DNA of 50,666 nt from a virus (IMGVR_UViG_3300047552_000782:1-50666), one strand, 5' to 3'; positions 1-50,666 are shown, counted from the stretch's first letter. Numbers and translations are program-made. The notes: generated by a model not told the origin, from the letters alone.

Positions 1-100
1 CTTTCAATGCTATTTTATAATCTTTAAATAATAAATCAATCCATTGTAATTTATTTTTATTAGAGTATTTTAAAATATGTTTTGAACTTCTTGTTATCAA
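1..100 (-). CDS. 5' end of an unidentified gene (possibly TnpB-like), cut by window edge
   Basis: A reading frame opens with TTG at 98-100 (minus strand), preceded by a GGGAGG ribosome binding site six bases upstream, and stays open for 33 codons to the window edge. The visible peptide is basic (ITRSSKHILKYSNKNKLQW..., then DYKIAL). The pattern KH-hydrophobic-K-NK-KL followed by a Y/W-containing helix recalls the N-terminus of some TnpB/Cas12-like RNA-guided nucleases, but only 33 residues are seen, so this is a weak resemblance. A promoter-like sequence precedes it. Confidence 0.4.
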   Translation of the reverse strand, partial: MITRSSKHILKYSNKNKLQWIDLLFKDYKIALK

Positions 101-121
101 TTTAAACCTCCCATTTTAAAT

Positions 122-151
122 ATTATAATACTTAAATTATAACATACTCAA
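122..151 (-). promoter_or_regulatory. Candidate promoter for the left-edge gene
   Basis: On the minus strand TTGAGT (146-151) is followed, after 18 bases, by TATAAT (122-127). The -35 box overlaps the end of the Fic gene. The next gene starts at position 100, so the leader would be short. Confidence 0.4.
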
Positions 152-729
152 TTTAATTTGCGGCGTCTTATATTTATATCTTCATAGTAGCTCAATCGCT
201 CGGAATACTTTATCACCTTAATTTCAAAACCGCTTTGATATCTTAACCAGTTCCAAAATATCCTACCCAATCTACCGTTTCCGTCGATATGAGGGTGGAT
301 TATTTCATAATCAAGATGAAGTCTGTATAAATCTTCCTCAGTGTAGGATCTTTTAATGCGGTGAAACAAAGTGCCCATATAATATTTTATTTTATCACAA
401 GGTTTTCCACTATGTCCGCCAATAGTAACATTATAAGTTCTATAGTGCCCTAACTGACTTTGAATTATCTTTTCATCATCCACCTTGCCGGCTAATAAAA
501 TATCTTGCATAAGTAGCCTATGCGCCGTATTTATAATAGTGTGTAGATCTAATTTCTGTTCAAAGGGGTTAAATTTATTTATATAATCCCAACACTGATA
601 AGAATTTTTTATGGCGGTAAATCTATCCTCATAATGCTCTAAGTAGTAGCTTAAAGGGTATTCAATACCTTCAATCCAGTTTGAGTTATATAAAAATTCA
701 GCCAATACACGTCCATCGTTAGATATCAT
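148..729 (-). CDS. Fic-domain protein, class II (self-inhibited) AMPylase-like
   Basis: Predicted to transfer AMP (or another nucleotide moiety) from a nucleotide to a hydroxyl side chain of a target protein. The Fic active-site motif is present at residues 145-156 as HPHIDGNGRLGR, with catalytic His145, Asp149, the GNGR phosphate loop and Arg156; the usual Phe of HPF is His here. Near the N-terminus SNWIEG (16-21) matches the inhibitory helix motif SxxxEG, which places the protein in class II, where the inhibitory Glu is in the same chain. At 193 residues it is a minimal Fic fold. It is co-directional with and two bases from the small gene upstream. Target unknown: it could act on a host protein or on defence factors. 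Confidence 0.85.
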   Translation of the reverse strand: MISNDGRVLAEFLYNSNWIEGIEYPLSYYLEHYEDRFTAIKNSYQCWDYINKFNPFEQKLDLHTIINTAHRLLMQDILLAGKVDDEKIIQSQLGHYRTYNVTIGGHSGKPCDKIKYYMGTLFHRIKRSYTEEDLYRLHLDYEIIHPHIDGNGRLGRIFWNWLRYQSGFEIKVIKYSERLSYYEDINIRRRKLN

Positions 730-730
730 T

Positions 731-940
731 TTAAAATCCTTTACTTTTTAAAAACTGTTTTTGACGCTCTCTTTGATTCAAAATCCGCTTTATTCGTTCC
801 GTTTCCTCTTGTTTTTGTTTTTCTATATCATCTGTAAAATCATATAAAGTCTTTTCATGTTTTGTTCTTTTGCAATAGTAGCAGTCACAAGCAGTGTACT
901 TCATCTCATGTATCTCTTTTATTTCCCGTTCTGTTTTCAT
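731..940 (-). CDS. Small Cys-containing hypothetical protein
   Basis: A 69-residue, highly charged protein with a tight cysteine cluster (CDCYYCKR, about residues 18-25) and a Lys/Glu/Arg-rich helical second half. The cysteines could hold a metal, but two more ligands are not obvious. The start is supported by an AGGAG site that lies inside the last codons of the upstream gene. It sits in the same operon as the Fic gene. No family recognised. Confidence 0.6.
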   Translation of the reverse strand: MKTEREIKEIHEMKYTACDCYYCKRTKHEKTLYDFTDDIEKQKQEETERIKRILNQRERQKQFLKSKGF

Positions 941-946
941 TACTTG

Positions 947-1492
947 CTATGCTCCTATCGGTTTTTCGTGCCAACTTTTAAAGTTATTAGCCTTACAAAA
1001 GGCTTTATCAATAAATTTTTCCTTTGGGGTGTGGCAAAAATTACGTGAAGATACTGCCGCACAATTTTCACAACAATTATTTTCTTCCAATGCCTTCTTG
1101 TAATGGTTTTTCTCTTTTTCCAGTTCTTTAACCTTTGTTGCAAAATAGCAGTTATACCCCTCACAATTTTCTGAGGTTGTTAGGCAATGTAATTTGTTTT
1201 CCAGATCTTCCACTTTAGATTGAAGAGCGAGAAATTCAGTTCCTAAATCTTCTAAAAACTTTTCTTTTATTTCCCAAGAAGGGGGTTTTATCTTTTTTGC
1301 TTCCCAACGGTTATGTCCGTTTTTAATACAACTTTGAGCACCTGTTGGACAAAATAAATCTGAACAACTATGCCCACCTTTGCTGGCGCAGGTGCTGCAA
1401 TTCTTTCCCTGTTTATCAAAAGCAGCTTGCGCTTCCTCTCTTTTTAATCTTATCTGATTTAATATATCTATAACTTCATTTTTTAGTTCCAT
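947..1492 (-). CDS. Cysteine-rich hypothetical phage protein with coiled coil
   Basis: 181 residues. The order is an N-terminal helix, a Cys/His-rich segment (NCSTCASKGGHSC, then DLFC and SC; about residues 31-55) that looks like a zinc site, a coiled-coil-like stretch (about 75-100), and a second Cys cluster (ENCCENCAAV, about 137-147, with later Cys residues). Start ATG is preceded by AGAGGTGA. Function unknown; two metal-binding clusters joined by a helix suggest a structural or nucleic-acid-binding adaptor. Confidence 0.65.
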   Translation of the reverse strand: MELKNEVIDILNQIRLKREEAQAAFDKQGKNCSTCASKGGHSCSDLFCPTGAQSCIKNGHNRWEAKKIKPPSWEIKEKFLEDLGTEFLALQSKVEDLENKLHCLTTSENCEGYNCYFATKVKELEKEKNHYKKALEENNCCENCAAVSSRNFCHTPKEKFIDKAFCKANNFKSWHEKPIGA

Positions 1493-1516
1493 CGCTCACC
1501 TCTTTTATATTATTTT

Positions 1517-2017
1517 CTAAAATATCTCCGAATCCGTAATTGGATTCTTCTCATAATAATATTTATTAATATTTGGATATTTTTCTTTATTATCAGAATA
1601 GTATTTTAACAAAGTGGTATAAACGTGAAAATTAGGACAGCCTTTAAAATATTTATCATCCGTTCTGTTAAGGAGTTTACTCAAAGCCGCCGCCACTCCT
1701 ACACTTCTAGATACACCAGCTGTACAGTGAATTAGTAAAACGTCCACCACATTAACAAATGTGTTAGTAATTTCTAATATACCTTCGGCATGATTTTCGC
1801 TAAATAAGATATAACCCTCTTCCGGTTTTTCTATGTCTTCGAAGTATTGAGTTATTATTCCTTTACAATATGGATTATTATGAACGTTTTTTAAATCTAC
1901 TTTACGTTTCTCATCATCCGCTATCGAAATAAGAATATGCCGCATAGTTGTTTGTTTTATGGATTTATACATAGCTTCATTTTCTATCCAAGACCGTCCT
2001 ACTGCTGTTACTATCAT
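1517..2017 (-). CDS. Cys-based protein phosphatase (dual-specificity/tyrosine phosphatase fold)
   Basis: 166 residues with the CX5R phosphatase signature HCTAGVSRSVG: Cys98 as nucleophile, Arg104 for phosphate binding, Ser105 after the loop. The preceding strand (VDVLLIH) and the following helix (AAALSKLL) fit the dual-specificity phosphatase core. Expected to remove phosphate from proteins, nucleotides or RNA ends. The general acid Asp is not clearly placed; the DDEKRK stretch near residue 35 is one possibility. The start has AGGAG eight bases upstream. Lies between the Fic gene group and the YgiT-type gene in one operon. Confidence 0.8.
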   Translation of the reverse strand: MIVTAVGRSWIENEAMYKSIKQTTMRHILISIADDEKRKVDLKNVHNNPYCKGIITQYFEDIEKPEEGYILFSENHAEGILEITNTFVNVVDVLLIHCTAGVSRSVGVAAALSKLLNRTDDKYFKGCPNFHVYTTLLKYYSDNKEKYPNINKYYYEKNPITDSEIF

Positions 2018-2028
2018 TATATAATCTC

Positions 2029-2736
2029 CTAACTTAGTCCTAGCTTAATATTCAATATCATATCAAAAAACTCTCCAACATCTCTAAAGTTAGTAGTCAT
2101 TGTTGTCTTTGAAGAAGTTATTCTTAATAAGCCATCAAGACTGCCTCGATTTTCTAAGTCCTTATCATATTCAAAAGTTGTATCTCCAAAAGTCATGCTT
2201 TTAAATTTTTTAGGGATAAAATTGTAGCTTTCTCTTATTTGAATATAGCCTAATTCTTTCATTTTTTGAGCGTCGTTATTCGTAGCCACTCCTATAAAGC
2301 CAGAAGTTAGGTTTTCGTTATTGATGTTAAAATGCTTTCCGCAACAGCATCCGGTTGTTATAATTCCTAAATTCCATAAATCTTTAATTTCTTGAGTGAG
2401 GCATTTGTCTATACACAGGTCTTCATCTCTACCAAAGTATTTTTTAATAAAATCTGGAGTTTCAATACTCGTATGGCAATCGTAGTATTGGGCTTCGCTA
2501 TTGTTGCAGTTTATTTTTACATTTTCTAAGATAGCCTGTCTGACTTTTTTAACCTGTCTATCATATATAGCCAAATCTTCTTTATCATAAAAGCATTCGC
2601 CACACTTTGGGCATTCATCATAAGAAAGTCCTTCTAGTTGAACAGAGTGTATAACGCCTGCCACTCTAAGTCTAAAGTCTTCCGTCTGATTTTCTTTTCT
2701 AATAAGCTGTGTATCACACATTGAACAGTTTTTCAT
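2029..2736 (-). CDS. YgiT/MqsA-type zinc finger protein fused to a CCGH-like phage domain
   Basis: 235 residues. The N-terminus (1-60) has two CxxC pairs, CSMC and CPKCGECF, in the layout of the YgiT/MqsA zinc-binding domain, including a VPA-like strand region. The usual C-terminal helix-turn-helix of MqsA antitoxins is absent. Instead there is a segment with GIITTGCCCGKH (about 125-136) and GFIGVATNNDAQKMKELGY (about 148-166), resembling a small domain found in many phage proteins with a CCGH motif. Not next to a recognisable toxin, so an antitoxin role is not supported. Confidence 0.65.
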   Translation of the reverse strand: MKNCSMCDTQLIRKENQTEDFRLRVAGVIHSVQLEGLSYDECPKCGECFYDKEDLAIYDRQVKKVRQAILENVKINCNNSEAQYYDCHTSIETPDFIKKYFGRDEDLCIDKCLTQEIKDLWNLGIITTGCCCGKHFNINNENLTSGFIGVATNNDAQKMKELGYIQIRESYNFIPKKFKSMTFGDTTFEYDKDLENRGSLDGLLRITSSKTTMTTNFRDVGEFFDMILNIKLGLS

Positions 2737-2746
2737 TAAAGGCTCC

Positions 2747-3970
2747 TTAATTACTTTTAAAGTTATAAACAGGTTTTAGTATATCCACTACTTCAATAGT
2801 GTCTTTGGTGTTTTCAATTATCTCTTCCATATTTTTATAAGCCATCGGGGCTTCATCTAAAGTATTTCTATTTACACTGGTAGAGTAAACCCTACGCATA
2901 GATACTCTATACTCCTCAAAATCTAAGGAAGTTTTTGCCTTACTTCTACTCATAAGCCTTCCTGCTCCATGAGGGGCGGAGTAGTTCCAGTCTTTATTGC
3001 CTTTACCTCTAGCTAAAATAGAGCCGTCTCGCATATTTATAGGAATCAGCAGCAGCTCATTTTCAAAAGCCGATACAGCTCCTTTTCTTATAAATCCTTC
3101 TGGGGAAATATAATTGTGAATTGTCTCAAAAGTTCCTAATTGAAAATTAGTATCTCCTCCTGAAATAAATTTTACAATGCGGGAAGCTATCTCCATCCTA
3201 TTAATAGCCGCAAATTGTTGAGCCACCTGCATATCGTGAATATATTGCTGAGCTGTTGCTCCGTCAAGAAAGGATAAATCTTTCGGAACAGCGTAAACTT
3301 CTTTTAGCTTTTCTATTTTTTGAGTATGCTCATCTTCAGTTATTTTATTTTCTCCCTTATATTTATTAAGTTGAATGTTTAATGCCTTTCTAACAGCATC
3401 ACAATCTTTAAAAGCCCTATCTTGATAATAAGTGGCTATCTTATGCCCGAAATTTCTACTTCCGGAGTGAATTATCAGGTATTTGTTTTGCTTTGAATCT
3501 TCTGAGATTTCAATGAAGTGATTGCCACCTCCAAGAGACCCTATCGATTTTAAATGGCGCTCATATGTTTTAGTATCTCCTATGCGCTCACAAATTTCTT
3601 TTATGGTGTTGGACGCCTTGGCATTTATTGCAGGGTTAATCTTTGCATTAACACTATTTCCGTGAGGAATAAACTCTCGAATAAACATATCAATCTGCGA
3701 AAGTTTTAAATCTACCTGTCCGAGACTTACAGTTAGCATCCCACAACCAATATCAACTCCAATAAGTGACGGGATTATCCTGCCCTGAGGCATTGTAGAC
3801 GTGAATCCAACTACACAGCCTTTTCCTGCATGAACATCAGGCATTATCTTTATAGACTGGTCTTTAAAGATGGGGTGGTTGCAAATATCATAAATCTGCG
3901 AAATTGCTTCCTTCTCTACATTATCTGTGTAGATGGTAGCTGTGTTGTATTTTCCAGGTATCTCAATCAT
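2747..3970 (-). CDS. rtcB: RtcB family 3'-phosphate RNA ligase
   Basis: 407 residues with the full RtcB motif set: DVHAGKGCVVGFT, GVDIGCGM (metal-binding Cys), SLGGGNHFIE, HSGSRNFGHK and the guanylation region ending PHGAGRLMSR. RtcB joins RNA 2',3'-cyclic phosphate or 3'-phosphate ends to 5'-OH ends using GTP and Mn2+. In a phage this would repair tRNAs or other RNAs cut by host anticodon nucleases or toxins. The start MIEIPGKYN is chosen because AAGGAG lies just upstream; a longer in-frame start 18 bases earlier lacks such a site. It stands in an operon with phosphatase and Fic genes. Confidence 0.95.
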   Translation of the reverse strand: MIEIPGKYNTATIYTDNVEKEAISQIYDICNHPIFKDQSIKIMPDVHAGKGCVVGFTSTMPQGRIIPSLIGVDIGCGMLTVSLGQVDLKLSQIDMFIREFIPHGNSVNAKINPAINAKASNTIKEICERIGDTKTYERHLKSIGSLGGGNHFIEISEDSKQNKYLIIHSGSRNFGHKIATYYQDRAFKDCDAVRKALNIQLNKYKGENKITEDEHTQKIEKLKEVYAVPKDLSFLDGATAQQYIHDMQVAQQFAAINRMEIASRIVKFISGGDTNFQLGTFETIHNYISPEGFIRKGAVSAFENELLLIPINMRDGSILARGKGNKDWNYSAPHGAGRLMSRSKAKTSLDFEEYRVSMRRVYSTSVNRNTLDEAPMAYKNMEEIIENTKDTIEVVDILKPVYNFKSN

Positions 3971-4116
3971 ATTTTCTCCTTCTTCCATAGTGTATTACGG
4001 GTATTTTTCCAGTCTCTGAGTGTATTAGATTCATTTTTAGCATTAGGTGTTTTTGGGGCTCGTTTAGTTTGAAGTTTGGATTTACCATTTTAAACAGCAT
4101 TTCCATAAAGGCAAAA

Positions 4117-4422
4117 TTAATCATTTTTAAGTTTCTCAATTTCATTATCTAATTTATCTTTTAATATTTTATGAGGTTCTCCATACAGACGAGAGTAATT
4201 CCACTGTTTTCCTAAAAACCGCTGCGCCGAGGTGATTTGTTCTACAGGCTTGTTGAATAGCTCTGCAGCTTTTATAGCGTGTACATCGGCGACTAAGTTT
4301 TTATAAATAGCTAACTGCTTTTTATAATCATCTTGAGAATAATTAGCCATTACTCTCGGTTCTTGGGCTTGATAGTCTTGATTATCAAAAGGCAAAAGAA
4401 GGGGTTTAGGTTTTTCTATCAT
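4117..4422 (-). CDS. Hypothetical protein overlapping the recombinase gene
   Basis: 101 residues, polar, predicted mostly helical, starting MIEKPKPLLLPFDNQ. Its ATG overlaps the recombinase stop codon in an ATGA junction, so the two are likely translationally coupled. The C-terminal half (LFNKPVEQITSAQRFLGKQW) suggests a helical bundle. No known family recognised. The coupling suggests it could act with the recombinase, for example as a directionality or accessory factor, but that is only inference from position. Confidence 0.65.
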   Translation of the reverse strand: MIEKPKPLLLPFDNQDYQAQEPRVMANYSQDDYKKQLAIYKNLVADVHAIKAAELFNKPVEQITSAQRFLGKQWNYSRLYGEPHKILKDKLDNEIEKLKND

Positions 4423-5144
4423 ACTATAGCCTCCTGCTTTCCCTGAACTGTAATGCCTTTATAAGTATAAAAACCTCTATACTTATCGTTACTAAGAATT
4501 CTTTTAACTCTCATTGGATATAGAATATCTGTTTTAAACATTCTGTTAGTCTCTGCTGAAATCTTTTGATAGCCAAATCCTATATTTTTTAACATAAAGA
4601 TGTATTTGACTATCTCAACTTTTTGCTCATTTAAGACCAATTGCTTATTCTGAGCTTCATATCCCAAAGGAGGTCTACCTCCACTATACCCTCCGGTTTT
4701 TGCCTTTTGAACTTTGCCGGAGGTTAGGCGCTCAGTTATGCGCCCACGCTCGAATTCTGCAAAAGCTCCTATTATGGATCTCATAAGCTTTCCGGTATAG
4801 TCGTCTGCTCTAAAAGGTTCTGCCACAGATATTATTTGAATATCGTGCTTAAGAAGTTCCTTTTCAATAAACAATTGTAGCATTAAATCTCTCGCAATTC
4901 TATCAAGTTTAGCTACTATCACATATTGAAATTCTTCTTTTTTAGAGGCTATGAACAATTCGGAAAGGGCTGGTCGAATTTCTTTAGATCCTGAAACACC
5001 TTCTTCAACAAATTCTTGAATTATTTCTATATTATTGTGTCTACAGTAGTTAGTTATATCTTCACGTTGAGATTCAAGTCCAAACTTCTCAGGGCCTAGT
5101 TGTCCCTCGGTACTGACCCTAAGATATGTGGCGGCTTTATTCAT
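4419..5144 (-). CDS. Serine site-specific recombinase, short form
   Basis: 241 residues. Resolvase domain at 1-140 with catalytic Ser11 in YLRVSTEGQ, the LDRIARD motif (Asp81, Arg82, Arg85), and the long E helix ending in GRITERL. GGRPPLGY (155-162) is the usual entry to the DNA-binding Recombinase domain, which here spans about 160-236 and ends with the NDKYRGFYTYKG motif. It stops there: the zinc ribbon and coiled coil of large serine integrases (450-600 residues) are missing. It could integrate the phage, invert a segment or resolve multimers. Two bases separate it from the upstream gene. Confidence 0.9.
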   Translation of the reverse strand: MNKAATYLRVSTEGQLGPEKFGLESQREDITNYCRHNNIEIIQEFVEEGVSGSKEIRPALSELFIASKKEEFQYVIVAKLDRIARDLMLQLFIEKELLKHDIQIISVAEPFRADDYTGKLMRSIIGAFAEFERGRITERLTSGKVQKAKTGGYSGGRPPLGYEAQNKQLVLNEQKVEIVKYIFMLKNIGFGYQKISAETNRMFKTDILYPMRVKRILSNDKYRGFYTYKGITVQGKQEAIV

Positions 5145-5146
5145 AA

Positions 5147-5509
5147 CTATTCTCCTATAACAATATCTTCATCTCGTAGGGGTACACATTGCCCATACTG
5201 CGTGTCTAAGACTCTATTCCAGTTATTGCATTCCATATTGCGCAGTAGTATAGATCCTGGCTTTTCCTGCGCTATTTGTTCAATGGTTTTTACAGTTCCT
5301 TTGTAATAGTTTGGACTTTTGTTGCAATTTTCAGAATATCTTTTTATAGTTTGTCCGTTATCTTCAAATTCATCTTCGTATCTGTCGTAAAACCTGTAGC
5401 CAAAACATTTAGGATCCGATACATAGCCTTCTCTTGTTTTAATTTCCTTCTCCACAGTTTCAGCTACTATACATCCTGGATAATATTCTTCTACGTAGTG
5501 TTTTAACAT
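5147..5509 (-). CDS. Hypothetical protein next to E1-like gene
   Basis: 120 residues, acidic, with several cysteines (C13, C35, then NCNK and ECNNW). Features include CFGYRFYDRYEDEFEDNG, a Tyr/Asp-rich hydrophilic stretch, and PGSILLRNMECNN. It starts with ATG after AAAGGAGCAACTA and lies 11 bases past the E1-like gene, so it belongs to the same transcript. No family recognised. Its place directly after the E1-like gene makes it a candidate extra partner of that system, without direct evidence. Confidence 0.6.
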   Translation of the reverse strand: MLKHYVEEYYPGCIVAETVEKEIKTREGYVSDPKCFGYRFYDRYEDEFEDNGQTIKRYSENCNKSPNYYKGTVKTIEQIAQEKPGSILLRNMECNNWNRVLDTQYGQCVPLRDEDIVIGE

Positions 5510-5520
5510 TAGTTGCTCCT

Positions 5521-7182
5521 TTATCTAATCTTAACGTGTCCTAACAACCCTTTTTCAATTCCGCATTCAATGTGAGTGAAAGGCTTCTCCCTACCTTCTT
5601 CAATTTCACAAACTGCGGCAGCCACGAAGGTCGAGGCATATTTGTAAATCGGCATTAAATTATATTTTATACAGGTATTTTCGTTTCTAGGCACATATTG
5701 TATCTTGGAAGTTTCTTTATGTTTTATTAGGTATTGTTTCATAAATTCTTTACAAGTTTCGCCTCCACACGGTCTAACACATCTTTCAGAGTCTTCGGAG
5801 GTTCGGCAGCATGTGTAGTTTATGTTTTCATCCCCTCTTATTTTTTGGTTTAGTTTTACACAAGTTGATTGGAATGAGAACATATTAAATAATTCATCTA
5901 TGTTTCTTAAAATTCCCTCTCCCTTAAAAGGAGCTTCTAATTCTTCATAATCAATATCAAGACGCTCCTTATAGTACGAAAGCTGCTCTGCGTTATTCAT
6001 ATCTATAAAATAAATACTGGCAGTTAAATCATCGTATCGAATATCTACAATATATTTAGATTCTATTACATCTTTAATGACGCAGTCTAAAGCTTTTTTT
6101 CTAGTGCGTATAGTATCAAATCCTAGTATTGTATATTTAGAGCTAACGTAATCATATTTTATATTTTCAAAGTTTTTAGTATGCCCTTTAGCTTTCTTTT
6201 TCAGTTCTCTCAAATAGGCTTGAGCGCATACAGCCTTTTGTTTGCCCAAGTCTGAGGCAGTATAAAATTGATTTCTTAAATTTTTCTCTTCTATATAGTC
6301 ATAGTCTGCCAATTTAAAAGTATTAATATAAGTCAGTCTGGCTAGTTGTTCTAACATATTAGTACCGGCGCTACCTAATCCAAGACAAATTACATCTTTA
6401 GTTACTTTAGACATATTTTTAAAACCAGATATTATATCTGCATAATCTAATGCAGGGTAGTAGGCAGACTCTTTTGTTACTCTACGCTCAACCGCATAGC
6501 CCGAATCGGTACATCCCTTTCTATAAGATTCCCATGACCATAAATCATAATCACGAAGAGATTCTCTGTTGTCTACAATACAGTCGGCACAATATCCCAT
6601 AAATAAGTTTATAGGAGCGCTTTCTGCTGAAATAAAACATCCGCAATCTTTGCAAAATATTCCTAACTCCTGGTTTATAATACTTACGTGAGTCCTAAAA
6701 TAGTCTGTTGGAGTTGAATAGGCGCTACTAGGATTAGGATTTTCTAAATTATACATAAGCTGATAAACATAGTTTTTAGGGCTTTTTAGTAATTGGTTAG
6801 ATTTAATTTCATTACAAAAATGCCCAAGCTTAACTTCTATGTACTCAGCACTGTTTTCGGGGTTTCGTAAAGTCTCAACTCTCTCTTGCGGTTGGACATT
6901 AAAGTGCATAAATCTATGAGGTATCTCATCTATAATATAAACATCTTCATTTTTTATGGCTAAGAATTTAACATTAACCGCTTCTGTGTTTCCTGTGAGC
7001 GGAATTGGTATATTCACAGGACGGGGTGCGTGTACAATAGCACATTTTCTACCCTGATTATCTACATATTTTTCTACTTTTATCGTTTCTTTTACGCTTT
7101 TTCTTTTAAGTGCTATTTTCTCTAAAATGGTGGTTTCTTCTGAAATTTGTTCTGGGATTTGCTCTAAAACCTGTTCCGACAT
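5521..7182 (-). CDS. E1-like (ThiF/MoeB/HesA family) adenylyltransferase with N-terminal zinc domain
   Basis: 553 residues. The C-terminal half is a ThiF/E1 Rossmann domain: GLGSAG (268-273) for ATP, the acidic end LADYDYIEEKNLRNQF (Asp293, Asp295, Asn301, Arg303, Gln305) and KQKA (314-317), then GFDTIRTR (Asp356) and YIVDIRYDD. These adenylate the C-terminal glycine of a ubiquitin-like protein. Cys458/459, 468, 472 and 477 cluster after the core and may bind zinc or hold the catalytic thiol. Residues 1-240 are not part of a usual ThiF: they include a strand-rich stretch and a four-Cys site (C177, C180, C198, C201). Encoded next to a ubiquitin-like protein and a JAB protease, which fits a complete activation and removal pathway. 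The leader has a strong AAAGGAG. Confidence 0.85.
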   Translation of the reverse strand: MSEQVLEQIPEQISEETTILEKIALKRKSVKETIKVEKYVDNQGRKCAIVHAPRPVNIPIPLTGNTEAVNVKFLAIKNEDVYIIDEIPHRFMHFNVQPQERVETLRNPENSAEYIEVKLGHFCNEIKSNQLLKSPKNYVYQLMYNLENPNPSSAYSTPTDYFRTHVSIINQELGIFCKDCGCFISAESAPINLFMGYCADCIVDNRESLRDYDLWSWESYRKGCTDSGYAVERRVTKESAYYPALDYADIISGFKNMSKVTKDVICLGLGSAGTNMLEQLARLTYINTFKLADYDYIEEKNLRNQFYTASDLGKQKAVCAQAYLRELKKKAKGHTKNFENIKYDYVSSKYTILGFDTIRTRKKALDCVIKDVIESKYIVDIRYDDLTASIYFIDMNNAEQLSYYKERLDIDYEELEAPFKGEGILRNIDELFNMFSFQSTCVKLNQKIRGDENINYTCCRTSEDSERCVRPCGGETCKEFMKQYLIKHKETSKIQYVPRNENTCIKYNLMPIYKYASTFVAAAVCEIEEGREKPFTHIECGIEKGLLGHVKIR

Positions 7183-7249
7183 TGATAAGCTCCTTTCATA
7201 GTTCTACAATCTCTTTAAAGTTTTCAATCTCTAAAAAACTTTAATGAAA

Positions 7250-7290
7250 GCCAGATTATCGAGCATCTGGCAAAGATCCTTACAAGGATT
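7250..7290 (-). terminator. Tandem hairpins between ubiquitin-like and E1-like genes
   Basis: A perfect 7-bp stem GCCAGAT/ATCTGGC (7250-7256 with 7265-7271) and a second 5-bp stem ATCCT/AGGAT (7276-7280 with 7285-7289) follow the ubiquitin-like gene. The U-run lies about 15 bases further on, so this is a weak or regulated terminator, or an RNA-processing site that adjusts the ratio of the two proteins. Confidence 0.35.
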
Positions 7291-7783
7291 ATCCGTTTCT
7301 TTTCGACGTTGCTACAAACACTGTAGTATCTTTATCGAAAACGTCGTTAGGCTTCAGAGTTTTATCTTGTCCTATTAGCTTGCCGGCTCCGAGACCGAGA
7401 TCTCTTTCAACTTGAGCTACGGTGCTGCCAGCTTTGATTACAACTCTTTCCTGCTTAGTGTGGTGAACTATGTTTAGAGTTATAGTTTCGTCCACAGGTT
7501 TAGTTTCTTTAGCGGGCTTTTTAAGCGGCTTTACTGGTGATTTTTTAGCAGCCGCTTTTGCCGGTTCTTTAGTTTCAGTCTTTGTTGCTGATTTTGTAGT
7601 TGATTTTTTACCGAATGCCTTCTTAACAACTTCGGCATCTGCGGTTGAAATGTTACTTGAAACAGATTTATAAGCAATCTTATTTGAATCCAAAACGTCC
7701 ATAACTTCTTTATTAGTTACTTTAAGTTCTTTGGATAAGTCGTAAATTCTCACTGTCTCAGTTGCTGTTTTTTTCTTAGTCAT
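7289..7783 (-). CDS. Fusion of an IF2 N-terminal-type domain to a ubiquitin-like (beta-grasp) tail
   Basis: 164 residues in three parts. Residues 11-57 (VRIYDLSKELKV, then KEVMDVLDSNKIAYKS and AEVVKKAF) match the small helical domain at the N-terminus of bacterial translation initiation factor IF2. Residues 58-98 are a Lys/Pro/Ala/Thr-rich flexible linker. Residues 99-160 have the strand-strand-helix-strand pattern of a beta-grasp (ITLNIVHH, RVVIKAGSTVAQVERDLG, LKPNDVFDKDTTVFVA), and the chain ends SKRNG with an exposed Gly. Position between the E1-like and JAB genes makes it the likely substrate. The Ubl assignment rests on pattern and context; a ThiS-like sulfur carrier is the main alternative. 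Confidence 0.7.
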   Translation of the reverse strand: MTKKKTATETVRIYDLSKELKVTNKEVMDVLDSNKIAYKSVSSNISTADAEVVKKAFGKKSTTKSATKTETKEPAKAAAKKSPVKPLKKPAKETKPVDETITLNIVHHTKQERVVIKAGSTVAQVERDLGLGAGKLIGQDKTLKPNDVFDKDTTVFVATSKRNG

Positions 7784-7812
7784 TTTAAACTATCTCCTTT
7801 TAATTTCTACTC

Positions 7813-8658
7813 TTAGTTTCTACTTACTATACAAGATTCACCAGACTGGGCGGGTACAAAACCTCCTTTCTTTCCCACTACCACAGACGGGTATGTTATT
7901 CTTTCCTCCAAACAATTTGCAGCTATTTCTTTTTTGCACTGATTATAGATAGGCTCAAACAGTGCTCTGTCAAGAGTTGCCGGTACTTCTACTTCCATTG
8001 TAGTTTTATGCCCGTTGCCTAAAAAGAATCCGGCGTGTACTTTTCCAGCTCTATTCATAATCAGGTAAGGGAATCCTTCTTTATCTCTCAAGTCATTTAT
8101 CTCTTCATAGTTATCCAAGTCAGTTCCGCTAGGTTTAACCATTCCGATATCTGCATGACTGTGCCAATCTAAAGTCCATAAGGGTAATTCATTTATAGGA
8201 ACTTTTTTCATAAACGCTGCTACCCATTCAGCTTCTACGTTAGCGTGAGCTTTTCTTACTACCTGATTCGGTAGGATTGTTACATCAGTAACTACTCCAT
8301 TTTCTATTTTTCCGAATCCGGTAATCTCTAACCCACCTACAATCTGAACATAGCAATTAATTTTTATCCAAGCTTTTTCGGAAAAAATAAGCTTTTCTGG
8401 TATGTTAAGAGTCAGTACATTCTGTAAATAAGTTAAGCACTCTTTTGGTCTGATTGGAATATGCTCAACAACTGGCGGCGGCTTTACAGCTGCTGCCACC
8501 GCTGCGGGATAAAATCCAACTCCTGTTTCTCTGTCTTCGTAATCTCCGTAAATGGCATCATACTGTGAGGGGGCTATGCCGGGAAGAGGTTTATTTGAAT
8601 AGCCCCTTTCACTGCTGTAGCTGCCTCTGAATCCGCCTCTGTTTGATTTTTTGCTCAT
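7813..8658 (-). CDS. JAB/JAMM metalloprotease (deubiquitinase-like)
   Basis: 281 residues. An Arg/Gly/Ser/Tyr-rich N-terminal tail (1-45) is followed by a JAB domain (about 75-260). The JAMM zinc site is complete: Glu111 in GGLEITGFG, His166 and His168 in DWHSHADIG, Ser177 and Asp180 in PSGTD. The spacer between the second His and Ser is eight residues, one longer than the common seven. JAMM enzymes cut isopeptide bonds after ubiquitin-like glycine or trim Ubl precursors. Since the Ubl here already ends in Gly, removal from targets is more likely than maturation. It lies 29 bases upstream of the Ubl gene. Confidence 0.85.
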   Translation of the reverse strand: MSKKSNRGGFRGSYSSERGYSNKPLPGIAPSQYDAIYGDYEDRETGVGFYPAAVAAAVKPPPVVEHIPIRPKECLTYLQNVLTLNIPEKLIFSEKAWIKINCYVQIVGGLEITGFGKIENGVVTDVTILPNQVVRKAHANVEAEWVAAFMKKVPINELPLWTLDWHSHADIGMVKPSGTDLDNYEEINDLRDKEGFPYLIMNRAGKVHAGFFLGNGHKTTMEVEVPATLDRALFEPIYNQCKKEIAANCLEERITYPSVVVGKKGGFVPAQSGESCIVSRN

Positions 8659-8683
8659 AAGTTGCTCCTTTGGGTTTATAGTT

Positions 8684-9265
8684 CTACAAATCTGTGAATT
8701 TTTGGCTTTCGTAAAAGCCGTTATTGCTCCTGTCTCTTAACCTTTTCATAAAGTCTTCGACGTGAATTGGCTTAAAGTTACAGTTATCTACGCCCACGTC
8801 AGCTGACCTTCCAAACTCGTGTTCTAATGTTCCGTGTTCATGCCCGAAAGCGTGAAAAGATCCATAATGGCAACAATGCCATCTCAGGTGGGGGAAGTGT
8901 GAAAGGAATATTTTATCTACCCCTATTTTTAGCATCGTGGCTAATCGGTAATTCTGTATTCTGTTTTCCTTTTTCAAATTGATATAAGGAATTTCAGGGT
9001 CATGATTTCCGCCCACTATGTAAACTTTGATATCTGGGCGTATCATATTCAAAACTGATTCAATCTGTTCTTTAATACCGTCGTCTCGGTTATTGAGACA
9101 GGTTAGGTCTCCTAAGTTGTACAAAATAGAATCCTTTGGCAGATTATTCACATTTTGAATAATAACTTCCGTATTTTCTTCCACCGATGAAAAAGGTCTG
9201 TTGCAGGCATTTAGGATCCTTGGGTGGAAAAGATGCCAATCCGCCGTCAAAAATAAATCTCGCAT
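8684..9265 (-). CDS. Calcineurin-like metallophosphoesterase
   Basis: 193 residues with all five metallophosphoesterase blocks: D9-x-H11 (TADWHLFH), GD (52-53), GNHD (N87, H88), H123 in LSHFP, and GHEHG (H142, H144). These bind two metals and hydrolyse phosphomono- or diesters. The family in phages includes short single-domain members with unknown substrates; this could act on nucleotides, RNA or phosphoproteins. Start at MRDLFLTADWH because AGAGGACG precedes it; an in-frame ATG 15 bases upstream has no such site. It lies directly upstream of the JAB gene in the same operon. Confidence 0.9.
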   Translation of the reverse strand: MRDLFLTADWHLFHPRILNACNRPFSSVEENTEVIIQNVNNLPKDSILYNLGDLTCLNNRDDGIKEQIESVLNMIRPDIKVYIVGGNHDPEIPYINLKKENRIQNYRLATMLKIGVDKIFLSHFPHLRWHCCHYGSFHAFGHEHGTLEHEFGRSADVGVDNCNFKPIHVEDFMKRLRDRSNNGFYESQKFTDL

Positions 9266-9309
9266 AATTCGTCCTCTCAATAATATACTATTCTCACTCC
9301 TTACCGTTT

Positions 9310-9459
9310 CTATTGGTAGTCCTTATCTTGTTCTTCCTGTACTGCTTCTTCAAAATGTTCCAAGCAGTAGTCCTTGCTATCATGTTCTAAAGCTTCGGTA
9401 TCAGGGTCTAAAATTTTTCCACACTTACAGCATTTTACATACGCTTCTCTAGGATTCAT
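9310..9459 (-). CDS. Small zinc-finger-like protein
   Basis: 49 residues starting MNPREAYVKCCKCGKIL, with CCxC then a later DYCLEHF, a plausible four-ligand C/C/C/H zinc site in a treble-clef-like arrangement. The C-terminus is Glu/Gln/Asp-rich. The start has GGAAGGAAATTA upstream and overlaps the end of the preceding Myb-like gene by 11 bases. Function unknown. Confidence 0.65.
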   Translation of the reverse strand: MNPREAYVKCCKCGKILDPDTEALEHDSKDYCLEHFEEAVQEEQDKDYQ

Positions 9460-10201
9460 TAATTTCCTTCCTCGTAATTTTTAATTCAATATCAAACTCT
9501 GTTGTTGTATAAGATAACTTTTGATGATTAACAAACTTGGAGTACAGCTTGAGACTCTCCAACCTGCCTAATATTAGCTTAGTTATGGTTGTGTATTCAT
9601 CCTCCGTGGCAGGTTTTTCAGGTTCTTGTGATGGTTGTATAAGCTCTAAAAATGGTTTATCAGTTTTAACTCTTTTAGTGTATTTTCTCTTTTTAGGAAG
9701 TTCCCTACTTTTTAAAATATCTGTAGCTATTTTCTCTCCCTCTTTTAGTTGCTTACGAATCATCGTTACTTTTTGCTTGAGGGCTTGGGGAGATCTTCCG
9801 GGAAGATTCATTTGACTTGTAGGAATTTTATTAGTAATACAGTCTTTAATGTATGCCAATTCCTGGTCAGAGTAATCCTTATTTGTTTTTAGTTCTTCAA
9901 CCGGATTAGACTCATATTTTGACATGTTTTTTAAGCCCTCTATTTGTGAATAAATGGCTGACTTCTTCTTTGTTTTAAAGAATTCCATTATTTCTATGAT
10001 AGGAGTAGATGAGGCTAAAAGTTCGGATAGATCTTTTAAGTCATCTAAACTAAATTTATCAGATCCTATAGTCTCTATGTTTAATTTACGGGCTCTTTTA
10101 AAGATGTTTAGACCTTCTCCTATGTTCTCTTTAAGGGTTTTTAATGTAACTCTACCAAAATTTTGGATGAGATAATCATCCATTGCACTATTCCACTCCA
10201 T
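9449..10201 (-). CDS. Myb/SANT-like multi-repeat DNA-binding protein
   Basis: 250 residues. Three helical repeats of the Myb/SANT type can be made out: 1-42 (EWNSAMDDYLIQNFG... KRARKL), about 50-95 (FSLDDLKDLSELL... IYSQIEGL) and about 108-150 (YSDQELAYIKDCI... LPGRSPQALKQKV). A strongly basic patch ELPKKRKYTKRVK (about 167-180) follows. The C-terminal 60 residues look helical. Likely binds phage or host DNA, as regulator or architectural protein. It leads an operon that includes the small zinc finger gene and possibly the enzymes downstream. Confidence 0.65.
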   Translation of the reverse strand: MEWNSAMDDYLIQNFGRVTLKTLKENIGEGLNIFKRARKLNIETIGSDKFSLDDLKDLSELLASSTPIIEIMEFFKTKKKSAIYSQIEGLKNMSKYESNPVEELKTNKDYSDQELAYIKDCITNKIPTSQMNLPGRSPQALKQKVTMIRKQLKEGEKIATDILKSRELPKKRKYTKRVKTDKPFLELIQPSQEPEKPATEDEYTTITKLILGRLESLKLYSKFVNHQKLSYTTTEFDIELKITRKEINES

Positions 10202-10237
10202 TGTTTTGCTCCTCTGGTTATGGGTATTTTAGACACG

Positions 10238-10441
10238 TTAGTTTTTGTATTCTTCTTTCAGCTTTTCAAAATGCTCTGTTAGAGCCTGCACTACGATTGT
10301 TGTTCTCGGGATTCCAGTAGTATGGTATCTACTCTCTATCTTAGCTATTAATTCATTTGGGATTTGATAACTTCTATTGGAACAGTTTTCCTCTTTTTTA
10401 GGTCTTCCAATTTTTTTAGGGGTTTCTGGTACGTCTGACAT
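10238..10441 (-). CDS. Ribbon-helix-helix regulator with AT-hook-like N-terminus
   Basis: 67 residues. KKIGRPKKEE (9-18) is an AT-hook-like motif, followed by RSYQIPNELIAKIES, which fits the beta strand and first helix of a ribbon-helix-helix domain, and a second helix TTIVVQALTEHFEKL. Such proteins act as dimers and often repress their own promoter. Start supported by AAGGAGAGAGCG. An inverted repeat TTTTAACG(A/G)GG upstream (10473-10537) is a possible autoregulatory operator. Confidence 0.75.
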   Translation of the reverse strand: MSDVPETPKKIGRPKKEENCSNRSYQIPNELIAKIESRYHTTGIPRTTIVVQALTEHFEKLKEEYKN

Positions 10442-10472
10442 TTACGCTCTCTCCTTATACTGATTTAATCGA

Positions 10473-10537
10473 TTTTAACGAGGTTTAATATATTACCCCT
10501 TATTCATACTATAACTATATAAATAACCCCGTTAAAA
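10473..10537. promoter_or_regulatory. Inverted repeat upstream of the ribbon-helix-helix gene
   Basis: TTTTAACGAGG (10473-10483) and CCCCGTTAAAA (10527-10537) are inverted copies with one mismatch, 43 bases apart, in the AT-rich leader region of the gene at 10238-10441. They could be paired operators for that protein. Confidence 0.4.
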
Positions 10538-10578
10538 ACGTTGTGAAGGGGTTTAGCTTTAATGTTTTATTGACATAA

Positions 10579-10603
10579 CAAAAGGGTTTATTCAACCCTT
10601 TTG
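10579..10603. terminator. Bidirectional intrinsic terminator
   Basis: A perfect 10-bp stem CAAAAGGGTT/AACCCTTTTG with a 5-base loop and A/T runs within both arms. It follows the gene at 10636-11040 on the minus strand, so it would end that transcript before the regulator gene. Confidence 0.75.
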
Positions 10604-10635
10604 CTAGTGTCCTCTTCTTGTTCAGTTGAATTGGC

Positions 10636-11040
10636 TTAATACTCAGCCGGTGTAGGCGGTACAGTCGAAGCTTCTGTCTGAGCTTTTGCAGCCTTTGCAG
10701 CTTCTTTTGCTGCCTTTTCTGCGGCTTTTGTAGCGGCTCTTTCTTGAGTTTTTTGAGCTCTTTCTTCAGCCTTCTGTTTGAGCTTCAGCGATTTTTCTTC
10801 GAGTCTTTTTTGCTTTGCAGCTTCTCTTTCAAGTCTTTTCTGTTCCTTCTTTTCGTCTGCTTTAGGAGCGTACTGTTTTTTGTATTCAGTAATCTCACCA
10901 ATAACACCTTGCAATTCCGGTTCAAGTTCAGGACTTAATGCGATTACGCCTTTAAGGTCTCTCAAAATTCTTGAAAAAAATGTTCCGGTTGTAAAGCCTC
11001 CAGGAATCTTAACGCCTCCGACTTCTGTTGATTTTCCCAT
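10636..11040 (-). CDS. IPGGF-module protein with Lys/Ala-rich coiled coil (paralogue of 19130-19603)
   Basis: 134 residues. The N-terminal part (1-58: VGGVKIPGGFTTGTFFSRIL, RDLKGVIALSPELEPEL) is clearly homologous to residues about 70-125 of the protein at 19130-19603. The rest (59-134) is a very regular Lys/Glu/Ala/Arg coiled-coil or single-helix segment ending in a Thr/Pro tail. No known family recognised. It is a single-gene unit with its own promoter, palindrome and terminator, which suggests high or specially timed expression; a nucleic-acid-binding or scaffolding role is possible. Confidence 0.7.
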   Translation of the reverse strand: MGKSTEVGGVKIPGGFTTGTFFSRILRDLKGVIALSPELEPELQGVIGEITEYKKQYAPKADEKKEQKRLEREAAKQKRLEEKSLKLKQKAEERAQKTQERAATKAAEKAAKEAAKAAKAQTEASTVPPTPAEY

Positions 11041-11066
11041 AATGTTCTCCTTTTCTTCTTACCTCT

Positions 11067-11089
11067 GTAAATATCCACTCGATATTTAC
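11067..11089. promoter_or_regulatory. Palindromic operator candidate
   Basis: Perfect 9-bp inverted repeat GTAAATATC-5-GATATTTAC in the leader of the gene at 10636-11040. On the minus strand it lies just past a promoter-like TTGATA followed by TATATT/TATTAT in 11097-11135, the place expected for a repressor site. Confidence 0.5.
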
Positions 11090-11162
11090 TTATTACGAAT
11101 ACTATAATATAAAATAGAAATAAATAAATATCAATAATTAAAATATTTACAAAAATTAATAT

Positions 11163-11612
11163 CTAAGAAGTCAGTATTTTTAAAACTACTCGCAACACCT
11201 GCTCTTGGTCAGTCTTATCGGTAACGTGATTATAGGCTGTCTCTAATGCAGGTTGAATTTCTTTCTTTCGATAACCCATGCTATAAAGAACCTCATAAAG
11301 TTCTTCTTCGTCTTGATTGACTTGCGGGGCTTCAATATCGTCAGCTTCTAAACAGTTCATATCAAATTCTTTGTTAGCGTTTTCATAAGCTTCAATCTTT
11401 GAACTAAACACTTCCAAAACCTTTTCAATATATCCATCAGGGCATTCGCTATCAAGTCTTGCAACCTCGTCCATAATCCTTTTCCAAGCTTCGGGGTAGG
11501 TACAGCTGATTTCTAAATACTTTTCCCATAAATAGTTTACTAATCTTTTAGGATATGGCGAATACATTTTAATATTTCCGCCGATAACAGATAAAAGTTG
11601 TTCTGTGTACAT
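11163..11612 (-). CDS. Hypothetical protein behind a structured RNA leader
   Basis: 149 residues, acidic, predicted all-helical. The start MYTEQLLSVIGGN is chosen for the GTGGAGAT site; a start 12 bases upstream lacks one. Features: YPKRLVNYLWEKYLEI, an acidic middle, and a C-terminal region (VLYSMGYRKKEIQPALETAYN) that resembles the helical C-terminal fold of RuvA-like or UBA-like domains (short MGYxxxEIxxAL pattern). That last resemblance is weak. It is the first gene after the structured RNA at 11634-11795 and may be controlled by it. Confidence 0.65.
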   Translation of the reverse strand: MYTEQLLSVIGGNIKMYSPYPKRLVNYLWEKYLEISCTYPEAWKRIMDEVARLDSECPDGYIEKVLEVFSSKIEAYENANKEFDMNCLEADDIEAPQVNQDEEELYEVLYSMGYRKKEIQPALETAYNHVTDKTDQEQVLRVVLKILTS

Positions 11613-11633
11613 AATAATCTCCACACATAACGT

Positions 11634-11795
11634 AGTTTGAGTGTAAAGGACACTTTATTAGGTTAGGTAATAAAGCCAATGGTGAAACTTCTCACTGACA
11701 GTCTTTTGAAGCTTCTCATAGTTCTTAATTCATAACTATGCCTCAAGCACCGAGCCACTGTTGTCCCTTACACTCAAACTGCTTAAAGCAGTTTG
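11634..11795 (-). ncRNA. Structured RNA element (leader or free ncRNA), no family recognised
   Basis: A 19-bp long-range stem (11634-11652 with 11762-11780) closes a compact fold. Inside are a perfect 8-bp hairpin (11653-11660 with 11668-11675), a 6-bp stem (11677-11682 with 11755-11760), and a 7-bp plus 4-bp hairpin with a small internal loop (11717-11723/11734-11740 and 11711-11714/11745-11748). In both the 19-bp and 6-bp stems the single non-Watson-Crick pair is G-U when read on the minus strand but A-C on the plus strand, so the RNA is probably minus-strand. A 7-bp hairpin (AAACTGC/GCAGTTT, about 11777-11795) at its 5' edge competes with the first pairs. It precedes the gene at 11163-11612. 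Confidence 0.7.
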
Positions 11796-11819
11796 GTTTT
11801 TATGGGTTTACAGGTTTAT

Positions 11820-11840
11820 TATTAAGTTGTCAAGGTACGA
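11820..11840 (-). promoter_or_regulatory. boxA-like leader motif (copy 1)
   Basis: On the minus strand TCGTACCTTGACAACTTAA.. is 18/21 identical to 19695-19715. It resembles boxA of Bacillota rRNA leaders (CTTTGAAAACT type), which recruits the antitermination complex. It lies between the promoter at 11870-11898 and the structured RNA. Confidence 0.45.
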
Positions 11841-11869
11841 TTATAAAGGGTTTTAACTGATTTAATTTG

Positions 11870-11899
11870 ATTTTACCATATAAAACAATAAAAAACAAT
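11870..11899 (-). promoter_or_regulatory. Promoter with tandem ATTGTTTT operator (copy A)
   Basis: Minus strand: TTGTTT (11893-11898), 17-base spacer ending TGG, TAAAAT (11870-11875), that is an extended -10 promoter. It overlaps two ATTGTTTT half-sites 10 bp apart (11880-11899). The same layout recurs at 16629-16658. Confidence 0.65.
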
Positions 11900-11913
11900 A
11901 TTATTTACAAAAC

Positions 11914-12129
11914 TTAACAATTGGGTAAAGCCACAGAGTCTGCGGTAAATAAATGTTCTATAGCACAGCCTAAAATATCGCATAATCTATCCATATTCTC
12001 ATACGAAGGCTGTGTTCTACCGTTTACCCAACTGTAGACCGTTTGTTGTGGCAAGTTAAGCTCTTTTGCCAATTTATAAACACTCCAGCCTTTGAAAGCT
12101 CTTGCTGCTGTTTTAATGTGTATCTGCAT
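11914..12129 (-). CDS. XRE/Cro-type helix-turn-helix repressor
   Basis: 71 residues. The HTH spans about 14-45 with WSVYKLAKELNLPQQTVYSW as helices 2-3 and NGRTQPSYENMDRLCDIL completing the five-helix fold. A small DNA-binding domain without a dimerisation or cleavage domain, like Cro proteins. Start at MQIHIKTAARAF because AGGAGGAG sits six bases upstream. It ends next to the operator at 11880-11899, making it the leading candidate to bind the ATTGTTTT repeats. Confidence 0.85.
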   Translation of the reverse strand: MQIHIKTAARAFKGWSVYKLAKELNLPQQTVYSWVNGRTQPSYENMDRLCDILGCAIEHLFTADSVALPNC

Positions 12130-12141
12130 ACTCAACTCCTC

Positions 12142-12564
12142 CTAGTTCATCCACTTGTTATCGTAAGCCATTTTATAAAAATGGTCATATACCTCTTGTC
12201 CAGTTTTTACTTTTGTATAATTTTGAATGCCGGTTTTCTTATGATTGGCATAGTTATCAAATATTTTAAAATGGCGCTTTTCTTTGCTTAAAAAATATGT
12301 GGCACTAAACTTATCACCATCCTTGGATGTTACTACAATATGAGGAACCCCTTTACTAGAAATTCTTGTTATCGAAGACATTCCCGGAATTTTATTAAGC
12401 TTATGCGATAGAAACGATAAGCAGCCTTTCAAGTTTTTAGCAGTTATTAGTTTTTTGGGCTTGCAATCAGAACAGTATCTAGGATAATCTACAGGATGTC
12501 CAATAAAAGTTCCGCATTGTTGACACAATGTTCCATCTAAAATCATATCTGCAATCTCGCCCAT
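12142..12564 (-). CDS. Phage zinc-ribbon protein (GTLCxxCG type)
   Basis: 140 residues. The N-terminus MGEIADMILDGTLCQQCGTF then PRYCSDCK gives two CxxC pairs and matches a short zinc-ribbon protein common in phages. The C-terminal 95 residues add a strand-rich domain with IVVTSKDGDKFSATYFLSK that is not usual for the short family members. Probably binds nucleic acid or acts as an adaptor. Its start overlaps the membrane protein gene upstream by one base. Confidence 0.7.
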   Translation of the reverse strand: MGEIADMILDGTLCQQCGTFIGHPVDYPRYCSDCKPKKLITAKNLKGCLSFLSHKLNKIPGMSSITRISSKGVPHIVVTSKDGDKFSATYFLSKEKRHFKIFDNYANHKKTGIQNYTKVKTGQEVYDHFYKMAYDNKWMN

Positions 12565-12782
12565 TATTGCCCCCTACCAGCTTTTAATTTTAAATACTTC
12601 TCCCAAAGAACTGGATCTTGTTCGTAAAGGGTGGGCTCTATACAAACGGATTCAGCCGCAGCATAACCGGCTATTACACCGTTTTTATAGCCGATTTTAT
12701 ATCCTATAAAACCTCCAGTTCCTGCAAGCGCAATACAAACCACTAAATAAACTAAAAATTCTTTTAAAAACTTCTCTCGCAT
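12564..12782 (-). CDS. Small single-pass membrane protein with Gly zipper
   Basis: 72 residues. One hydrophobic segment (about 7-30: FLVYLVVCIALAGTGGFIGY) with GxxxG-like glycines, then GYKNGVIAGYAAAESVC. Topology would place the short N-terminus inside. The start has AAAGGAGAATAT. Function unknown; a lysis or superinfection role cannot be shown. Confidence 0.65.
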   Translation of the reverse strand: MREKFLKEFLVYLVVCIALAGTGGFIGYKIGYKNGVIAGYAAAESVCIEPTLYEQDPVLWEKYLKLKAGRGQ

Positions 12783-12800
12783 ATATTCTCCTTTATTTAA

Positions 12801-12983
12801 TTAACTATAGAAACTTGAAAAATAATAGTTCCCAAAACTCTTAATAACTTTAAAGTTAGTCAGCTCGTACTCTTTCATTAATTCAGCCACTTTTTCACAA
12901 AATTCTCGTGTCTTCTTGATATCTTCTTCTTTTTTCTTGTCTTTAAGAAAGGGGTCGTATAAATCGCCACAAAATACTTCCAT
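12801..12983 (-). CDS. Small hypothetical protein
   Basis: 60 residues, MEVFCGDLYDPFLKDKKK then a helical middle (CEKVAELMKEYE) and an aromatic C-terminus (SFGNYYFSSFYS). Strong GGAGGTGAT ribosome site. It starts one base from the stop of the upstream gene. No family recognised. Confidence 0.6.
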   Translation of the reverse strand: MEVFCGDLYDPFLKDKKKEEDIKKTREFCEKVAELMKEYELTNFKVIKSFGNYYFSSFYS

Positions 12984-12984
12984 A

Positions 12985-13293
12985 TCACCTCCATTTTTTA
13001 TAAATTTTATGTATATCGTATTGAGTATCCGTTTCTTGTTTCTTTTTATTAAGATCTTTTTTAGCCTGATTTAGTCTTTCAAAGTTACCAAAAGCTTTTC
13101 CAATGTCTTTGCGAAGTTTTTCTTTAAACTCTTCGCTAATTTTTACCCCTAGCCTTTTAGCCCTGTGAGCTACAGATCCACGGTCTCTTTCATAGCCGTG
13201 TTTAAATAGAAGCATTCTAGTTCCCTCAGGACCTAAGTTTGGATAATTTTCTTGAATTAAAATATCTTCTTGTTCGGCATATTTTCTAATCAT
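12985..13293 (-). CDS. SANT/Myb-like DNA-binding protein
   Basis: 102 residues. The first 50 (YAEQEDILIQENYPNLG, LFKHGYERDRGSVAHRAKRL, GVKI) follow the pattern of phage Myb-like domains, where helix 3 with R-x2-SVAHRAKRLG reads DNA. The rest is basic and helical. Probably a regulator or homing-type DNA-binding domain without a nuclease. Confidence 0.65.
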   Translation of the reverse strand: MIRKYAEQEDILIQENYPNLGPEGTRMLLFKHGYERDRGSVAHRAKRLGVKISEEFKEKLRKDIGKAFGNFERLNQAKKDLNKKKQETDTQYDIHKIYKKWR

Positions 13294-13313
13294 TATTCAA
13301 CCCTCACGCTTAT

Positions 13314-13463
13314 CTATTTTAAATAACTCTTAATTTTCAACCTAAACCCTAAAGATCTTCTATCCTTTTTGTAATCTTCTACGGCTTTTATGCGTCTTAA
13401 CGCAGCGCTAAATCCTATCATATAAGCCATCGGGCTACAATTTGATTGAGGCTCTCTTGTCAT
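13314..13463 (-). CDS. Small basic hypothetical protein
   Basis: 49 residues, start MTREPQSNCSPMAYMIGF, then an Arg/Lys-rich helix (AALRRIKAVEDYKKDRRS). ATG follows the upstream stop directly, with GGAGATTAA as ribosome site. No family recognised. Confidence 0.6.
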   Translation of the reverse strand: MTREPQSNCSPMAYMIGFSAALRRIKAVEDYKKDRRSLGFRLKIKSYLK

Positions 13464-13769
13464 TTAATCTCCATTAAATTTTTGAATACATCTGTAAATA
13501 TTTTCTACGTTTCTGCCCTGAACATGCAAATCCCATATTAAGTTTGAAATGGTTCCTTGAATATCTGAAGATATCAAGGAATTATCTGCAAAATATAAAT
13601 AATCATAATATACAGGATAATCCTCTGGCAGTTTATCTCCTTTTTCAAAGGAAATATTAGTAGGCATGCTCATTCTTGGTGAATTAGAAACAAGATTCAA
13701 CATATTACTTAGCTTTCTTTCTAATTTTGTTTTCTTTTTATAAGCTATTTGAAAATAATTTTTAGACAC
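13464..13769 (-). CDS. Hypothetical protein
   Basis: 101 residues, basic N-terminus (KKKTKLERKLSNML), then an aspartate/tyrosine-rich middle (EDYPVYYDYLYF) and a C-terminal helix. It overlaps the upstream gene by eight bases. Looks like an alpha/beta phage protein; no family recognised. Confidence 0.55.
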   Translation of the reverse strand: MSKNYFQIAYKKKTKLERKLSNMLNLVSNSPRMSMPTNISFEKGDKLPEDYPVYYDYLYFADNSLISSDIQGTISNLIWDLHVQGRNVENIYRCIQKFNGD

Positions 13770-14265
13770 AGACTGCCTCCTTTACAAACCAGTCAGGTGG
13801 CTGTCTTTTTGTCCACCTCATTGGAACTTTCATCGTGTATTGTTTAGATATATAATAATTCCTATAAGACTCTATTGGATCTGAAGATCTATACTGATTG
13901 GGCATGGCTAATGCAAAGTTTAAGCGGCTGTTGAGTAATACATCTAAAGCATCGTCATAGTGGAAATTGGCGTAAAATAAACCTAGCAAATCTGTACATT
14001 TATGTCTTTTATCTCTACGCATCCTAAACTCTTGGAGCAAAGCGTAGTAGTGCTCAAATAACCAAGATCTATTTAATGAAGATTCTTTCAACCACAATGA
14101 ACACGGATGATTTTTATGGGTAGATCTATATGAAGTCTGAACTCCATTTTCATTTAGATAGGTACACATCATTTGAGCTGATTCCAATACCATCTTAATT
14201 ACGTGGCTATCGCATAAATTTTGTGCTGCTATTATGGGGTTTTTGTCTGTGGCAAATATGTTCAC
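13762..14265 (-). CDS. Conserved phage protein with CDxHVxKMxxE N-terminus
   Basis: 167 residues. The N-terminal pattern MNIFATDKNPIIAAQNLCDS, HVIKMVLESAQMMCTYLNE, then HKNHPCSLWLKESS and WLFEHYYALLQEF is a phage family I recognise as widespread, with invariant Cys/Asp/His/Lys residues, but without an agreed function. C-terminus basic with YTMKVPMRWTKRQPPDWF. The invariant polar residues suggest an enzyme. ATGA overlap with the zinc-ribbon gene upstream. Confidence 0.7.
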   Translation of the reverse strand: MNIFATDKNPIIAAQNLCDSHVIKMVLESAQMMCTYLNENGVQTSYRSTHKNHPCSLWLKESSLNRSWLFEHYYALLQEFRMRRDKRHKCTDLLGLFYANFHYDDALDVLLNSRLNFALAMPNQYRSSDPIESYRNYYISKQYTMKVPMRWTKRQPPDWFVKEAVCV

Positions 14266-14468
14266 TCTTCCCCCTTTACAAAATTAAATCTTCTAAAAAT
14301 TTGCTCGCCCAATGCTGGAATAGCGTAGGCATTTCCTTGACTAGGATCTGAACTACATCCGGGACAGTGGTTTAAAACAAATTCTTCGTGGTTTGTCTTA
14401 ATTTCCATCTCATGCCCACATACAGAGCATTTATAATGGCGATATTTATATTTAAGAATTTCAACCAT
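14262..14468 (-). CDS. Small zinc-ribbon protein
   Basis: 68 residues with CSVCGHE (14-20) and HCPGCSS (34-40), a two-knuckle zinc ribbon, and an aromatic C-terminus (FRRFNFVKGEE). Lies in an overlapping gene chain. Likely nucleic-acid or protein adaptor; function unknown. Confidence 0.65.
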   Translation of the reverse strand: MVEILKYKYRHYKCSVCGHEMEIKTNHEEFVLNHCPGCSSDPSQGNAYAIPALGEQIFRRFNFVKGEE

Positions 14469-14469
14469 G

Positions 14470-14640
14470 TTACTCTTCTCCCTCAGCTTTTTCTGATATA
14501 CGTATGCTAAATAAGTCAGTATTTATAAACAGCTCGCAGTTTCCTCTTGCCCAACCGTCGGGGCTAAATAAATCATTTAGCTCTTCATTAGACATCGAAT
14601 ATATAGCGTTTATTACTGAATTAAGTGGATGTAATTGCAT
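14470..14640 (-). CDS. Small hypothetical protein
   Basis: 56 residues starting MQLHPLNSVINAIYSM, with the motif SNEELNDLFSPDGWARGN and an acidic C-terminus. It lies one base after the stop of the upstream gene and stops two bases ahead of the next start. No family recognised. Confidence 0.6.
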   Translation of the reverse strand: MQLHPLNSVINAIYSMSNEELNDLFSPDGWARGNCELFINTDLFSIRISEKAEGEE

Positions 14641-14641
14641 A

Positions 14642-14938
14642 TCAGCCTCCCTTCATTTTTTCAAGAGGATTTATAAGCATATCTAAACTATTAAGGGTAG
14701 TTTTCAACTTGCTTCTAAAATTTAATAAGTATTTTAAACGTAATTCAGAATCCTTTCTATCATCAACGGCTATGCAGGTGAAACTTTTAGTTATTCCCTC
14801 TAAACAGTTATTAAATATCACATAATATTCCCACGCTTCTAGAAAATCAGTCTTAGTTAATCTGGATAAACTTTTGTGGGTAATATCTATAGACTTTTTT
14901 ACTAAAAATTCTAAATAGGTTTGTAGATATTTACGCAT
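14642..14938 (-). CDS. Helical hypothetical protein
   Basis: 98 residues. Start MRKYLQTYLEFLVKKS is chosen because GGAGAGCC precedes it; it overlaps the methyltransferase-like gene by eight bases. Predicted long helices with two conserved-looking patches (LSRLTKTDFLEAWEYY and LRLKYLLNFRSKLKTTLN). Similar in type to phage proteins that form helical bundles; function unknown. Confidence 0.6.
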   Translation of the reverse strand: MRKYLQTYLEFLVKKSIDITHKSLSRLTKTDFLEAWEYYVIFNNCLEGITKSFTCIAVDDRKDSELRLKYLLNFRSKLKTTLNSLDMLINPLEKMKGG

Positions 14939-15491
14939 TGGCTCTCCTTTCATAGATATAAAGCCTATCACGTATCCCAGCCCATCTGGGAATTTTAATG
15001 GTTTCAACTACGGAGAAATCTGAATCCAAATATTTGTGGAAATCCTCATCTCCAGTGCATCCGCCGCTTCCCTCACCAATATAGATTAAATATTTGCCTC
15101 TAAAGTTTTTAGCGGCATTGTAAGCAAATGGCTCATCATAATCGGGCCAGCATAGCATTAAATTTTTATCAGTCGGTTGAGTTAATAAAGTACTCTCAGA
15201 TCCCTCCAGAATCGTCGTGTAATGGTGTTTAAACTCCTTCCAATTGAAGTTATCATAAGGTATTATATCTACCCCTTGCTGTTGAAGCAAATGCGCCCAG
15301 AAGCCACTTCCAGCCCCTAACTCGATTAGAGGGGAGTATTTTGCAATAGCGTTAAGTGCTTCTTGATTAGGCACGGCGAATGAATATTTAAAACAAGTCG
15401 AAAACCTGTCTAAGTGGTTGTTTTTATTTAGGGCTTCAAATCTAAACTTGTCCGCTTCGTATTCGATAAATAGCTTTAGATAATCATTCAT
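14931..15491 (-). CDS. SAM-dependent methyltransferase-like protein
   Basis: 186 residues. The glycine-rich SAM motif I is LIELGAGSGFWAHLL (residues about 56-70), followed by motif II acidic end IIPYDNFN and motif IV-like LMLCWPDYDEPFA. KYLIYIGEGSGG and the C-terminal strand fit a class I Rossmann fold. The protein lacks a target-recognition domain; it may methylate a small molecule, protein or nucleic acid, or bind SAM without catalysis. Start MNDYLKLF is chosen for its GAAGAGG site within the end of the upstream gene. Confidence 0.8.
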   Translation of the reverse strand: MNDYLKLFIEYEADKFRFEALNKNNHLDRFSTCFKYSFAVPNQEALNAIAKYSPLIELGAGSGFWAHLLQQQGVDIIPYDNFNWKEFKHHYTTILEGSESTLLTQPTDKNLMLCWPDYDEPFAYNAAKNFRGKYLIYIGEGSGGCTGDEDFHKYLDSDFSVVETIKIPRWAGIRDRLYIYERRANA

Positions 15492-15918
15492 TGGAAGCCT
15501 CTTCGGCATATTTTTCAAAATCAAACGAATTATAGCGTTCTTGGCTAATTAATTCTGTGTTAGCTTTTAGAAAGTCTTGTAAAGTTCCGGAATAAACTAT
15601 TCTCCACTCTGCATCCTCATCGGATGGGTTTCGGTGTTTACACACTATAGTTAAATCTTCTAATTTATGCCCTGTTATCTCATAGTGATACGCCGTATCC
15701 CCATGATGGGCTTGGGTAAATTCAGCAGATCTGTTAGCTCTAAAGAATCTTTCGGCGGGGACTTCGTAGTGGTATGGCATATCCTCACGATGAAGCATAT
15801 TATTAAAGTACGTAGCAGCACCGCTCGGGTAGCCATCCATATGAATATAAATCCAAAATGATTCTATACGACATCTCCAGTCTTTATCGATAAATTGATA
15901 AGTTGCTCGTGTTGACAT
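15484..15918 (-). CDS. Conserved phage protein, MSTRATYxF type
   Basis: 144 residues. MSTRATYQFIDKDW, then YIHMDGYPSGAATYF and a later HGDTAYHYEI are hallmarks of a phage family that often begins MSTR and has DGYP/G residues; its role is unknown. It is acidic and strand-rich in the first 100 residues. It sits directly before the methyltransferase-like gene with an overlap. Confidence 0.65.
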   Translation of the reverse strand: MSTRATYQFIDKDWRCRIESFWIYIHMDGYPSGAATYFNNMLHREDMPYHYEVPAERFFRANRSAEFTQAHHGDTAYHYEITGHKLEDLTIVCKHRNPSDEDAEWRIVYSGTLQDFLKANTELISQERYNSFDFEKYAEEASNE

Positions 15919-15919
15919 A

Positions 15920-16174
15920 TTAACCCTCCGGAATACATTTTTCTAAATCGTACCTGTCTATGTGTCCTTTTAGTAAATATCCTAATATCATAGCGCAGGA
16001 TATAATATCCTTATCGCTTAAAGTCGTGTTGCCTTTTATTTTGGATATGGTTTCAGAATAGTTGTTAATAGAAGATAAAACTTCCAAATCCATTCTATCT
16101 ACCATCAAAGACATTGTAGTATTAGAATCCTGCAACCCTTTTAGAAAATTATCAATCACAGCTACTCTACTCAT
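15920..16174 (-). CDS. Small helical hypothetical protein
   Basis: 84 residues, helical, with leucine/isoleucine heptads (FLKGLQDSNTTMSLMVDRM, then IISCAMILGYLLKGH). AAGGAGCCGAAT precedes the ATG. No family recognised. Confidence 0.6.
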   Translation of the reverse strand: MSRVAVIDNFLKGLQDSNTTMSLMVDRMDLEVLSSINNYSETISKIKGNTTLSDKDIISCAMILGYLLKGHIDRYDLEKCIPEG

Positions 16175-16199
16175 ATTCGGCTCCTTCTCTACTAAGTGG

Positions 16200-16358
16200 T
16201 TAAAACACGCTCTTTTTTGGTTTTTCGTAGTTGGCTATACTTACTAGCTTGAATCCATATTCTTCCAACTGTTCGGCACTTGGACTTGCGCCTGTTAGAA
16301 GTTCTTTAAGAATTTTTGAAATGTCATGTAATTGTTGTCCGGTTAATTGTGTGCTCAT
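16200..16358 (-). CDS. Small hypothetical protein
   Basis: 52 residues, starting MSTQLTGQQLHDISKILKEL, then PSAEQLEEYGFKLVSIAN and a basic end. Start preceded by GGAAGAGACC. The LxxxGFKLV ending looks like a small amphipathic domain. Function unknown. Confidence 0.55.
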   Translation of the reverse strand: MSTQLTGQQLHDISKILKELLTGASPSAEQLEEYGFKLVSIANYEKPKKSVF

Positions 16359-16460
16359 GGTCTCTTCCTTTCATTTTATTGCTTCTGAGTCTAGTTAAAT
16401 AATACTTTTTTATCTCCCTACTATAAGCTTTAAAAGAACACCATAAGGCAGCTAGGATGA

Positions 16461-16589
16461 TTATATAAACTCGTCTATGAGCGCAAATATAACAGCGCTA
16501 ATAAAAATATCTCCTTTCATTAATTCCAAAGCGTCTTGTACTACTTTTCTGTCTTCATTGTTGCGTATCCCATGTTCCTCTACGTACAT
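16461..16589 (-). CDS. Very small hypothetical protein
   Basis: 42 residues: charged N-terminus MYVEEHGIRNNEDRK and a hydrophobic C-terminal segment (IFISAVIFALIDEFI). Good AGAGGAAATT site. First gene after the promoter at 16629-16658, with a leader of about 33 bases. Could sit at the membrane; function unknown. Confidence 0.5.
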   Translation of the reverse strand: MYVEEHGIRNNEDRKVVQDALELMKGDIFISAVIFALIDEFI

Positions 16590-16628
16590 ATAATTTCCTC
16601 TTTCCACTTCACTTTCACCATTTATTAA

Positions 16629-16658
16629 ATATTACCATAAAAAACAATATAAAACAAT
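16629..16658 (-). promoter_or_regulatory. Promoter with tandem ATTGTTTT operator (copy B)
   Basis: Minus strand: TTGTTT (16652-16657), 17-base spacer ending TGG, TAATAT (16629-16634). The two half-sites (16639-16648 and 16649-16658) overlap the -35 box and spacer. It drives the leftward chain of small genes from 16589. Confidence 0.65.
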
Positions 16659-16678
16659 ATATTTACAAAACTTAATAT

Positions 16679-16930
16679 TTAACTAGTCAACCAGTCGAGG
16701 GAGTGTAACATCCCCCGCAAATACGCTCCCATTTCAGCATACCTAGCCGCACAAACTAAATCTGTTAGCTCCACGAAATCTTCATCAATAAAGCCTTTGC
16801 AGAGTGTAAGGCTGTGAAGACCCGCTTTAGAGGTCATTAATAAAGATTTTCCAATACCTCTATCTTTAAGTCTTATATTAATATCGGAGATTCTCTCATC
16901 CAAATCTGAAATTCTTCTTCTGTGTAGCAT
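16679..16930 (-). CDS. Hypothetical protein with basic helical N-terminus
   Basis: 83 residues. MLHRRRISDLDERISDINIR is a charged helix, followed by a more hydrophobic part (LVCAARYAEMGAYLRGML). It starts one base after the stop of the membrane peptide gene upstream. It ends just before promoter copy B. No family recognised. Confidence 0.55.
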   Translation of the reverse strand: MLHRRRISDLDERISDINIRLKDRGIGKSLLMTSKAGLHSLTLCKGFIDEDFVELTDLVCAARYAEMGAYLRGMLHSLDWLTS

Positions 16931-16931
16931 A

Positions 16932-17114
16932 TTATTCCTCCAGCAAGTTTGGTAGTTTATACGATATGGACGTTTCTTTTTGGTATTTTTTAACAGCCTC
17001 TGCCTTTGTATTGTTTAACTGAATGCCTGAATCCAAATAGCAAAAAGCTCGGGCTTGAATAGCTAACAAAGCTATTAAATTTAATGTAAATAGAATCATG
17101 TGTAGTCTTCGCAT
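16932..17114 (-). CDS. Small secreted or membrane-anchored protein
   Basis: 60 residues with a typical signal sequence (MRRLHMILFTLNLIALLAIQ, then ARA-F as a possible cleavage site) and a short polar mature part. It follows the membrane-anchored zincin by 12 bases. Size and layout resemble small outer-membrane spanin subunits, but no lipobox Cys is evident, so this is only a suggestion. Confidence 0.55.
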   Translation of the reverse strand: MRRLHMILFTLNLIALLAIQARAFCYLDSGIQLNNTKAEAVKKYQKETSISYKLPNLLEE

Positions 17115-17126
17115 AAAATCCTCTCT

Positions 17127-17744
17127 TCACTTATTTCCAATGTATATTCTCTCAACCTCGGAGTCTAAATTACCCGCATTTCTAAGCATTAGCAAATAGT
17201 TTTCTTTCTGCTCAAGCTCGTCTGTGATAAATGACTTAAAATCTTTTAATTTACGATATTTTAGCCAAGTATCAACCTCTAAGTTAAATGCCTCCACCTC
17301 TTCAAAAGTATCAGCTTCAGGGGTAAGGTTATTTTTTAGTTTTTCAACCGTTCGGCTGACGTGTAGACACTCGTGCGCTATAACAGTAGCTAGCGCATAT
17401 TTACTGGAAGCTTTGTATTTATTATCAATTAATATATACAACTTAGAGCTATTTTCTCTTGTGCAAGTTACCGCTCTAAATGTACCCTCCGAGTTTTTAA
17501 ATTTATCCGATATAGATAAATCATAAAACACAACAACAGCGTGCTCATTTAAGATCTTATAAGTTTGCTTATCGTGCTTTTTAATTAAATCTAATACATC
17601 TTGTCTTGGAAACTGTTCCATACTATCCTCTTGATAAATAATCTGTTCTATATTTTTCACAAGTCTAACATCTATAGGAGCGTAACTATAGTTCCAAATA
17701 GATGCAAATAAAAATACTCCTATAAAAGAATGTAATCGTTTCAC
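17127..17744 (-). CDS. Membrane-anchored or exported zinc metallopeptidase (HExxH)
   Basis: 205 residues. N-terminal signal or anchor (MKRLHSFIGVFLFASIW). The zincin motif HECLH (in VIAHECLHVSR, about residue 125) is followed by EVEAFNLEVDTWL, whose Glu residues would supply the third zinc ligand in a gluzincin-like fold. This layout is like small phage and bacterial zincins of unknown substrate. Could act in the periplasm on cell wall proteins or at the envelope during infection. Start is GTG, with AGGAG upstream. Next to a small secreted protein gene. Confidence 0.75.
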   Translation of the reverse strand: MKRLHSFIGVFLFASIWNYSYAPIDVRLVKNIEQIIYQEDSMEQFPRQDVLDLIKKHDKQTYKILNEHAVVVFYDLSISDKFKNSEGTFRAVTCTRENSSKLYILIDNKYKASSKYALATVIAHECLHVSRTVEKLKNNLTPEADTFEEVEAFNLEVDTWLKYRKLKDFKSFITDELEQKENYLLMLRNAGNLDSEVERIYIGNK

Positions 17745-17834
17745 TAAGGGCTCCTAATTTCATAACTCTTTAAAACCTGAGCTATGAAGGAAAAAGCCCA
17801 ATATGTTAATCTAGTATTGAGCTAGTGAGGCTGT

Positions 17835-17996
17835 TTATCTATTTGCTTTACGACTAGCTTTTGCTATTTTGTTTTTAGCTCTTCTCTTAGCTTTGATTTT
17901 AGCTGCTCTTTTCTCTCTTTGAGAATTGTGCGGGGATTGTAAGACTACTTCTTCCAATTTCACTTGTGGGGCTGTTTGTGCTTCTGTGTTTTCCAA
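17835..17996 (-). CDS. Tiny basic protein, TTG start
   Basis: 53 residues. Start TTG with AAAGGAG seven bases upstream. The first 27 residues are acidic/neutral, the last 25 are almost all Arg/Lys/Ala (KRAAKIKAKRRAKNKIAKAS), like the tails of histone-like or ribosomal proteins. Probably binds nucleic acid. Not next to the ribosome genes; unknown function. Confidence 0.6.
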   Translation of the reverse strand: MENTEAQTAPQVKLEEVVLQSPHNSQREKRAAKIKAKRRAKNKIAKASRKANR

Positions 17997-18007
17997 TGTT
18001 TTCTCCT

Positions 18008-18187
18008 TTACTGTTTACATAATGTGTCCAAATAGACATCCAACTCTTCTAAAGTCTCTTTAGAAATATAACCAATATAGTTAAGCTTTTTAGCATTAAC
18101 ATAGTATGTCCCATCTTCGTCTAGTTCAGCTGCATCTGGAACCTCTGATAGCAACTCGAATAAAAAATCTTTTAATTTTTTCGACAA
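18008..18187 (-). CDS. Tiny acidic protein, TTG start
   Basis: 59 residues. TTG start after GGAGGGAATA. Sequence: a charged helix (SKKLKDFLFELLSEV), DAAELDEDGTYYVNAKKLNYIG, then ETLEELDVYLDTLCKQ. Looks like a folded helical mini-domain. Function unknown. Confidence 0.55.
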   Translation of the reverse strand: MSKKLKDFLFELLSEVPDAAELDEDGTYYVNAKKLNYIGYISKETLEELDVYLDTLCKQ

Positions 18188-18196
18188 TATTCCCTC

Positions 18197-18307
18197 CTAT
18201 CTAAAGAAATTCTTAACTGTTACGACTCCGCTCCAAGCCAATAGACAAATACTTCCAATAAGCGCTATATAGAAAACGCTATCAAGTAATATGTTAGAAA
18301 TATCCAT
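18197..18307 (-). CDS. Tiny single-pass membrane protein
   Basis: 36 residues, mostly one transmembrane helix (LLDSVFYIALIGSICLLAW), short basic tail. GGAAGTGAATT precedes the ATG. Together with two other membrane peptides nearby it may act at the host membrane; role unknown. Confidence 0.5.
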   Translation of the reverse strand: MDISNILLDSVFYIALIGSICLLAWSGVVTVKNFFR

Positions 18308-18362
18308 AATTCACTTCCTTACTTTTGGCTTCTAACTAAAAACTCTCAAATACAGAGTTTTT

Positions 18363-18390
18363 AAAAAGAAGCCCGAAAAATCGGGCGCTT
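18363..18390 (-). terminator. Intrinsic terminator (minus strand)
   Basis: Stem GCCCGA/TCGGGC with an A4 loop (18371-18386) and outer AAG/CTT pairs, followed on the minus strand by TTCTTTTT. A second hairpin, AAAACTCT/AGAGTTTT, lies directly beyond. It ends the transcript of the genes at 18428-18834. Confidence 0.75.
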
Positions 18391-18427
18391 GGGGGAGTGT
18401 CTCGGGTATGAGATTTATGTGGGATGG

Positions 18428-18514
18428 TTAGTTGAGATGTAATAAAGCCGGTAAAATCTCTACTCCAAATATCAAAATAGCTCCAATAATAAATCCCTCA
18501 ATGTTCCTTCTCAT
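18428..18514 (-). CDS. 28-residue membrane peptide
   Basis: MRRNIEGFIIGAILIFGVEI then a short tail: two positive residues and a hydrophobic helix. AAGGAG lies seven to eight bases upstream, inside the preceding gene, whose end it overlaps by 17 bases. Just upstream of the terminator, so it is the last gene in its operon. Very small, so confidence is limited. Confidence 0.45.
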   Translation of the reverse strand: MRRNIEGFIIGAILIFGVEILPALLHLN

Positions 18515-18638
18515 TTAGCTTCTCCTTAATTAATAATAAACGACTCTTAATATCTTCCATTAATTCTTGTATATCGCTGACGGGCTCAGCCTGCTCTGCC
18601 TCTACAATTTCAATTAATTCATCTACTAACTTGTCCAT
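18498..18638 (-). CDS. Small acidic helical protein
   Basis: 46 residues with a heptad-like pattern (KLVDELIEIVEAEQ, QELMEDIKSRLLLIKEKL), probably a short coiled coil. GGAGAATCTAT precedes ATG. Unknown function. Confidence 0.55.
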   Translation of the reverse strand: MDKLVDELIEIVEAEQAEPVSDIQELMEDIKSRLLLIKEKLNEKEH

Positions 18639-18667
18639 ATAGATTCTCCTTTCATAACTTGTATAAG

Positions 18668-18690
18668 AAAGCCTCATAAGAGGCTATTGA
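18668..18690 (-). terminator. Weak hairpin after the 18715-18834 gene
   Basis: AGCCTC-ATAA-GAGGCT is a perfect 6-bp stem with a 4-base loop; on the minus strand it is followed by TTCTTAT. Possible attenuator between two tiny genes. Confidence 0.35.
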
Positions 18691-18714
18691 GTATTAGATG
18701 GGGGGGGATTTGTG

Positions 18715-18834
18715 TTAGTTTGATTGCTTTTTCAAATCTCGTATGGTCTCTTTCAACCTAATGATTTCTTCCTTATCATCCATTAAAATAGCATTTTTCA
18801 AATACTCTTTTAATCTTTTAAGTCTATCTTGCAT
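18715..18834 (-). CDS. 39-residue coiled-coil peptide
   Basis: MQDRLKRLKEYLKNAILMDD then EEIIRLKETIRDLKKQ: charged amphipathic helix, likely coiled coil. GGAGATTAATT precedes ATG. Unknown function. The 240 bases upstream (18835-19075) hold no gene I can support; they contain a short hairpin AAAGCT/AGCTTT near 18857-18873. Confidence 0.5.
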   Translation of the reverse strand: MQDRLKRLKEYLKNAILMDDKEEIIRLKETIRDLKKQSN

Positions 18835-19075
18835 AATTAATCTCCCTAATATATAAAAGCTCACGTAGCTTTCTAATACAAGTTATATAAAAGTTTAGCT
18901 CTAAAAATTTTAGGTCGGGGCTTGAAAATATAGCTAATAGAGATATGAGAAATAACATAGCAAATACTACAGGATAAACTCATACGCAAATAGCAAATTT
19001 TTCAATAATCTTATCTCAAAAAAATTAGAAATTCAAATAAGACAGGATTCTTGAAATAGTAACTTCCAAGCCTCT

Positions 19076-19096
19076 TTGTTTCTCCCCTTGCAGGGT
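19076..19096. repeat. Inverted repeat arm, 3' of the gene at 19130
   Basis: 21 bases that are the exact reverse complement of 19672-19692. On the minus strand this arm follows the gene, after a 7-bp hairpin GTAGGAA/TTCCTAC. Read as RNA, the two arms would pair across about 575 bases. Confidence 0.8.
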
Positions 19097-19129
19097 AGGA
19101 AATAACTTCCTACCTTACAAAAGCTAAGC

Positions 19130-19603
19130 CTAGGAAAGGCTTTTGAGTAGTTCAGCCTTTTGCTCAGGTGTCAGCTTTTCAATGTTTTTAAGAATAGCTG
19201 CAGGATTGGCAGTACGTGCGGCGGGGGCTGTTTTAAATCCTCCTTTTAAAGATTCAATGTAGGCAATAGTATCGTTAGCCCATACATTCAACTCTTCATT
19301 CTCAGGGTTTAAAGCCTTTACGCCGTTTAAATCACGTATCACACGGGAGAGGAAGGTAATTGTCGAAAAGCCGCCGGGTATTGAAACCCCGTTTGCTTTG
19401 TAGCTTGGGTTTTTAACAGGTTTAGTTTCTTCAGCTGGTTTAGAAGGTTGTTTAATGCTAACAGGTTCTTCTGTTCCAATCGTGTCCACTAAATCCTCCA
19501 TTTCTGCATTGTACTTCTGAAGGTTTTCGGCTTCAATCGATTCTACCTCAGCAATAGTTTCTTCAACGGTTTTTTCGATGTTTCTTTTTGTTGCTGTACT
19601 CAT
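19130..19603 (-). CDS. IPGGF-module protein, long paralogue of 10636-11040
   Basis: 157 residues. An acidic helical N-terminus (EKTVEETIAEVESIEAEN) and a Pro/Lys linker precede the shared module NGVSIPGGFSTITFLSRVIR, DLNGVKALNPE (about 70-105), which matches the N-terminus of the protein at 10636-11040. The C-terminus (LTPEQKAELLKSLS) is a helix. First gene of the leftward arm, with a long leader and flanked by exact 21-bp inverted repeats, so it is probably abundant and specially regulated. No known family recognised. Confidence 0.7.
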   Translation of the reverse strand: MSTATKRNIEKTVEETIAEVESIEAENLQKYNAEMEDLVDTIGTEEPVSIKQPSKPAEETKPVKNPSYKANGVSIPGGFSTITFLSRVIRDLNGVKALNPENEELNVWANDTIAYIESLKGGFKTAPAARTANPAAILKNIEKLTPEQKAELLKSLS

Positions 19604-19671
19604 TTTTTAACTCCTTGCATTTACATAATAAATAATACCTATGTAAGCAGTAACTCACATAGACAGGGGAA

Positions 19672-19692
19672 ACCCTGCAAGGGGAGAAACAA
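19672..19692. repeat. Inverted repeat arm, 5' of the gene at 19130
   Basis: Exact reverse complement of 19076-19096. Next to it on the plus strand CAGGG-GAAA-CCCTG forms a small stem with a GNRA loop. It lies directly after the boxA-like motif on the minus strand. Confidence 0.8.
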
Positions 19693-19694
19693 GA

Positions 19695-19715
19695 TATTCA
19701 ATTTTCAAGGTACGA
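19695..19715 (-). promoter_or_regulatory. boxA-like leader motif (copy 2)
   Basis: Minus strand TCGTACCTTGAAAATTGAA.. resembles the boxA of Bacillota rRNA leaders and matches copy 1 (11820-11840) in 18 of 21 positions. In both cases the 5' arm of a long RNA stem follows. Confidence 0.45.
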
Positions 19716-20067
19716 GAGTTATTTAATTTGTAATCACATAGCTCCACCGAAAAAATTCGGGGGGGAATATGATGATGTTTGATATATCAGTTAGTAGCAC
19801 CGTAATAAGCATATACGGTTTAAGATATACCAGTTACACCCTACCCATTGAGCACCCTTCCACCCTTCACCCTGGCAACTTGTTACTTGAGCAACTTGTT
19901 GATTAGGTGTAGGCTGTACCTTGTACCCTGTATATAAGCGTTACTTTGTACAAGTTACCTTATAAATCAAGATGTTAGGTTTGAAGGTGTTTACCCCGTG
20001 GGCGAGGTGTACAAGGTCAATGTTTTATAATCGGTGTAACCTTTTATTAACTTAACCTTATGTATAC

Positions 20068-20108
20068 ATTCTAGCATAGGTCATTTAATAATTGCAATAA
20101 AAAACAAT
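20068..20108 (-). promoter_or_regulatory. Leftward promoter with degenerate ATTGTTTT operator (copy D)
   Basis: Minus strand: TTGCAA (20092-20097), 18 bases, TAGAAT (20068-20073) preceded by TGC (extended -10). One perfect ATTGTTTTTT half-site (20099-20108) and one diverged site (20089-20098) overlap the -35 region. It would start the leftward arm with a leader of about 450 bases. Confidence 0.55.
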
Positions 20109-20123
20109 AAAATTATTGGTTAA

Positions 20124-20143
20124 TATACATCAATTGATGTATA
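20124..20143. promoter_or_regulatory. 20-bp perfect palindrome
   Basis: TATACATCAATTGATGTATA is its own reverse complement. It lies about 27 bases upstream of the -35 box of promoter D, where an activator or repressor dimer could bind. Confidence 0.6.
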
Positions 20144-20271
20144 AAACCCTAGAACCCTGTAATAGCCTAGTTACTTTTAATAAACTCATGTTTACATAAC
20201 TTAACAATTAAACACTTTGCAGGCGCTACCGGCTGCCTATTGTATTACAGGGGTTTGTTTTTGTTAGTTGT

Positions 20272-20315
20272 GTTATACCCCTACACCCCTATAAACAGGG
20301 TGTTTCAGGTATAAC
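20272..20315. other. Compound hairpin in the noncoding hub
   Basis: Outer stem GTTATACC/GGTATAAC and inner stem ACACCC/GGGTGT, separated by a small internal loop (3 and 4 bases) and closed by a 9-base loop. Perfect pairing in both stems. Could be extruded DNA at an origin or an RNA element. Confidence 0.55.
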
Positions 20316-20429
20316 AGGGGTAAACACGGGGGTTAAATTTTAACGGTTTATGTTTGTACCTGACCACTAATTTAAAACCCTTAGAGACGCTGCTGCTGTT
20401 GTCAATGTTATTTATATGTTTATAGTATA

Positions 20430-20457
20430 TATAACACTATTGTGTAGTAGTGTTATA
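20430..20457. other. 10-bp hairpin TATAACACTA/TAGTGTTATA
   Basis: Perfect inverted repeat with an 8-base loop, at the left border of the GC-rich island. No T-run follows, so a terminator is unlikely. Confidence 0.5.
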
Positions 20458-20973
20458 GTCTCTTATGGACATAACCGGACCCCCTCATTACTTCTGTCCG
20501 GCTCCCCTGCTGCCGTCGGGGGGAGGGTTCCTCAACTTTCACGCCGGCTCCACCTCGATTATGAAGATTCTGTAACATTGTATGAGGGTCTTTTTGGATC
20601 CAAAACTCTTAAGGTTCCAGGGCATAGGGTTCAAGCCTCCCTGCTCACAAGGGTTCCGGGGTTCCGTCGTCGCTTGAATTCCAAAATATTTTGCTGCTAT
20701 TTTTCAAATTCCATTTTCGATTTCCCGAAATACATATATACAATATATAGAAAGGGTTGAAATGCAATAATAGCCTACAAAAGGGTCTCACAAACATATA
20801 AATTCAATTTAAAAAGTGAGCTTTTACCCCTAGGCGAATACAAACTTATTTTCGATTTTACGAAATTGAGGGGAATGGGCGCAAATTTTAGGGGTAAGAG
20901 TATATACTATTAGGTTATTAGTGGGCATTTGATAGGTATGTTAGGAGACTATGCGCCAAATTTTTAATAAAAC

Positions 20974-21002
20974 TTGACTAATATTGTTTTTTATTGTATT
21001 AT
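20974..21002 (+). promoter_or_regulatory. Rightward promoter with ATTGTTTT operator (copy C)
   Basis: TTGACT (20974-20979), 17 bases, TATTAT (20997-21002). The spacer and -10 box consist of ATTGTTTTTT and ATTGTATTAT (20983-21002), so a protein on the repeat would block polymerase. It drives the small genes at 21064-22137. Confidence 0.75.
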
Positions 21003-21063
21003 TTATAAACATAATTAAATTATTGGTGTTAAGAGTTGAATGTAGCTAGGAGAAGTGTGGATT

Positions 21064-21303
21064 ATGTTTATTAGTAAGGTTGCTATTGAGTGTCTTATTG
21101 CCTCGCTTATTTTTGATTTGGCGATTTGTGTATTTGTTTTACATAGGAATAACGCTGTTTATAATTATAGAATGGCTATGTTGGATAAAGGTGATTTAGA
21201 AACCTATAATAAACTTCCTGACTACCGCACAATGATGCTTAAGTTTTGGATTCCGGTTGATAAGTTTATTGAAAGTAAGCCCGAATTGAGACGGGTGAGG
21301 TAG
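21064..21303 (+). CDS. Small membrane protein
   Basis: 79 residues with one N-terminal transmembrane helix (VAIECLIASLIFDLAICVFV) and a polar, partly basic cytosolic part. AGGAGA lies ten bases before this ATG; a GTG nine bases upstream is too close to that site. First gene of the rightward arm under the operator-controlled promoter. Function unknown; a membrane protein expressed first could act on the host envelope. Confidence 0.6.
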   Translation: MFISKVAIECLIASLIFDLAICVFVLHRNNAVYNYRMAMLDKGDLETYNKLPDYRTMMLKFWIPVDKFIESKPELRRVR

Positions 21304-21315
21304 GAGGGTATTGTT

Positions 21316-21642
21316 GTGAGTATTCTTGTAGATGAATTAGTTAAAAATTTATCAAACAATCCTCAAGTTAGGATGAAGGATGGGAAATTTTATATTGCGA
21401 AGCCTTGTCCTTTTTATTTCTCAGCTGGGATAGCGGATTTTATTTGGGGCGTTAGGTATGTTGTGCCTCTTAGAATTAAAAATGCCTGGAAAGTGTTGAC
21501 GGGTAAGAAGTTTCATTTTGCGAAAAATCCCTTTATTTTAGACCCAGTAATGACCGCATCTAAGGTAAAGATATTGAAAGAAGAGTTAGATGGTAATATA
21601 ATTGAATATGTTAAGTTATGCCGGGAGGATTTGAATGATTGA
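21316..21642 (+). CDS. Hypothetical protein, GTG start
   Basis: 108 residues. GTG with AGGAGG eight bases upstream. A central hydrophobic/aromatic segment (CPFYFSAGIADFIWGVRYVV) may touch the membrane. Ends in an overlap with the next gene. No family recognised. Confidence 0.6.
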   Translation: MSILVDELVKNLSNNPQVRMKDGKFYIAKPCPFYFSAGIADFIWGVRYVVPLRIKNAWKVLTGKKFHFAKNPFILDPVMTASKVKILKEELDGNIIEYVKLCREDLND

Positions 21643-21901
21643 CAAGTTTGGAACAGCTAAAGTAAATACAAAATTAGGAAGTATGCATCTATTCCTAGGA
21701 GATAACGCTTCTAGATTAGAGTGTTTATTTATGGAAAAACATTTATACGCCTACTGCCCTCAAGAAAAAGATCTTAATGGCGAAAAAGGCGGCTTTGGTA
21801 TGAAAAAAGAAGAGATGGTCGCATTTTTAAATCTTTTAGATAAAAAAGAACTTATAGAGGTATTACTAAATTTTGTAGAAAGTGGGAAATCCAGTTTATG
21901 A
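21635..21901 (+). CDS. Hypothetical protein
   Basis: 88 residues, mixed alpha/beta, with KEEMVAFLNLLDKKELIEVL as a C-terminal helix pair. Overlaps neighbours on both sides (8 and 4 bases). Position ahead of the terminase could suit a small terminase subunit, but no DNA-binding fold is visible. Confidence 0.6.
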   Translation: MIDKFGTAKVNTKLGSMHLFLGDNASRLECLFMEKHLYAYCPQEKDLNGEKGGFGMKKEEMVAFLNLLDKKELIEVLLNFVESGKSSL

Positions 21902-22137
21902 CTAATACATTAACTTTTGAATTTATGGCTGATATGGATCTAAGCAATCCAAGGGTTACAAATAATGCAGCGAGAGTACTGTTAGATGACAAAGAATTAC
22001 CTGAATATTTATACAAAAATGAGGCAGTATTGAATAAAATATCGGGAAATTTGAAAGAAATTAGTAAAAATACTAAAGAAATATTGGATTATTTGAAGAA
22101 TATTGTTCCAATTGTGGAAAATGACGAGCAGGGTTAG
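21898..22137 (+). CDS. Hypothetical helical protein overlapping a tRNA gene
   Basis: 79 residues. Residues 1-35 MTNTLTFEFMADMDLSN... then a C-terminal coiled-coil-like helix (NLKEISKNTKEILDYLKNIV). Its last ten bases are the first ten of the tRNA-Trp gene. ATGA overlap with the gene before. Function unknown. Confidence 0.6.
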   Translation: MTNTLTFEFMADMDLSNPRVTNNAARVLLDDKELPEYLYKNEAVLNKISGNLKEISKNTKEILDYLKNIVPIVENDEQG

Positions 22138-22199
22138 TGTAATTGGTAGCACGATTGCCTCCAAAGCAATTAGTAAGAGTTCGAGTCTTTTACTCTGCG
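22128..22199 (+). tRNA. tRNA-Trp (anticodon CCA)
   Basis: 72 bases fold as a cloverleaf: acceptor GCAGGGT/ACTCTGC (one G-U), D-stem GTGT/GCAC with loop AATTGGTA, anticodon stem ATTGC/GCAAT with loop CTCCAAA (anticodon CCA at 22161-22163), T-stem AAGAG/CTTTT (one G-U) with TTCGAGT loop. The discriminator base is G, as in bacterial tRNA-Trp. The 3' CCA is not encoded. CCA reads UGG only, so there is no sign of UGA recoding. It probably supplements or replaces host tRNA-Trp. Confidence 0.9.
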
Positions 22200-22212
22200 T
22201 ATTTAAAATAAA

Positions 22213-22236
22213 AACCGTGAAATTTCTTCCACGGTT
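22213..22236 (-). terminator. Hairpin after the tRNA, terminator-like on the minus strand
   Basis: AACCGTG/CACGGTT, 7 bp, with a T-rich run only on the minus strand (TTTTTATTTT). On the plus strand it lies 13 bases after the tRNA and may only protect or define the tRNA 3' end. Confidence 0.4.
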
Positions 22237-22385
22237 GTCGGTGTTAAAAGTATAAAAGGAGTACACACTTTAATAATATCATATATCAGTTGACATTTCC
22301 TTATTTTTTATAAATATACCGTTGATTTGCTCCGATGGTATGGGTTATTTAACTTCTCCTGTTTAATTTAACTACAAACTCACCG

Positions 22386-22414
22386 AAAGACAAGCCTAAA
22401 AAGCTTGTCTTTTT
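22386..22414 (+). terminator. Intrinsic terminator before the structural genes
   Basis: AAAGACAAGC/GCTTGTCTTT, a perfect 10-bp stem with a 7-base loop and T5 at the end. It separates the early-type small genes and tRNA from the terminase operon. Confidence 0.8.
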
Positions 22415-22417
22415 GTG

Positions 22418-22446
22418 TTGTTTAAAACTCCTCAATGTGGTAAACT
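22418..22446 (+). promoter_or_regulatory. Promoter of the structural operon
   Basis: TTGTTT (22418-22423), 17 bases ending TGG, TAAACT (22441-22446), an extended -10 promoter of the same type as those at 11870 and 16629 but without the tandem repeat. It starts directly after the terminator and gives a leader of about 18 bases. Confidence 0.6.
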
Positions 22447-22470
22447 GTAGATATATACTTTGGAGAATAT

Positions 22471-24201
22471 ATGGCTAAATATTCTATTGATTATCTAATT
22501 AGGGGAAGACAGGAGTTATGGAAAACTACTGGAAATTTAGAGTCTGATAAGCTGTATATTAAAACAGCAACTAAAGAAGTTACTGAGAACCCCGAACTTT
22601 TGCAGGAGCTAGTAGACTATCCGGAAAAGTTTATAGAATTATTCTTCTATATTGTTAATAAACGGAAAAAGACAGTACCGTTCTTTTTAAACACTGTTCA
22701 AAAACACGTAATTGAGCGCATTAACAAAGGGGTAGCCGACTATACAGCCGGTTTGCGCAACAGCCTTAAATTTAGGTGCCTTAAAGGACGTCAGCAGGGC
22801 GTTACTGCCCTCATTACAGCCTACCAGTTAGCCTGTACTATACTACATACTAACTTTTCAGGGTACACGATGGCTGACACCGGAGACAACGCAAGGGTAA
22901 TTTTAAACGACAAAGGCAAATACCCTTACAAACATATTCCGAATATATTTAAACCCCACGAAAAGTTTAACTCTGCAAATGAAATCTTTTTCGACCGACT
23001 TAACAGTTCCTGGCGTATTGCATCCGCAGAGTCAGGAGAAGCTGGTAGGTCAAGAACCTTAAACTTCTTCCACGGATCCGAAACCGGATTCTGGGATAAC
23101 TATTTAGGCATAATGGCTGCGTTAAACCCTGCTCTTACTGAAGATGCTATTATATTTGAAGAATCGACTGCAAATGGACACAACGATTTTCACGGAAACT
23201 GGTTTGATGAGAATAGTGACTATGAAAACATCTTTTTAGTTTGGTGGTTGAGCGCTGAATATAGAGCTAAATTTGAATCCGAAGAAAAAGAGGCAGAATT
23301 CAAAGAAGCTGTTGAGGGTGAGTTTACCCCATTCCATAAAAAACTAAATTTATTGCGAACTAAAGAGGGATTAGATTGGAATCAACTTTATTGGTATAAC
23401 AACAAGAGAAAAGCCCTTAAAGATAAACTTGAACAAGAGTATCCTTGTACAGAAGAGGAGGCGTTTTTACATTCAGGACGTCCTTACTTCGATGTTCAGG
23501 TTTTACAGCAGAAACTAATCGAATACAAAAATATTCAGCCCGCAGAAATTAGAGCCAATGGTGAAATTGTACTATTTGAAAAACCGATTCCGGAAGAAAA
23601 ATATTACATAGGGGCGGACGTCGCAGAGGGCTTGGAGTGTGAGGATTACTCTCATGCTAAGATTATAAAGGCTTCGACAACCGAAGAAGTAGCCTTTATT
23701 CACGGACATTATAGCACCGATAGATTTGGGCATTTATTAGTTCAAATTGCGAAAGAATATAATAATGCTTTTATTGGAGTTGAAAATAATAACCACGGAC
23801 ATGCTGTAATTAACACTATTTACATTTATAATAGTTATAAGAACCTGTATATTCAGCATCAAATAAATAGGATTCACGACAAAAAAGATAGAGGTAAAAA
23901 ATTAGGATGGACAACTACAGAAGCCTCTAAGTATTTAATGTTAGATGAACTAGATTCGGCGCTGAGAGAGGGAATTATAACAATCTACGATACGGATTTT
24001 TATAAAGAATGTAGCAAGGTGTTGAAGGATGAAAAAGGAAATGTTTCTATAAACGGTTTGGATAGGGTAGCTGCTACGGCTATAGCTTATCAAATGAGAA
24101 AGTATCATTTCAAGAAGGATCCAATTGCACTTTACTATCAAAAAATGGCAGAAGAACGTCGGCAACGGCTAGAAGAAAGCGGATTAAAATTAGTAAGTTA
24201 A
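22471..24201 (+). CDS. terL: Terminase large subunit
   Basis: 576 residues. Motor ATPase in the N-terminal half: the Walker A-like LKGRQQGVT (104-112), the FFHGSETGFW segment (199-208) and IIFEESTANG (227-236) as the Walker B/coupling region. The C-terminal RNase H-like nuclease starts at YYIGADVAEG with its first acidic residue, then IGVENNNHGHA, and ends near DRVAATAIAY. It cuts and pumps DNA into the prohead through the portal. GGAGAATAT precedes the ATG. No small subunit is recognised nearby. Confidence 0.92.
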   Translation: MAKYSIDYLIRGRQELWKTTGNLESDKLYIKTATKEVTENPELLQELVDYPEKFIELFFYIVNKRKKTVPFFLNTVQKHVIERINKGVADYTAGLRNSLKFRCLKGRQQGVTALITAYQLACTILHTNFSGYTMADTGDNARVILNDKGKYPYKHIPNIFKPHEKFNSANEIFFDRLNSSWRIASAESGEAGRSRTLNFFHGSETGFWDNYLGIMAALNPALTEDAIIFEESTANGHNDFHGNWFDENSDYENIFLVWWLSAEYRAKFESEEKEAEFKEAVEGEFTPFHKKLNLLRTKEGLDWNQLYWYNNKRKALKDKLEQEYPCTEEEAFLHSGRPYFDVQVLQQKLIEYKNIQPAEIRANGEIVLFEKPIPEEKYYIGADVAEGLECEDYSHAKIIKASTTEEVAFIHGHYSTDRFGHLLVQIAKEYNNAFIGVENNNHGHAVINTIYIYNSYKNLYIQHQINRIHDKKDRGKKLGWTTTEASKYLMLDELDSALREGIITIYDTDFYKECSKVLKDEKGNVSINGLDRVAATAIAYQMRKYHFKKDPIALYYQKMAEERRQRLEESGLKLVS

Positions 24202-24212
24202 GAGGACGACTT

Positions 24213-24572
24213 ATGTTTTTTAGAGGACACACCCACGAAGATCTTCTTGTTCTAAAAATAATGACGGAAATAAAAACAATGCTTAATAAATGCCCTTTTA
24301 AGTATTTATTATTTCCTATAGTATTAGAAGTAGAAGGTCAAAACAAACCCTATAACTATATTATAAAAGAAGGAAAATTATATTTAGATACTACCAATGC
24401 GATAAATAACAAAGATTTAAATCTGTTTAAGTATTGTTTTTACTTTAACGGCAAACCTAAAACCTTTAAAGATTTAGAAAATTATGAATTTTTCTCGGAA
24501 AATTTAGGACCAATAAAAAAATCCTTTGAAGACAGTTTAGCAGTAAAGAAAGAGTTGTATAGAATCCAATGA
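24213..24572 (+). CDS. Hypothetical protein between terminase and portal
   Basis: 119 residues, alpha/beta, rich in Lys, Phe and Tyr (NKPYNYIIKEGKLYLDT; FKYCFYFNGKPKTF). GAGGAC ribosome site; overlaps the portal start by four bases. Virion or packaging accessory by position only. No family recognised. Confidence 0.6.
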   Translation: MFFRGHTHEDLLVLKIMTEIKTMLNKCPFKYLLFPIVLEVEGQNKPYNYIIKEGKLYLDTTNAINNKDLNLFKYCFYFNGKPKTFKDLENYEFFSENLGPIKKSFEDSLAVKKELYRIQ

Positions 24573-26860
24573 ATAAAGCAAAACAATTATCAACGGCTAT
24601 AACGTCTACTTATAGAATTAAACCAGACTTTGGAGGGGTTTTTCCGGCAGGAACTCCCTTTCCTAATAATGAGCCTGATAGACAACAACCAAGAGCTCAT
24701 CAAATAAGATCTGCGCAAAACTATATTCTAGCTCCAAGACAGGAGATAGATGGATTAACACCATTCGCTATATTAGACTTTGTAGCTAAAAGCACTGATT
24801 TAATACAAATTGCTGAAAATTTATTATTGAATCAAATTTCAGGAAGGCGTTGGGACATACTTCCCGCAGATCCGGAGGATAAGGGAAAATACGAAGCCGA
24901 ACAAAAGGTATTAAAAGAGTTTTTTAAGCACCCTGACAGAGAAAGAACGTATAGTCAGTGGATTAGAAAGGCTTTAAAAAATATTACCAGATATGATGCC
25001 TTTACTCTCTATAAGAGGAAGAATAAAAGAGGTGGGCTATACGGTTTAAATATAGTAGATGGATCCACAATTAAAATTGTAGTAGATTCTAACGGTAATA
25101 AACCTATTCCTCCATACCCATCTTATCAGCAGATAATTTATGGAACTGTTAGAGGAAGTTGGGATTCTAAAGAATTAATTTACGCCCCTATGAGCGAGGA
25201 TTTAAAAGGGAATTATGGAATAAGTCCCGTAGAACGAATCCTTCAAGCCACTATGAAATATTTGCGTAAACAAAATTTTGATTATGCTTATTACAAAGAA
25301 GGCGCATTTCCAGATGGTGGCTTGTATGCGGTAAGACCTAATGACCAATCTCAGTGGACAGCCGAGGATATAGTCCTTTTCCAAGAAAATTGGGATTATA
25401 GAATGGCTGACCACACTAAAAGGCAATCTTTAACGTTTGTTCCAGATGGTCAATTACACAGAACCAAGGAATACAAATGGGATACTCTACAAGAAGAGTG
25501 GTTTGGACGTATTGTCTGTACTACAATGGGAATTGATTTCCAAACATTTAGTAAACAGATAAATAGAGCTACAGCCGAAGTAGATGATAGAAAACAAACA
25601 GACGTAGGACTGAAACCCTACATCAAACATATTGAAGATATTTTAACAGATATTATTCAAGTAGATTTTGGTTTTGAAGCTTTAGCTTTTAAAATAATAG
25701 ATGAAAAATTAGAAGACCAAGACGCTAAAGTAAATAAAAACGATACGTATTTAAAGAATGGTATTTATAACAGAAATGAAATTAGAAGAGAAGAGGGTAA
25801 AGAACCTATCGAAGGCGGAGATGTTTATACCGTTCAGGTAGGCAACGCTGTTATTCCCCTAAACAATATAGAGAAAGTAATAACTATCGGAAATAAAGAA
25901 GACGGTGTAGATTCAAATGCTCCGAATAACGTTAAAGGGGCTAAGTTAGAAGCTAAAGATGTTGAAATGGATGCATCTAACAGACCCGTATTAACGGATA
26001 ATAAAAAAGATAACAAAGAGACCGCAAAGAAAAAAGAGGTGCAAAAAGCTCTATCACACTATAAAAACTTTTTGATAAAAAGGTTTAAAGAGGGTAGATC
26101 TTTAAAAGGATATTCTAATGAAAGCCTCTCTGAGGATTTTATAGTAAAGGTAGAATCTTCAGATATTCAAAATATAGGAAATATCATAGAAATATTCAAA
26201 GCTGAGGAAGATAAAGAGGAATTAGAGGTTTTTCTAATAGCTTTAGTGAGCTACTTTGAAAATCTAAAAAGTAAGTTTATTAGCTATATTGAAACGCCGT
26301 ATAAATCAGCAAATTTAGAAGCTGTGTTAAGTTTTCCACTCTCAGATAAAGAAAAACTCAAAGCTGATTTAAAGGAATACCTAACTAACTCTTTTAATAA
26401 AGGGCAAAAAGACGGATTCATTGAATTAAATAAATTACTTAAGCAATCTGGAAAAGAGTCTGTGGATATAGACGCAGAGGTTAAGAATATTTCAGAATAT
26501 GTGGATTCTCTGGTTAATCAATTAGAGAAAAGCACACAAGGAATGCTTACAGCACTTTTTGCCAGTTCCTTAGAAAAAGGATTAGGGTGGGAATCGTTTA
26601 AATCGGATTTGGAAAATGCCTACCCGTTTTCAGCTAATAGAAGTAGAATAATAGCTGAAAATGAGGGATTAAAACAATACAACGACGGGGCTACAATTAT
26701 TTGGGAAAAATCCAAAATGATTGATAAGGTATATGTTTATGATGGAGATGGCTGTGTAACTTGCTCAGAGTTGAATGGAACTATTCAAACCTTAGAGTGG
26801 GCTAGACAAAATCCTGTTCAACATCCAAACTGTGTTCGTAACTTTACTCCTCTATTATAG
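24569..26860 (+). CDS. Portal protein fused to a MuF/SPP1 gp7-type minor head domain
   Basis: 763 residues. Residues about 60-470 are a portal of the gp6/DUF935 type: an N-terminal stretch, LRKQNFDYAYYKEGAFPDGG, a wing and stem, and the GIYNRNEIRREEGKEPIEGG segment that closes many portals. Residues about 500-680 are helical and charged. The last 75 residues are a MuF-like minor head domain: SRIIAENEGLKQYNDGA, then CVTCSELNG and HPNCVRN. The portal forms the dodecameric ring for DNA entry; the extra domain is normally on a separate minor head protein that enters the capsid or is ejected. Confidence 0.85.
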   Translation: MNKAKQLSTAITSTYRIKPDFGGVFPAGTPFPNNEPDRQQPRAHQIRSAQNYILAPRQEIDGLTPFAILDFVAKSTDLIQIAENLLLNQISGRRWDILPADPEDKGKYEAEQKVLKEFFKHPDRERTYSQWIRKALKNITRYDAFTLYKRKNKRGGLYGLNIVDGSTIKIVVDSNGNKPIPPYPSYQQIIYGTVRGSWDSKELIYAPMSEDLKGNYGISPVERILQATMKYLRKQNFDYAYYKEGAFPDGGLYAVRPNDQSQWTAEDIVLFQENWDYRMADHTKRQSLTFVPDGQLHRTKEYKWDTLQEEWFGRIVCTTMGIDFQTFSKQINRATAEVDDRKQTDVGLKPYIKHIEDILTDIIQVDFGFEALAFKIIDEKLEDQDAKVNKNDTYLKNGIYNRNEIRREEGKEPIEGGDVYTVQVGNAVIPLNNIEKVITIGNKEDGVDSNAPNNVKGAKLEAKDVEMDASNRPVLTDNKKDNKETAKKKEVQKALSHYKNFLIKRFKEGRSLKGYSNESLSEDFIVKVESSDIQNIGNIIEIFKAEEDKEELEVFLIALVSYFENLKSKFISYIETPYKSANLEAVLSFPLSDKEKLKADLKEYLTNSFNKGQKDGFIELNKLLKQSGKESVDIDAEVKNISEYVDSLVNQLEKSTQGMLTALFASSLEKGLGWESFKSDLENAYPFSANRSRIIAENEGLKQYNDGATIIWEKSKMIDKVYVYDGDGCVTCSELNGTIQTLEWARQNPVQHPNCVRNFTPLL

Positions 26861-26917
26861 ATAGGTTGTATTAAAGGATTTTATAAGTTAATATAATAAT
26901 AAAGATGGAGATAATAT

Positions 26918-27973
26918 ATGGTAAAAAAGACTTTTAAAGTTGTAACAGGGAAAGATCCCAATAACTATACAGAGGGCGCTCAGAGTTATGAATTATCTAG
27001 AGCAGCCGCTTCTGTTGTAAATTTTACAGCTACTAGCGGAAGTAATACTACAGCAGTCGATACAAGTTTAAATCTTAGTGTTAATATGTTTGTTGGGCAC
27101 TTGATTAGGATAGCTTCCCTAGCAACGGGGTTAAATTATTATTCTACGGTAGTATCCCACACATCCGATACTTTTACAATAACTGCAATATCCGGTAATT
27201 ACCAAGTTGCGGCTGGGGATGTGTGCCATATAATTCCAGCGAATAACACAGCCATATATAATAAACCTTTTTGGGCAAAGTCACAAACAATAGCAAGACC
27301 CTCTAATACCACCGCATACGCCGCTGGAGATGTTGTTTGTGGAGATACAGCTTCTATATCAGCTACTACGGCTAATGGAAGCGCTGACTTGACTGGCATA
27401 AGTGGTGCGGATATAGCAAAATGTTTTGTTGGACAGACCATATCCGGAACAAACGTTCCGTCTAACTCATACATCATAGCAGTAGGCACTACCTCCATAA
27501 CCATAAACGCAAACTGTACCGGAAACGCTACAAATACTATGACTATAAGTTCTAGATTCTTTACTTTCGATTTAGCAACTAATTTGGTTCCTGATGGAGT
27601 AGCCGCTGTTAATGGGCAATCCTTTAAACTGACTGAGTGCTTCTTATCCTGCTCAAACGGCGCAGCTACAACTAAGTTAAATGCCACGGTTATGTTATTC
27701 TCACAGCCTCCGTATCCTACAGCATTTACAGATAACTCAGCCTTAGCATTAACGCAAGCGGAAGTAATTGCTAAATTAGCGAGTTCTTCGGAAGCTGTCA
27801 ACTCTACATATTTGTGCGGTTCTTCTTACGTATCGCAACAAAGCAATATGTCTAAATTAGGACAACTAAACGCAAGCTCAACTAAATTATATGCAATAGT
27901 TTTAGCCACTAACGCTATGTCACCAGCATCTGGTGAAACTATTATAGCTAATATTAAGGGATTCTTAAAATAA
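26918..27973 (+). CDS. Putative head decoration or head-fibre protein
   Basis: 351 residues, Thr/Ser/Ala/Asn-rich and strand-rich, with two similar beta modules in the first 220 residues (VNFTATSGSNTTAVDTS..., then SATTANGSADLTGISG...; each with a GxxI/TSITI strand). The C-terminal 120 residues (FKLTECFLSC, TKLNATVMLFSQPPYP, TQAEVIAKLASS) resemble a virion protein domain found in many phages upstream of the capsid gene. Separate start after GGAGATAAT. Virion surface role is inferred from position and composition. Confidence 0.6.
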   Translation: MVKKTFKVVTGKDPNNYTEGAQSYELSRAAASVVNFTATSGSNTTAVDTSLNLSVNMFVGHLIRIASLATGLNYYSTVVSHTSDTFTITAISGNYQVAAGDVCHIIPANNTAIYNKPFWAKSQTIARPSNTTAYAAGDVVCGDTASISATTANGSADLTGISGADIAKCFVGQTISGTNVPSNSYIIAVGTTSITINANCTGNATNTMTISSRFFTFDLATNLVPDGVAAVNGQSFKLTECFLSCSNGAATTKLNATVMLFSQPPYPTAFTDNSALALTQAEVIAKLASSSEAVNSTYLCGSSYVSQQSNMSKLGQLNASSTKLYAIVLATNAMSPASGETIIANIKGFLK

Positions 27974-27990
27974 ACTGGAGTTAAATAATT

Positions 27991-29523
27991 ATGTTTCTAA
28001 AAATACAAAAAGCAGATGCTGTCGAGCGCCTTATATACCTTACCGCTACCGACGAGACAGTGGATAAATCCAATGAGGTAATGGACTATACTGGAAGTAA
28101 GCCATATTTTGAAGATTGGACTAATTATTTTGCTAAAGCTACCGAAGGTAAGAGTTATGGAAATGTAAGGCTTCAGCACGATTTTAAAAAACCAATTGGA
28201 AAAGTAGTAGCACCCATTGAATTTTTAGATGAATCTAAAGCAATAAGAATGCTTATAAAAGTATTAGATAATGAAGTTTGGGATTTAGTAGAAGAAGGAG
28301 TTTTAACAGGGGCAAGTATCGGTGGAAAACTAATTAAAAAATGGTTTGACCCTGCAATTAAAGCTTTTAGGTATATTGTTAAACCCTCGGAAGTATCTTT
28401 AGTAGATACTCCATGTAACCCATCTTCTGGTTTTATACTTGTAAAGACAGATGGAACAACCGAATCTAGAGTATTTAAGAATATAGAAAGGACAAATGAA
28501 ATGAGTAAGAAAGAAGTTATTAAAAATTTGCTTCCTTCTGAAATACAAAAAGTATTTCAAGGAACAGATGGTGAAAAAAGAGAAAGAATTTATGGAGCTT
28601 TGAACGAAAAAATTAAAGTTCCGTATGCGTTAGCTAATCAAGAAAATAATTTATGGTTTTGGATTAGAGACGTGTATGCAGATAAAGTAATCATCGAAGG
28701 TAACTTAGATGGGGATAGAGACGATGATTTATATTCTGTTGGATATACAATTTCAGACGATGGAGTCGTAACAATTGCTGGAGAATTAGTACAAGTTAGG
28801 GTAGAGTATGTGCCTACCGTGGATGAACTAACTCCCGAAAACCATGCCGAAGAGCCTACAGTTGGAAAAACAGAAGAGGATAATAACATGCAAAAAACTG
28901 AAGAAATTACTGAAAAAACTGCCGAAGTGGTGGAAAAAGCTGAAGAAGGAGCTGCTCAAGAAACTGTAGAAGTTTCCGAACAATCTATAGAAAAAACTGA
29001 AGCTGTGGCAGAGACTATTATAGAAAAAGTTGAAGATGTCAAAACTGAAGAAGTTGTGGAAAAATCAGAAGATGTAAAAGAAGATCTTCAAAAGGTCGAA
29101 GAAGTAGATATTCAAAAGAGTGTAAATGACTCTAAAGACAATTTAGTAAAAGTTTTTCACAATTTAACTGAAATGGGAGTTAGATGTACTTGCGAAAAAT
29201 GTTCTAAAGTGTATAATGAAGATATGGTAAAAACAGAAGTGGTAGAGAAAACAGAAAATTCTGATAAGTTAGCTGTCGAAATTGAGGCACTAAAAAAGAC
29301 TGTTACAGATCTTAGCGCTCAAAATACGCAACTATTAGAAAAGGTAGAGAAGCTTGAAAATTCTCCTAATGATTCCAATGTTCCAGCATCGTATGCTGTT
29401 GTAGAGAAGGCATTGGGTGGAGACAATCAGGTAGAAAAAGCAGACACTTCCATAGACCCAATGCAAAAGCTAAATCAGGTATGGGGTGCCATAAAACAGA
29501 ATCCTACAGTTGGTAGAAATTAG
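27991..29523 (+). CDS. Prohead protease (XkdF-like) with acidic scaffold-like tail
   Basis: 510 residues. The N-terminal 160 residues are a serine protease of the XkdF/prohead type: His63 (NVRLQHDFKKPIGKVV), Ser109 (GVLTGASIGG) and Asp139 (EVSLVDTPCNPSSGF). Residues about 170-285 form a second domain (IQKVFQGTDGEKRERIY, DRDDDLYSVGYTIS). Residues about 300-385 are a long Glu/Lys/Val coiled coil, and a second coiled coil precedes the C-terminus. The acidic part looks like a scaffold that is degraded during maturation. In-frame internal starts at 28501 and 28888 could give a separate scaffold. Confidence 0.8.
   Translation: MFLKIQKADAVERLIYLTATDETVDKSNEVMDYTGSKPYFEDWTNYFAKATEGKSYGNVRLQHDFKKPIGKVVAPIEFLDESKAIRMLIKVLDNEVWDLVEEGVLTGASIGGKLIKKWFDPAIKAFRYIVKPSEVSLVDTPCNPSSGFILVKTDGTTESRVFKNIERTNEMSKKEVIKNLLPSEIQKVFQGTDGEKRERIYGALNEKIKVPYALANQENNLWFWIRDVYADKVIIEGNLDGDRDDDLYSVGYTISDDGVVTIAGELVQVRVEYVPTVDELTPENHAEEPTVGKTEEDNNMQKTEEITEKTAEVVEKAEEGAAQETVEVSEQSIEKTEAVAETIIEKVEDVKTEEVVEKSEDVKEDLQKVEEVDIQKSVNDSKDNLVKVFHNLTEMGVRCTCEKCSKVYNEDMVKTEVVEKTENSDKLAVEIEALKKTVTDLSAQNTQLLEKVEKLENSPNDSNVPASYAVVEKALGGDNQVEKADTSIDPMQKLNQVWGAIKQNPTVGRN
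28501..29523 (+). CDS. Possible nested scaffold product from an internal start
   Basis: ATG at 28501 is in frame (residue 171 of the protease) with GAAAGGA eight bases upstream, just after the protease domain ends. A second in-frame ATG at 28888 (residue 300) has GAAGAGGATA upstream and opens the Glu-rich coiled coil. In lambda and many phages the scaffold is made from such an internal start. Which, if either, is used cannot be told from sequence. Confidence 0.4.
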   Translation: MSKKEVIKNLLPSEIQKVFQGTDGEKRERIYGALNEKIKVPYALANQENNLWFWIRDVYADKVIIEGNLDGDRDDDLYSVGYTISDDGVVTIAGELVQVRVEYVPTVDELTPENHAEEPTVGKTEEDNNMQKTEEITEKTAEVVEKAEEGAAQETVEVSEQSIEKTEAVAETIIEKVEDVKTEEVVEKSEDVKEDLQKVEEVDIQKSVNDSKDNLVKVFHNLTEMGVRCTCEKCSKVYNEDMVKTEVVEKTENSDKLAVEIEALKKTVTDLSAQNTQLLEKVEKLENSPNDSNVPASYAVVEKALGGDNQVEKADTSIDPMQKLNQVWGAIKQNPTVGRN

Positions 29524-29545
29524 GTAAAAAAGAAAGGATAAAAAA

Positions 29546-30997
29546 ATGCCGTACAATCAAGATGTAAATGAACTTGCACAAAAACAGGCTGAACTTATTA
29601 ATGATATTCAGCTTAAGGGAGAGGAAGTAGCGAAGTCTATTGCGATAGCTAACAACATTGTTGGTTATAACCTTAGCCCATTGGTAACATGTTTAGAACC
29701 TATGTGGGAACAGTACAATATCTTCCTTAAGAAGATTCCCAGAATTCCCGCAACAGCTGCTCAAGCCGAATGGTGGCAGATTGATTCCGTTACAAACGGT
29801 ATGTCTTCAACCTACGAAGGAAGCTTGGCTAGCGAAAACACCACTGTAAGAAACAAAAAAGCCGTTCCTTACAAATCCATCGGTGTCTATGACTATGTAA
29901 CATATGAAGCTCAGGCTCAGGGTAAAGACTTCATGGATCCTGAAGCTACTTCAATAATCAGAGCTTTGAGAAAACTTAGACAGAAAGAAGAATACAAAAT
30001 CATCGGCGGAAACATTACAGCCCTTGCAACTCCTGCAGCTCCTTCATGCGCAGCTTCCTCAGGTGGTTCAATATCAGCCGGTACATACAACGTAAAAGTT
30101 TGCCCACTTACTGCAGAATGCTTACAGAGTTTGATTCTTAATAAAAACCAAGGCTCCCTTGCTTTGATTCCTTATTTAGATGCTGATGGGGCTGCAATCA
30201 GTGGTAGATGGTGGGGAGCAGGTGTTCCGTCAGGAGCAACCGCTGTAACAACTACTACAGTAAATAAGACAGTTACAGTAACAATCACTCCTACAGCCAA
30301 CGCCTTTGCCTATGCTGTATTTATGCAAACAGGGGCGGATGCCTATACACTTCAAATGATTTCCACGTACAGCGTAGCTACATTAACTAACTACTACACA
30401 TCTGGTAATGCTATTCCATCAGTTGAAGGATCTAACGATAGTATCAGCTTTGATGGTTTACTTCCTCAGATATTAGCTGCGGGTAACACTTTCGGTCAGG
30501 ACTTGGCTTATAACTACTTCACGGCAGACGAAACTGGCGTAGTAGAAATTAACGACGCCTTGGCTGGTATCTTCGACGCTTATAGAATCGCTGCTACAAA
30601 CATTTATGTTTCCGGCGACTTAAGAAACGTCATTACCAAAGCTAACATCAAAAAAGGTGCTGTTTACAACTTAGTAGATACACCGGAACTTGATAAAATG
30701 ACCGTCGGTAGAGTAGCTGGTAAATACTTACACCCTTCAATCGGCGCTCCTATCGATATAGAAACTCACCCATACTTGCCAAAAGGTACTTGTATGATAA
30801 TGACAGAACAGGTTCCGATGCCTGAACTGGAAGGTACGTTGATGGAAATGCACGTATGTCAGGATTACTTCCAGAGAGCAGTTCCTACATCAAAAAGAAG
30901 AAAAGCGTTTGAAATTTTCGCTAACGAAGCACTCGGTATGAGAACTCCTCAATACTGCGCTGTTTTGAAAAACGTCAAACCTGGACTTTCAGCGTAA
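29546..30997 (+). CDS. Major capsid protein (HK97 fold) with inserted beta domain
   Basis: 483 residues. N-terminal arm, then FLKKIPRIPATAAQAEWWQI, an E-loop-like region (GMSSTYEGSLASENTTVRN, VPYKSIGVYDYVTYEAQ) and the C-terminal P/A-domain segments (FDAYRIAATNIYVSGDLRN, MEMHVCQDYFQRAVPTSKRR). Residues about 160-295 (ATPAAPSCAASSGG... NAIPSVEG) are a Thr/Ala-rich beta insertion of Ig/FN3 type that would project from the capsid. Codons here use more C-ending forms than neighbours, fitting very high expression. AAAGGA upstream. Confidence 0.88.
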   Translation: MPYNQDVNELAQKQAELINDIQLKGEEVAKSIAIANNIVGYNLSPLVTCLEPMWEQYNIFLKKIPRIPATAAQAEWWQIDSVTNGMSSTYEGSLASENTTVRNKKAVPYKSIGVYDYVTYEAQAQGKDFMDPEATSIIRALRKLRQKEEYKIIGGNITALATPAAPSCAASSGGSISAGTYNVKVCPLTAECLQSLILNKNQGSLALIPYLDADGAAISGRWWGAGVPSGATAVTTTTVNKTVTVTITPTANAFAYAVFMQTGADAYTLQMISTYSVATLTNYYTSGNAIPSVEGSNDSISFDGLLPQILAAGNTFGQDLAYNYFTADETGVVEINDALAGIFDAYRIAATNIYVSGDLRNVITKANIKKGAVYNLVDTPELDKMTVGRVAGKYLHPSIGAPIDIETHPYLPKGTCMIMTEQVPMPELEGTLMEMHVCQDYFQRAVPTSKRRKAFEIFANEALGMRTPQYCAVLKNVKPGLSA

Positions 30998-31004
30998 TAC
31001 ATAA

Positions 31005-31065
31005 GGGGTAATGCGAAAGCATTACCCTTTAATAATAAGGTGTTGTATACCGTATTATTAAAGGG
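31005..31065 (+). terminator. Two overlapping hairpins after the capsid gene
   Basis: Hairpin 1: GGGTAATGC-GAAA-GCATTACCC (31006-31027), 9 bp with a GNRA loop, followed by TTTAATAAT. Hairpin 2: a 13-bp perfect stem, 31025-31037 with 31053-31065. They share bases 31025-31027, so they compete at their junction. Likely a partial terminator that lets only part of capsid transcription continue. Confidence 0.65.
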
Positions 31066-31195
31066 TTTCCCCGCATAATCAAAAATAACAGGGGTTAAAA
31101 ATAGTTTAGGTAGTAATACATATAAACTGATTTTTAAACCCCTTTAAACTGATTATACATGTAACAATTTTGTAATAAAACGAAGAGGACAGCAA
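31066..31195 (+). promoter_or_regulatory. Structured leader before the DUF115-like gene
   Basis: A further long inverted repeat, AGGGGTTAAAAAT (from about 31090) with ATTTTTAAACCCCT (to about 31146), and a direct repeat AAACTGATT. Together with the preceding hairpins it makes the whole 200-base gap after the capsid gene highly structured. A promoter for the connector genes may be here but is not clear. Confidence 0.35.
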
Positions 31196-32134
31196 ATGGG
31201 TAAGAAAAAAGAGAAAATAGCCCTTTTATTCTTAGGAGGGCCTAGTATTAAAAAGTATAAAGACTTTATTCCGAGCTTAGTTGAAATATACAACGAACAA
31301 TTAGATAAAGATTTTTTAACTATGGGAGTAAATCAGTTTCCATATCAGTTTGTGCATGCGTTTAATCCTAAATTATCAGGTAAACGTAAATACACACTTC
31401 CTGTAAATTACTGGATGTTCGCTGATGTAGGATTTTCTCAAGAAGTTATAGGGCGCCACGAAGGTCAAAAAATCATAACTAATGCTAATCTAGGAGCTGA
31501 AGATTTAGAAAGGCTAGGACAGGCTAACATAAAGCCGGCTTTACTATTTAAAAATTCGCCGACTATTACAATGGAGGATGATGAGTATTTATATGGTCTA
31601 TATACTACCGCACTAAAAGCTACTCACTATTTAATTAAGAAGGGTTTTTCAGTAGTTATATTTGGAATGGATAACTCTAATCAAGAAAATGATACTTGGG
31701 AACATTTTTATGAGGATATAGAAATTCGTCCTAAAACTATGGACCAGATAATGGAAATTAAAATACAATTGAATAACTTAAAAGAGTATGGGAAAATTTA
31801 TAAAGTGGATCCTACAAATAATGTAGATTTAGATGTTGTGGATTTAACGGCTCTAATAAATAAGAAAATAAAAGTAATATCGAATACTCCAGAGACAGTT
31901 AAAACCGAAATCTTAGAAGTAGCTGTAGATACGGCGGAAGAACCTTCTATAATTGAAAGTGTGCCAGAAACTCCCACCGATACTTTAATAGTAAGTCTTA
32001 AGTCTCCGAGTTATCTACAAGACGGTACATTATTTATATCGGGAAGTTCTTATGATATAATAAAAGGGAAGGTAGTTGTTTCCCAAGAACACGGTGAAGT
32101 TCTTTTAACACAAGGATTTAAACTTTATGACTGA
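31196..32134 (+). CDS. DUF115/MAF-like Rossmann protein within the head genes
   Basis: 312 residues. The N-terminal 200 residues (IALLFLGGPSIKKYKDFIP, MGVNQFPYQFVHAFNP, YWMFADVGF, VVIFGMDNSNQEND) resemble the Rossmann-type domain of DUF115/motility-associated factor and some sialyltransferase-like proteins that begin with an LGGGPS loop. The C-terminal 50 residues (SPSYLQDGTLFISGSSYDII, GEVLLTQGFKLYD) form a small separate domain seen in phage head-region proteins. May be a virion accessory or a glycan-modifying enzyme. Active-site residues cannot be assigned. Confidence 0.55.
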   Translation: MGKKKEKIALLFLGGPSIKKYKDFIPSLVEIYNEQLDKDFLTMGVNQFPYQFVHAFNPKLSGKRKYTLPVNYWMFADVGFSQEVIGRHEGQKIITNANLGAEDLERLGQANIKPALLFKNSPTITMEDDEYLYGLYTTALKATHYLIKKGFSVVIFGMDNSNQENDTWEHFYEDIEIRPKTMDQIMEIKIQLNNLKEYGKIYKVDPTNNVDLDVVDLTALINKKIKVISNTPETVKTEILEVAVDTAEEPSIIESVPETPTDTLIVSLKSPSYLQDGTLFISGSSYDIIKGKVVVSQEHGEVLLTQGFKLYD

Positions 32135-32699
32135 TTTTATAACACCCGCAGATTTAAAAAATTTAGGATACACATCTTATCCTCCTAATGACATTCTTAC
32201 TGCCATGTGTACGGGCATAACAAGTATAGTTGAGAACTTTTGTAATCAGCCGATACAGAAGACTCTAACGACTGAGTTTATTAATGTTAGGTTTGCGATA
32301 ACTGGATATAATAAGTTATTTCCATCTTATCTTCCTATAATATCCGTAGAGGATTTGAAAGTTTACGAAACCTTAACAACGTTCGTTCAAGTTCCTCAAT
32401 CTAGCTACGTGATAGATAAAAGAATCGGGGGTTTATTAGTAGATAACGGCTATCACGGAAGGCTTAGAATAAGCTATTATCACGGATATGAAACTACCCC
32501 GGAACAAATAAAACAAGCCGCCATTCTAATAGGAGCCAATTTAATAAACGATTATTTAAAAAGAGAGCATACAAATTTAGATGATGTTATCAAAATTAAG
32601 GACGAAAACCAAGAATTACAATTTAGTCAGGATGCTATTTCAGATAACATACCCCCATCCGCTCGTAAGTTACTAATGAATTACAGAAGAATACGATAA
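32127..32699 (+). CDS. Head-tail connector (gp6/gp15 type adaptor)
   Basis: 190 residues. ITPADLKNLGYTSYPPNDIL at the N-terminus, VENFCNQPIQKTLTTE, ISVEDLKVYE, then GRLRISYYHGYETTPEQIKQA and LINDYLKRE: the helical plus loop layout of HK97 gp6/SPP1 gp15 adaptors that dock under the portal. Overlaps the gene before by eight bases. The next gene starts at its stop codon. Confidence 0.8.
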   Translation: MTDFITPADLKNLGYTSYPPNDILTAMCTGITSIVENFCNQPIQKTLTTEFINVRFAITGYNKLFPSYLPIISVEDLKVYETLTTFVQVPQSSYVIDKRIGGLLVDNGYHGRLRISYYHGYETTPEQIKQAAILIGANLINDYLKREHTNLDDVIKIKDENQELQFSQDAISDNIPPSARKLLMNYRRIR

Positions 32700-33070
32700 T
32701 GTCTTTTTTTCCTAATGCTGTTATACAAATAGAAAGAAAAACTTCTTCTAGCTACTCTAAGTTAGGAGAATCAAATTCTTCTTATGGAATAATAAAAGAG
32801 AATCTGAATGTTCAAATAATAAAGAAAGAACTTTCAGAAGATACCCATCAAATATACTATACAGAGGAGGGTCAGGTTGCCGCTCCTCTGTTTGTGGTTA
32901 CTTGTAACTCTTATTACGATTTTAGAAAGAAAGATAAAATCACTGTTACAAAAATTCCTAGAAATTCATTAGTTTCCGTTGGAGATTTTTTTATAGTTGT
33001 GGAAATTCCATATAAAGGAAATTTAATAAAACACGTTAAAATGTTTGCTAAGTACGGTATTGAAGAATGA
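32699..33070 (+). CDS. Head closure (stopper) protein
   Basis: 123 residues, strand-rich (SSSYSKLGESNSSYGIIKEN, APLFVVTCNSYYDFRKKDKI, VGDFFIVVEIPY). Size, predicted beta-barrel and position between the adaptor and the gp10-like protein fit the HK97 gp7/SPP1 gp16 stopper family. Overlaps both neighbours by one to four bases. Confidence 0.7.
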   Translation: MSFFPNAVIQIERKTSSSYSKLGESNSSYGIIKENLNVQIIKKELSEDTHQIYYTEEGQVAAPLFVVTCNSYYDFRKKDKITVTKIPRNSLVSVGDFFIVVEIPYKGNLIKHVKMFAKYGIEE

Positions 33071-33579
33071 CTCTTTTAAAAAACTCAGAAACTATTACGT
33101 CTAAAACAGCCTCGATTGTAAATGTTGCCAAATTTCAAGCAATAGGTAGTGTCATATCTTCTATTATCTACGAAGAGTTGATGAAAGATTTAGCGTTAGT
33201 GGATGAACATACCTTAGAGAAATTAAAGCAGATGGGGCATCCTTACGGAGTCGGGGAATATTCAGATTTAGCTACCGGCAATACTATGAGATCTGGAAAG
33301 CTATCTAAATCGCCCCTTCCTCACGTAGATCCAGCTATCCACAGACAATCCGGAAATTTAGCTGACAGTGTTGAAAAGGTTGTTAATATTTCTAGAACTA
33401 AAGCAGTCTTTGGGGCTGTGGTTAATGAAGGAAAAGCTCCTTATATAAAATTCTTAGTTCATGGTACTACAAAGATGGTTCCTAGACCTGTTTTTGTATA
33501 TTGCTGGAATAGAATAAGAGATAATGTTTTAAAAAGATTAGAAGAAGAATTAAGAAATGCACTGAGAGTCAGAAAATGA
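33067..33579 (+). CDS. HK97 gp10-like tail completion protein
   Basis: 170 residues. The characteristic C-terminal pattern is present: IHRQSGNLADSVEKV, FGAVVNEGKAPYIKFLVHG, TTKMVPRPVFVYCWNRI. This family helps join head and tail or finish the tail. Overlapping starts and stops (four bases) on both sides. Confidence 0.8.
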   Translation: MTLLKNSETITSKTASIVNVAKFQAIGSVISSIIYEELMKDLALVDEHTLEKLKQMGHPYGVGEYSDLATGNTMRSGKLSKSPLPHVDPAIHRQSGNLADSVEKVVNISRTKAVFGAVVNEGKAPYIKFLVHGTTKMVPRPVFVYCWNRIRDNVLKRLEEELRNALRVRK

Positions 33580-33986
33580 TTTACCAAGATATTGAAGAAG
33601 AAGTTAGAAAAATTTTAATAGCAGATTCTATTTTGCAAAGTCTATTAAATGTAGACACTAATACAGTACAAAGTAGAGTTAGAATAGGGTATATTAATAA
33701 TATAGAGAACCCAGAATATCCGTGTGTTACTTTTAACATTTCTTTAGGAAACTTGCGCAGAAACGAGTTTTCAGTATCAGCCAGATTTCATTTACATGTT
33801 TGGGCTAAGGATAGTATAGAAAGTGCTCAGAATATTTATGGTAGAGTGAGAGAGTTGGTAAATCTTCAACCAATAACTAAAGTAGCTCAGTTTATTGAGA
33901 GAAATTATGAAGATAACTTATACGAAGAAAAAACAAGAACTTTTCATATATCCTCATGGTACGAGGTTCAAGCAGTTAATAGATAA
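33576..33986 (+). CDS. Tail terminator protein
   Basis: 136 residues: helix at the N-terminus (DIEEEVRKILIADSI), YPCVTFNISLGNLRRNEFSV, RFHLHVWAKDSIESAQNIYG, TRTFHISSWYEV. This alternation fits the gpU/DUF3168-type terminator that caps the tail tube. Last gene of an overlapping block before the major tail protein. Confidence 0.72.
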   Translation: MIYQDIEEEVRKILIADSILQSLLNVDTNTVQSRVRIGYINNIENPEYPCVTFNISLGNLRRNEFSVSARFHLHVWAKDSIESAQNIYGRVRELVNLQPITKVAQFIERNYEDNLYEEKTRTFHISSWYEVQAVNR

Positions 33987-34027
33987 GAAATATTAGTAGA
34001 TTGTACGTATAGTACAGAAAGGTATAG

Positions 34028-34774
34028 GTGACATTCGTGTCCGAGCTATTTTCAGTGGCAAAAGCCATAATCCTTCCAGCAAACTCTACCCAGCCTGTAG
34101 AGTTAGGCGTTTTACAAGAGGTTAGCGTTGATTTTAACGTAGAGAAAAAAGAACTTCTTGGACAAAATAGGTTCGCCCTTTTAACCGTTCAAGCTGGCGG
34201 TTCTGTATCCGGTAAGTGCAGTATGGCTAGATTTAACTCAGAAACATTCTCGGCATTACTTGGCGCTACAAAAACAACAGGAACTAAATTAATAGGTGGC
34301 GGTACGGCTCTAACGATTCCGACTACTCCTTATCAACTAACCATTACACCTCCTAGTTCTGGAACATTCGTTCAAGATGGTGGCGTCATTTTGGTTGGTG
34401 CTAGTGAACTGTATAACAGACCTATGACTAGAGTAACAGGAGTTCCGACTACTGGACAATATGCTGTATCTGGCGCTGTTTATACGTTCGCAGCCGCAGA
34501 TGTAGGAAAATCAGTAATTATAGACTATGAGTATAGTCTAGCTACAGGTAGCACACTTACCATCCCTAACCCTGTTATCGGTACTAGCTATCCGTTCCAA
34601 CTGTGGACAAAAACAATCATCGAAAGTAAGCAGACAATTATCAAATTCCCGAACGTCGTTAGCGGAAAGCTTTCCCTTAACTTAAAAAGAGGTGAGTTTG
34701 CTATTCCTGACTTCGACTTTGACGTTTTTGCTGACGGCGCCGGCAATATAGGTTATATTTACGAATCAGCGTAA
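34028..34774 (+). CDS. Major tail tube protein
   Basis: 248 residues, strand-rich, with QEVSVDFNVEKKELLGQNRF, VQAGGSVSGKCSMARF and a C-terminal PDFDFDVFADGAGNIGYIY. The segment about 95-180 (LTITPPSSGTFVQDGGVILV... ALTIPNPVIG) is probably an inserted Ig-like or loop module. The start is GTG (34028, after AAAGG); a second GTG at 34037 is possible. A non-ATG start is notable for such an abundant protein. Codon use is C-rich as in the capsid gene. Confidence 0.82.
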   Translation: MTFVSELFSVAKAIILPANSTQPVELGVLQEVSVDFNVEKKELLGQNRFALLTVQAGGSVSGKCSMARFNSETFSALLGATKTTGTKLIGGGTALTIPTTPYQLTITPPSSGTFVQDGGVILVGASELYNRPMTRVTGVPTTGQYAVSGAVYTFAAADVGKSVIIDYEYSLATGSTLTIPNPVIGTSYPFQLWTKTIIESKQTIIKFPNVVSGKLSLNLKRGEFAIPDFDFDVFADGAGNIGYIYESA

Positions 34775-34787
34775 TAATAAATAAATT

Positions 34788-34847
34788 AAATTATGGGCTA
34801 GGATTCGTCCGAAGAGTGTGTGTCCTCTACACCTGCCCATAATTTTT
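34788..34847 (+). terminator. Branched terminator-like RNA after the major tail protein
   Basis: An 11-bp perfect stem (34788-34798 with 34835-34845) with a T5 run at its end. Its 36-base loop holds a mini-stem GGA-TTCG-TCC (UUCG tetraloop) and AGAG/CTCT. The loop sequence TGTGTCCTCTA (34819-34829) is the exact complement of both direct repeats that follow. Confidence 0.65.
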
Positions 34848-34851
34848 AATA

Positions 34852-34884
34852 TAGAGGACACAGTAGTAGTAAATAGAGGACACA
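34852..34884 (+). repeat. Direct repeat TAGAGGACACA carrying the Shine-Dalgarno site
   Basis: Two exact copies (34852-34862 and 34874-34884); the second contains the GAGGA ribosome site of the tail chaperone gene. Both are complementary over 11 bases to the loop at 34819-34829. Confidence 0.7.
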
Positions 34885-34887
34885 AAA

Positions 34888-35238
34888 ATGACAGAACAAG
34901 AACAGGCAAATTTAGAAGAAATCAATTTTGAAGGAACTCCTATTAAGATAGGAAAGAAAAGCTTTATCCTTCCACCTCTTCCGGTAACTAGATTAAAAAA
35001 GTTAAATTTTTATGGTCTTCAAAAAGAATTTAACGAAGCCAGAAAAGTTGAAGATGTGGAGAAGATAGGGGAACTTTCAGAAAAGTTTTTACTTTTAATT
35101 TTCGATGCCCTTAAAATGAATTATCCTAACATAACTCAAGCAGAATCTACAGATTTAATTTATAGTAAGCAGTTGTATGATATGGTAAGCTATCTGATTG
35201 ATACTAAGGAGAATTTAGATTCTGTAAAAAACGTGTAA
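34888..35238 (+). CDS. Tail assembly chaperone, short form (gpG-like)
   Basis: 116 residues. Helical, with ILPPLPVTRLKKLNFYGLQK and DLIYSKQLYDMVSYLI. Position between the major tail and tape measure genes and the slippery A AAA AAC near its end mark it as the first tail chaperone of siphophages. It keeps the tape measure soluble during tail assembly. Weak sequence likeness to known members, strong context. Confidence 0.8.
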   Translation: MTEQEQANLEEINFEGTPIKIGKKSFILPPLPVTRLKKLNFYGLQKEFNEARKVEDVEKIGELSEKFLLLIFDALKMNYPNITQAESTDLIYSKQLYDMVSYLIDTKENLDSVKNV

Positions 35239-35570
35239 CGGCTGATGATGATGAAGATAGCTTTGACATAGAGTATTTTTATCACATGTTAGCAGCCGAG
35301 TTTGGATACACAAGGGAGTATGTAGATAAATATATAAATACCCCTTCTCTGAGATCCTTGTTACAGTACAGACAAGATTGCCCACCTGCTGGATTAATGG
35401 TAAGATTAGTCTTCAGTGATAAGAAAAACTCAGAAAGTGTCGGACCAAGAAAGCGTAAACAATTTAAAGAAACATCCAGTGTCTTGGTGGATAGCTTAAA
35501 TGCAGAAAAAATACCAGACGAAAACTTTACAAAAATGTTAGACATAATAGATAGACCCGCAGATTACTAA
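34888..35570 (+). CDS. Tail assembly chaperone, -1 frameshift product (gpGT-like)
   Basis: Ribosomes slipping back one base at A AAA AAC (35226-35232) leave the short frame after residue 115 and continue with RVTADDDEDSFDIEYFYHML to the stop at 35568-35570, giving about 227 residues. The extension (SLLQYRQDCPPAG, RKRKQFKETSS, DENFTKMLDIIDRP) has no ribosome site of its own in a good place, which supports frameshifting rather than a separate gene. Confidence 0.85.
35226..35232 (+). promoter_or_regulatory. -1 frameshift slippery site A AAA AAC
   Basis: Reading frame is GTA AAA AAC GTG TAA, so the heptamer is in the right phase and lies directly before the stop codon of the short form. No strong hairpin is seen just downstream. 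Confidence 0.88.
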
Positions 35571-35572
35571 TT

Positions 35573-38500
35573 ATGACAGACAACTTAGGAAATCTTGGAA
35601 ATTACGGTATAGGCGTTGAGATTCATCTCGACGCCTTAACTGCTGCTTTGGACAAAATGACTGCGGCAGTGACCAAAGCCACTAATATAATGTCAGGTTC
35701 TTTCGATAAGATGTCTGTTAGAATAACAAACTCTACCGGAAAGGCTGGAGAAAATGCGGAAAAAAACCTTAAAAAAATATCCGAAGTAGCTTCACAGCTT
35801 CCTAAGAACTTCACAAAAGCTTCTATGGATATGGAAAAAACTCTCACGGGTATCGTGAAAGACCATAATTTAGTTAAAGAAGCGGTTAAAGGTTCGGCGG
35901 TTTCTTATAGCCAAGCAAATAAATCTATTAGAGATACAAACAAAACTATAGAAGCTCAGAATAAGCTGTTAGAGAAGAATTTACAATTAACATCTAAATA
36001 CAGTAGTCAAGGCGGTTTGGGAAGTTCCAAATATCAACAAATGCTTGCTAGAACAGCCCCTACAACACCGGCGGCTGTTCCTGATATAGGAGGAATGTTA
36101 GCTAACGCTCTTAGCTCTGATTCTTTAATGAAAGTTAGTTCATACAATGCGGCTATAAGACAGTCTACGAAACAAATAGCTGTAGACTACACAAAGGCGG
36201 CTGAAACTATTAAAAAAGCTGGCTTGGCTGAGAAGATGACACTAGATGAGGTATCTAGATCTTTACAAGCTCAGGCAGCTAAATCTAAATTATTAGATGA
36301 AGCCAGTAGATTAGCTGGAATGTCGGTTTCTCAACTAACCTCTCAATTTAAAGACCAAAAAGTGCAGTTGGAAAAAAACATAGGGTTTTTTGAAAAAATG
36401 GGGTCTACTATGCTTACAACGCTGAGATACGTTGCGGCGTATAGAGCTATAAATATGTTTGAGAATTCGGTTAGCGCTTCGTTTGAACTATACAAAAATT
36501 TAGAATTAACTAATATACAATACAAGGTTTTACTAGGAAATTCTGAAGCAGCTAAAGCTTTGTTTGGATCTTTGGTGGAGTATGCGAGAAATACTGTTTA
36601 TGAAGTAGATAACGTTACAAAGTCTGCCGGAATATTATTAGCTTCGGGTATATCTTCTAATAACATTTTACCTGTTATGAAGAAGTTGGGGGATTTGGCT
36701 GGAGGCGATGGCGAAAAGTTAGAAGGCTTATCTAAGGCTTTTGGCAAAGTTGCTATACGTGGTAGAGCCAATATGATGCAACTTAATCAGTTTATAACAA
36801 GGCAGATTCCTATAATGGAAGCTTTGGCTCAAGTTACGGGTAAGACAACCGCTGAACTTACGGAGATGAGTAGAAAAAATCAAATAGGTTTTTCTGATAT
36901 GGCTAAAGCCATTGACCTACTCACAGCTAAGGGCGGAAAGTTTTATAAAATGACCGAAGAGCAGGGAAATACTACAGCCGGTATTTTAAACCAAGTAGGC
37001 GAAAACTCTAAGTTAGCCGGAACAGCTTTATTGAATTTATTCGACCCCGCCATAAAAACAGTTTCAAAAAGCTTACTAACTTTTGTAAACGGTGTGAAAG
37101 ATGGAGTAGACTGGTTGATAGCCTTTATAGAACAGCATCCAAAACTGGTTCAAGCTTCTCTTATAGCTCTAACAGCTATAAAAGATTTTACTATATTTTT
37201 AACTAAATATACTATAAAGTCTTTCCAACTTTTAATTAAAGTTATGTGGGATTTTAGAGCTATTACTATTCCGTTCGTTGTAGCCGGAATAGTTATTCTC
37301 ATAAGTGCTATAGGGGCTGTTCCATTAGCTATAGGAGGAATAGTTACAGCTATAGCCTTAGCTTATGAGGCTTGGAAAACAAATTTTGGAAATTTTAAAA
37401 GTTTAATTATGAAATTAGGGGATTTATTTAACGACTTAGGTAAACTAATCTCAGCAACATTATCTGGAGATGATTGGTCTAGAAATGCTGCATTTTCCGA
37501 TTTGAAAAAAGATGCAAATTCTCTTGTAACCACTTATACAGACGGAATGAATAAAATAAAGAAATCTTTTAAAGATTTAACTTCTGAATTTAAAAAAGGA
37601 ACTGTTTTTACAAAAGGTGGTTATAATGGTCCTGACATTAAAGGACTTAATTTATCTGAAATAGAAGACTCTACCGGAGAGGCTGGCGGCGGTAGGGGTA
37701 AACGAAATGCTTCTTCATTATCATTCGATAAAACTGTAGAAAACATAAAAGAAAATTTGCGTAAAAAACATCAAGCTACTATGGATTCTTTATCTATAGC
37801 AGAGCAGGCGGCTGTTCAAGAAGATGCTATAAGAAAAGAATTAATAGCTGAGGGTATTTCAGAATACAGCGATTATTATAAGCAACTTTTATCTTTAATA
37901 ATGGATAAAATTAAAAAAGAGGAAGAAATTCAAAAAAACGCAGAGGAAGAAAAAGTAGCCGAAATAACTAAAATAAATACGGAAGCTGCTTTTAAAATAA
38001 GACAAATCAAAGAATCTAATTTAAAAAATCAAACTGCCGCTGTTTCAACTATAGAGAAAAATAAGGCTATAGCTATTGCTAATACGGAAAAAACTATACA
38101 TCTCAATATGCTAGATGAGATGACTGCTTTGCAACAATCCTATTTAGCTAAAGTCGAGAGAATGAAAAAAGAAAGTAGTAAAAAAGTAGCTGGGGAAGAA
38201 TTTGAACTTCAATTGAAAATAGATAGTTTCAAGCTATCTCATGAAATAGATACCATAGAGAATATAAATAACTTTGCTCTAGCTAGGGGCGAAATAAATC
38301 AAAAAGAATTTCTAAGACGTGAATTGGAGCTTCAAAAGAAACGCCAAGAGCTGGCAGAGTTATCGTCAACTCGAAAAATGAAATATCTCGAACAAGTAGA
38401 TCCAAACTATAAAAATAACATAGAATATAAAAACCTAGAAGCTGATAAAACAAACATAACTCAACAAGAATCTGAAAAAGCTAAACAAATAGAACGACAG

Positions 38501-39505
38501 ATTTTATTAGAACGTCAGAAAAACTATAAAGACTTTTTCGATTCCATAAATGATAGTTTTTCTCAGTCTATTGGAAACTTTATAATGGGTACAGAATACT
38601 GGACCGATACTGTAGCTAATCTATTTAGCAACCTACAGAGATCCTTTGCCAATCTTATAGCTAATATGGTTAAAGATTGGATAACCGGACACATTACTAT
38701 GGGGGCTATAACTGACCTATTTACTGGGAAAAAGGTTGTAGGAAATGCCGCTATATCAGCTAGTAATAATATGGTAGCCGTAAGTAATGCTACAGTATCA
38801 GCCAGTGAAGCCGTGCTGAATACTACAGCTCAGGTTACATCCAAAGGTATAGGAGAACTAACAAAATCGATGGGTCAGTTAGCTCTGAGTAGTTTGATTT
38901 TGGCAGTCACTATGCCTATAATAGCTTTATCTACTTTGGTAATGGGAGTTTCCTCTATGGTTGCGGCTTTAGGATTGTGGTTATTAGCTGGAGCTATGAC
39001 GGCTCTTGTACCCCTTTCCTTAGTATTCGCTCCTTTTGCTATATTGATGGCTGTAGAATTTGCTGTCATAGCTGTAGGAGCCGCATTACTGGCAGCTGGT
39101 GTTATGGCAGCAGCTATAGCGTTCAAGGCTTTAGCTGTAGCAGCTGCTGCTGCATCTGCGGCGGTAGTACCTGTTATTGGGTGGGCTATAGCCCCGGCAG
39201 CAGCGGTAGCAACGGGGGCAGCTATATCAATGGGTGCAAGAGTACCCGGCTTTGATAAAGGTGCAATGAGAATACCTCAAGATATGGTAGCGCAGGTTCA
39301 CAAGGATGAAACAATATTACCTAAACCTTTTGCTGACGACTTTAGGTCATCTTTGAAAGGGAAAAAAGGTGAAAAGACGTCTTCTGTAGTAAATCATATA
39401 CAAATAAATAATCCTGATAAGAGCTTTATGGATAAGTTCGATGATAATATGGAAAAAATAGTTCGCAGATTAAACAAAGAACAACGAAAATTTAAAATGG
39501 CTTAG
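35573..39505 (+). CDS. Tape measure protein
   Basis: 1310 residues. N-terminal coiled coil, tape measure core around residues 270-480 (VAAYRAINMFENSVSASF, LAGGDGEKLEGLSKAFGKVA), a hydrophobic segment at about 540-600, charged coiled coil at about 720-1000 (IKKEEEIQKNAEEEKVAEI), and a long hydrophobic part at about 1103-1215 that could enter the host membrane. The C-terminus (HKDETILPKPFADDF) matches the usual end of such proteins. At about 0.15 nm per residue the tail would be near 195 nm. Confidence 0.93.
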   Translation: MTDNLGNLGNYGIGVEIHLDALTAALDKMTAAVTKATNIMSGSFDKMSVRITNSTGKAGENAEKNLKKISEVASQLPKNFTKASMDMEKTLTGIVKDHNLVKEAVKGSAVSYSQANKSIRDTNKTIEAQNKLLEKNLQLTSKYSSQGGLGSSKYQQMLARTAPTTPAAVPDIGGMLANALSSDSLMKVSSYNAAIRQSTKQIAVDYTKAAETIKKAGLAEKMTLDEVSRSLQAQAAKSKLLDEASRLAGMSVSQLTSQFKDQKVQLEKNIGFFEKMGSTMLTTLRYVAAYRAINMFENSVSASFELYKNLELTNIQYKVLLGNSEAAKALFGSLVEYARNTVYEVDNVTKSAGILLASGISSNNILPVMKKLGDLAGGDGEKLEGLSKAFGKVAIRGRANMMQLNQFITRQIPIMEALAQVTGKTTAELTEMSRKNQIGFSDMAKAIDLLTAKGGKFYKMTEEQGNTTAGILNQVGENSKLAGTALLNLFDPAIKTVSKSLLTFVNGVKDGVDWLIAFIEQHPKLVQASLIALTAIKDFTIFLTKYTIKSFQLLIKVMWDFRAITIPFVVAGIVILISAIGAVPLAIGGIVTAIALAYEAWKTNFGNFKSLIMKLGDLFNDLGKLISATLSGDDWSRNAAFSDLKKDANSLVTTYTDGMNKIKKSFKDLTSEFKKGTVFTKGGYNGPDIKGLNLSEIEDSTGEAGGGRGKRNASSLSFDKTVENIKENLRKKHQATMDSLSIAEQAAVQEDAIRKELIAEGISEYSDYYKQLLSLIMDKIKKEEEIQKNAEEEKVAEITKINTEAAFKIRQIKESNLKNQTAAVSTIEKNKAIAIANTEKTIHLNMLDEMTALQQSYLAKVERMKKESSKKVAGEEFELQLKIDSFKLSHEIDTIENINNFALARGEINQKEFLRRELELQKKRQELAELSSTRKMKYLEQVDPNYKNNIEYKNLEADKTNITQQESEKAKQIERQILLERQKNYKDFFDSINDSFSQSIGNFIMGTEYWTDTVANLFSNLQRSFANLIANMVKDWITGHITMGAITDLFTGKKVVGNAAISASNNMVAVSNATVSASEAVLNTTAQVTSKGIGELTKSMGQLALSSLILAVTMPIIALSTLVMGVSSMVAALGLWLLAGAMTALVPLSLVFAPFAILMAVEFAVIAVGAALLAAGVMAAAIAFKALAVAAAAASAAVVPVIGWAIAPAAAVATGAAISMGARVPGFDKGAMRIPQDMVAQVHKDETILPKPFADDFRSSLKGKKGEKTSSVVNHIQINNPDKSFMDKFDDNMEKIVRRLNKEQRKFKMA

Positions 39506-39517
39506 TAAAGGAAAAGT

Positions 39518-40123
39518 ATGTCTCAGTTTTTATACCCTACACTTCAAGGACAATCCATAGAGGTCGTAAAAACGGCTTTGTGGAAAAATGTGGTGCAACC
39601 TACCACATCTGGAAAAGAAGTTAGAATTAAATTATGGAGCTACCCTAAGTATAAAATAGAATTAAAATACAATTTTCTAACCAATATAAATTTTAATTAT
39701 ACGGGAACCAACTCCGGAGATTTAGAAACTCTTATAGAGTTTTTTAATAAAGTTGGCGGAAATTATTCGGATTTTCTTTATTTAGATCCAGTAGATAACA
39801 CCGTAACTAACCAGATTATAGGAATAAGTGATGGCTCAACTAGAGATTTCCAACTGGTTCGCTCGGTAAATACTTGGATAGAACCTATCTTTGGCGTTAA
39901 GACAATAACTAATATAAAGATTGACGGAGTGGCAAATACTAACTATACTGTAAATGACTACGGTCTTATAACGTTTGATTCAGCACCGGCTTCGGGAAGC
40001 ATAACATGGTCCGGTCAGTATTATTTTAGAGTTAGATTTGATATGAGTGAATTAGAGGCATCTCAATTTTTAACAAATTTATACGAATGCGGAAGCGTTT
40101 CTTTAATTACAGTTAAAATTTAG
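39518..40123 (+). CDS. Distal tail protein, DUF2460 type
   Basis: 201 residues. YPTLQGQSIEVVKTALWKN, RIKLWSYPKYKIELKYNFL, FFNKVGGNYSDFLYLDP, then VNDYGLITFDSAPASGS and YYFRVRFDMSELEASQFL: the typical order of DUF2460 tail proteins found in gene transfer agents and siphophages. It forms the hub at the tail end, to which the tip attaches. Confidence 0.85.
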   Translation: MSQFLYPTLQGQSIEVVKTALWKNVVQPTTSGKEVRIKLWSYPKYKIELKYNFLTNINFNYTGTNSGDLETLIEFFNKVGGNYSDFLYLDPVDNTVTNQIIGISDGSTRDFQLVRSVNTWIEPIFGVKTITNIKIDGVANTNYTVNDYGLITFDSAPASGSITWSGQYYFRVRFDMSELEASQFLTNLYECGSVSLITVKI

Positions 40124-40135
40124 AGGATTTTTAAA

Positions 40136-40984
40136 TTGAAAAACGCCAGTACAGATTTAATAAACTTGCTGAATTCTAATAGAGAATTTACAACTTGTGA
40201 TTTGTATACATTTACTCTAACAGCCGGCACTTCTTTGAGATATACTAGCGCAGATAGAGATGTAGTTTATAACGGTAATTCATATTCTAGAAGCCTAAAA
40301 ATAGATAGACAGGATATAAAAGCTGAAAAAGGTTTATCGGTAGATAGTTTAAGCGTGTCTATAAAAACAGATAATTCTAACTTAGTTGGAATTGTTCCCT
40401 TTTTACAGGCTTTTAAAAATGGGGTATTTGATGGATCTTTTCTTCAAATAGATAAAGCTTTTTTTACGAGTTGGACAGCCGCCCCCTTAGTTTTGGAAAA
40501 ACTGTTTTTTGGAAAAATAGATGTAGATAATTTAAGTAGAACAGAAATAAAATTAGAAATTAAATCTGTTACAGAGATTTTAAATACATCCATACCTAAA
40601 AATATTTACCAATCTGGTTGTATTTGGAACCTTTATGATTCTAATACATGCAAAGCTCCAAAATCGGGCATTTCAGGAAGTATACTAGCCAACTCTACTA
40701 AAAACACGATAAATTGTAATTTAGCGGAAAGTGCTGGTTATTTTGATGCCGGTATTATCGTATTTACATCCGGCGCCAATAATGATTTAAAAAGAACTGT
40801 GAAATCATACACCCCAGGAACAATAGTTTTAGTTCACCCCCTTCCGAACAATCCTAGTTATTTAGATACGTTCACCGTATATAAGGGATGTTCAAAAACT
40901 TTAGAAGATTGCGCTAATAAATACAATAATAAAAGTAATATAGGAGCTTTTCCTTTTGTTCCTAATACCGATACAGCCTATTAA
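40136..40984 (+). CDS. Tail hub protein, DUF2163/BR0599 type, TTG start
   Basis: 282 residues. SLRYTSADRDVVYNGNSYSR, IDRQDIKAEKGLSVDSLSV, then YQSGCIWNLYDSNTCKAPKS and CSKTLEDCANKYNN form the signature of DUF2163 with its C-terminal BR0599 Cys-rich part. TTG start with GAGGA eight bases upstream. In gene transfer agents the homologue binds iron-sulfur at the hub; four Cys are conserved here too (C162, C171, C260, C267 approximately). Confidence 0.85.
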   Translation: MKNASTDLINLLNSNREFTTCDLYTFTLTAGTSLRYTSADRDVVYNGNSYSRSLKIDRQDIKAEKGLSVDSLSVSIKTDNSNLVGIVPFLQAFKNGVFDGSFLQIDKAFFTSWTAAPLVLEKLFFGKIDVDNLSRTEIKLEIKSVTEILNTSIPKNIYQSGCIWNLYDSNTCKAPKSGISGSILANSTKNTINCNLAESAGYFDAGIIVFTSGANNDLKRTVKSYTPGTIVLVHPLPNNPSYLDTFTVYKGCSKTLEDCANKYNNKSNIGAFPFVPNTDTAY

Positions 40985-40996
40985 CGGAGAATAAAG

Positions 40997-41452
40997 TTGC
41001 TAAGTTCAGAATACATGATTGAGAATGAAAAAGAGCTACGAGATAAAATCGTAGTTGAAGCTTTATCTTGGTTAAGAACTCCTTATCATGTAAGCGGTGA
41101 ATTGAAAGGGGTGGGAGTAGATTGTGAAAGACTTTTAACTAAAGTTTATTCTGATTTAGGCTTGATTGAATATTTTCCTCCTGTGAAATATTCTCCAGAT
41201 TTTTTATTTCACCGAAGTGAGGAATTTTATCTAAATGGAATAGAAGAAAGAGCTTATAAATCTACAAAATACGATAAAGGGAATATTATTTTATACAAAA
41301 TGGGAAGAGTCGTTAGCCACTCGGCTATTATAGTGGATTATCCAACCATAATACACGCAGCTAGCGGAAAAGGTTGCATCTTGGATGACGCTTCTCAAGA
41401 TTTTTTAAAAAAGAGAGAGTATTGTGTATTTTCGTTATGGGAAGATAAATAA
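40997..41452 (+). CDS. NlpC/P60 cell wall peptidase of the tail tip, TTG start
   Basis: 151 residues. LSWLRTPYHVSGELKGVGVD then CERLL supplies the catalytic Cys, SHSAIIVDYPTIIHA the catalytic His and further polar residue. It cuts peptidoglycan stem peptides during DNA entry. Unlike lambda K it has no JAB domain, so the JAB at 7813-8658 is not a displaced tail part by structure. TTG start with GGAGAAT upstream; its stop overlaps the next ATG. Confidence 0.88.
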   Translation: MLSSEYMIENEKELRDKIVVEALSWLRTPYHVSGELKGVGVDCERLLTKVYSDLGLIEYFPPVKYSPDFLFHRSEEFYLNGIEERAYKSTKYDKGNIILYKMGRVVSHSAIIVDYPTIIHAASGKGCILDDASQDFLKKREYCVFSLWEDK

Positions 41453-44382
41453 TGGGCGGTTTGTTTAGAAAAAAGAATTCAAGCACACCAACTGTTTCTA
41501 ATCAAGGAAACAGAGTTAATTCTTTACAAATACAGCAGTCTTGTTATGGATCTGTTATACCTGTTGGATACGGAACGCACCGGCTAGCGGGTAATATAAT
41601 CGACTATGTTGATTTTACTCCTATTCCTCACTATACAGTTCAGAGCTCTGGAGGTGGTGGAGGAGGAAAAGGCGGGGGAAGAGGAGACCAAACCGTAACA
41701 GATGTTAGTTATACATATACGGCACGTTTCGTTATAGCTCTGTGCTACGGAGTTATAGGGTCTATAGGATCTGTTTGGAAGGATAAAAGTAGTGTAAACC
41801 TAGCTGATTTAGGTCTTAGCCTATTCACAGGAACAACTAATCAAACAGCTTGGGGAGAAATGACCACTTACCACCCCGAAAGGGCTTTAAATTATAGAAA
41901 CATAGCCTATGTTGCCGGAACTTTAGATTTAGGAGAAAATCCTTCGACACCTAATTTAAACTTTGAAGTTTTCGGAAAATTCAAGTACAGCGACACTATT
42001 TTAGATGCTAATCCTAAAGACGTAATATATGATTTATTAACTAATACAGTGTATGGAGCTAGTTTTTCAGCTTCTTATATAGCTGATTTATCTAATTTTT
42101 CTGATTACTGTGTTGCTAATAATGTTTTTATATCTCCTGTATACACGGATAACGGAGACGCCCATACCCGCATTGATGATTTAGCTAAAATAGCTAATTC
42201 GGAGTTTGTGTGGTCTCAAGGTCTTCTAAAAATAGTACCGTATGGAGATACCGCATTATCCGAAAACGGTGTTACTTGGACACCTGATTTAACTCCATTA
42301 TACGATTTAACAGATGACGATTTTATAGAGCAAGATAGCCCCGTAGAGTGTGTTAGATCTATTCAAGCCGACGTTTACAATTCCATAAAATTGGAATTTC
42401 TGAACAGGGCTAATGACTATAATGTGGAAATTGTAGAGGTAAAAGACCAAGCTAATATAGAGCTGTACGGAGAGAGGCCATATCAAGCTATTCAAGCTCA
42501 CTCTATTTGTGACGCCACGATAGCCAAAAAAGTGGCACAAACTTTATTAGATAGAAAAATTTCTTATAGAAATGTTTATAGATTCAAACTCCCCATAAGA
42601 TATATATTACTAGATCCAATGGATTTAGTTACTATTACAGATTTGGATTTGGGATTAGATAGAGAATTAGTGCGAATAATTTCTATAAAAGAGTCCGCAG
42701 AGGATGAACTAGAAATAGAAGCCGAAGAAATGTGTGTAGGTTCGGCTTCGCCGGCACAATACGCACACCAAGAGTCCACGAGAACGAGATTAGATTACAA
42801 TGAGCTGGTAGACAATATAAACCCCGCAATAATATTAGAGCCCCCATTTCAACTTACTGATGATGTGTTACAGGTATGGCTAGGAGCTTCCGGAAAATCT
42901 AATATGTGGGGAGGTTGCGATATATGGGTTTCCGAAGATAATATTACATATAAGCGATTAGGAAAAATAAAAAATCCTATAAGACAGGGTGTTTTAGCTG
43001 CGCCATTAGCATCAAGTTTAGAGGGTATCGATGATACTAATACTTTATCCGTTGATTTAACAATGAGTAGAAGCTCTCTAATGTCCGGAACATTCGACGA
43101 TGTTAATAATTTCAATACACTGTGCTACGTAGACGGTGAGTATTTAGCATACAAAGATGCTCAACTAACAGACGTGTATGAATATGACATAGATTACTTA
43201 AATAGAGGAGCCTACTATAGTGCGGTTATTGCTCACAATGCTGGTTCTAATTTTGTAAGGATAGATAAAGATTCTTTTTATAAATATACGTTTAGACAGG
43301 AAGATATAGGAAAAAGTTTATATCTTAAATTCCAAGGCTTTAACGTATTTGGAGGAGGTTTACAAGATTTAGCAACACTGAATCCGTATCAATATACTCT
43401 ACTAGGAACGGCTTTACAATCCTCCCCTGACGACATTACAGACCTAACAACCTATTATAAAGATGGGTATACCTATTTAAAATTTACTCCTATACAGGAT
43501 ATAAGAACTGTACTGTATGAAGTTAGGCTCGGAACCACTTGGGATACGTCCGTTATAATAGGTAGATTTACAAATAATGAAATTTTAGCAAGTGGGGATG
43601 GAACATATCACGTTAAGCCTTTTGTTCAATCTTTTGGAGTTTATTCTGAAAATGCTGAATCTGTAGAAATTATTGGGTCTAGAATAACTAAAAACGTTTT
43701 GGTTACGCATTCGGAGAATCCATCTTGGAGCGGAGCTAAAACTAATTGCCAGACAAGTTCTGGAAATATTGTTTTAACGGACTTATCTCAGGTAGGTTAT
43801 TATTACATTCCAGAATCTGAGATAGTGGACATAGGAGAATCCAATCTATGTTATATATCTTTTAATTATAGCCTAGAGGGAGATTCTATTTATGGTAATT
43901 TTGATGCTATAACATCTGTAGACGCCAGTACAAACATAGACGGAAATTTTTTAGAATACGTATCTAATTCCAGAGTTCAAATTCAGTTAGCTGGAGATGA
44001 TGGTATTTTTGGAGATTGGAAAGATGTAACACAGGCGCAGTATTTTGGAAGAAAGTTTAATTTTAAATTCCTTTTATCCACTACATCTTTAGATATAACT
44101 CCGGTATTGCAATCTTTCCAATTTACAGTAGATATGCCTGATTTAATTCAAAAAGACGATAATGTATTAGTTACTTCTTCTGGGATATCTGTTACATATG
44201 CTAAGGAATTTCAAGTTAAACCAAGTTTGAGCGTAACAATCGTAGATAAAGAACTTCACGATAATCCAAAAATTACTAACGAATCTACCACAGGATTTGA
44301 TATAATAATAACAAATGACTTCGACGCTTATGCGGGAAATACTACACAACGCTATATAAACTACGTAGCCGTTGCTTATTAA
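41452..44382 (+). CDS. Tip attachment protein (GTA/lambda J-like)
   Basis: 976 residues. IQQSCYGSVIPVGYGTHRLA, a Gly-rich loop (GGGGGGKGGGRGD), VSYTYTARFVIALCYG and IGSVWKDKS, then VIYDLLTNTVYGAS and LDRKISYRNVYRFKLPIRY are typical of the phage tail tip protein of gene transfer agents. Residues about 480-976 carry fibronectin-like modules and a C-terminal domain likely to touch the receptor or the fibre. Follows the peptidase with a one-base overlap. Confidence 0.88.
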   Translation: MGGLFRKKNSSTPTVSNQGNRVNSLQIQQSCYGSVIPVGYGTHRLAGNIIDYVDFTPIPHYTVQSSGGGGGGKGGGRGDQTVTDVSYTYTARFVIALCYGVIGSIGSVWKDKSSVNLADLGLSLFTGTTNQTAWGEMTTYHPERALNYRNIAYVAGTLDLGENPSTPNLNFEVFGKFKYSDTILDANPKDVIYDLLTNTVYGASFSASYIADLSNFSDYCVANNVFISPVYTDNGDAHTRIDDLAKIANSEFVWSQGLLKIVPYGDTALSENGVTWTPDLTPLYDLTDDDFIEQDSPVECVRSIQADVYNSIKLEFLNRANDYNVEIVEVKDQANIELYGERPYQAIQAHSICDATIAKKVAQTLLDRKISYRNVYRFKLPIRYILLDPMDLVTITDLDLGLDRELVRIISIKESAEDELEIEAEEMCVGSASPAQYAHQESTRTRLDYNELVDNINPAIILEPPFQLTDDVLQVWLGASGKSNMWGGCDIWVSEDNITYKRLGKIKNPIRQGVLAAPLASSLEGIDDTNTLSVDLTMSRSSLMSGTFDDVNNFNTLCYVDGEYLAYKDAQLTDVYEYDIDYLNRGAYYSAVIAHNAGSNFVRIDKDSFYKYTFRQEDIGKSLYLKFQGFNVFGGGLQDLATLNPYQYTLLGTALQSSPDDITDLTTYYKDGYTYLKFTPIQDIRTVLYEVRLGTTWDTSVIIGRFTNNEILASGDGTYHVKPFVQSFGVYSENAESVEIIGSRITKNVLVTHSENPSWSGAKTNCQTSSGNIVLTDLSQVGYYYIPESEIVDIGESNLCYISFNYSLEGDSIYGNFDAITSVDASTNIDGNFLEYVSNSRVQIQLAGDDGIFGDWKDVTQAQYFGRKFNFKFLLSTTSLDITPVLQSFQFTVDMPDLIQKDDNVLVTSSGISVTYAKEFQVKPSLSVTIVDKELHDNPKITNESTTGFDIIITNDFDAYAGNTTQRYINYVAVAY

Positions 44383-44402
44383 AGATTAAGAGGTAAAATA
44401 AA

Positions 44403-46154
44403 ATGGTACAAAATTCAATAGATATTGCTAACGGAAGCGGATTGCAAGTTAGAACAGCGATGAACAATGCTTTATTATCTTTAGTAAGCGATTTTTCTGG
44501 TTCTTCCGCCCCATCCCCTACATACGCCTATATGACTTGGGTAGATACATCCGGAACAGATCCCATTGTTAAACAAAGAAACGGAGCTAATAATGCCTGG
44601 ATAACTTTAGGAACTATAGTATCGAATACATTTTATCCGGCTGGAATAACGGCTAAAGCAGATGATAGCGCTGTTATGAAAAAAAACGCCTCAACCGCTT
44701 TTACAGCCGTACCGATAGGAAGTTCTGTTTTTACACTAACGGACGATAAAAACTTCGTACAAAGAAGCCACATAAACCCTAATAACTTTTATAACGATTT
44801 ATGTCCTCAGTGTGTAAACTTTGCAGGAACTATTTTAACTATATCCAATAGTAGACCAGCTTTAGATGGAGCTAGTGTGCCAATAGTAGGAAATACCCAA
44901 TATAAAGGATTACAAACTCAGTTTACAGTATCATCTACAATAGAACTTCCCATAGCTCCTAATGGACTGAGAACTGTAATCTTAAAAAATCCGGCTACTG
45001 CTGACTTAACACAAGCAGCTAACGTAGCGTACGCTTGTCAAAAACCGCAAAGGTCTGATATCTTTGATAGTACAAAAGATGCTCTCTTAACCTTTAGCTC
45101 GACAATTTCAGATGCCTACGGAAATACTGTTACTACTATAGGAAACCCCGCTGTTTCTGGGGGAAAATATGTTGGAGACGGAACGGGGGATGGTTTTAAA
45201 ATAACCACAATAACTGTTTTAGACAGAGGAATTTCCCCGTATAACCAATCCTGGTGTATAGAGGGAAAGTTTAAATTTAATACTAATAATACACTTTATT
45301 ATTTAATGTCTACAAAAGCTACCTACGGGTTTAGACTCACCAGAAACGCCAGCAACAAATTGCAGCTATATGTGAGCTCTAACGGAAGTAGCTGGAATGA
45401 GGTAAATGGAACAGAGGGCAGCAAAAGTAACTACAATACCTCCTCTGAATATCACATATGCCTTACATTTTCAGGAGGTGTATATAATCTAACAGTAGAC
45501 GGAACTCAGGATTTGAACGTAACTGGAAAAAATGCTGTGTATGATAGAGCTACTACAGGTATAGGAGGTTTGGTATTTGGCATAAACCCAGACGAATCTA
45601 CAAACTCCTTAGCCGGTACTATGGATAATATTAGAGTTACTTTAGGCAATTTAAGGTATGTAGCGTCTGGATTTACTCCAGAGGCAGATCCGTCAGCAGA
45701 TGCCTGGTGGTTTGATACTAAAAATAGAATAATGAAATGTGGTGGCGGAACTACTTGGACAGAGTATGAATCAGCAGTAGCTGTAGGAGAAATAATAACG
45801 GCAGCCAATGTATGTACCAATGTATACAGCTACGCTACAAATGGCAGACTTACTCAACGTATAGCTGGAGTGTATAACAATACGAATAATGCTATTTCTC
45901 ATTATCTAGGAACAGATAATGTATATTTAAAAGGAGAGTATATTAATGCTAGAGGAACGACAAACTTAGCCTATAGAAGTGGTTATAGGATAGGAGATGG
46001 CGCTGACTATGCAAGTAATGCCGGTAGTGCGTTGATAAATGTAAATGGCAATACCGGAATTTTAGCCACATCCTCTGCTTATATATACGGATCTAATGGA
46101 TACTATTTTACACATGCCGATGCCATAGTAGTAGCCGAATACTCCCACAGGTAA
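44403..46154 (+). CDS. Tail fibre with LamG/concanavalin-like domain
   Basis: 583 residues. N-terminal adapter (MVQNSIDIANGSGLQVRTAM, WVDTSGTDPIVKQRNGANNA), a middle shaft, then a LamG-like domain at about 215-425 (WCIEGKFKFNTNNTLYYLMS, FRLTRNASNKLQLYVSS, MDNIRVTLGNLRYVASGF). C-terminal 130 residues are strand-rich. Such domains bind glycans on the cell surface. Gene follows the tip gene, as expected for a fibre. Confidence 0.78.
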   Translation: MVQNSIDIANGSGLQVRTAMNNALLSLVSDFSGSSAPSPTYAYMTWVDTSGTDPIVKQRNGANNAWITLGTIVSNTFYPAGITAKADDSAVMKKNASTAFTAVPIGSSVFTLTDDKNFVQRSHINPNNFYNDLCPQCVNFAGTILTISNSRPALDGASVPIVGNTQYKGLQTQFTVSSTIELPIAPNGLRTVILKNPATADLTQAANVAYACQKPQRSDIFDSTKDALLTFSSTISDAYGNTVTTIGNPAVSGGKYVGDGTGDGFKITTITVLDRGISPYNQSWCIEGKFKFNTNNTLYYLMSTKATYGFRLTRNASNKLQLYVSSNGSSWNEVNGTEGSKSNYNTSSEYHICLTFSGGVYNLTVDGTQDLNVTGKNAVYDRATTGIGGLVFGINPDESTNSLAGTMDNIRVTLGNLRYVASGFTPEADPSADAWWFDTKNRIMKCGGGTTWTEYESAVAVGEIITAANVCTNVYSYATNGRLTQRIAGVYNNTNNAISHYLGTDNVYLKGEYINARGTTNLAYRSGYRIGDGADYASNAGSALINVNGNTGILATSSAYIYGSNGYYFTHADAIVVAEYSHR

Positions 46155-46160
46155 TTAATA

Positions 46161-46517
46161 ATGACAGTGCCAACAATATCCGAAATATTAGACCCAATTA
46201 AAAATGATATAGACTCGTTGGTTGTAGAACACGCTGATAGTTTTACATTAGCTCTAACGGATAATAAAAGATGCTTAAAATGCACAAAAGATTCCGCTAT
46301 GACTATAACTGTCCCTCCGGCATCTTCGGTAGCTTTTCCAACCGGAGCTGCTATTGAAATATGTCAGTATGGAATGGGGCAAGTTACCATTGCTAATGGA
46401 TCTGGAGTTATCATACGAGCCAAAGGAAGCAAATATAGAACCAATGGACGTTATTCTGGATGCGCCTTAAAAAGATTAGCTGTAGATGAGTGGTGGTTAA
46501 TAGGAGATTTGATATGA
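46161..46517 (+). CDS. Fibre-associated small beta-rich protein
   Basis: 118 residues with DNKRCLKCTKDSAMTITVPP, ASSVAFPTGAAIEICQYG and GQVTIANGSGVIIRAKGSKY: a repeat-like beta pattern often found at the ends of tail fibres and tailspikes. It could be a separate fibre tip or chaperone. Overlaps the next gene by an ATGA junction. Confidence 0.6.
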   Translation: MTVPTISEILDPIKNDIDSLVVEHADSFTLALTDNKRCLKCTKDSAMTITVPPASSVAFPTGAAIEICQYGMGQVTIANGSGVIIRAKGSKYRTNGRYSGCALKRLAVDEWWLIGDLI

Positions 46518-48283
46518 GTACGTGCATTAGGCGGGAATGTACACAATCAATCTATAAACAACGAAGTCATACTATTACGTTTGACGAAATCTCTGTTTCT
46601 AATAATTCATACATCGCACTAACCACGGAATACGGATTTTCTTGGACTAATGCCAATGTTGTAGACACAACAGATACATCCTACACAGATTACTCTTTGG
46701 GATCTATTAATCACAATGATATAGGAAATGTAGTTATTAACTCAAATTTAGGAAATACGATTACAATAGATTTTGGACAAGTAGTTACATTTTCTTCTGT
46801 TTATTTTTATACAAAAGCTGCCTATAATGGGGCTCAGTTGTTAGTTACTGGATACAAAACAGATGGAACCACTGTTACAAGAACTATAACACTGGCTAGC
46901 TCTGCTAGAGTATATGCTACATTTGATACCTATTACGGTTTCTATGATTTATATAAAATTACAATAGCTCCACAAAGTAGTTGCTATTTTGTTATGGATG
47001 ATTTTAAATTTATAGGGCAAAAGCCAGGAAGTCCGTTTGACGGCAAGTATATGATTACTTTTGAAGACATAGTAGTAGGAAGTAGTGGATACACCTATCT
47101 CAGCAGCTATAGTGGTTTTACTTGGTATAACGCTGCCGTAACAGATGCTCCTAACGAAGACGTTCCATATTGGGATGGTCAACAATGGAGAACTCCTAGA
47201 TACAGCAGTGGGATGAAATCTTCTAGAAATGTTGTGTATAATGTTAATGCTTTAGATTTATCTATACGTTTTCCAGAACCTATTAATCTCGAAAAGTTAT
47301 ATATGGGTCAGCCCTATGACGTTATAAATGGATCTAATAACACTATTTCAATAACTGGAGATTTATATCCCAGTGGAACATATAGTGTGTCTTTTTCAAC
47401 AACCTTTAATGTAGGAGCTTGGCATACTTTAAACATTACAGGGGCTATGAATATGAATATATCTGTAGGTCCTGATGGTGATTGGTTTTCCCTAGATAAT
47501 ATTCAATATACTTATTATGATGATAATTGGAGAGGATCTCTGCCTCAATCTATAGTTGGAAGATTGGAAACGGCGTTAGGATTCGGTCCGCACTTATTGT
47601 GGACATTTGATATAAAATCTGGAACAGCTATACCAGACAAGTCCGGTTATTCTGATGTACAGGCTACATTAACCGTAGATGCTGCCAGTCTCGCCCCTAA
47701 CGGAAAGTATTTATATTTTAACAACACTGCTCATTCTTATTATGTTGTAAGTCCATACGACTGCTGGGATTTTAGTATGGGAAACTATTATCAAAGCACC
47801 GATAAGGCGTTTACTATCGTAACTTACTGTATCCCTACCGTTACTACCAATTCTATAAATACTTTATTGGCAAAGTGGGGAGATACGAGTTCTAGAGACT
47901 GGCTGTTTGGCTTTATAAATAATATATTAACAATAAAATTATACGACGAAGCCAATGATAAACAGGCGTATAAACAATCTACAGCTAGAACTAATCCCGG
48001 AATGAGAACACAATACGCTGTTACTTATAACGGAGATGAAACAGACCCTGTTAATGGGTTAAAGTTATATCAAGGATCTACAGATATAACAGATACGGGG
48101 GGAAAAGATGTAGGCTATACCAACATGAATGCTATAAACGGAAGCATATCTTCTAATTATTTGGGAGATACAGCCACTAATTTTAAGGGATACAAATACT
48201 GTGATATGATATTTTTAAATAGAGAATTGACGGCTGCTCAAATAGCTTCCGTAAAGTCAGTTTTAGATAGTTATTACGCCTAA
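46514..48283 (+). CDS. Fibre/adhesin with duplicated N-terminal beta domain and LamG domain
   Basis: 589 residues. Two related domains of about 155 residues: first HTITFDEISVSNNSYIALTT... FVMDDFKFIG, second YMITFEDIVVGSSGYTYLSS... FSLDNIQYTY; both begin with I-T-F-E/D and a GF-W segment and end in an F-x-hydrophobic-D motif, like carbohydrate-binding or PEP-CTERM-type exported modules. The C-terminus (about 350-589) is LamG-like (LLWTFDIKSGTAIPDKSGYS, WLFGFINNILTIKLYD, CDMIFLNRELTAAQI). Start chosen for its AGGAG site and ATGA overlap. Confidence 0.75.
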   Translation: MSTCIRRECTQSIYKQRSHTITFDEISVSNNSYIALTTEYGFSWTNANVVDTTDTSYTDYSLGSINHNDIGNVVINSNLGNTITIDFGQVVTFSSVYFYTKAAYNGAQLLVTGYKTDGTTVTRTITLASSARVYATFDTYYGFYDLYKITIAPQSSCYFVMDDFKFIGQKPGSPFDGKYMITFEDIVVGSSGYTYLSSYSGFTWYNAAVTDAPNEDVPYWDGQQWRTPRYSSGMKSSRNVVYNVNALDLSIRFPEPINLEKLYMGQPYDVINGSNNTISITGDLYPSGTYSVSFSTTFNVGAWHTLNITGAMNMNISVGPDGDWFSLDNIQYTYYDDNWRGSLPQSIVGRLETALGFGPHLLWTFDIKSGTAIPDKSGYSDVQATLTVDAASLAPNGKYLYFNNTAHSYYVVSPYDCWDFSMGNYYQSTDKAFTIVTYCIPTVTTNSINTLLAKWGDTSSRDWLFGFINNILTIKLYDEANDKQAYKQSTARTNPGMRTQYAVTYNGDETDPVNGLKLYQGSTDITDTGGKDVGYTNMNAINGSISSNYLGDTATNFKGYKYCDMIFLNRELTAAQIASVKSVLDSYYA

Positions 48284-48294
48284 AGGAGTAGTTT

Positions 48295-48549
48295 ATGGAT
48301 TTTATAAACGTTAAAGAGACAGCTAAGGCTGTAAGAGTTACAGAAGAAAACTATCACCAATTTATTAACAGAATAAAAAAGGATAAGGATTTAAGAGGTT
48401 TAGCAGTAGGTAAAAACGATGAATTAATTTCCGTAGATGGAGCCAGATTTAAAATTATTAATATTCAAGATTGGATAATTTGTAAAGGTGATAATACATA
48501 CCATTCTGTGGATACAGAAACTTTTCAAAAAACGTATAAAGTGGAGTAA
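48295..48549 (+). CDS. Small phage protein, possible tail-lysis accessory
   Basis: 84 residues. Resembles short phage proteins whose end reads IQDWIICKGDNTYHSVDTET, FQKTYKVE, a pattern of a small domain often next to lysis or fibre genes. AAAGGAG upstream. Function unknown. Confidence 0.6.
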   Translation: MDFINVKETAKAVRVTEENYHQFINRIKKDKDLRGLAVGKNDELISVDGARFKIINIQDWIICKGDNTYHSVDTETFQKTYKVE

Positions 48550-48598
48550 AATAACGATGCTTATTGTGATAATATGATAATAGGATTAAAGGTGACGT

Positions 48599-48886
48599 AT
48601 GAGTAATATAGCCGGTTCTAAAGCAATACTGGACGCAACTTTTAGAGATAAAGATAATGTTTTATTTGACCCGTCAAATATTACTATTAGAATTATTCAT
48701 CCAAACGAATCGACGGTTTTAGAAACAATAACGACAAATATAACCAGAGTTTCTACGGGTATTTATGAATATACTTATACGCTGCCATATAATTACTCGC
48801 ATATATTTCACGAGTGGAGTGGCAAAGATGATGCTAATGTAACAGATTTAGCAAGACAACAAATAGATATAGTTTACTCAGATTAA
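48599..48886 (+). CDS. Small Ig-like virion protein
   Basis: 95 residues: SKAILDATFRDKDNVLFDPS, TVLETITTNITRVSTGIYEY, FHEWSGKDDANVTDLARQQI. The strand order fits an Ig-like fold seen in small phage baseplate or fibre proteins. Preceded by AAAGGTGACGT. Separate gene in the fibre cluster. Confidence 0.65.
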   Translation: MSNIAGSKAILDATFRDKDNVLFDPSNITIRIIHPNESTVLETITTNITRVSTGIYEYTYTLPYNYSHIFHEWSGKDDANVTDLARQQIDIVYSD

Positions 48887-48900
48887 TAAGGAGAATAATT

Positions 48901-49329
48901 ATGGCAATTACAATGAATGGAAAACTGGCAAATACAGGCAACTTAAAAGGCTTGAACGGGGTATTTAAAAACACTGCGAGTGGTTATACAGCCTTATATA
49001 TGGGATTTATAACCGGAGGCACTCCCATAGCAGACGATTCAACGGTTGCGGGTCTTAGCGAATGTACCGGCGTAGCTAGAGTTGATATTACTTCTTTACT
49101 AGGGTCGCCCGCACTGTATAACGGTGTTCCCGCAATAAGAAACTCATCCGCAATCGCCTCAGGAAATGCTACGGCAGCGGAGGCAATAACAGGATGGTTT
49201 TTAACAAATACATCTAGCGGAGCTGGGGATCTTATCGCTTATAGTAATAAAGGCGCAGACTCTCTTAACACTAACGTAGGTAGCCCAATTCAATTCGATG
49301 CCAACGCTCTCACAATTACGCAGGACTGA
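48901..49329 (+). CDS. Virion-associated hypothetical protein
   Basis: 142 residues, small-residue-rich (ALYMGFITGGTPIADDSTVA, SSAIASGNATAAEAITGWFL). Resembles small phage proteins that precede fibre genes. GGAGAATAATT precedes ATG. Codon use is C-richer, as in the capsid gene, so it may be abundant. Confidence 0.6.
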   Translation: MAITMNGKLANTGNLKGLNGVFKNTASGYTALYMGFITGGTPIADDSTVAGLSECTGVARVDITSLLGSPALYNGVPAIRNSSAIASGNATAAEAITGWFLTNTSSGAGDLIAYSNKGADSLNTNVGSPIQFDANALTITQD

Positions 49330-49332
49330 TGA

Positions 49333-50109
49333 ATGAAAGATATAGATCTATCAGTAGGAAAATATAATAATACTAATCTCGAAACAAGGAAATATAACAA
49401 TATTTCCCTTTCCGTTCGAGAATATATTATTATTGTTAAATTACTGAATATCATATCTAATCTTACCGGAACTACTAATATTGAGTCTTTACTCAAAGTA
49501 GCATCTGAACTTATTTCTCAAGTAGATACCAGAACTTCTGTACAGAGTCAGGTTCAGACGGCGAGTAAGATAATAAGCACAGTTTCCAGTAGTACAGGTA
49601 CGAGCTCTGTAATTGATGAGTCTGGATTCTTCAAGCTTATTAGCTTACTGCAAACGGTTACAGGAACTACAAGCAACCTTTATACAGTGTCCAAACTTAT
49701 ATCAAGTATTCAAACTGGAACTCAGGTGCAGAGTGTTGTTAAAGTTTTAGCTAAACTACTATCGGATATAGCAAGTAATACGAATGTAACAAGCTCTTTA
49801 AGCACTCTTTCAAAAATTGTATCCTCTGTGGGAAGTTCTTCAGAAATACAAAGTAATTTGGATACTATTCAAAAAATCCTGTCTCAAATAGGAGGAAGCA
49901 CTGTTGTAAATAGCTCTCTTTTTACTATGTGTAAGATAGCTTCAGTTTTAGGAACAACTACGGCAGTAACTTCGTCTTGTTATGTACCAGTTTCAAATAT
50001 TTACTTAGGCTTAGATTATACCTTTATGGGTCTTCCTTATATGACAGAAGTTCCAGACAATTCACTTGATTACACTTTTATGGGCTTACCAATAATTAAA
50101 GGATACTAA
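49333..50109 (+). CDS. Repeat protein with C-terminal LDYTFMGLP motifs
   Basis: 258 residues. About seven repeats of 22-26 residues (pattern hxKhhSxhxSxTxVxSxhxxh, for example LAKLLSDIASNTNVTSSLST and ISQVDTRTSVQSQVQT) cover about 45-215 and look helical. The end has LDYTFMGLPYMTEVPDNS and LDYTFMGLPIIKGY, a 9-residue direct repeat also known from small C-terminal motifs of phage structural proteins. Unlike common beta fibres. Weak ribosome site. Confidence 0.65.
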   Translation: MKDIDLSVGKYNNTNLETRKYNNISLSVREYIIIVKLLNIISNLTGTTNIESLLKVASELISQVDTRTSVQSQVQTASKIISTVSSSTGTSSVIDESGFFKLISLLQTVTGTTSNLYTVSKLISSIQTGTQVQSVVKVLAKLLSDIASNTNVTSSLSTLSKIVSSVGSSSEIQSNLDTIQKILSQIGGSTVVNSSLFTMCKIASVLGTTTAVTSSCYVPVSNIYLGLDYTFMGLPYMTEVPDNSLDYTFMGLPIIKGY

Positions 50110-50111
50110 CA

Positions 50112-50666
50112 ATGACAACATTTTATATAGATCCTGAAAACGGAAATGATGCTAACGCAGGAACATCTTTTGCAGCTGCGTGGAAAACTATGAAAGATGG
50201 TGCTACAGCGGTAAGAATAGCTGCTGGGGATACCATAAGAATGAAATCTAGTCCATTGCCTACATTGCTTGGTTCTTGTACTTTTACAAATAATAATGAA
50301 TACATAACAATACCATCTGGATTAGCAAAATTATTAACAGATTGCGAAGCAACGACAAATTGGACAGCAAGTACAAACAACACAATAACAGCGGCAACAT
50401 CAAACTGGATAAACGGAACAAAAAGTATAGCGAACAGCTTGACGTCATCCTTCACAACAGGGAAATTCGCTGTTTATGACTTTGGCTCTAACCAAGATTT
50501 ATCAGCATTTAGGCAATTAAATTTATTTATCAAAGTAGCTACAACATCAATTATAGCTAATAACTTAATAATTAAGTTCTGTTCTGATGCAGCTGGTGAT
50601 ACAGAAATTGATGCAATCCATGTATTTACTGTTCCATTTGCATTAAGTTCAGCCAACGCCTCTTTT
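50112..50666 (+). CDS. Tailspike/receptor-binding protein, 5' part (cut by window edge)
   Basis: 185 codons stay open to the window end from ATG at 50112. FYIDPENGNDANAGTSFAAA followed by WKTMKDGATAVRIAAGDTI is the entry to right-handed beta-helix proteins of the pectate-lyase fold used in tailspikes. The visible second part (VYDFGSNQDLSAFRQLNLFI) is a beta sandwich-like insertion. Likely binds or cuts a surface polysaccharide; the catalytic part would lie beyond the window. Confidence 0.75.
   Translation, partial: MTTFYIDPENGNDANAGTSFAAAWKTMKDGATAVRIAAGDTIRMKSSPLPTLLGSCTFTNNNEYITIPSGLAKLLTDCEATTNWTASTNNTITAATSNWINGTKSIANSLTSSFTTGKFAVYDFGSNQDLSAFRQLNLFIKVATTSIIANNLIIKFCSDAAGDTEIDAIHVFTVPFALSSANASF

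Follow-up and report, generated by a model that had tools for sequence, protein, structure and literature searches.

Ubiquitin-like pathways in prokaryotes are known from bacterial defense operons and plasmids. Operons that combine E1, E2, JAB, and ubiquitin-like (Ubl) genes have been described in bacteria, ICE-like elements, and plasmids, and Ubl and JAB genes occur together in phage tail clusters (Iyer et al. 2006, PMC1779556). The Bil, CBASS, and Bub systems are discussed in three further papers (PMC10097602, PMC11354881, and PMC13373217); in Bil, BilA carries a pair of Ubl domains and the E2 is a protein of its own, BilB (PMC11354881). In the literature searched, we found no full E1-Ubl-JAB set, whether alone or accompanied by an E2-like protein, described as a recurrent phage module, and an earlier report of phage copies is possible.

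Here we describe such a set in a viral DNA stretch of 50,666 nucleotides (IMGVR_UViG_3300047552_000782, referred to below as the window). The first-pass annotation had placed three consecutive genes on the minus strand, and the ORF check bore out coordinates and strand, with a good Shine-Dalgarno sequence (AAGGAG/AGGAGA) ahead of each. The features are as follows.

7813 to 8658, minus strand: JAB/JAMM isopeptidase-like protein of 281 aa (conserved active-site residues, profile match)
8119 to 8163, minus strand: JAMM motif HSHADIGMVKPSGTD with an x8 loop, one residue beyond the canonical x7 (alignment)
7289 to 7783, minus strand: two-domain ubiquitin-like protein of 164 aa (ORF, Pfam, structure model)
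7607 to 7762, minus strand: IF2_N domain, residues 8-59 (PF04760, E value of 1.4e-8)
7292 to 7495, minus strand: ubiquitin-fold domain, residues 97-164 (AlphaFold2 with Foldseek/VIA-align)
7292 to 7309, minus strand: C-terminal tail TSKRNG with a free glycine (K[KR]NG in 7/7 complete members)
7250 to 7271, minus strand: hairpin between the Ubl and E1 genes, possibly an attenuator (hairpin search)
5521 to 7182, minus strand: long E1-like activating enzyme of 553 aa (PF00899; conserved along its length in six relatives)
6397 to 7077, minus strand: N-terminal region of about 230 aa, putative fused E2-like domain with H93-x-N95 and C123 (alignment)
6580 to 6654, minus strand: Cys pairs C177-x2-C180 and C198-x2-C201 in the E1, zinc-ribbon-like (alignment)
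5947 to 6399, minus strand: adenylation core with GLGSAG, DYDYIEEKNLRNQ, K316, D356, and R361 (Pfam, alignment)
5671 to 5673, minus strand: C504, candidate thioester cysteine (aligns with the conserved EPC of short phage E1s)

The same annotation had proposed a compact ubiquitin-like set in a phage, and this description holds: an E1, a ubiquitin fold, and a JAB homologue were found, and their order is kept in relatives. We read the cassette as a phage-borne pathway that would conjugate a ubiquitin-like protein and remove it again, a reading to which we give, from the sequences, a probability of roughly 60%; some bacterial viruses thus probably run a protein-tagging pathway of their own. The cassette lies in the early arm of the phage, among early replication genes and not in a cargo spot.

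The closest described architecture is that of type II CBASS (Cap2/Cap3, an E2-E1 fusion plus JAB; Iyer class 6b), which likewise has a large E1, an N-terminal extension of similar size with ThiF beginning near residue 260-300, and a separate JAB. In the window, however, a free Ubl gene replaces the C terminus of the CD-NTase as the activated end, the N-terminal domain is a putative E2, and PADLOC hits only the ThiF segment; the cassette consists of JAB, Ubl, and E1 only, with no CD-NTase in it and no nucleotidyltransferase among the neighbors scanned. PRTRC-type plasmid cassettes (Iyer class 6d: Ubl, JAB, E1, E2-like, and helical protein) also carry E1, JAB, and Ubl on mobile elements, and ParB-like, Rad52/Sak, and replication genes lie near the cassettes of the window's relatives as well. 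The window type differs in having no separate E2 gene and in its distant JAB and E1 sequences: PRTRC_ThiF gives 19.1 bits against the window E1, far below its cutoff of 144.75, and PRTRC_A and PRTRC_parB reach just 13-14 bits in the relatives. Bil (BilABCD) and Bub operons share the Ubl, E1, JAB, and E2 function, but the window has one Ubl domain with an NG tail and no separate E2, and the profile of the E1 family matches BubCD only in the adenylation core. In lambdoid and T1 phages, TAPI/TAPK likewise pair Ubl and JAB (PMC1779556); they are located among tail genes and were described without an E1, whereas the window cassette lies in the early arm and has one. The cassette therefore falls outside the curated definitions of PRTRC, Bil, and CBASS.

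A rival reading is a defense function for temperate or competing phages, with the tag put on rival virion proteins, as Bil reportedly does to tail fibers, or on a host sensor. Bil and CBASS use comparable toolkits (PMC10097602 and PMC13373217), one copy of the cassette sits inside a prophage, and PADLOC CBASS E1-E2 models give a weak match to the ThiF part (1.5e-6). However, these models match generic ThiF and JAB segments only, the cassette has no conserved effector or nucleotidyltransferase, and its place is among early replication genes, not in a cargo spot; we therefore consider this function unlikely.

Six other complete cassettes have JAB, Ubl, and E1 in the same order, five on IMG/VR phage contigs and one in a Melainabacteria prophage. 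Because the three genes recur in identical order in six other genomes, the set is no chance cluster. The complete members of this long type are the window, L131/L119, L132/L181, L137, L179, L182, and G401; the last has 45,949 b with a 127-b terminal direct repeat, and its E1 runs across the contig ends. The prophage (L137) occupies about 43.8-86.7 kb of a 93-kb contig from a Candidatus Melainabacteria metagenome-assembled genome, which also bears ordinary chromosomal genes. Among the 286 genomes of its order, the long E1 and the JAB were each found in this genome only, the other E1 matches being short generic ThiF proteins, and the N-terminal domain of the E1 was found in this genome only among the 382 genomes of its class. 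The JAB is also absent from L010/G001, a relative of the window phage with a 47% identical terminase. From this patchy occurrence it follows that the cassette is a sporadic phage accessory. Melainabacteria were considered as a possible host of the window phage, but the assignment was not made, as terminase matches were just 28-33% and confined to 4 of the 286 genomes of that order.

Single-protein searches with the window E1, JAB, and Ubl returned no relatives in GenBank phages or IMG/VR. The JAB pattern WHSH-x2-M-x4-SGTD returned at least 120 IMG/VR contigs and 17 genome contigs; one long-type contig was among the viral contigs with this pattern, and further ones came from E1 patterns. An E1 pattern containing NLRNQF gave five hits, all of them chance or unrelated. 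Scanning genome contigs with three long E1s gave nothing, and the JAB pattern then revealed the prophage. A second pattern, built on the JAB, returned only long-type contigs already known, so the scarcity of the long type is probably genuine and not the result of relying on a single motif. Uncultivated phages commonly carry the wider family (at least 120 contigs), while about 50,000 GenBank phage records are nearly devoid of it, with one weak, unannotated fecal contig carrying JAB and E1; it thus had little chance to be noticed.

The small protein had been predicted to be a β-grasp protein with a free C-terminal glycine. AlphaFold2 models residues 100-160 as a β-grasp with a pLDDT of 82-92, and the chain ends at G164. 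The check proposed for residues 99-164 came out in favor of the fold, with matches to ubiquitin, FAT10, ISG15, TtuB, and other Ubl domains in Foldseek and VIA-align (Z up to 9.6, root mean square deviation of 1.8 over 64 residues). K[KR]NG forms the extreme C terminus of all seven cassette Ubls, leaving no tail to trim, and apart from this motif they have diverged (20-27% to the window Ubl). The IF2_N domain is carried by the window member alone and is missing in the other six; it had gone unremarked in the first reading.

The E1 assignment rests on residues 263-338, which match Pfam ThiF (PF00899) with 42 bits over a cutoff of 28.1, and on the family profile, which matches UBA5, NAE, SAE2, MccB, and MoeB in the PDB with E values down to 2e-7. 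G-x-GSAG, K316, D356, and R361 are conserved in 6/6 aligned E1s. Of the two motifs read earlier as ATP and metal sites, GLGSAG is borne out by Pfam and conservation, but NLRNQF is not a metal motif: it occupies the segment of the canonical E1 RQ motif, with the Arg displaced. D356 (in GFD) is expected to bind Mg. On the sequence, the displaced Arg counts against the conjugation reading. C504 is invariant in all six aligned long E1s, the EPC setting being taken from the consensus of the short family. In the tree, the long E1s form one clade (support of 100/100) and group with phage and plasmid E1s, apart from host ThiF/TcdA-type proteins.

The long E1s share an extra N-terminal domain of about 240-270 residues (all seven), with H93, N95, and C123 invariant in 6/6 aligned proteins and present also in the seventh. 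A sister family of at least 120 phage contigs has a GG-ending Ubl, a separate E2-like protein with an invariant Cys, a JAB, and a short E1. The E1 directly follows the JAB in 93 of the 95 short-type loci with enough sequence, overlapping it or within 20 nt in 89. In the 48 loci with enough upstream sequence, a protein of about 500 aa lies just upstream of the JAB in 41, and a Ubl was found in 42. One Cys of the separate protein is invariant (72/72), usually in the setting HP[YFH]V...G-x-C, which resembles the HPN...C site of E2 enzymes. Its UBC matches fall at this HP..C site and are below significance (UQ_con at best 0.022, PDB UBC4 1.3).

In long-type loci there is no separate Cys protein, and the E1 has the extended N terminus with H-x-N...C instead. 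This complementary distribution, together with the motif, leads us to propose that the long E1s probably carry an E2-like domain at their N terminus, in an E2-E1 fusion like that of CBASS Cap2. Because the AlphaFold model of this domain lacked confidence (pLDDT of 34) and the searches were silent, with no profile match in Pfam or PDB and none to the separate E2-like family in hhalign, the fusion is unproven. The cassette had been described as lacking a recognizable E2; this stands for a separate gene but leaves out the invariant H-x-N...C in the E1 N terminus (7/7).

From the computed features (the genes, their conserved order, the Ubl fold, the E1 superfamily, the catalytic residues, the phage or prophage location, and the neighbors) we infer ATP-dependent activation, transfer by the N-terminal domain acting as an E2, attachment of the Ubl to proteins, and the targets. 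The E1 would adenylate the C-terminal glycine of the Ubl, which should need no trimming because the K[KR]NG tail is already mature, and would take it over as a thioester on the candidate C504. The Ubl may then pass to C123 in the putative E2-like domain of the same protein and from there to amino groups of target proteins, and the JAB protein would be expected to take the tag off. In the sister phages, the same steps would be split among the separate E1, Cys protein, and JAB. Many GG-type Ubls of that family carry one to six residues after the GG, so that a JAB could be needed before any conjugation takes place, and the sister JAB may trim them as well. The cassette is small enough for laboratory reconstitution.

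The genomic setting suggests targets in the phage DNA recombination and replication machinery. In 80 nonredundant cases, the gene after the short E1 was AAA_24 in 50, presumably Sak4-type, and ERF in 14 (64/80 together). Near the prophage cassette are a ParB-like gene and genes for Sak, YqaJ, SSB, and DnaB; homologues of most of these follow the cassette in L132, and related plasmid clusters adjoin Rad52 and dnaN. Judged by eye, genes of similar appearance and in the same order also follow the G401 cassette. No single-strand annealing protein was found among the window genes tested, so the link to recombination rests on the relatives. That recombination or replication proteins are the likeliest targets is a tentative proposal. 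Equally tentative is the fuller picture, in which phages would run a complete ubiquitin-like pathway modifying such proteins, for example annealing proteins or clamps, with E1 and E2 compressed into one protein in the window type and a modifier that is Asn-Gly-tailed and fused to IF2_N. If true, this would be a viral counterpart of PCNA/RPA modification. The recurrent placement beside single-strand annealing recombinases offers a concrete, testable target idea.

The neighbors also bear on a sulfur carrier function, in which the E1 would make a Ubl thiocarboxylate for tRNA thiolation or a cysteine-type pathway and the JAB would regenerate the Ubl, as in CysO/Mec+. An E1, Ubl, and JAB without a separate E2 are known in sulfur assimilation clusters (Iyer 2006, PMC1779556); TtuB and MoaD-type proteins are among the matches of the Ubl model, and one sister Ubl reaches Pfam ThiS, barely over the cutoff. 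However, the earlier suggestion that the set makes a sulfur compound gains nothing from the neighbors: six records, of which one is terminally redundant and most may be fragments, contain neither a rhodanese nor an ATP_bind_3 (TtuA-type) gene, although the host may encode such partners. The neighbors are recombination genes, and the sister cassettes hold a fourth, Cys protein. We rank sulfur transfer below conjugation, as the less likely function and indeed a decidedly unlikely one.

The window JAB is homologous to JABs: a profile of short-type phage JABs matches it at 8.9e-11, although it is below the cutoff of every JAB model tested. E111 and D164-W165-H166-S167-H168...S177-G-T-D180 are kept in 6/6 first-aligned relatives, and the active-site motif is present also in the seventh member (L192). 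The full zinc site claimed earlier is right for the ligand residues (E111, H166, H168, S177, and D180) but not for their spacing. The loop is HxH-x8-S, and only the strict motif (E ... HxH-x7-S-x2-D) fails for this reason. All 110 other members have x7, a count owed partly to selection, as the JAB sample was picked by an x7 pattern, and relatives found via the E1 are also x7. In the six relatives the JAB closes with a CxxC...CxxC motif, and the alignment shows no such C-terminal Cys ribbon in the window JAB. Given this loss and the extra residue in the loop, the protease activity of the window JAB is uncertain, and the protein may be inactive.

A role in counter-defense or host takeover, in which the phage Ubl would tag host proteins or the JAB would strip host Bil/CBASS tags, fits the phage location and the presence of a JAB. 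But a phage that merely stripped tags could dispense with a Ubl and an E1, whereas the three genes are retained together in all seven cassettes, and the window JAB has the atypical loop; such a role is improbable, more so than sulfur transfer. Least probable is that the window holds a degenerate, nonenzymatic remnant, with an inactive JAB in a decaying gene set, since the x8 loop and the lost ribbon, unlike all relatives, stand against three intact ORFs with Shine-Dalgarno sites, fully retained E1 and Ubl motifs, and a ribbon-like motif in the E1 instead.

The Ubl-E1 gap was also considered as the site of a conserved terminator, an idea that we dropped, as a strict terminator is present in 3/6 cassettes (L131, L132, and L137) and none in the window; the controls gave two hits, one of them itself a cassette gap. 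Returning to the tagging pathway, the ribbon missing from the window JAB has a similar motif inside the window E1, and this hints, from the sequences, that E1 and JAB work together.

A hairpin lies between the Ubl and E1 genes of the Melainabacteria prophage copy (L137) and is also found in the same gap of three phage contigs with the long-type JAB-Ubl-E1 cassette (L131, L132, and L182). It is accompanied by a T-run in three strict cases, and its role could be to hold Ubl output in excess over E1.

L137:6726-6781, hairpin in the Ubl-E1 gap

A sister operon, with the order Ubl (ending GG), Cys protein (putatively E2-like), JAB, and short E1, is widespread among phages (at least 120 contigs, L011 to L130), and the gene next after it is AAA_24 or ERF in 64 of 80 cases among the matches listed. 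Two Saccharibacteria loci hold JAB, short E1, and an NG-tailed Ubl in a different gene order, and in a human faecal phage contig a reverse-transcriptase-like gene follows JAB and E1.

L139:1431-3001, JAB, short E1, and Ubl ending NG, Saccharibacteria MAG contig
L140:6383-7970, the same three genes, Saccharibacteria MAG contig
L186:4441-7594, JAB and E1, then reverse-transcriptase-like gene, MT835544

The arm of the window that carries the cassette holds three further genes.

148-729, Fic-domain protein
1517-2017, dual-specificity-phosphatase-like protein
13762-14265, pyrimidine dimer glycosylase

The window phage also encodes both an RNA ligase and a tRNA.

2747-3988, RtcB-family RNA ligase
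22128-22199, tRNA-Trp gene

Elsewhere in the window, a DNA polymerase A fragment directly follows a serine recombinase, and the two may be leftovers of a split or rearranged gene.

4117-5144, serine recombinase (241 aa, CcrB-like N-terminal part) and DNA polymerase A fragment (101 aa)
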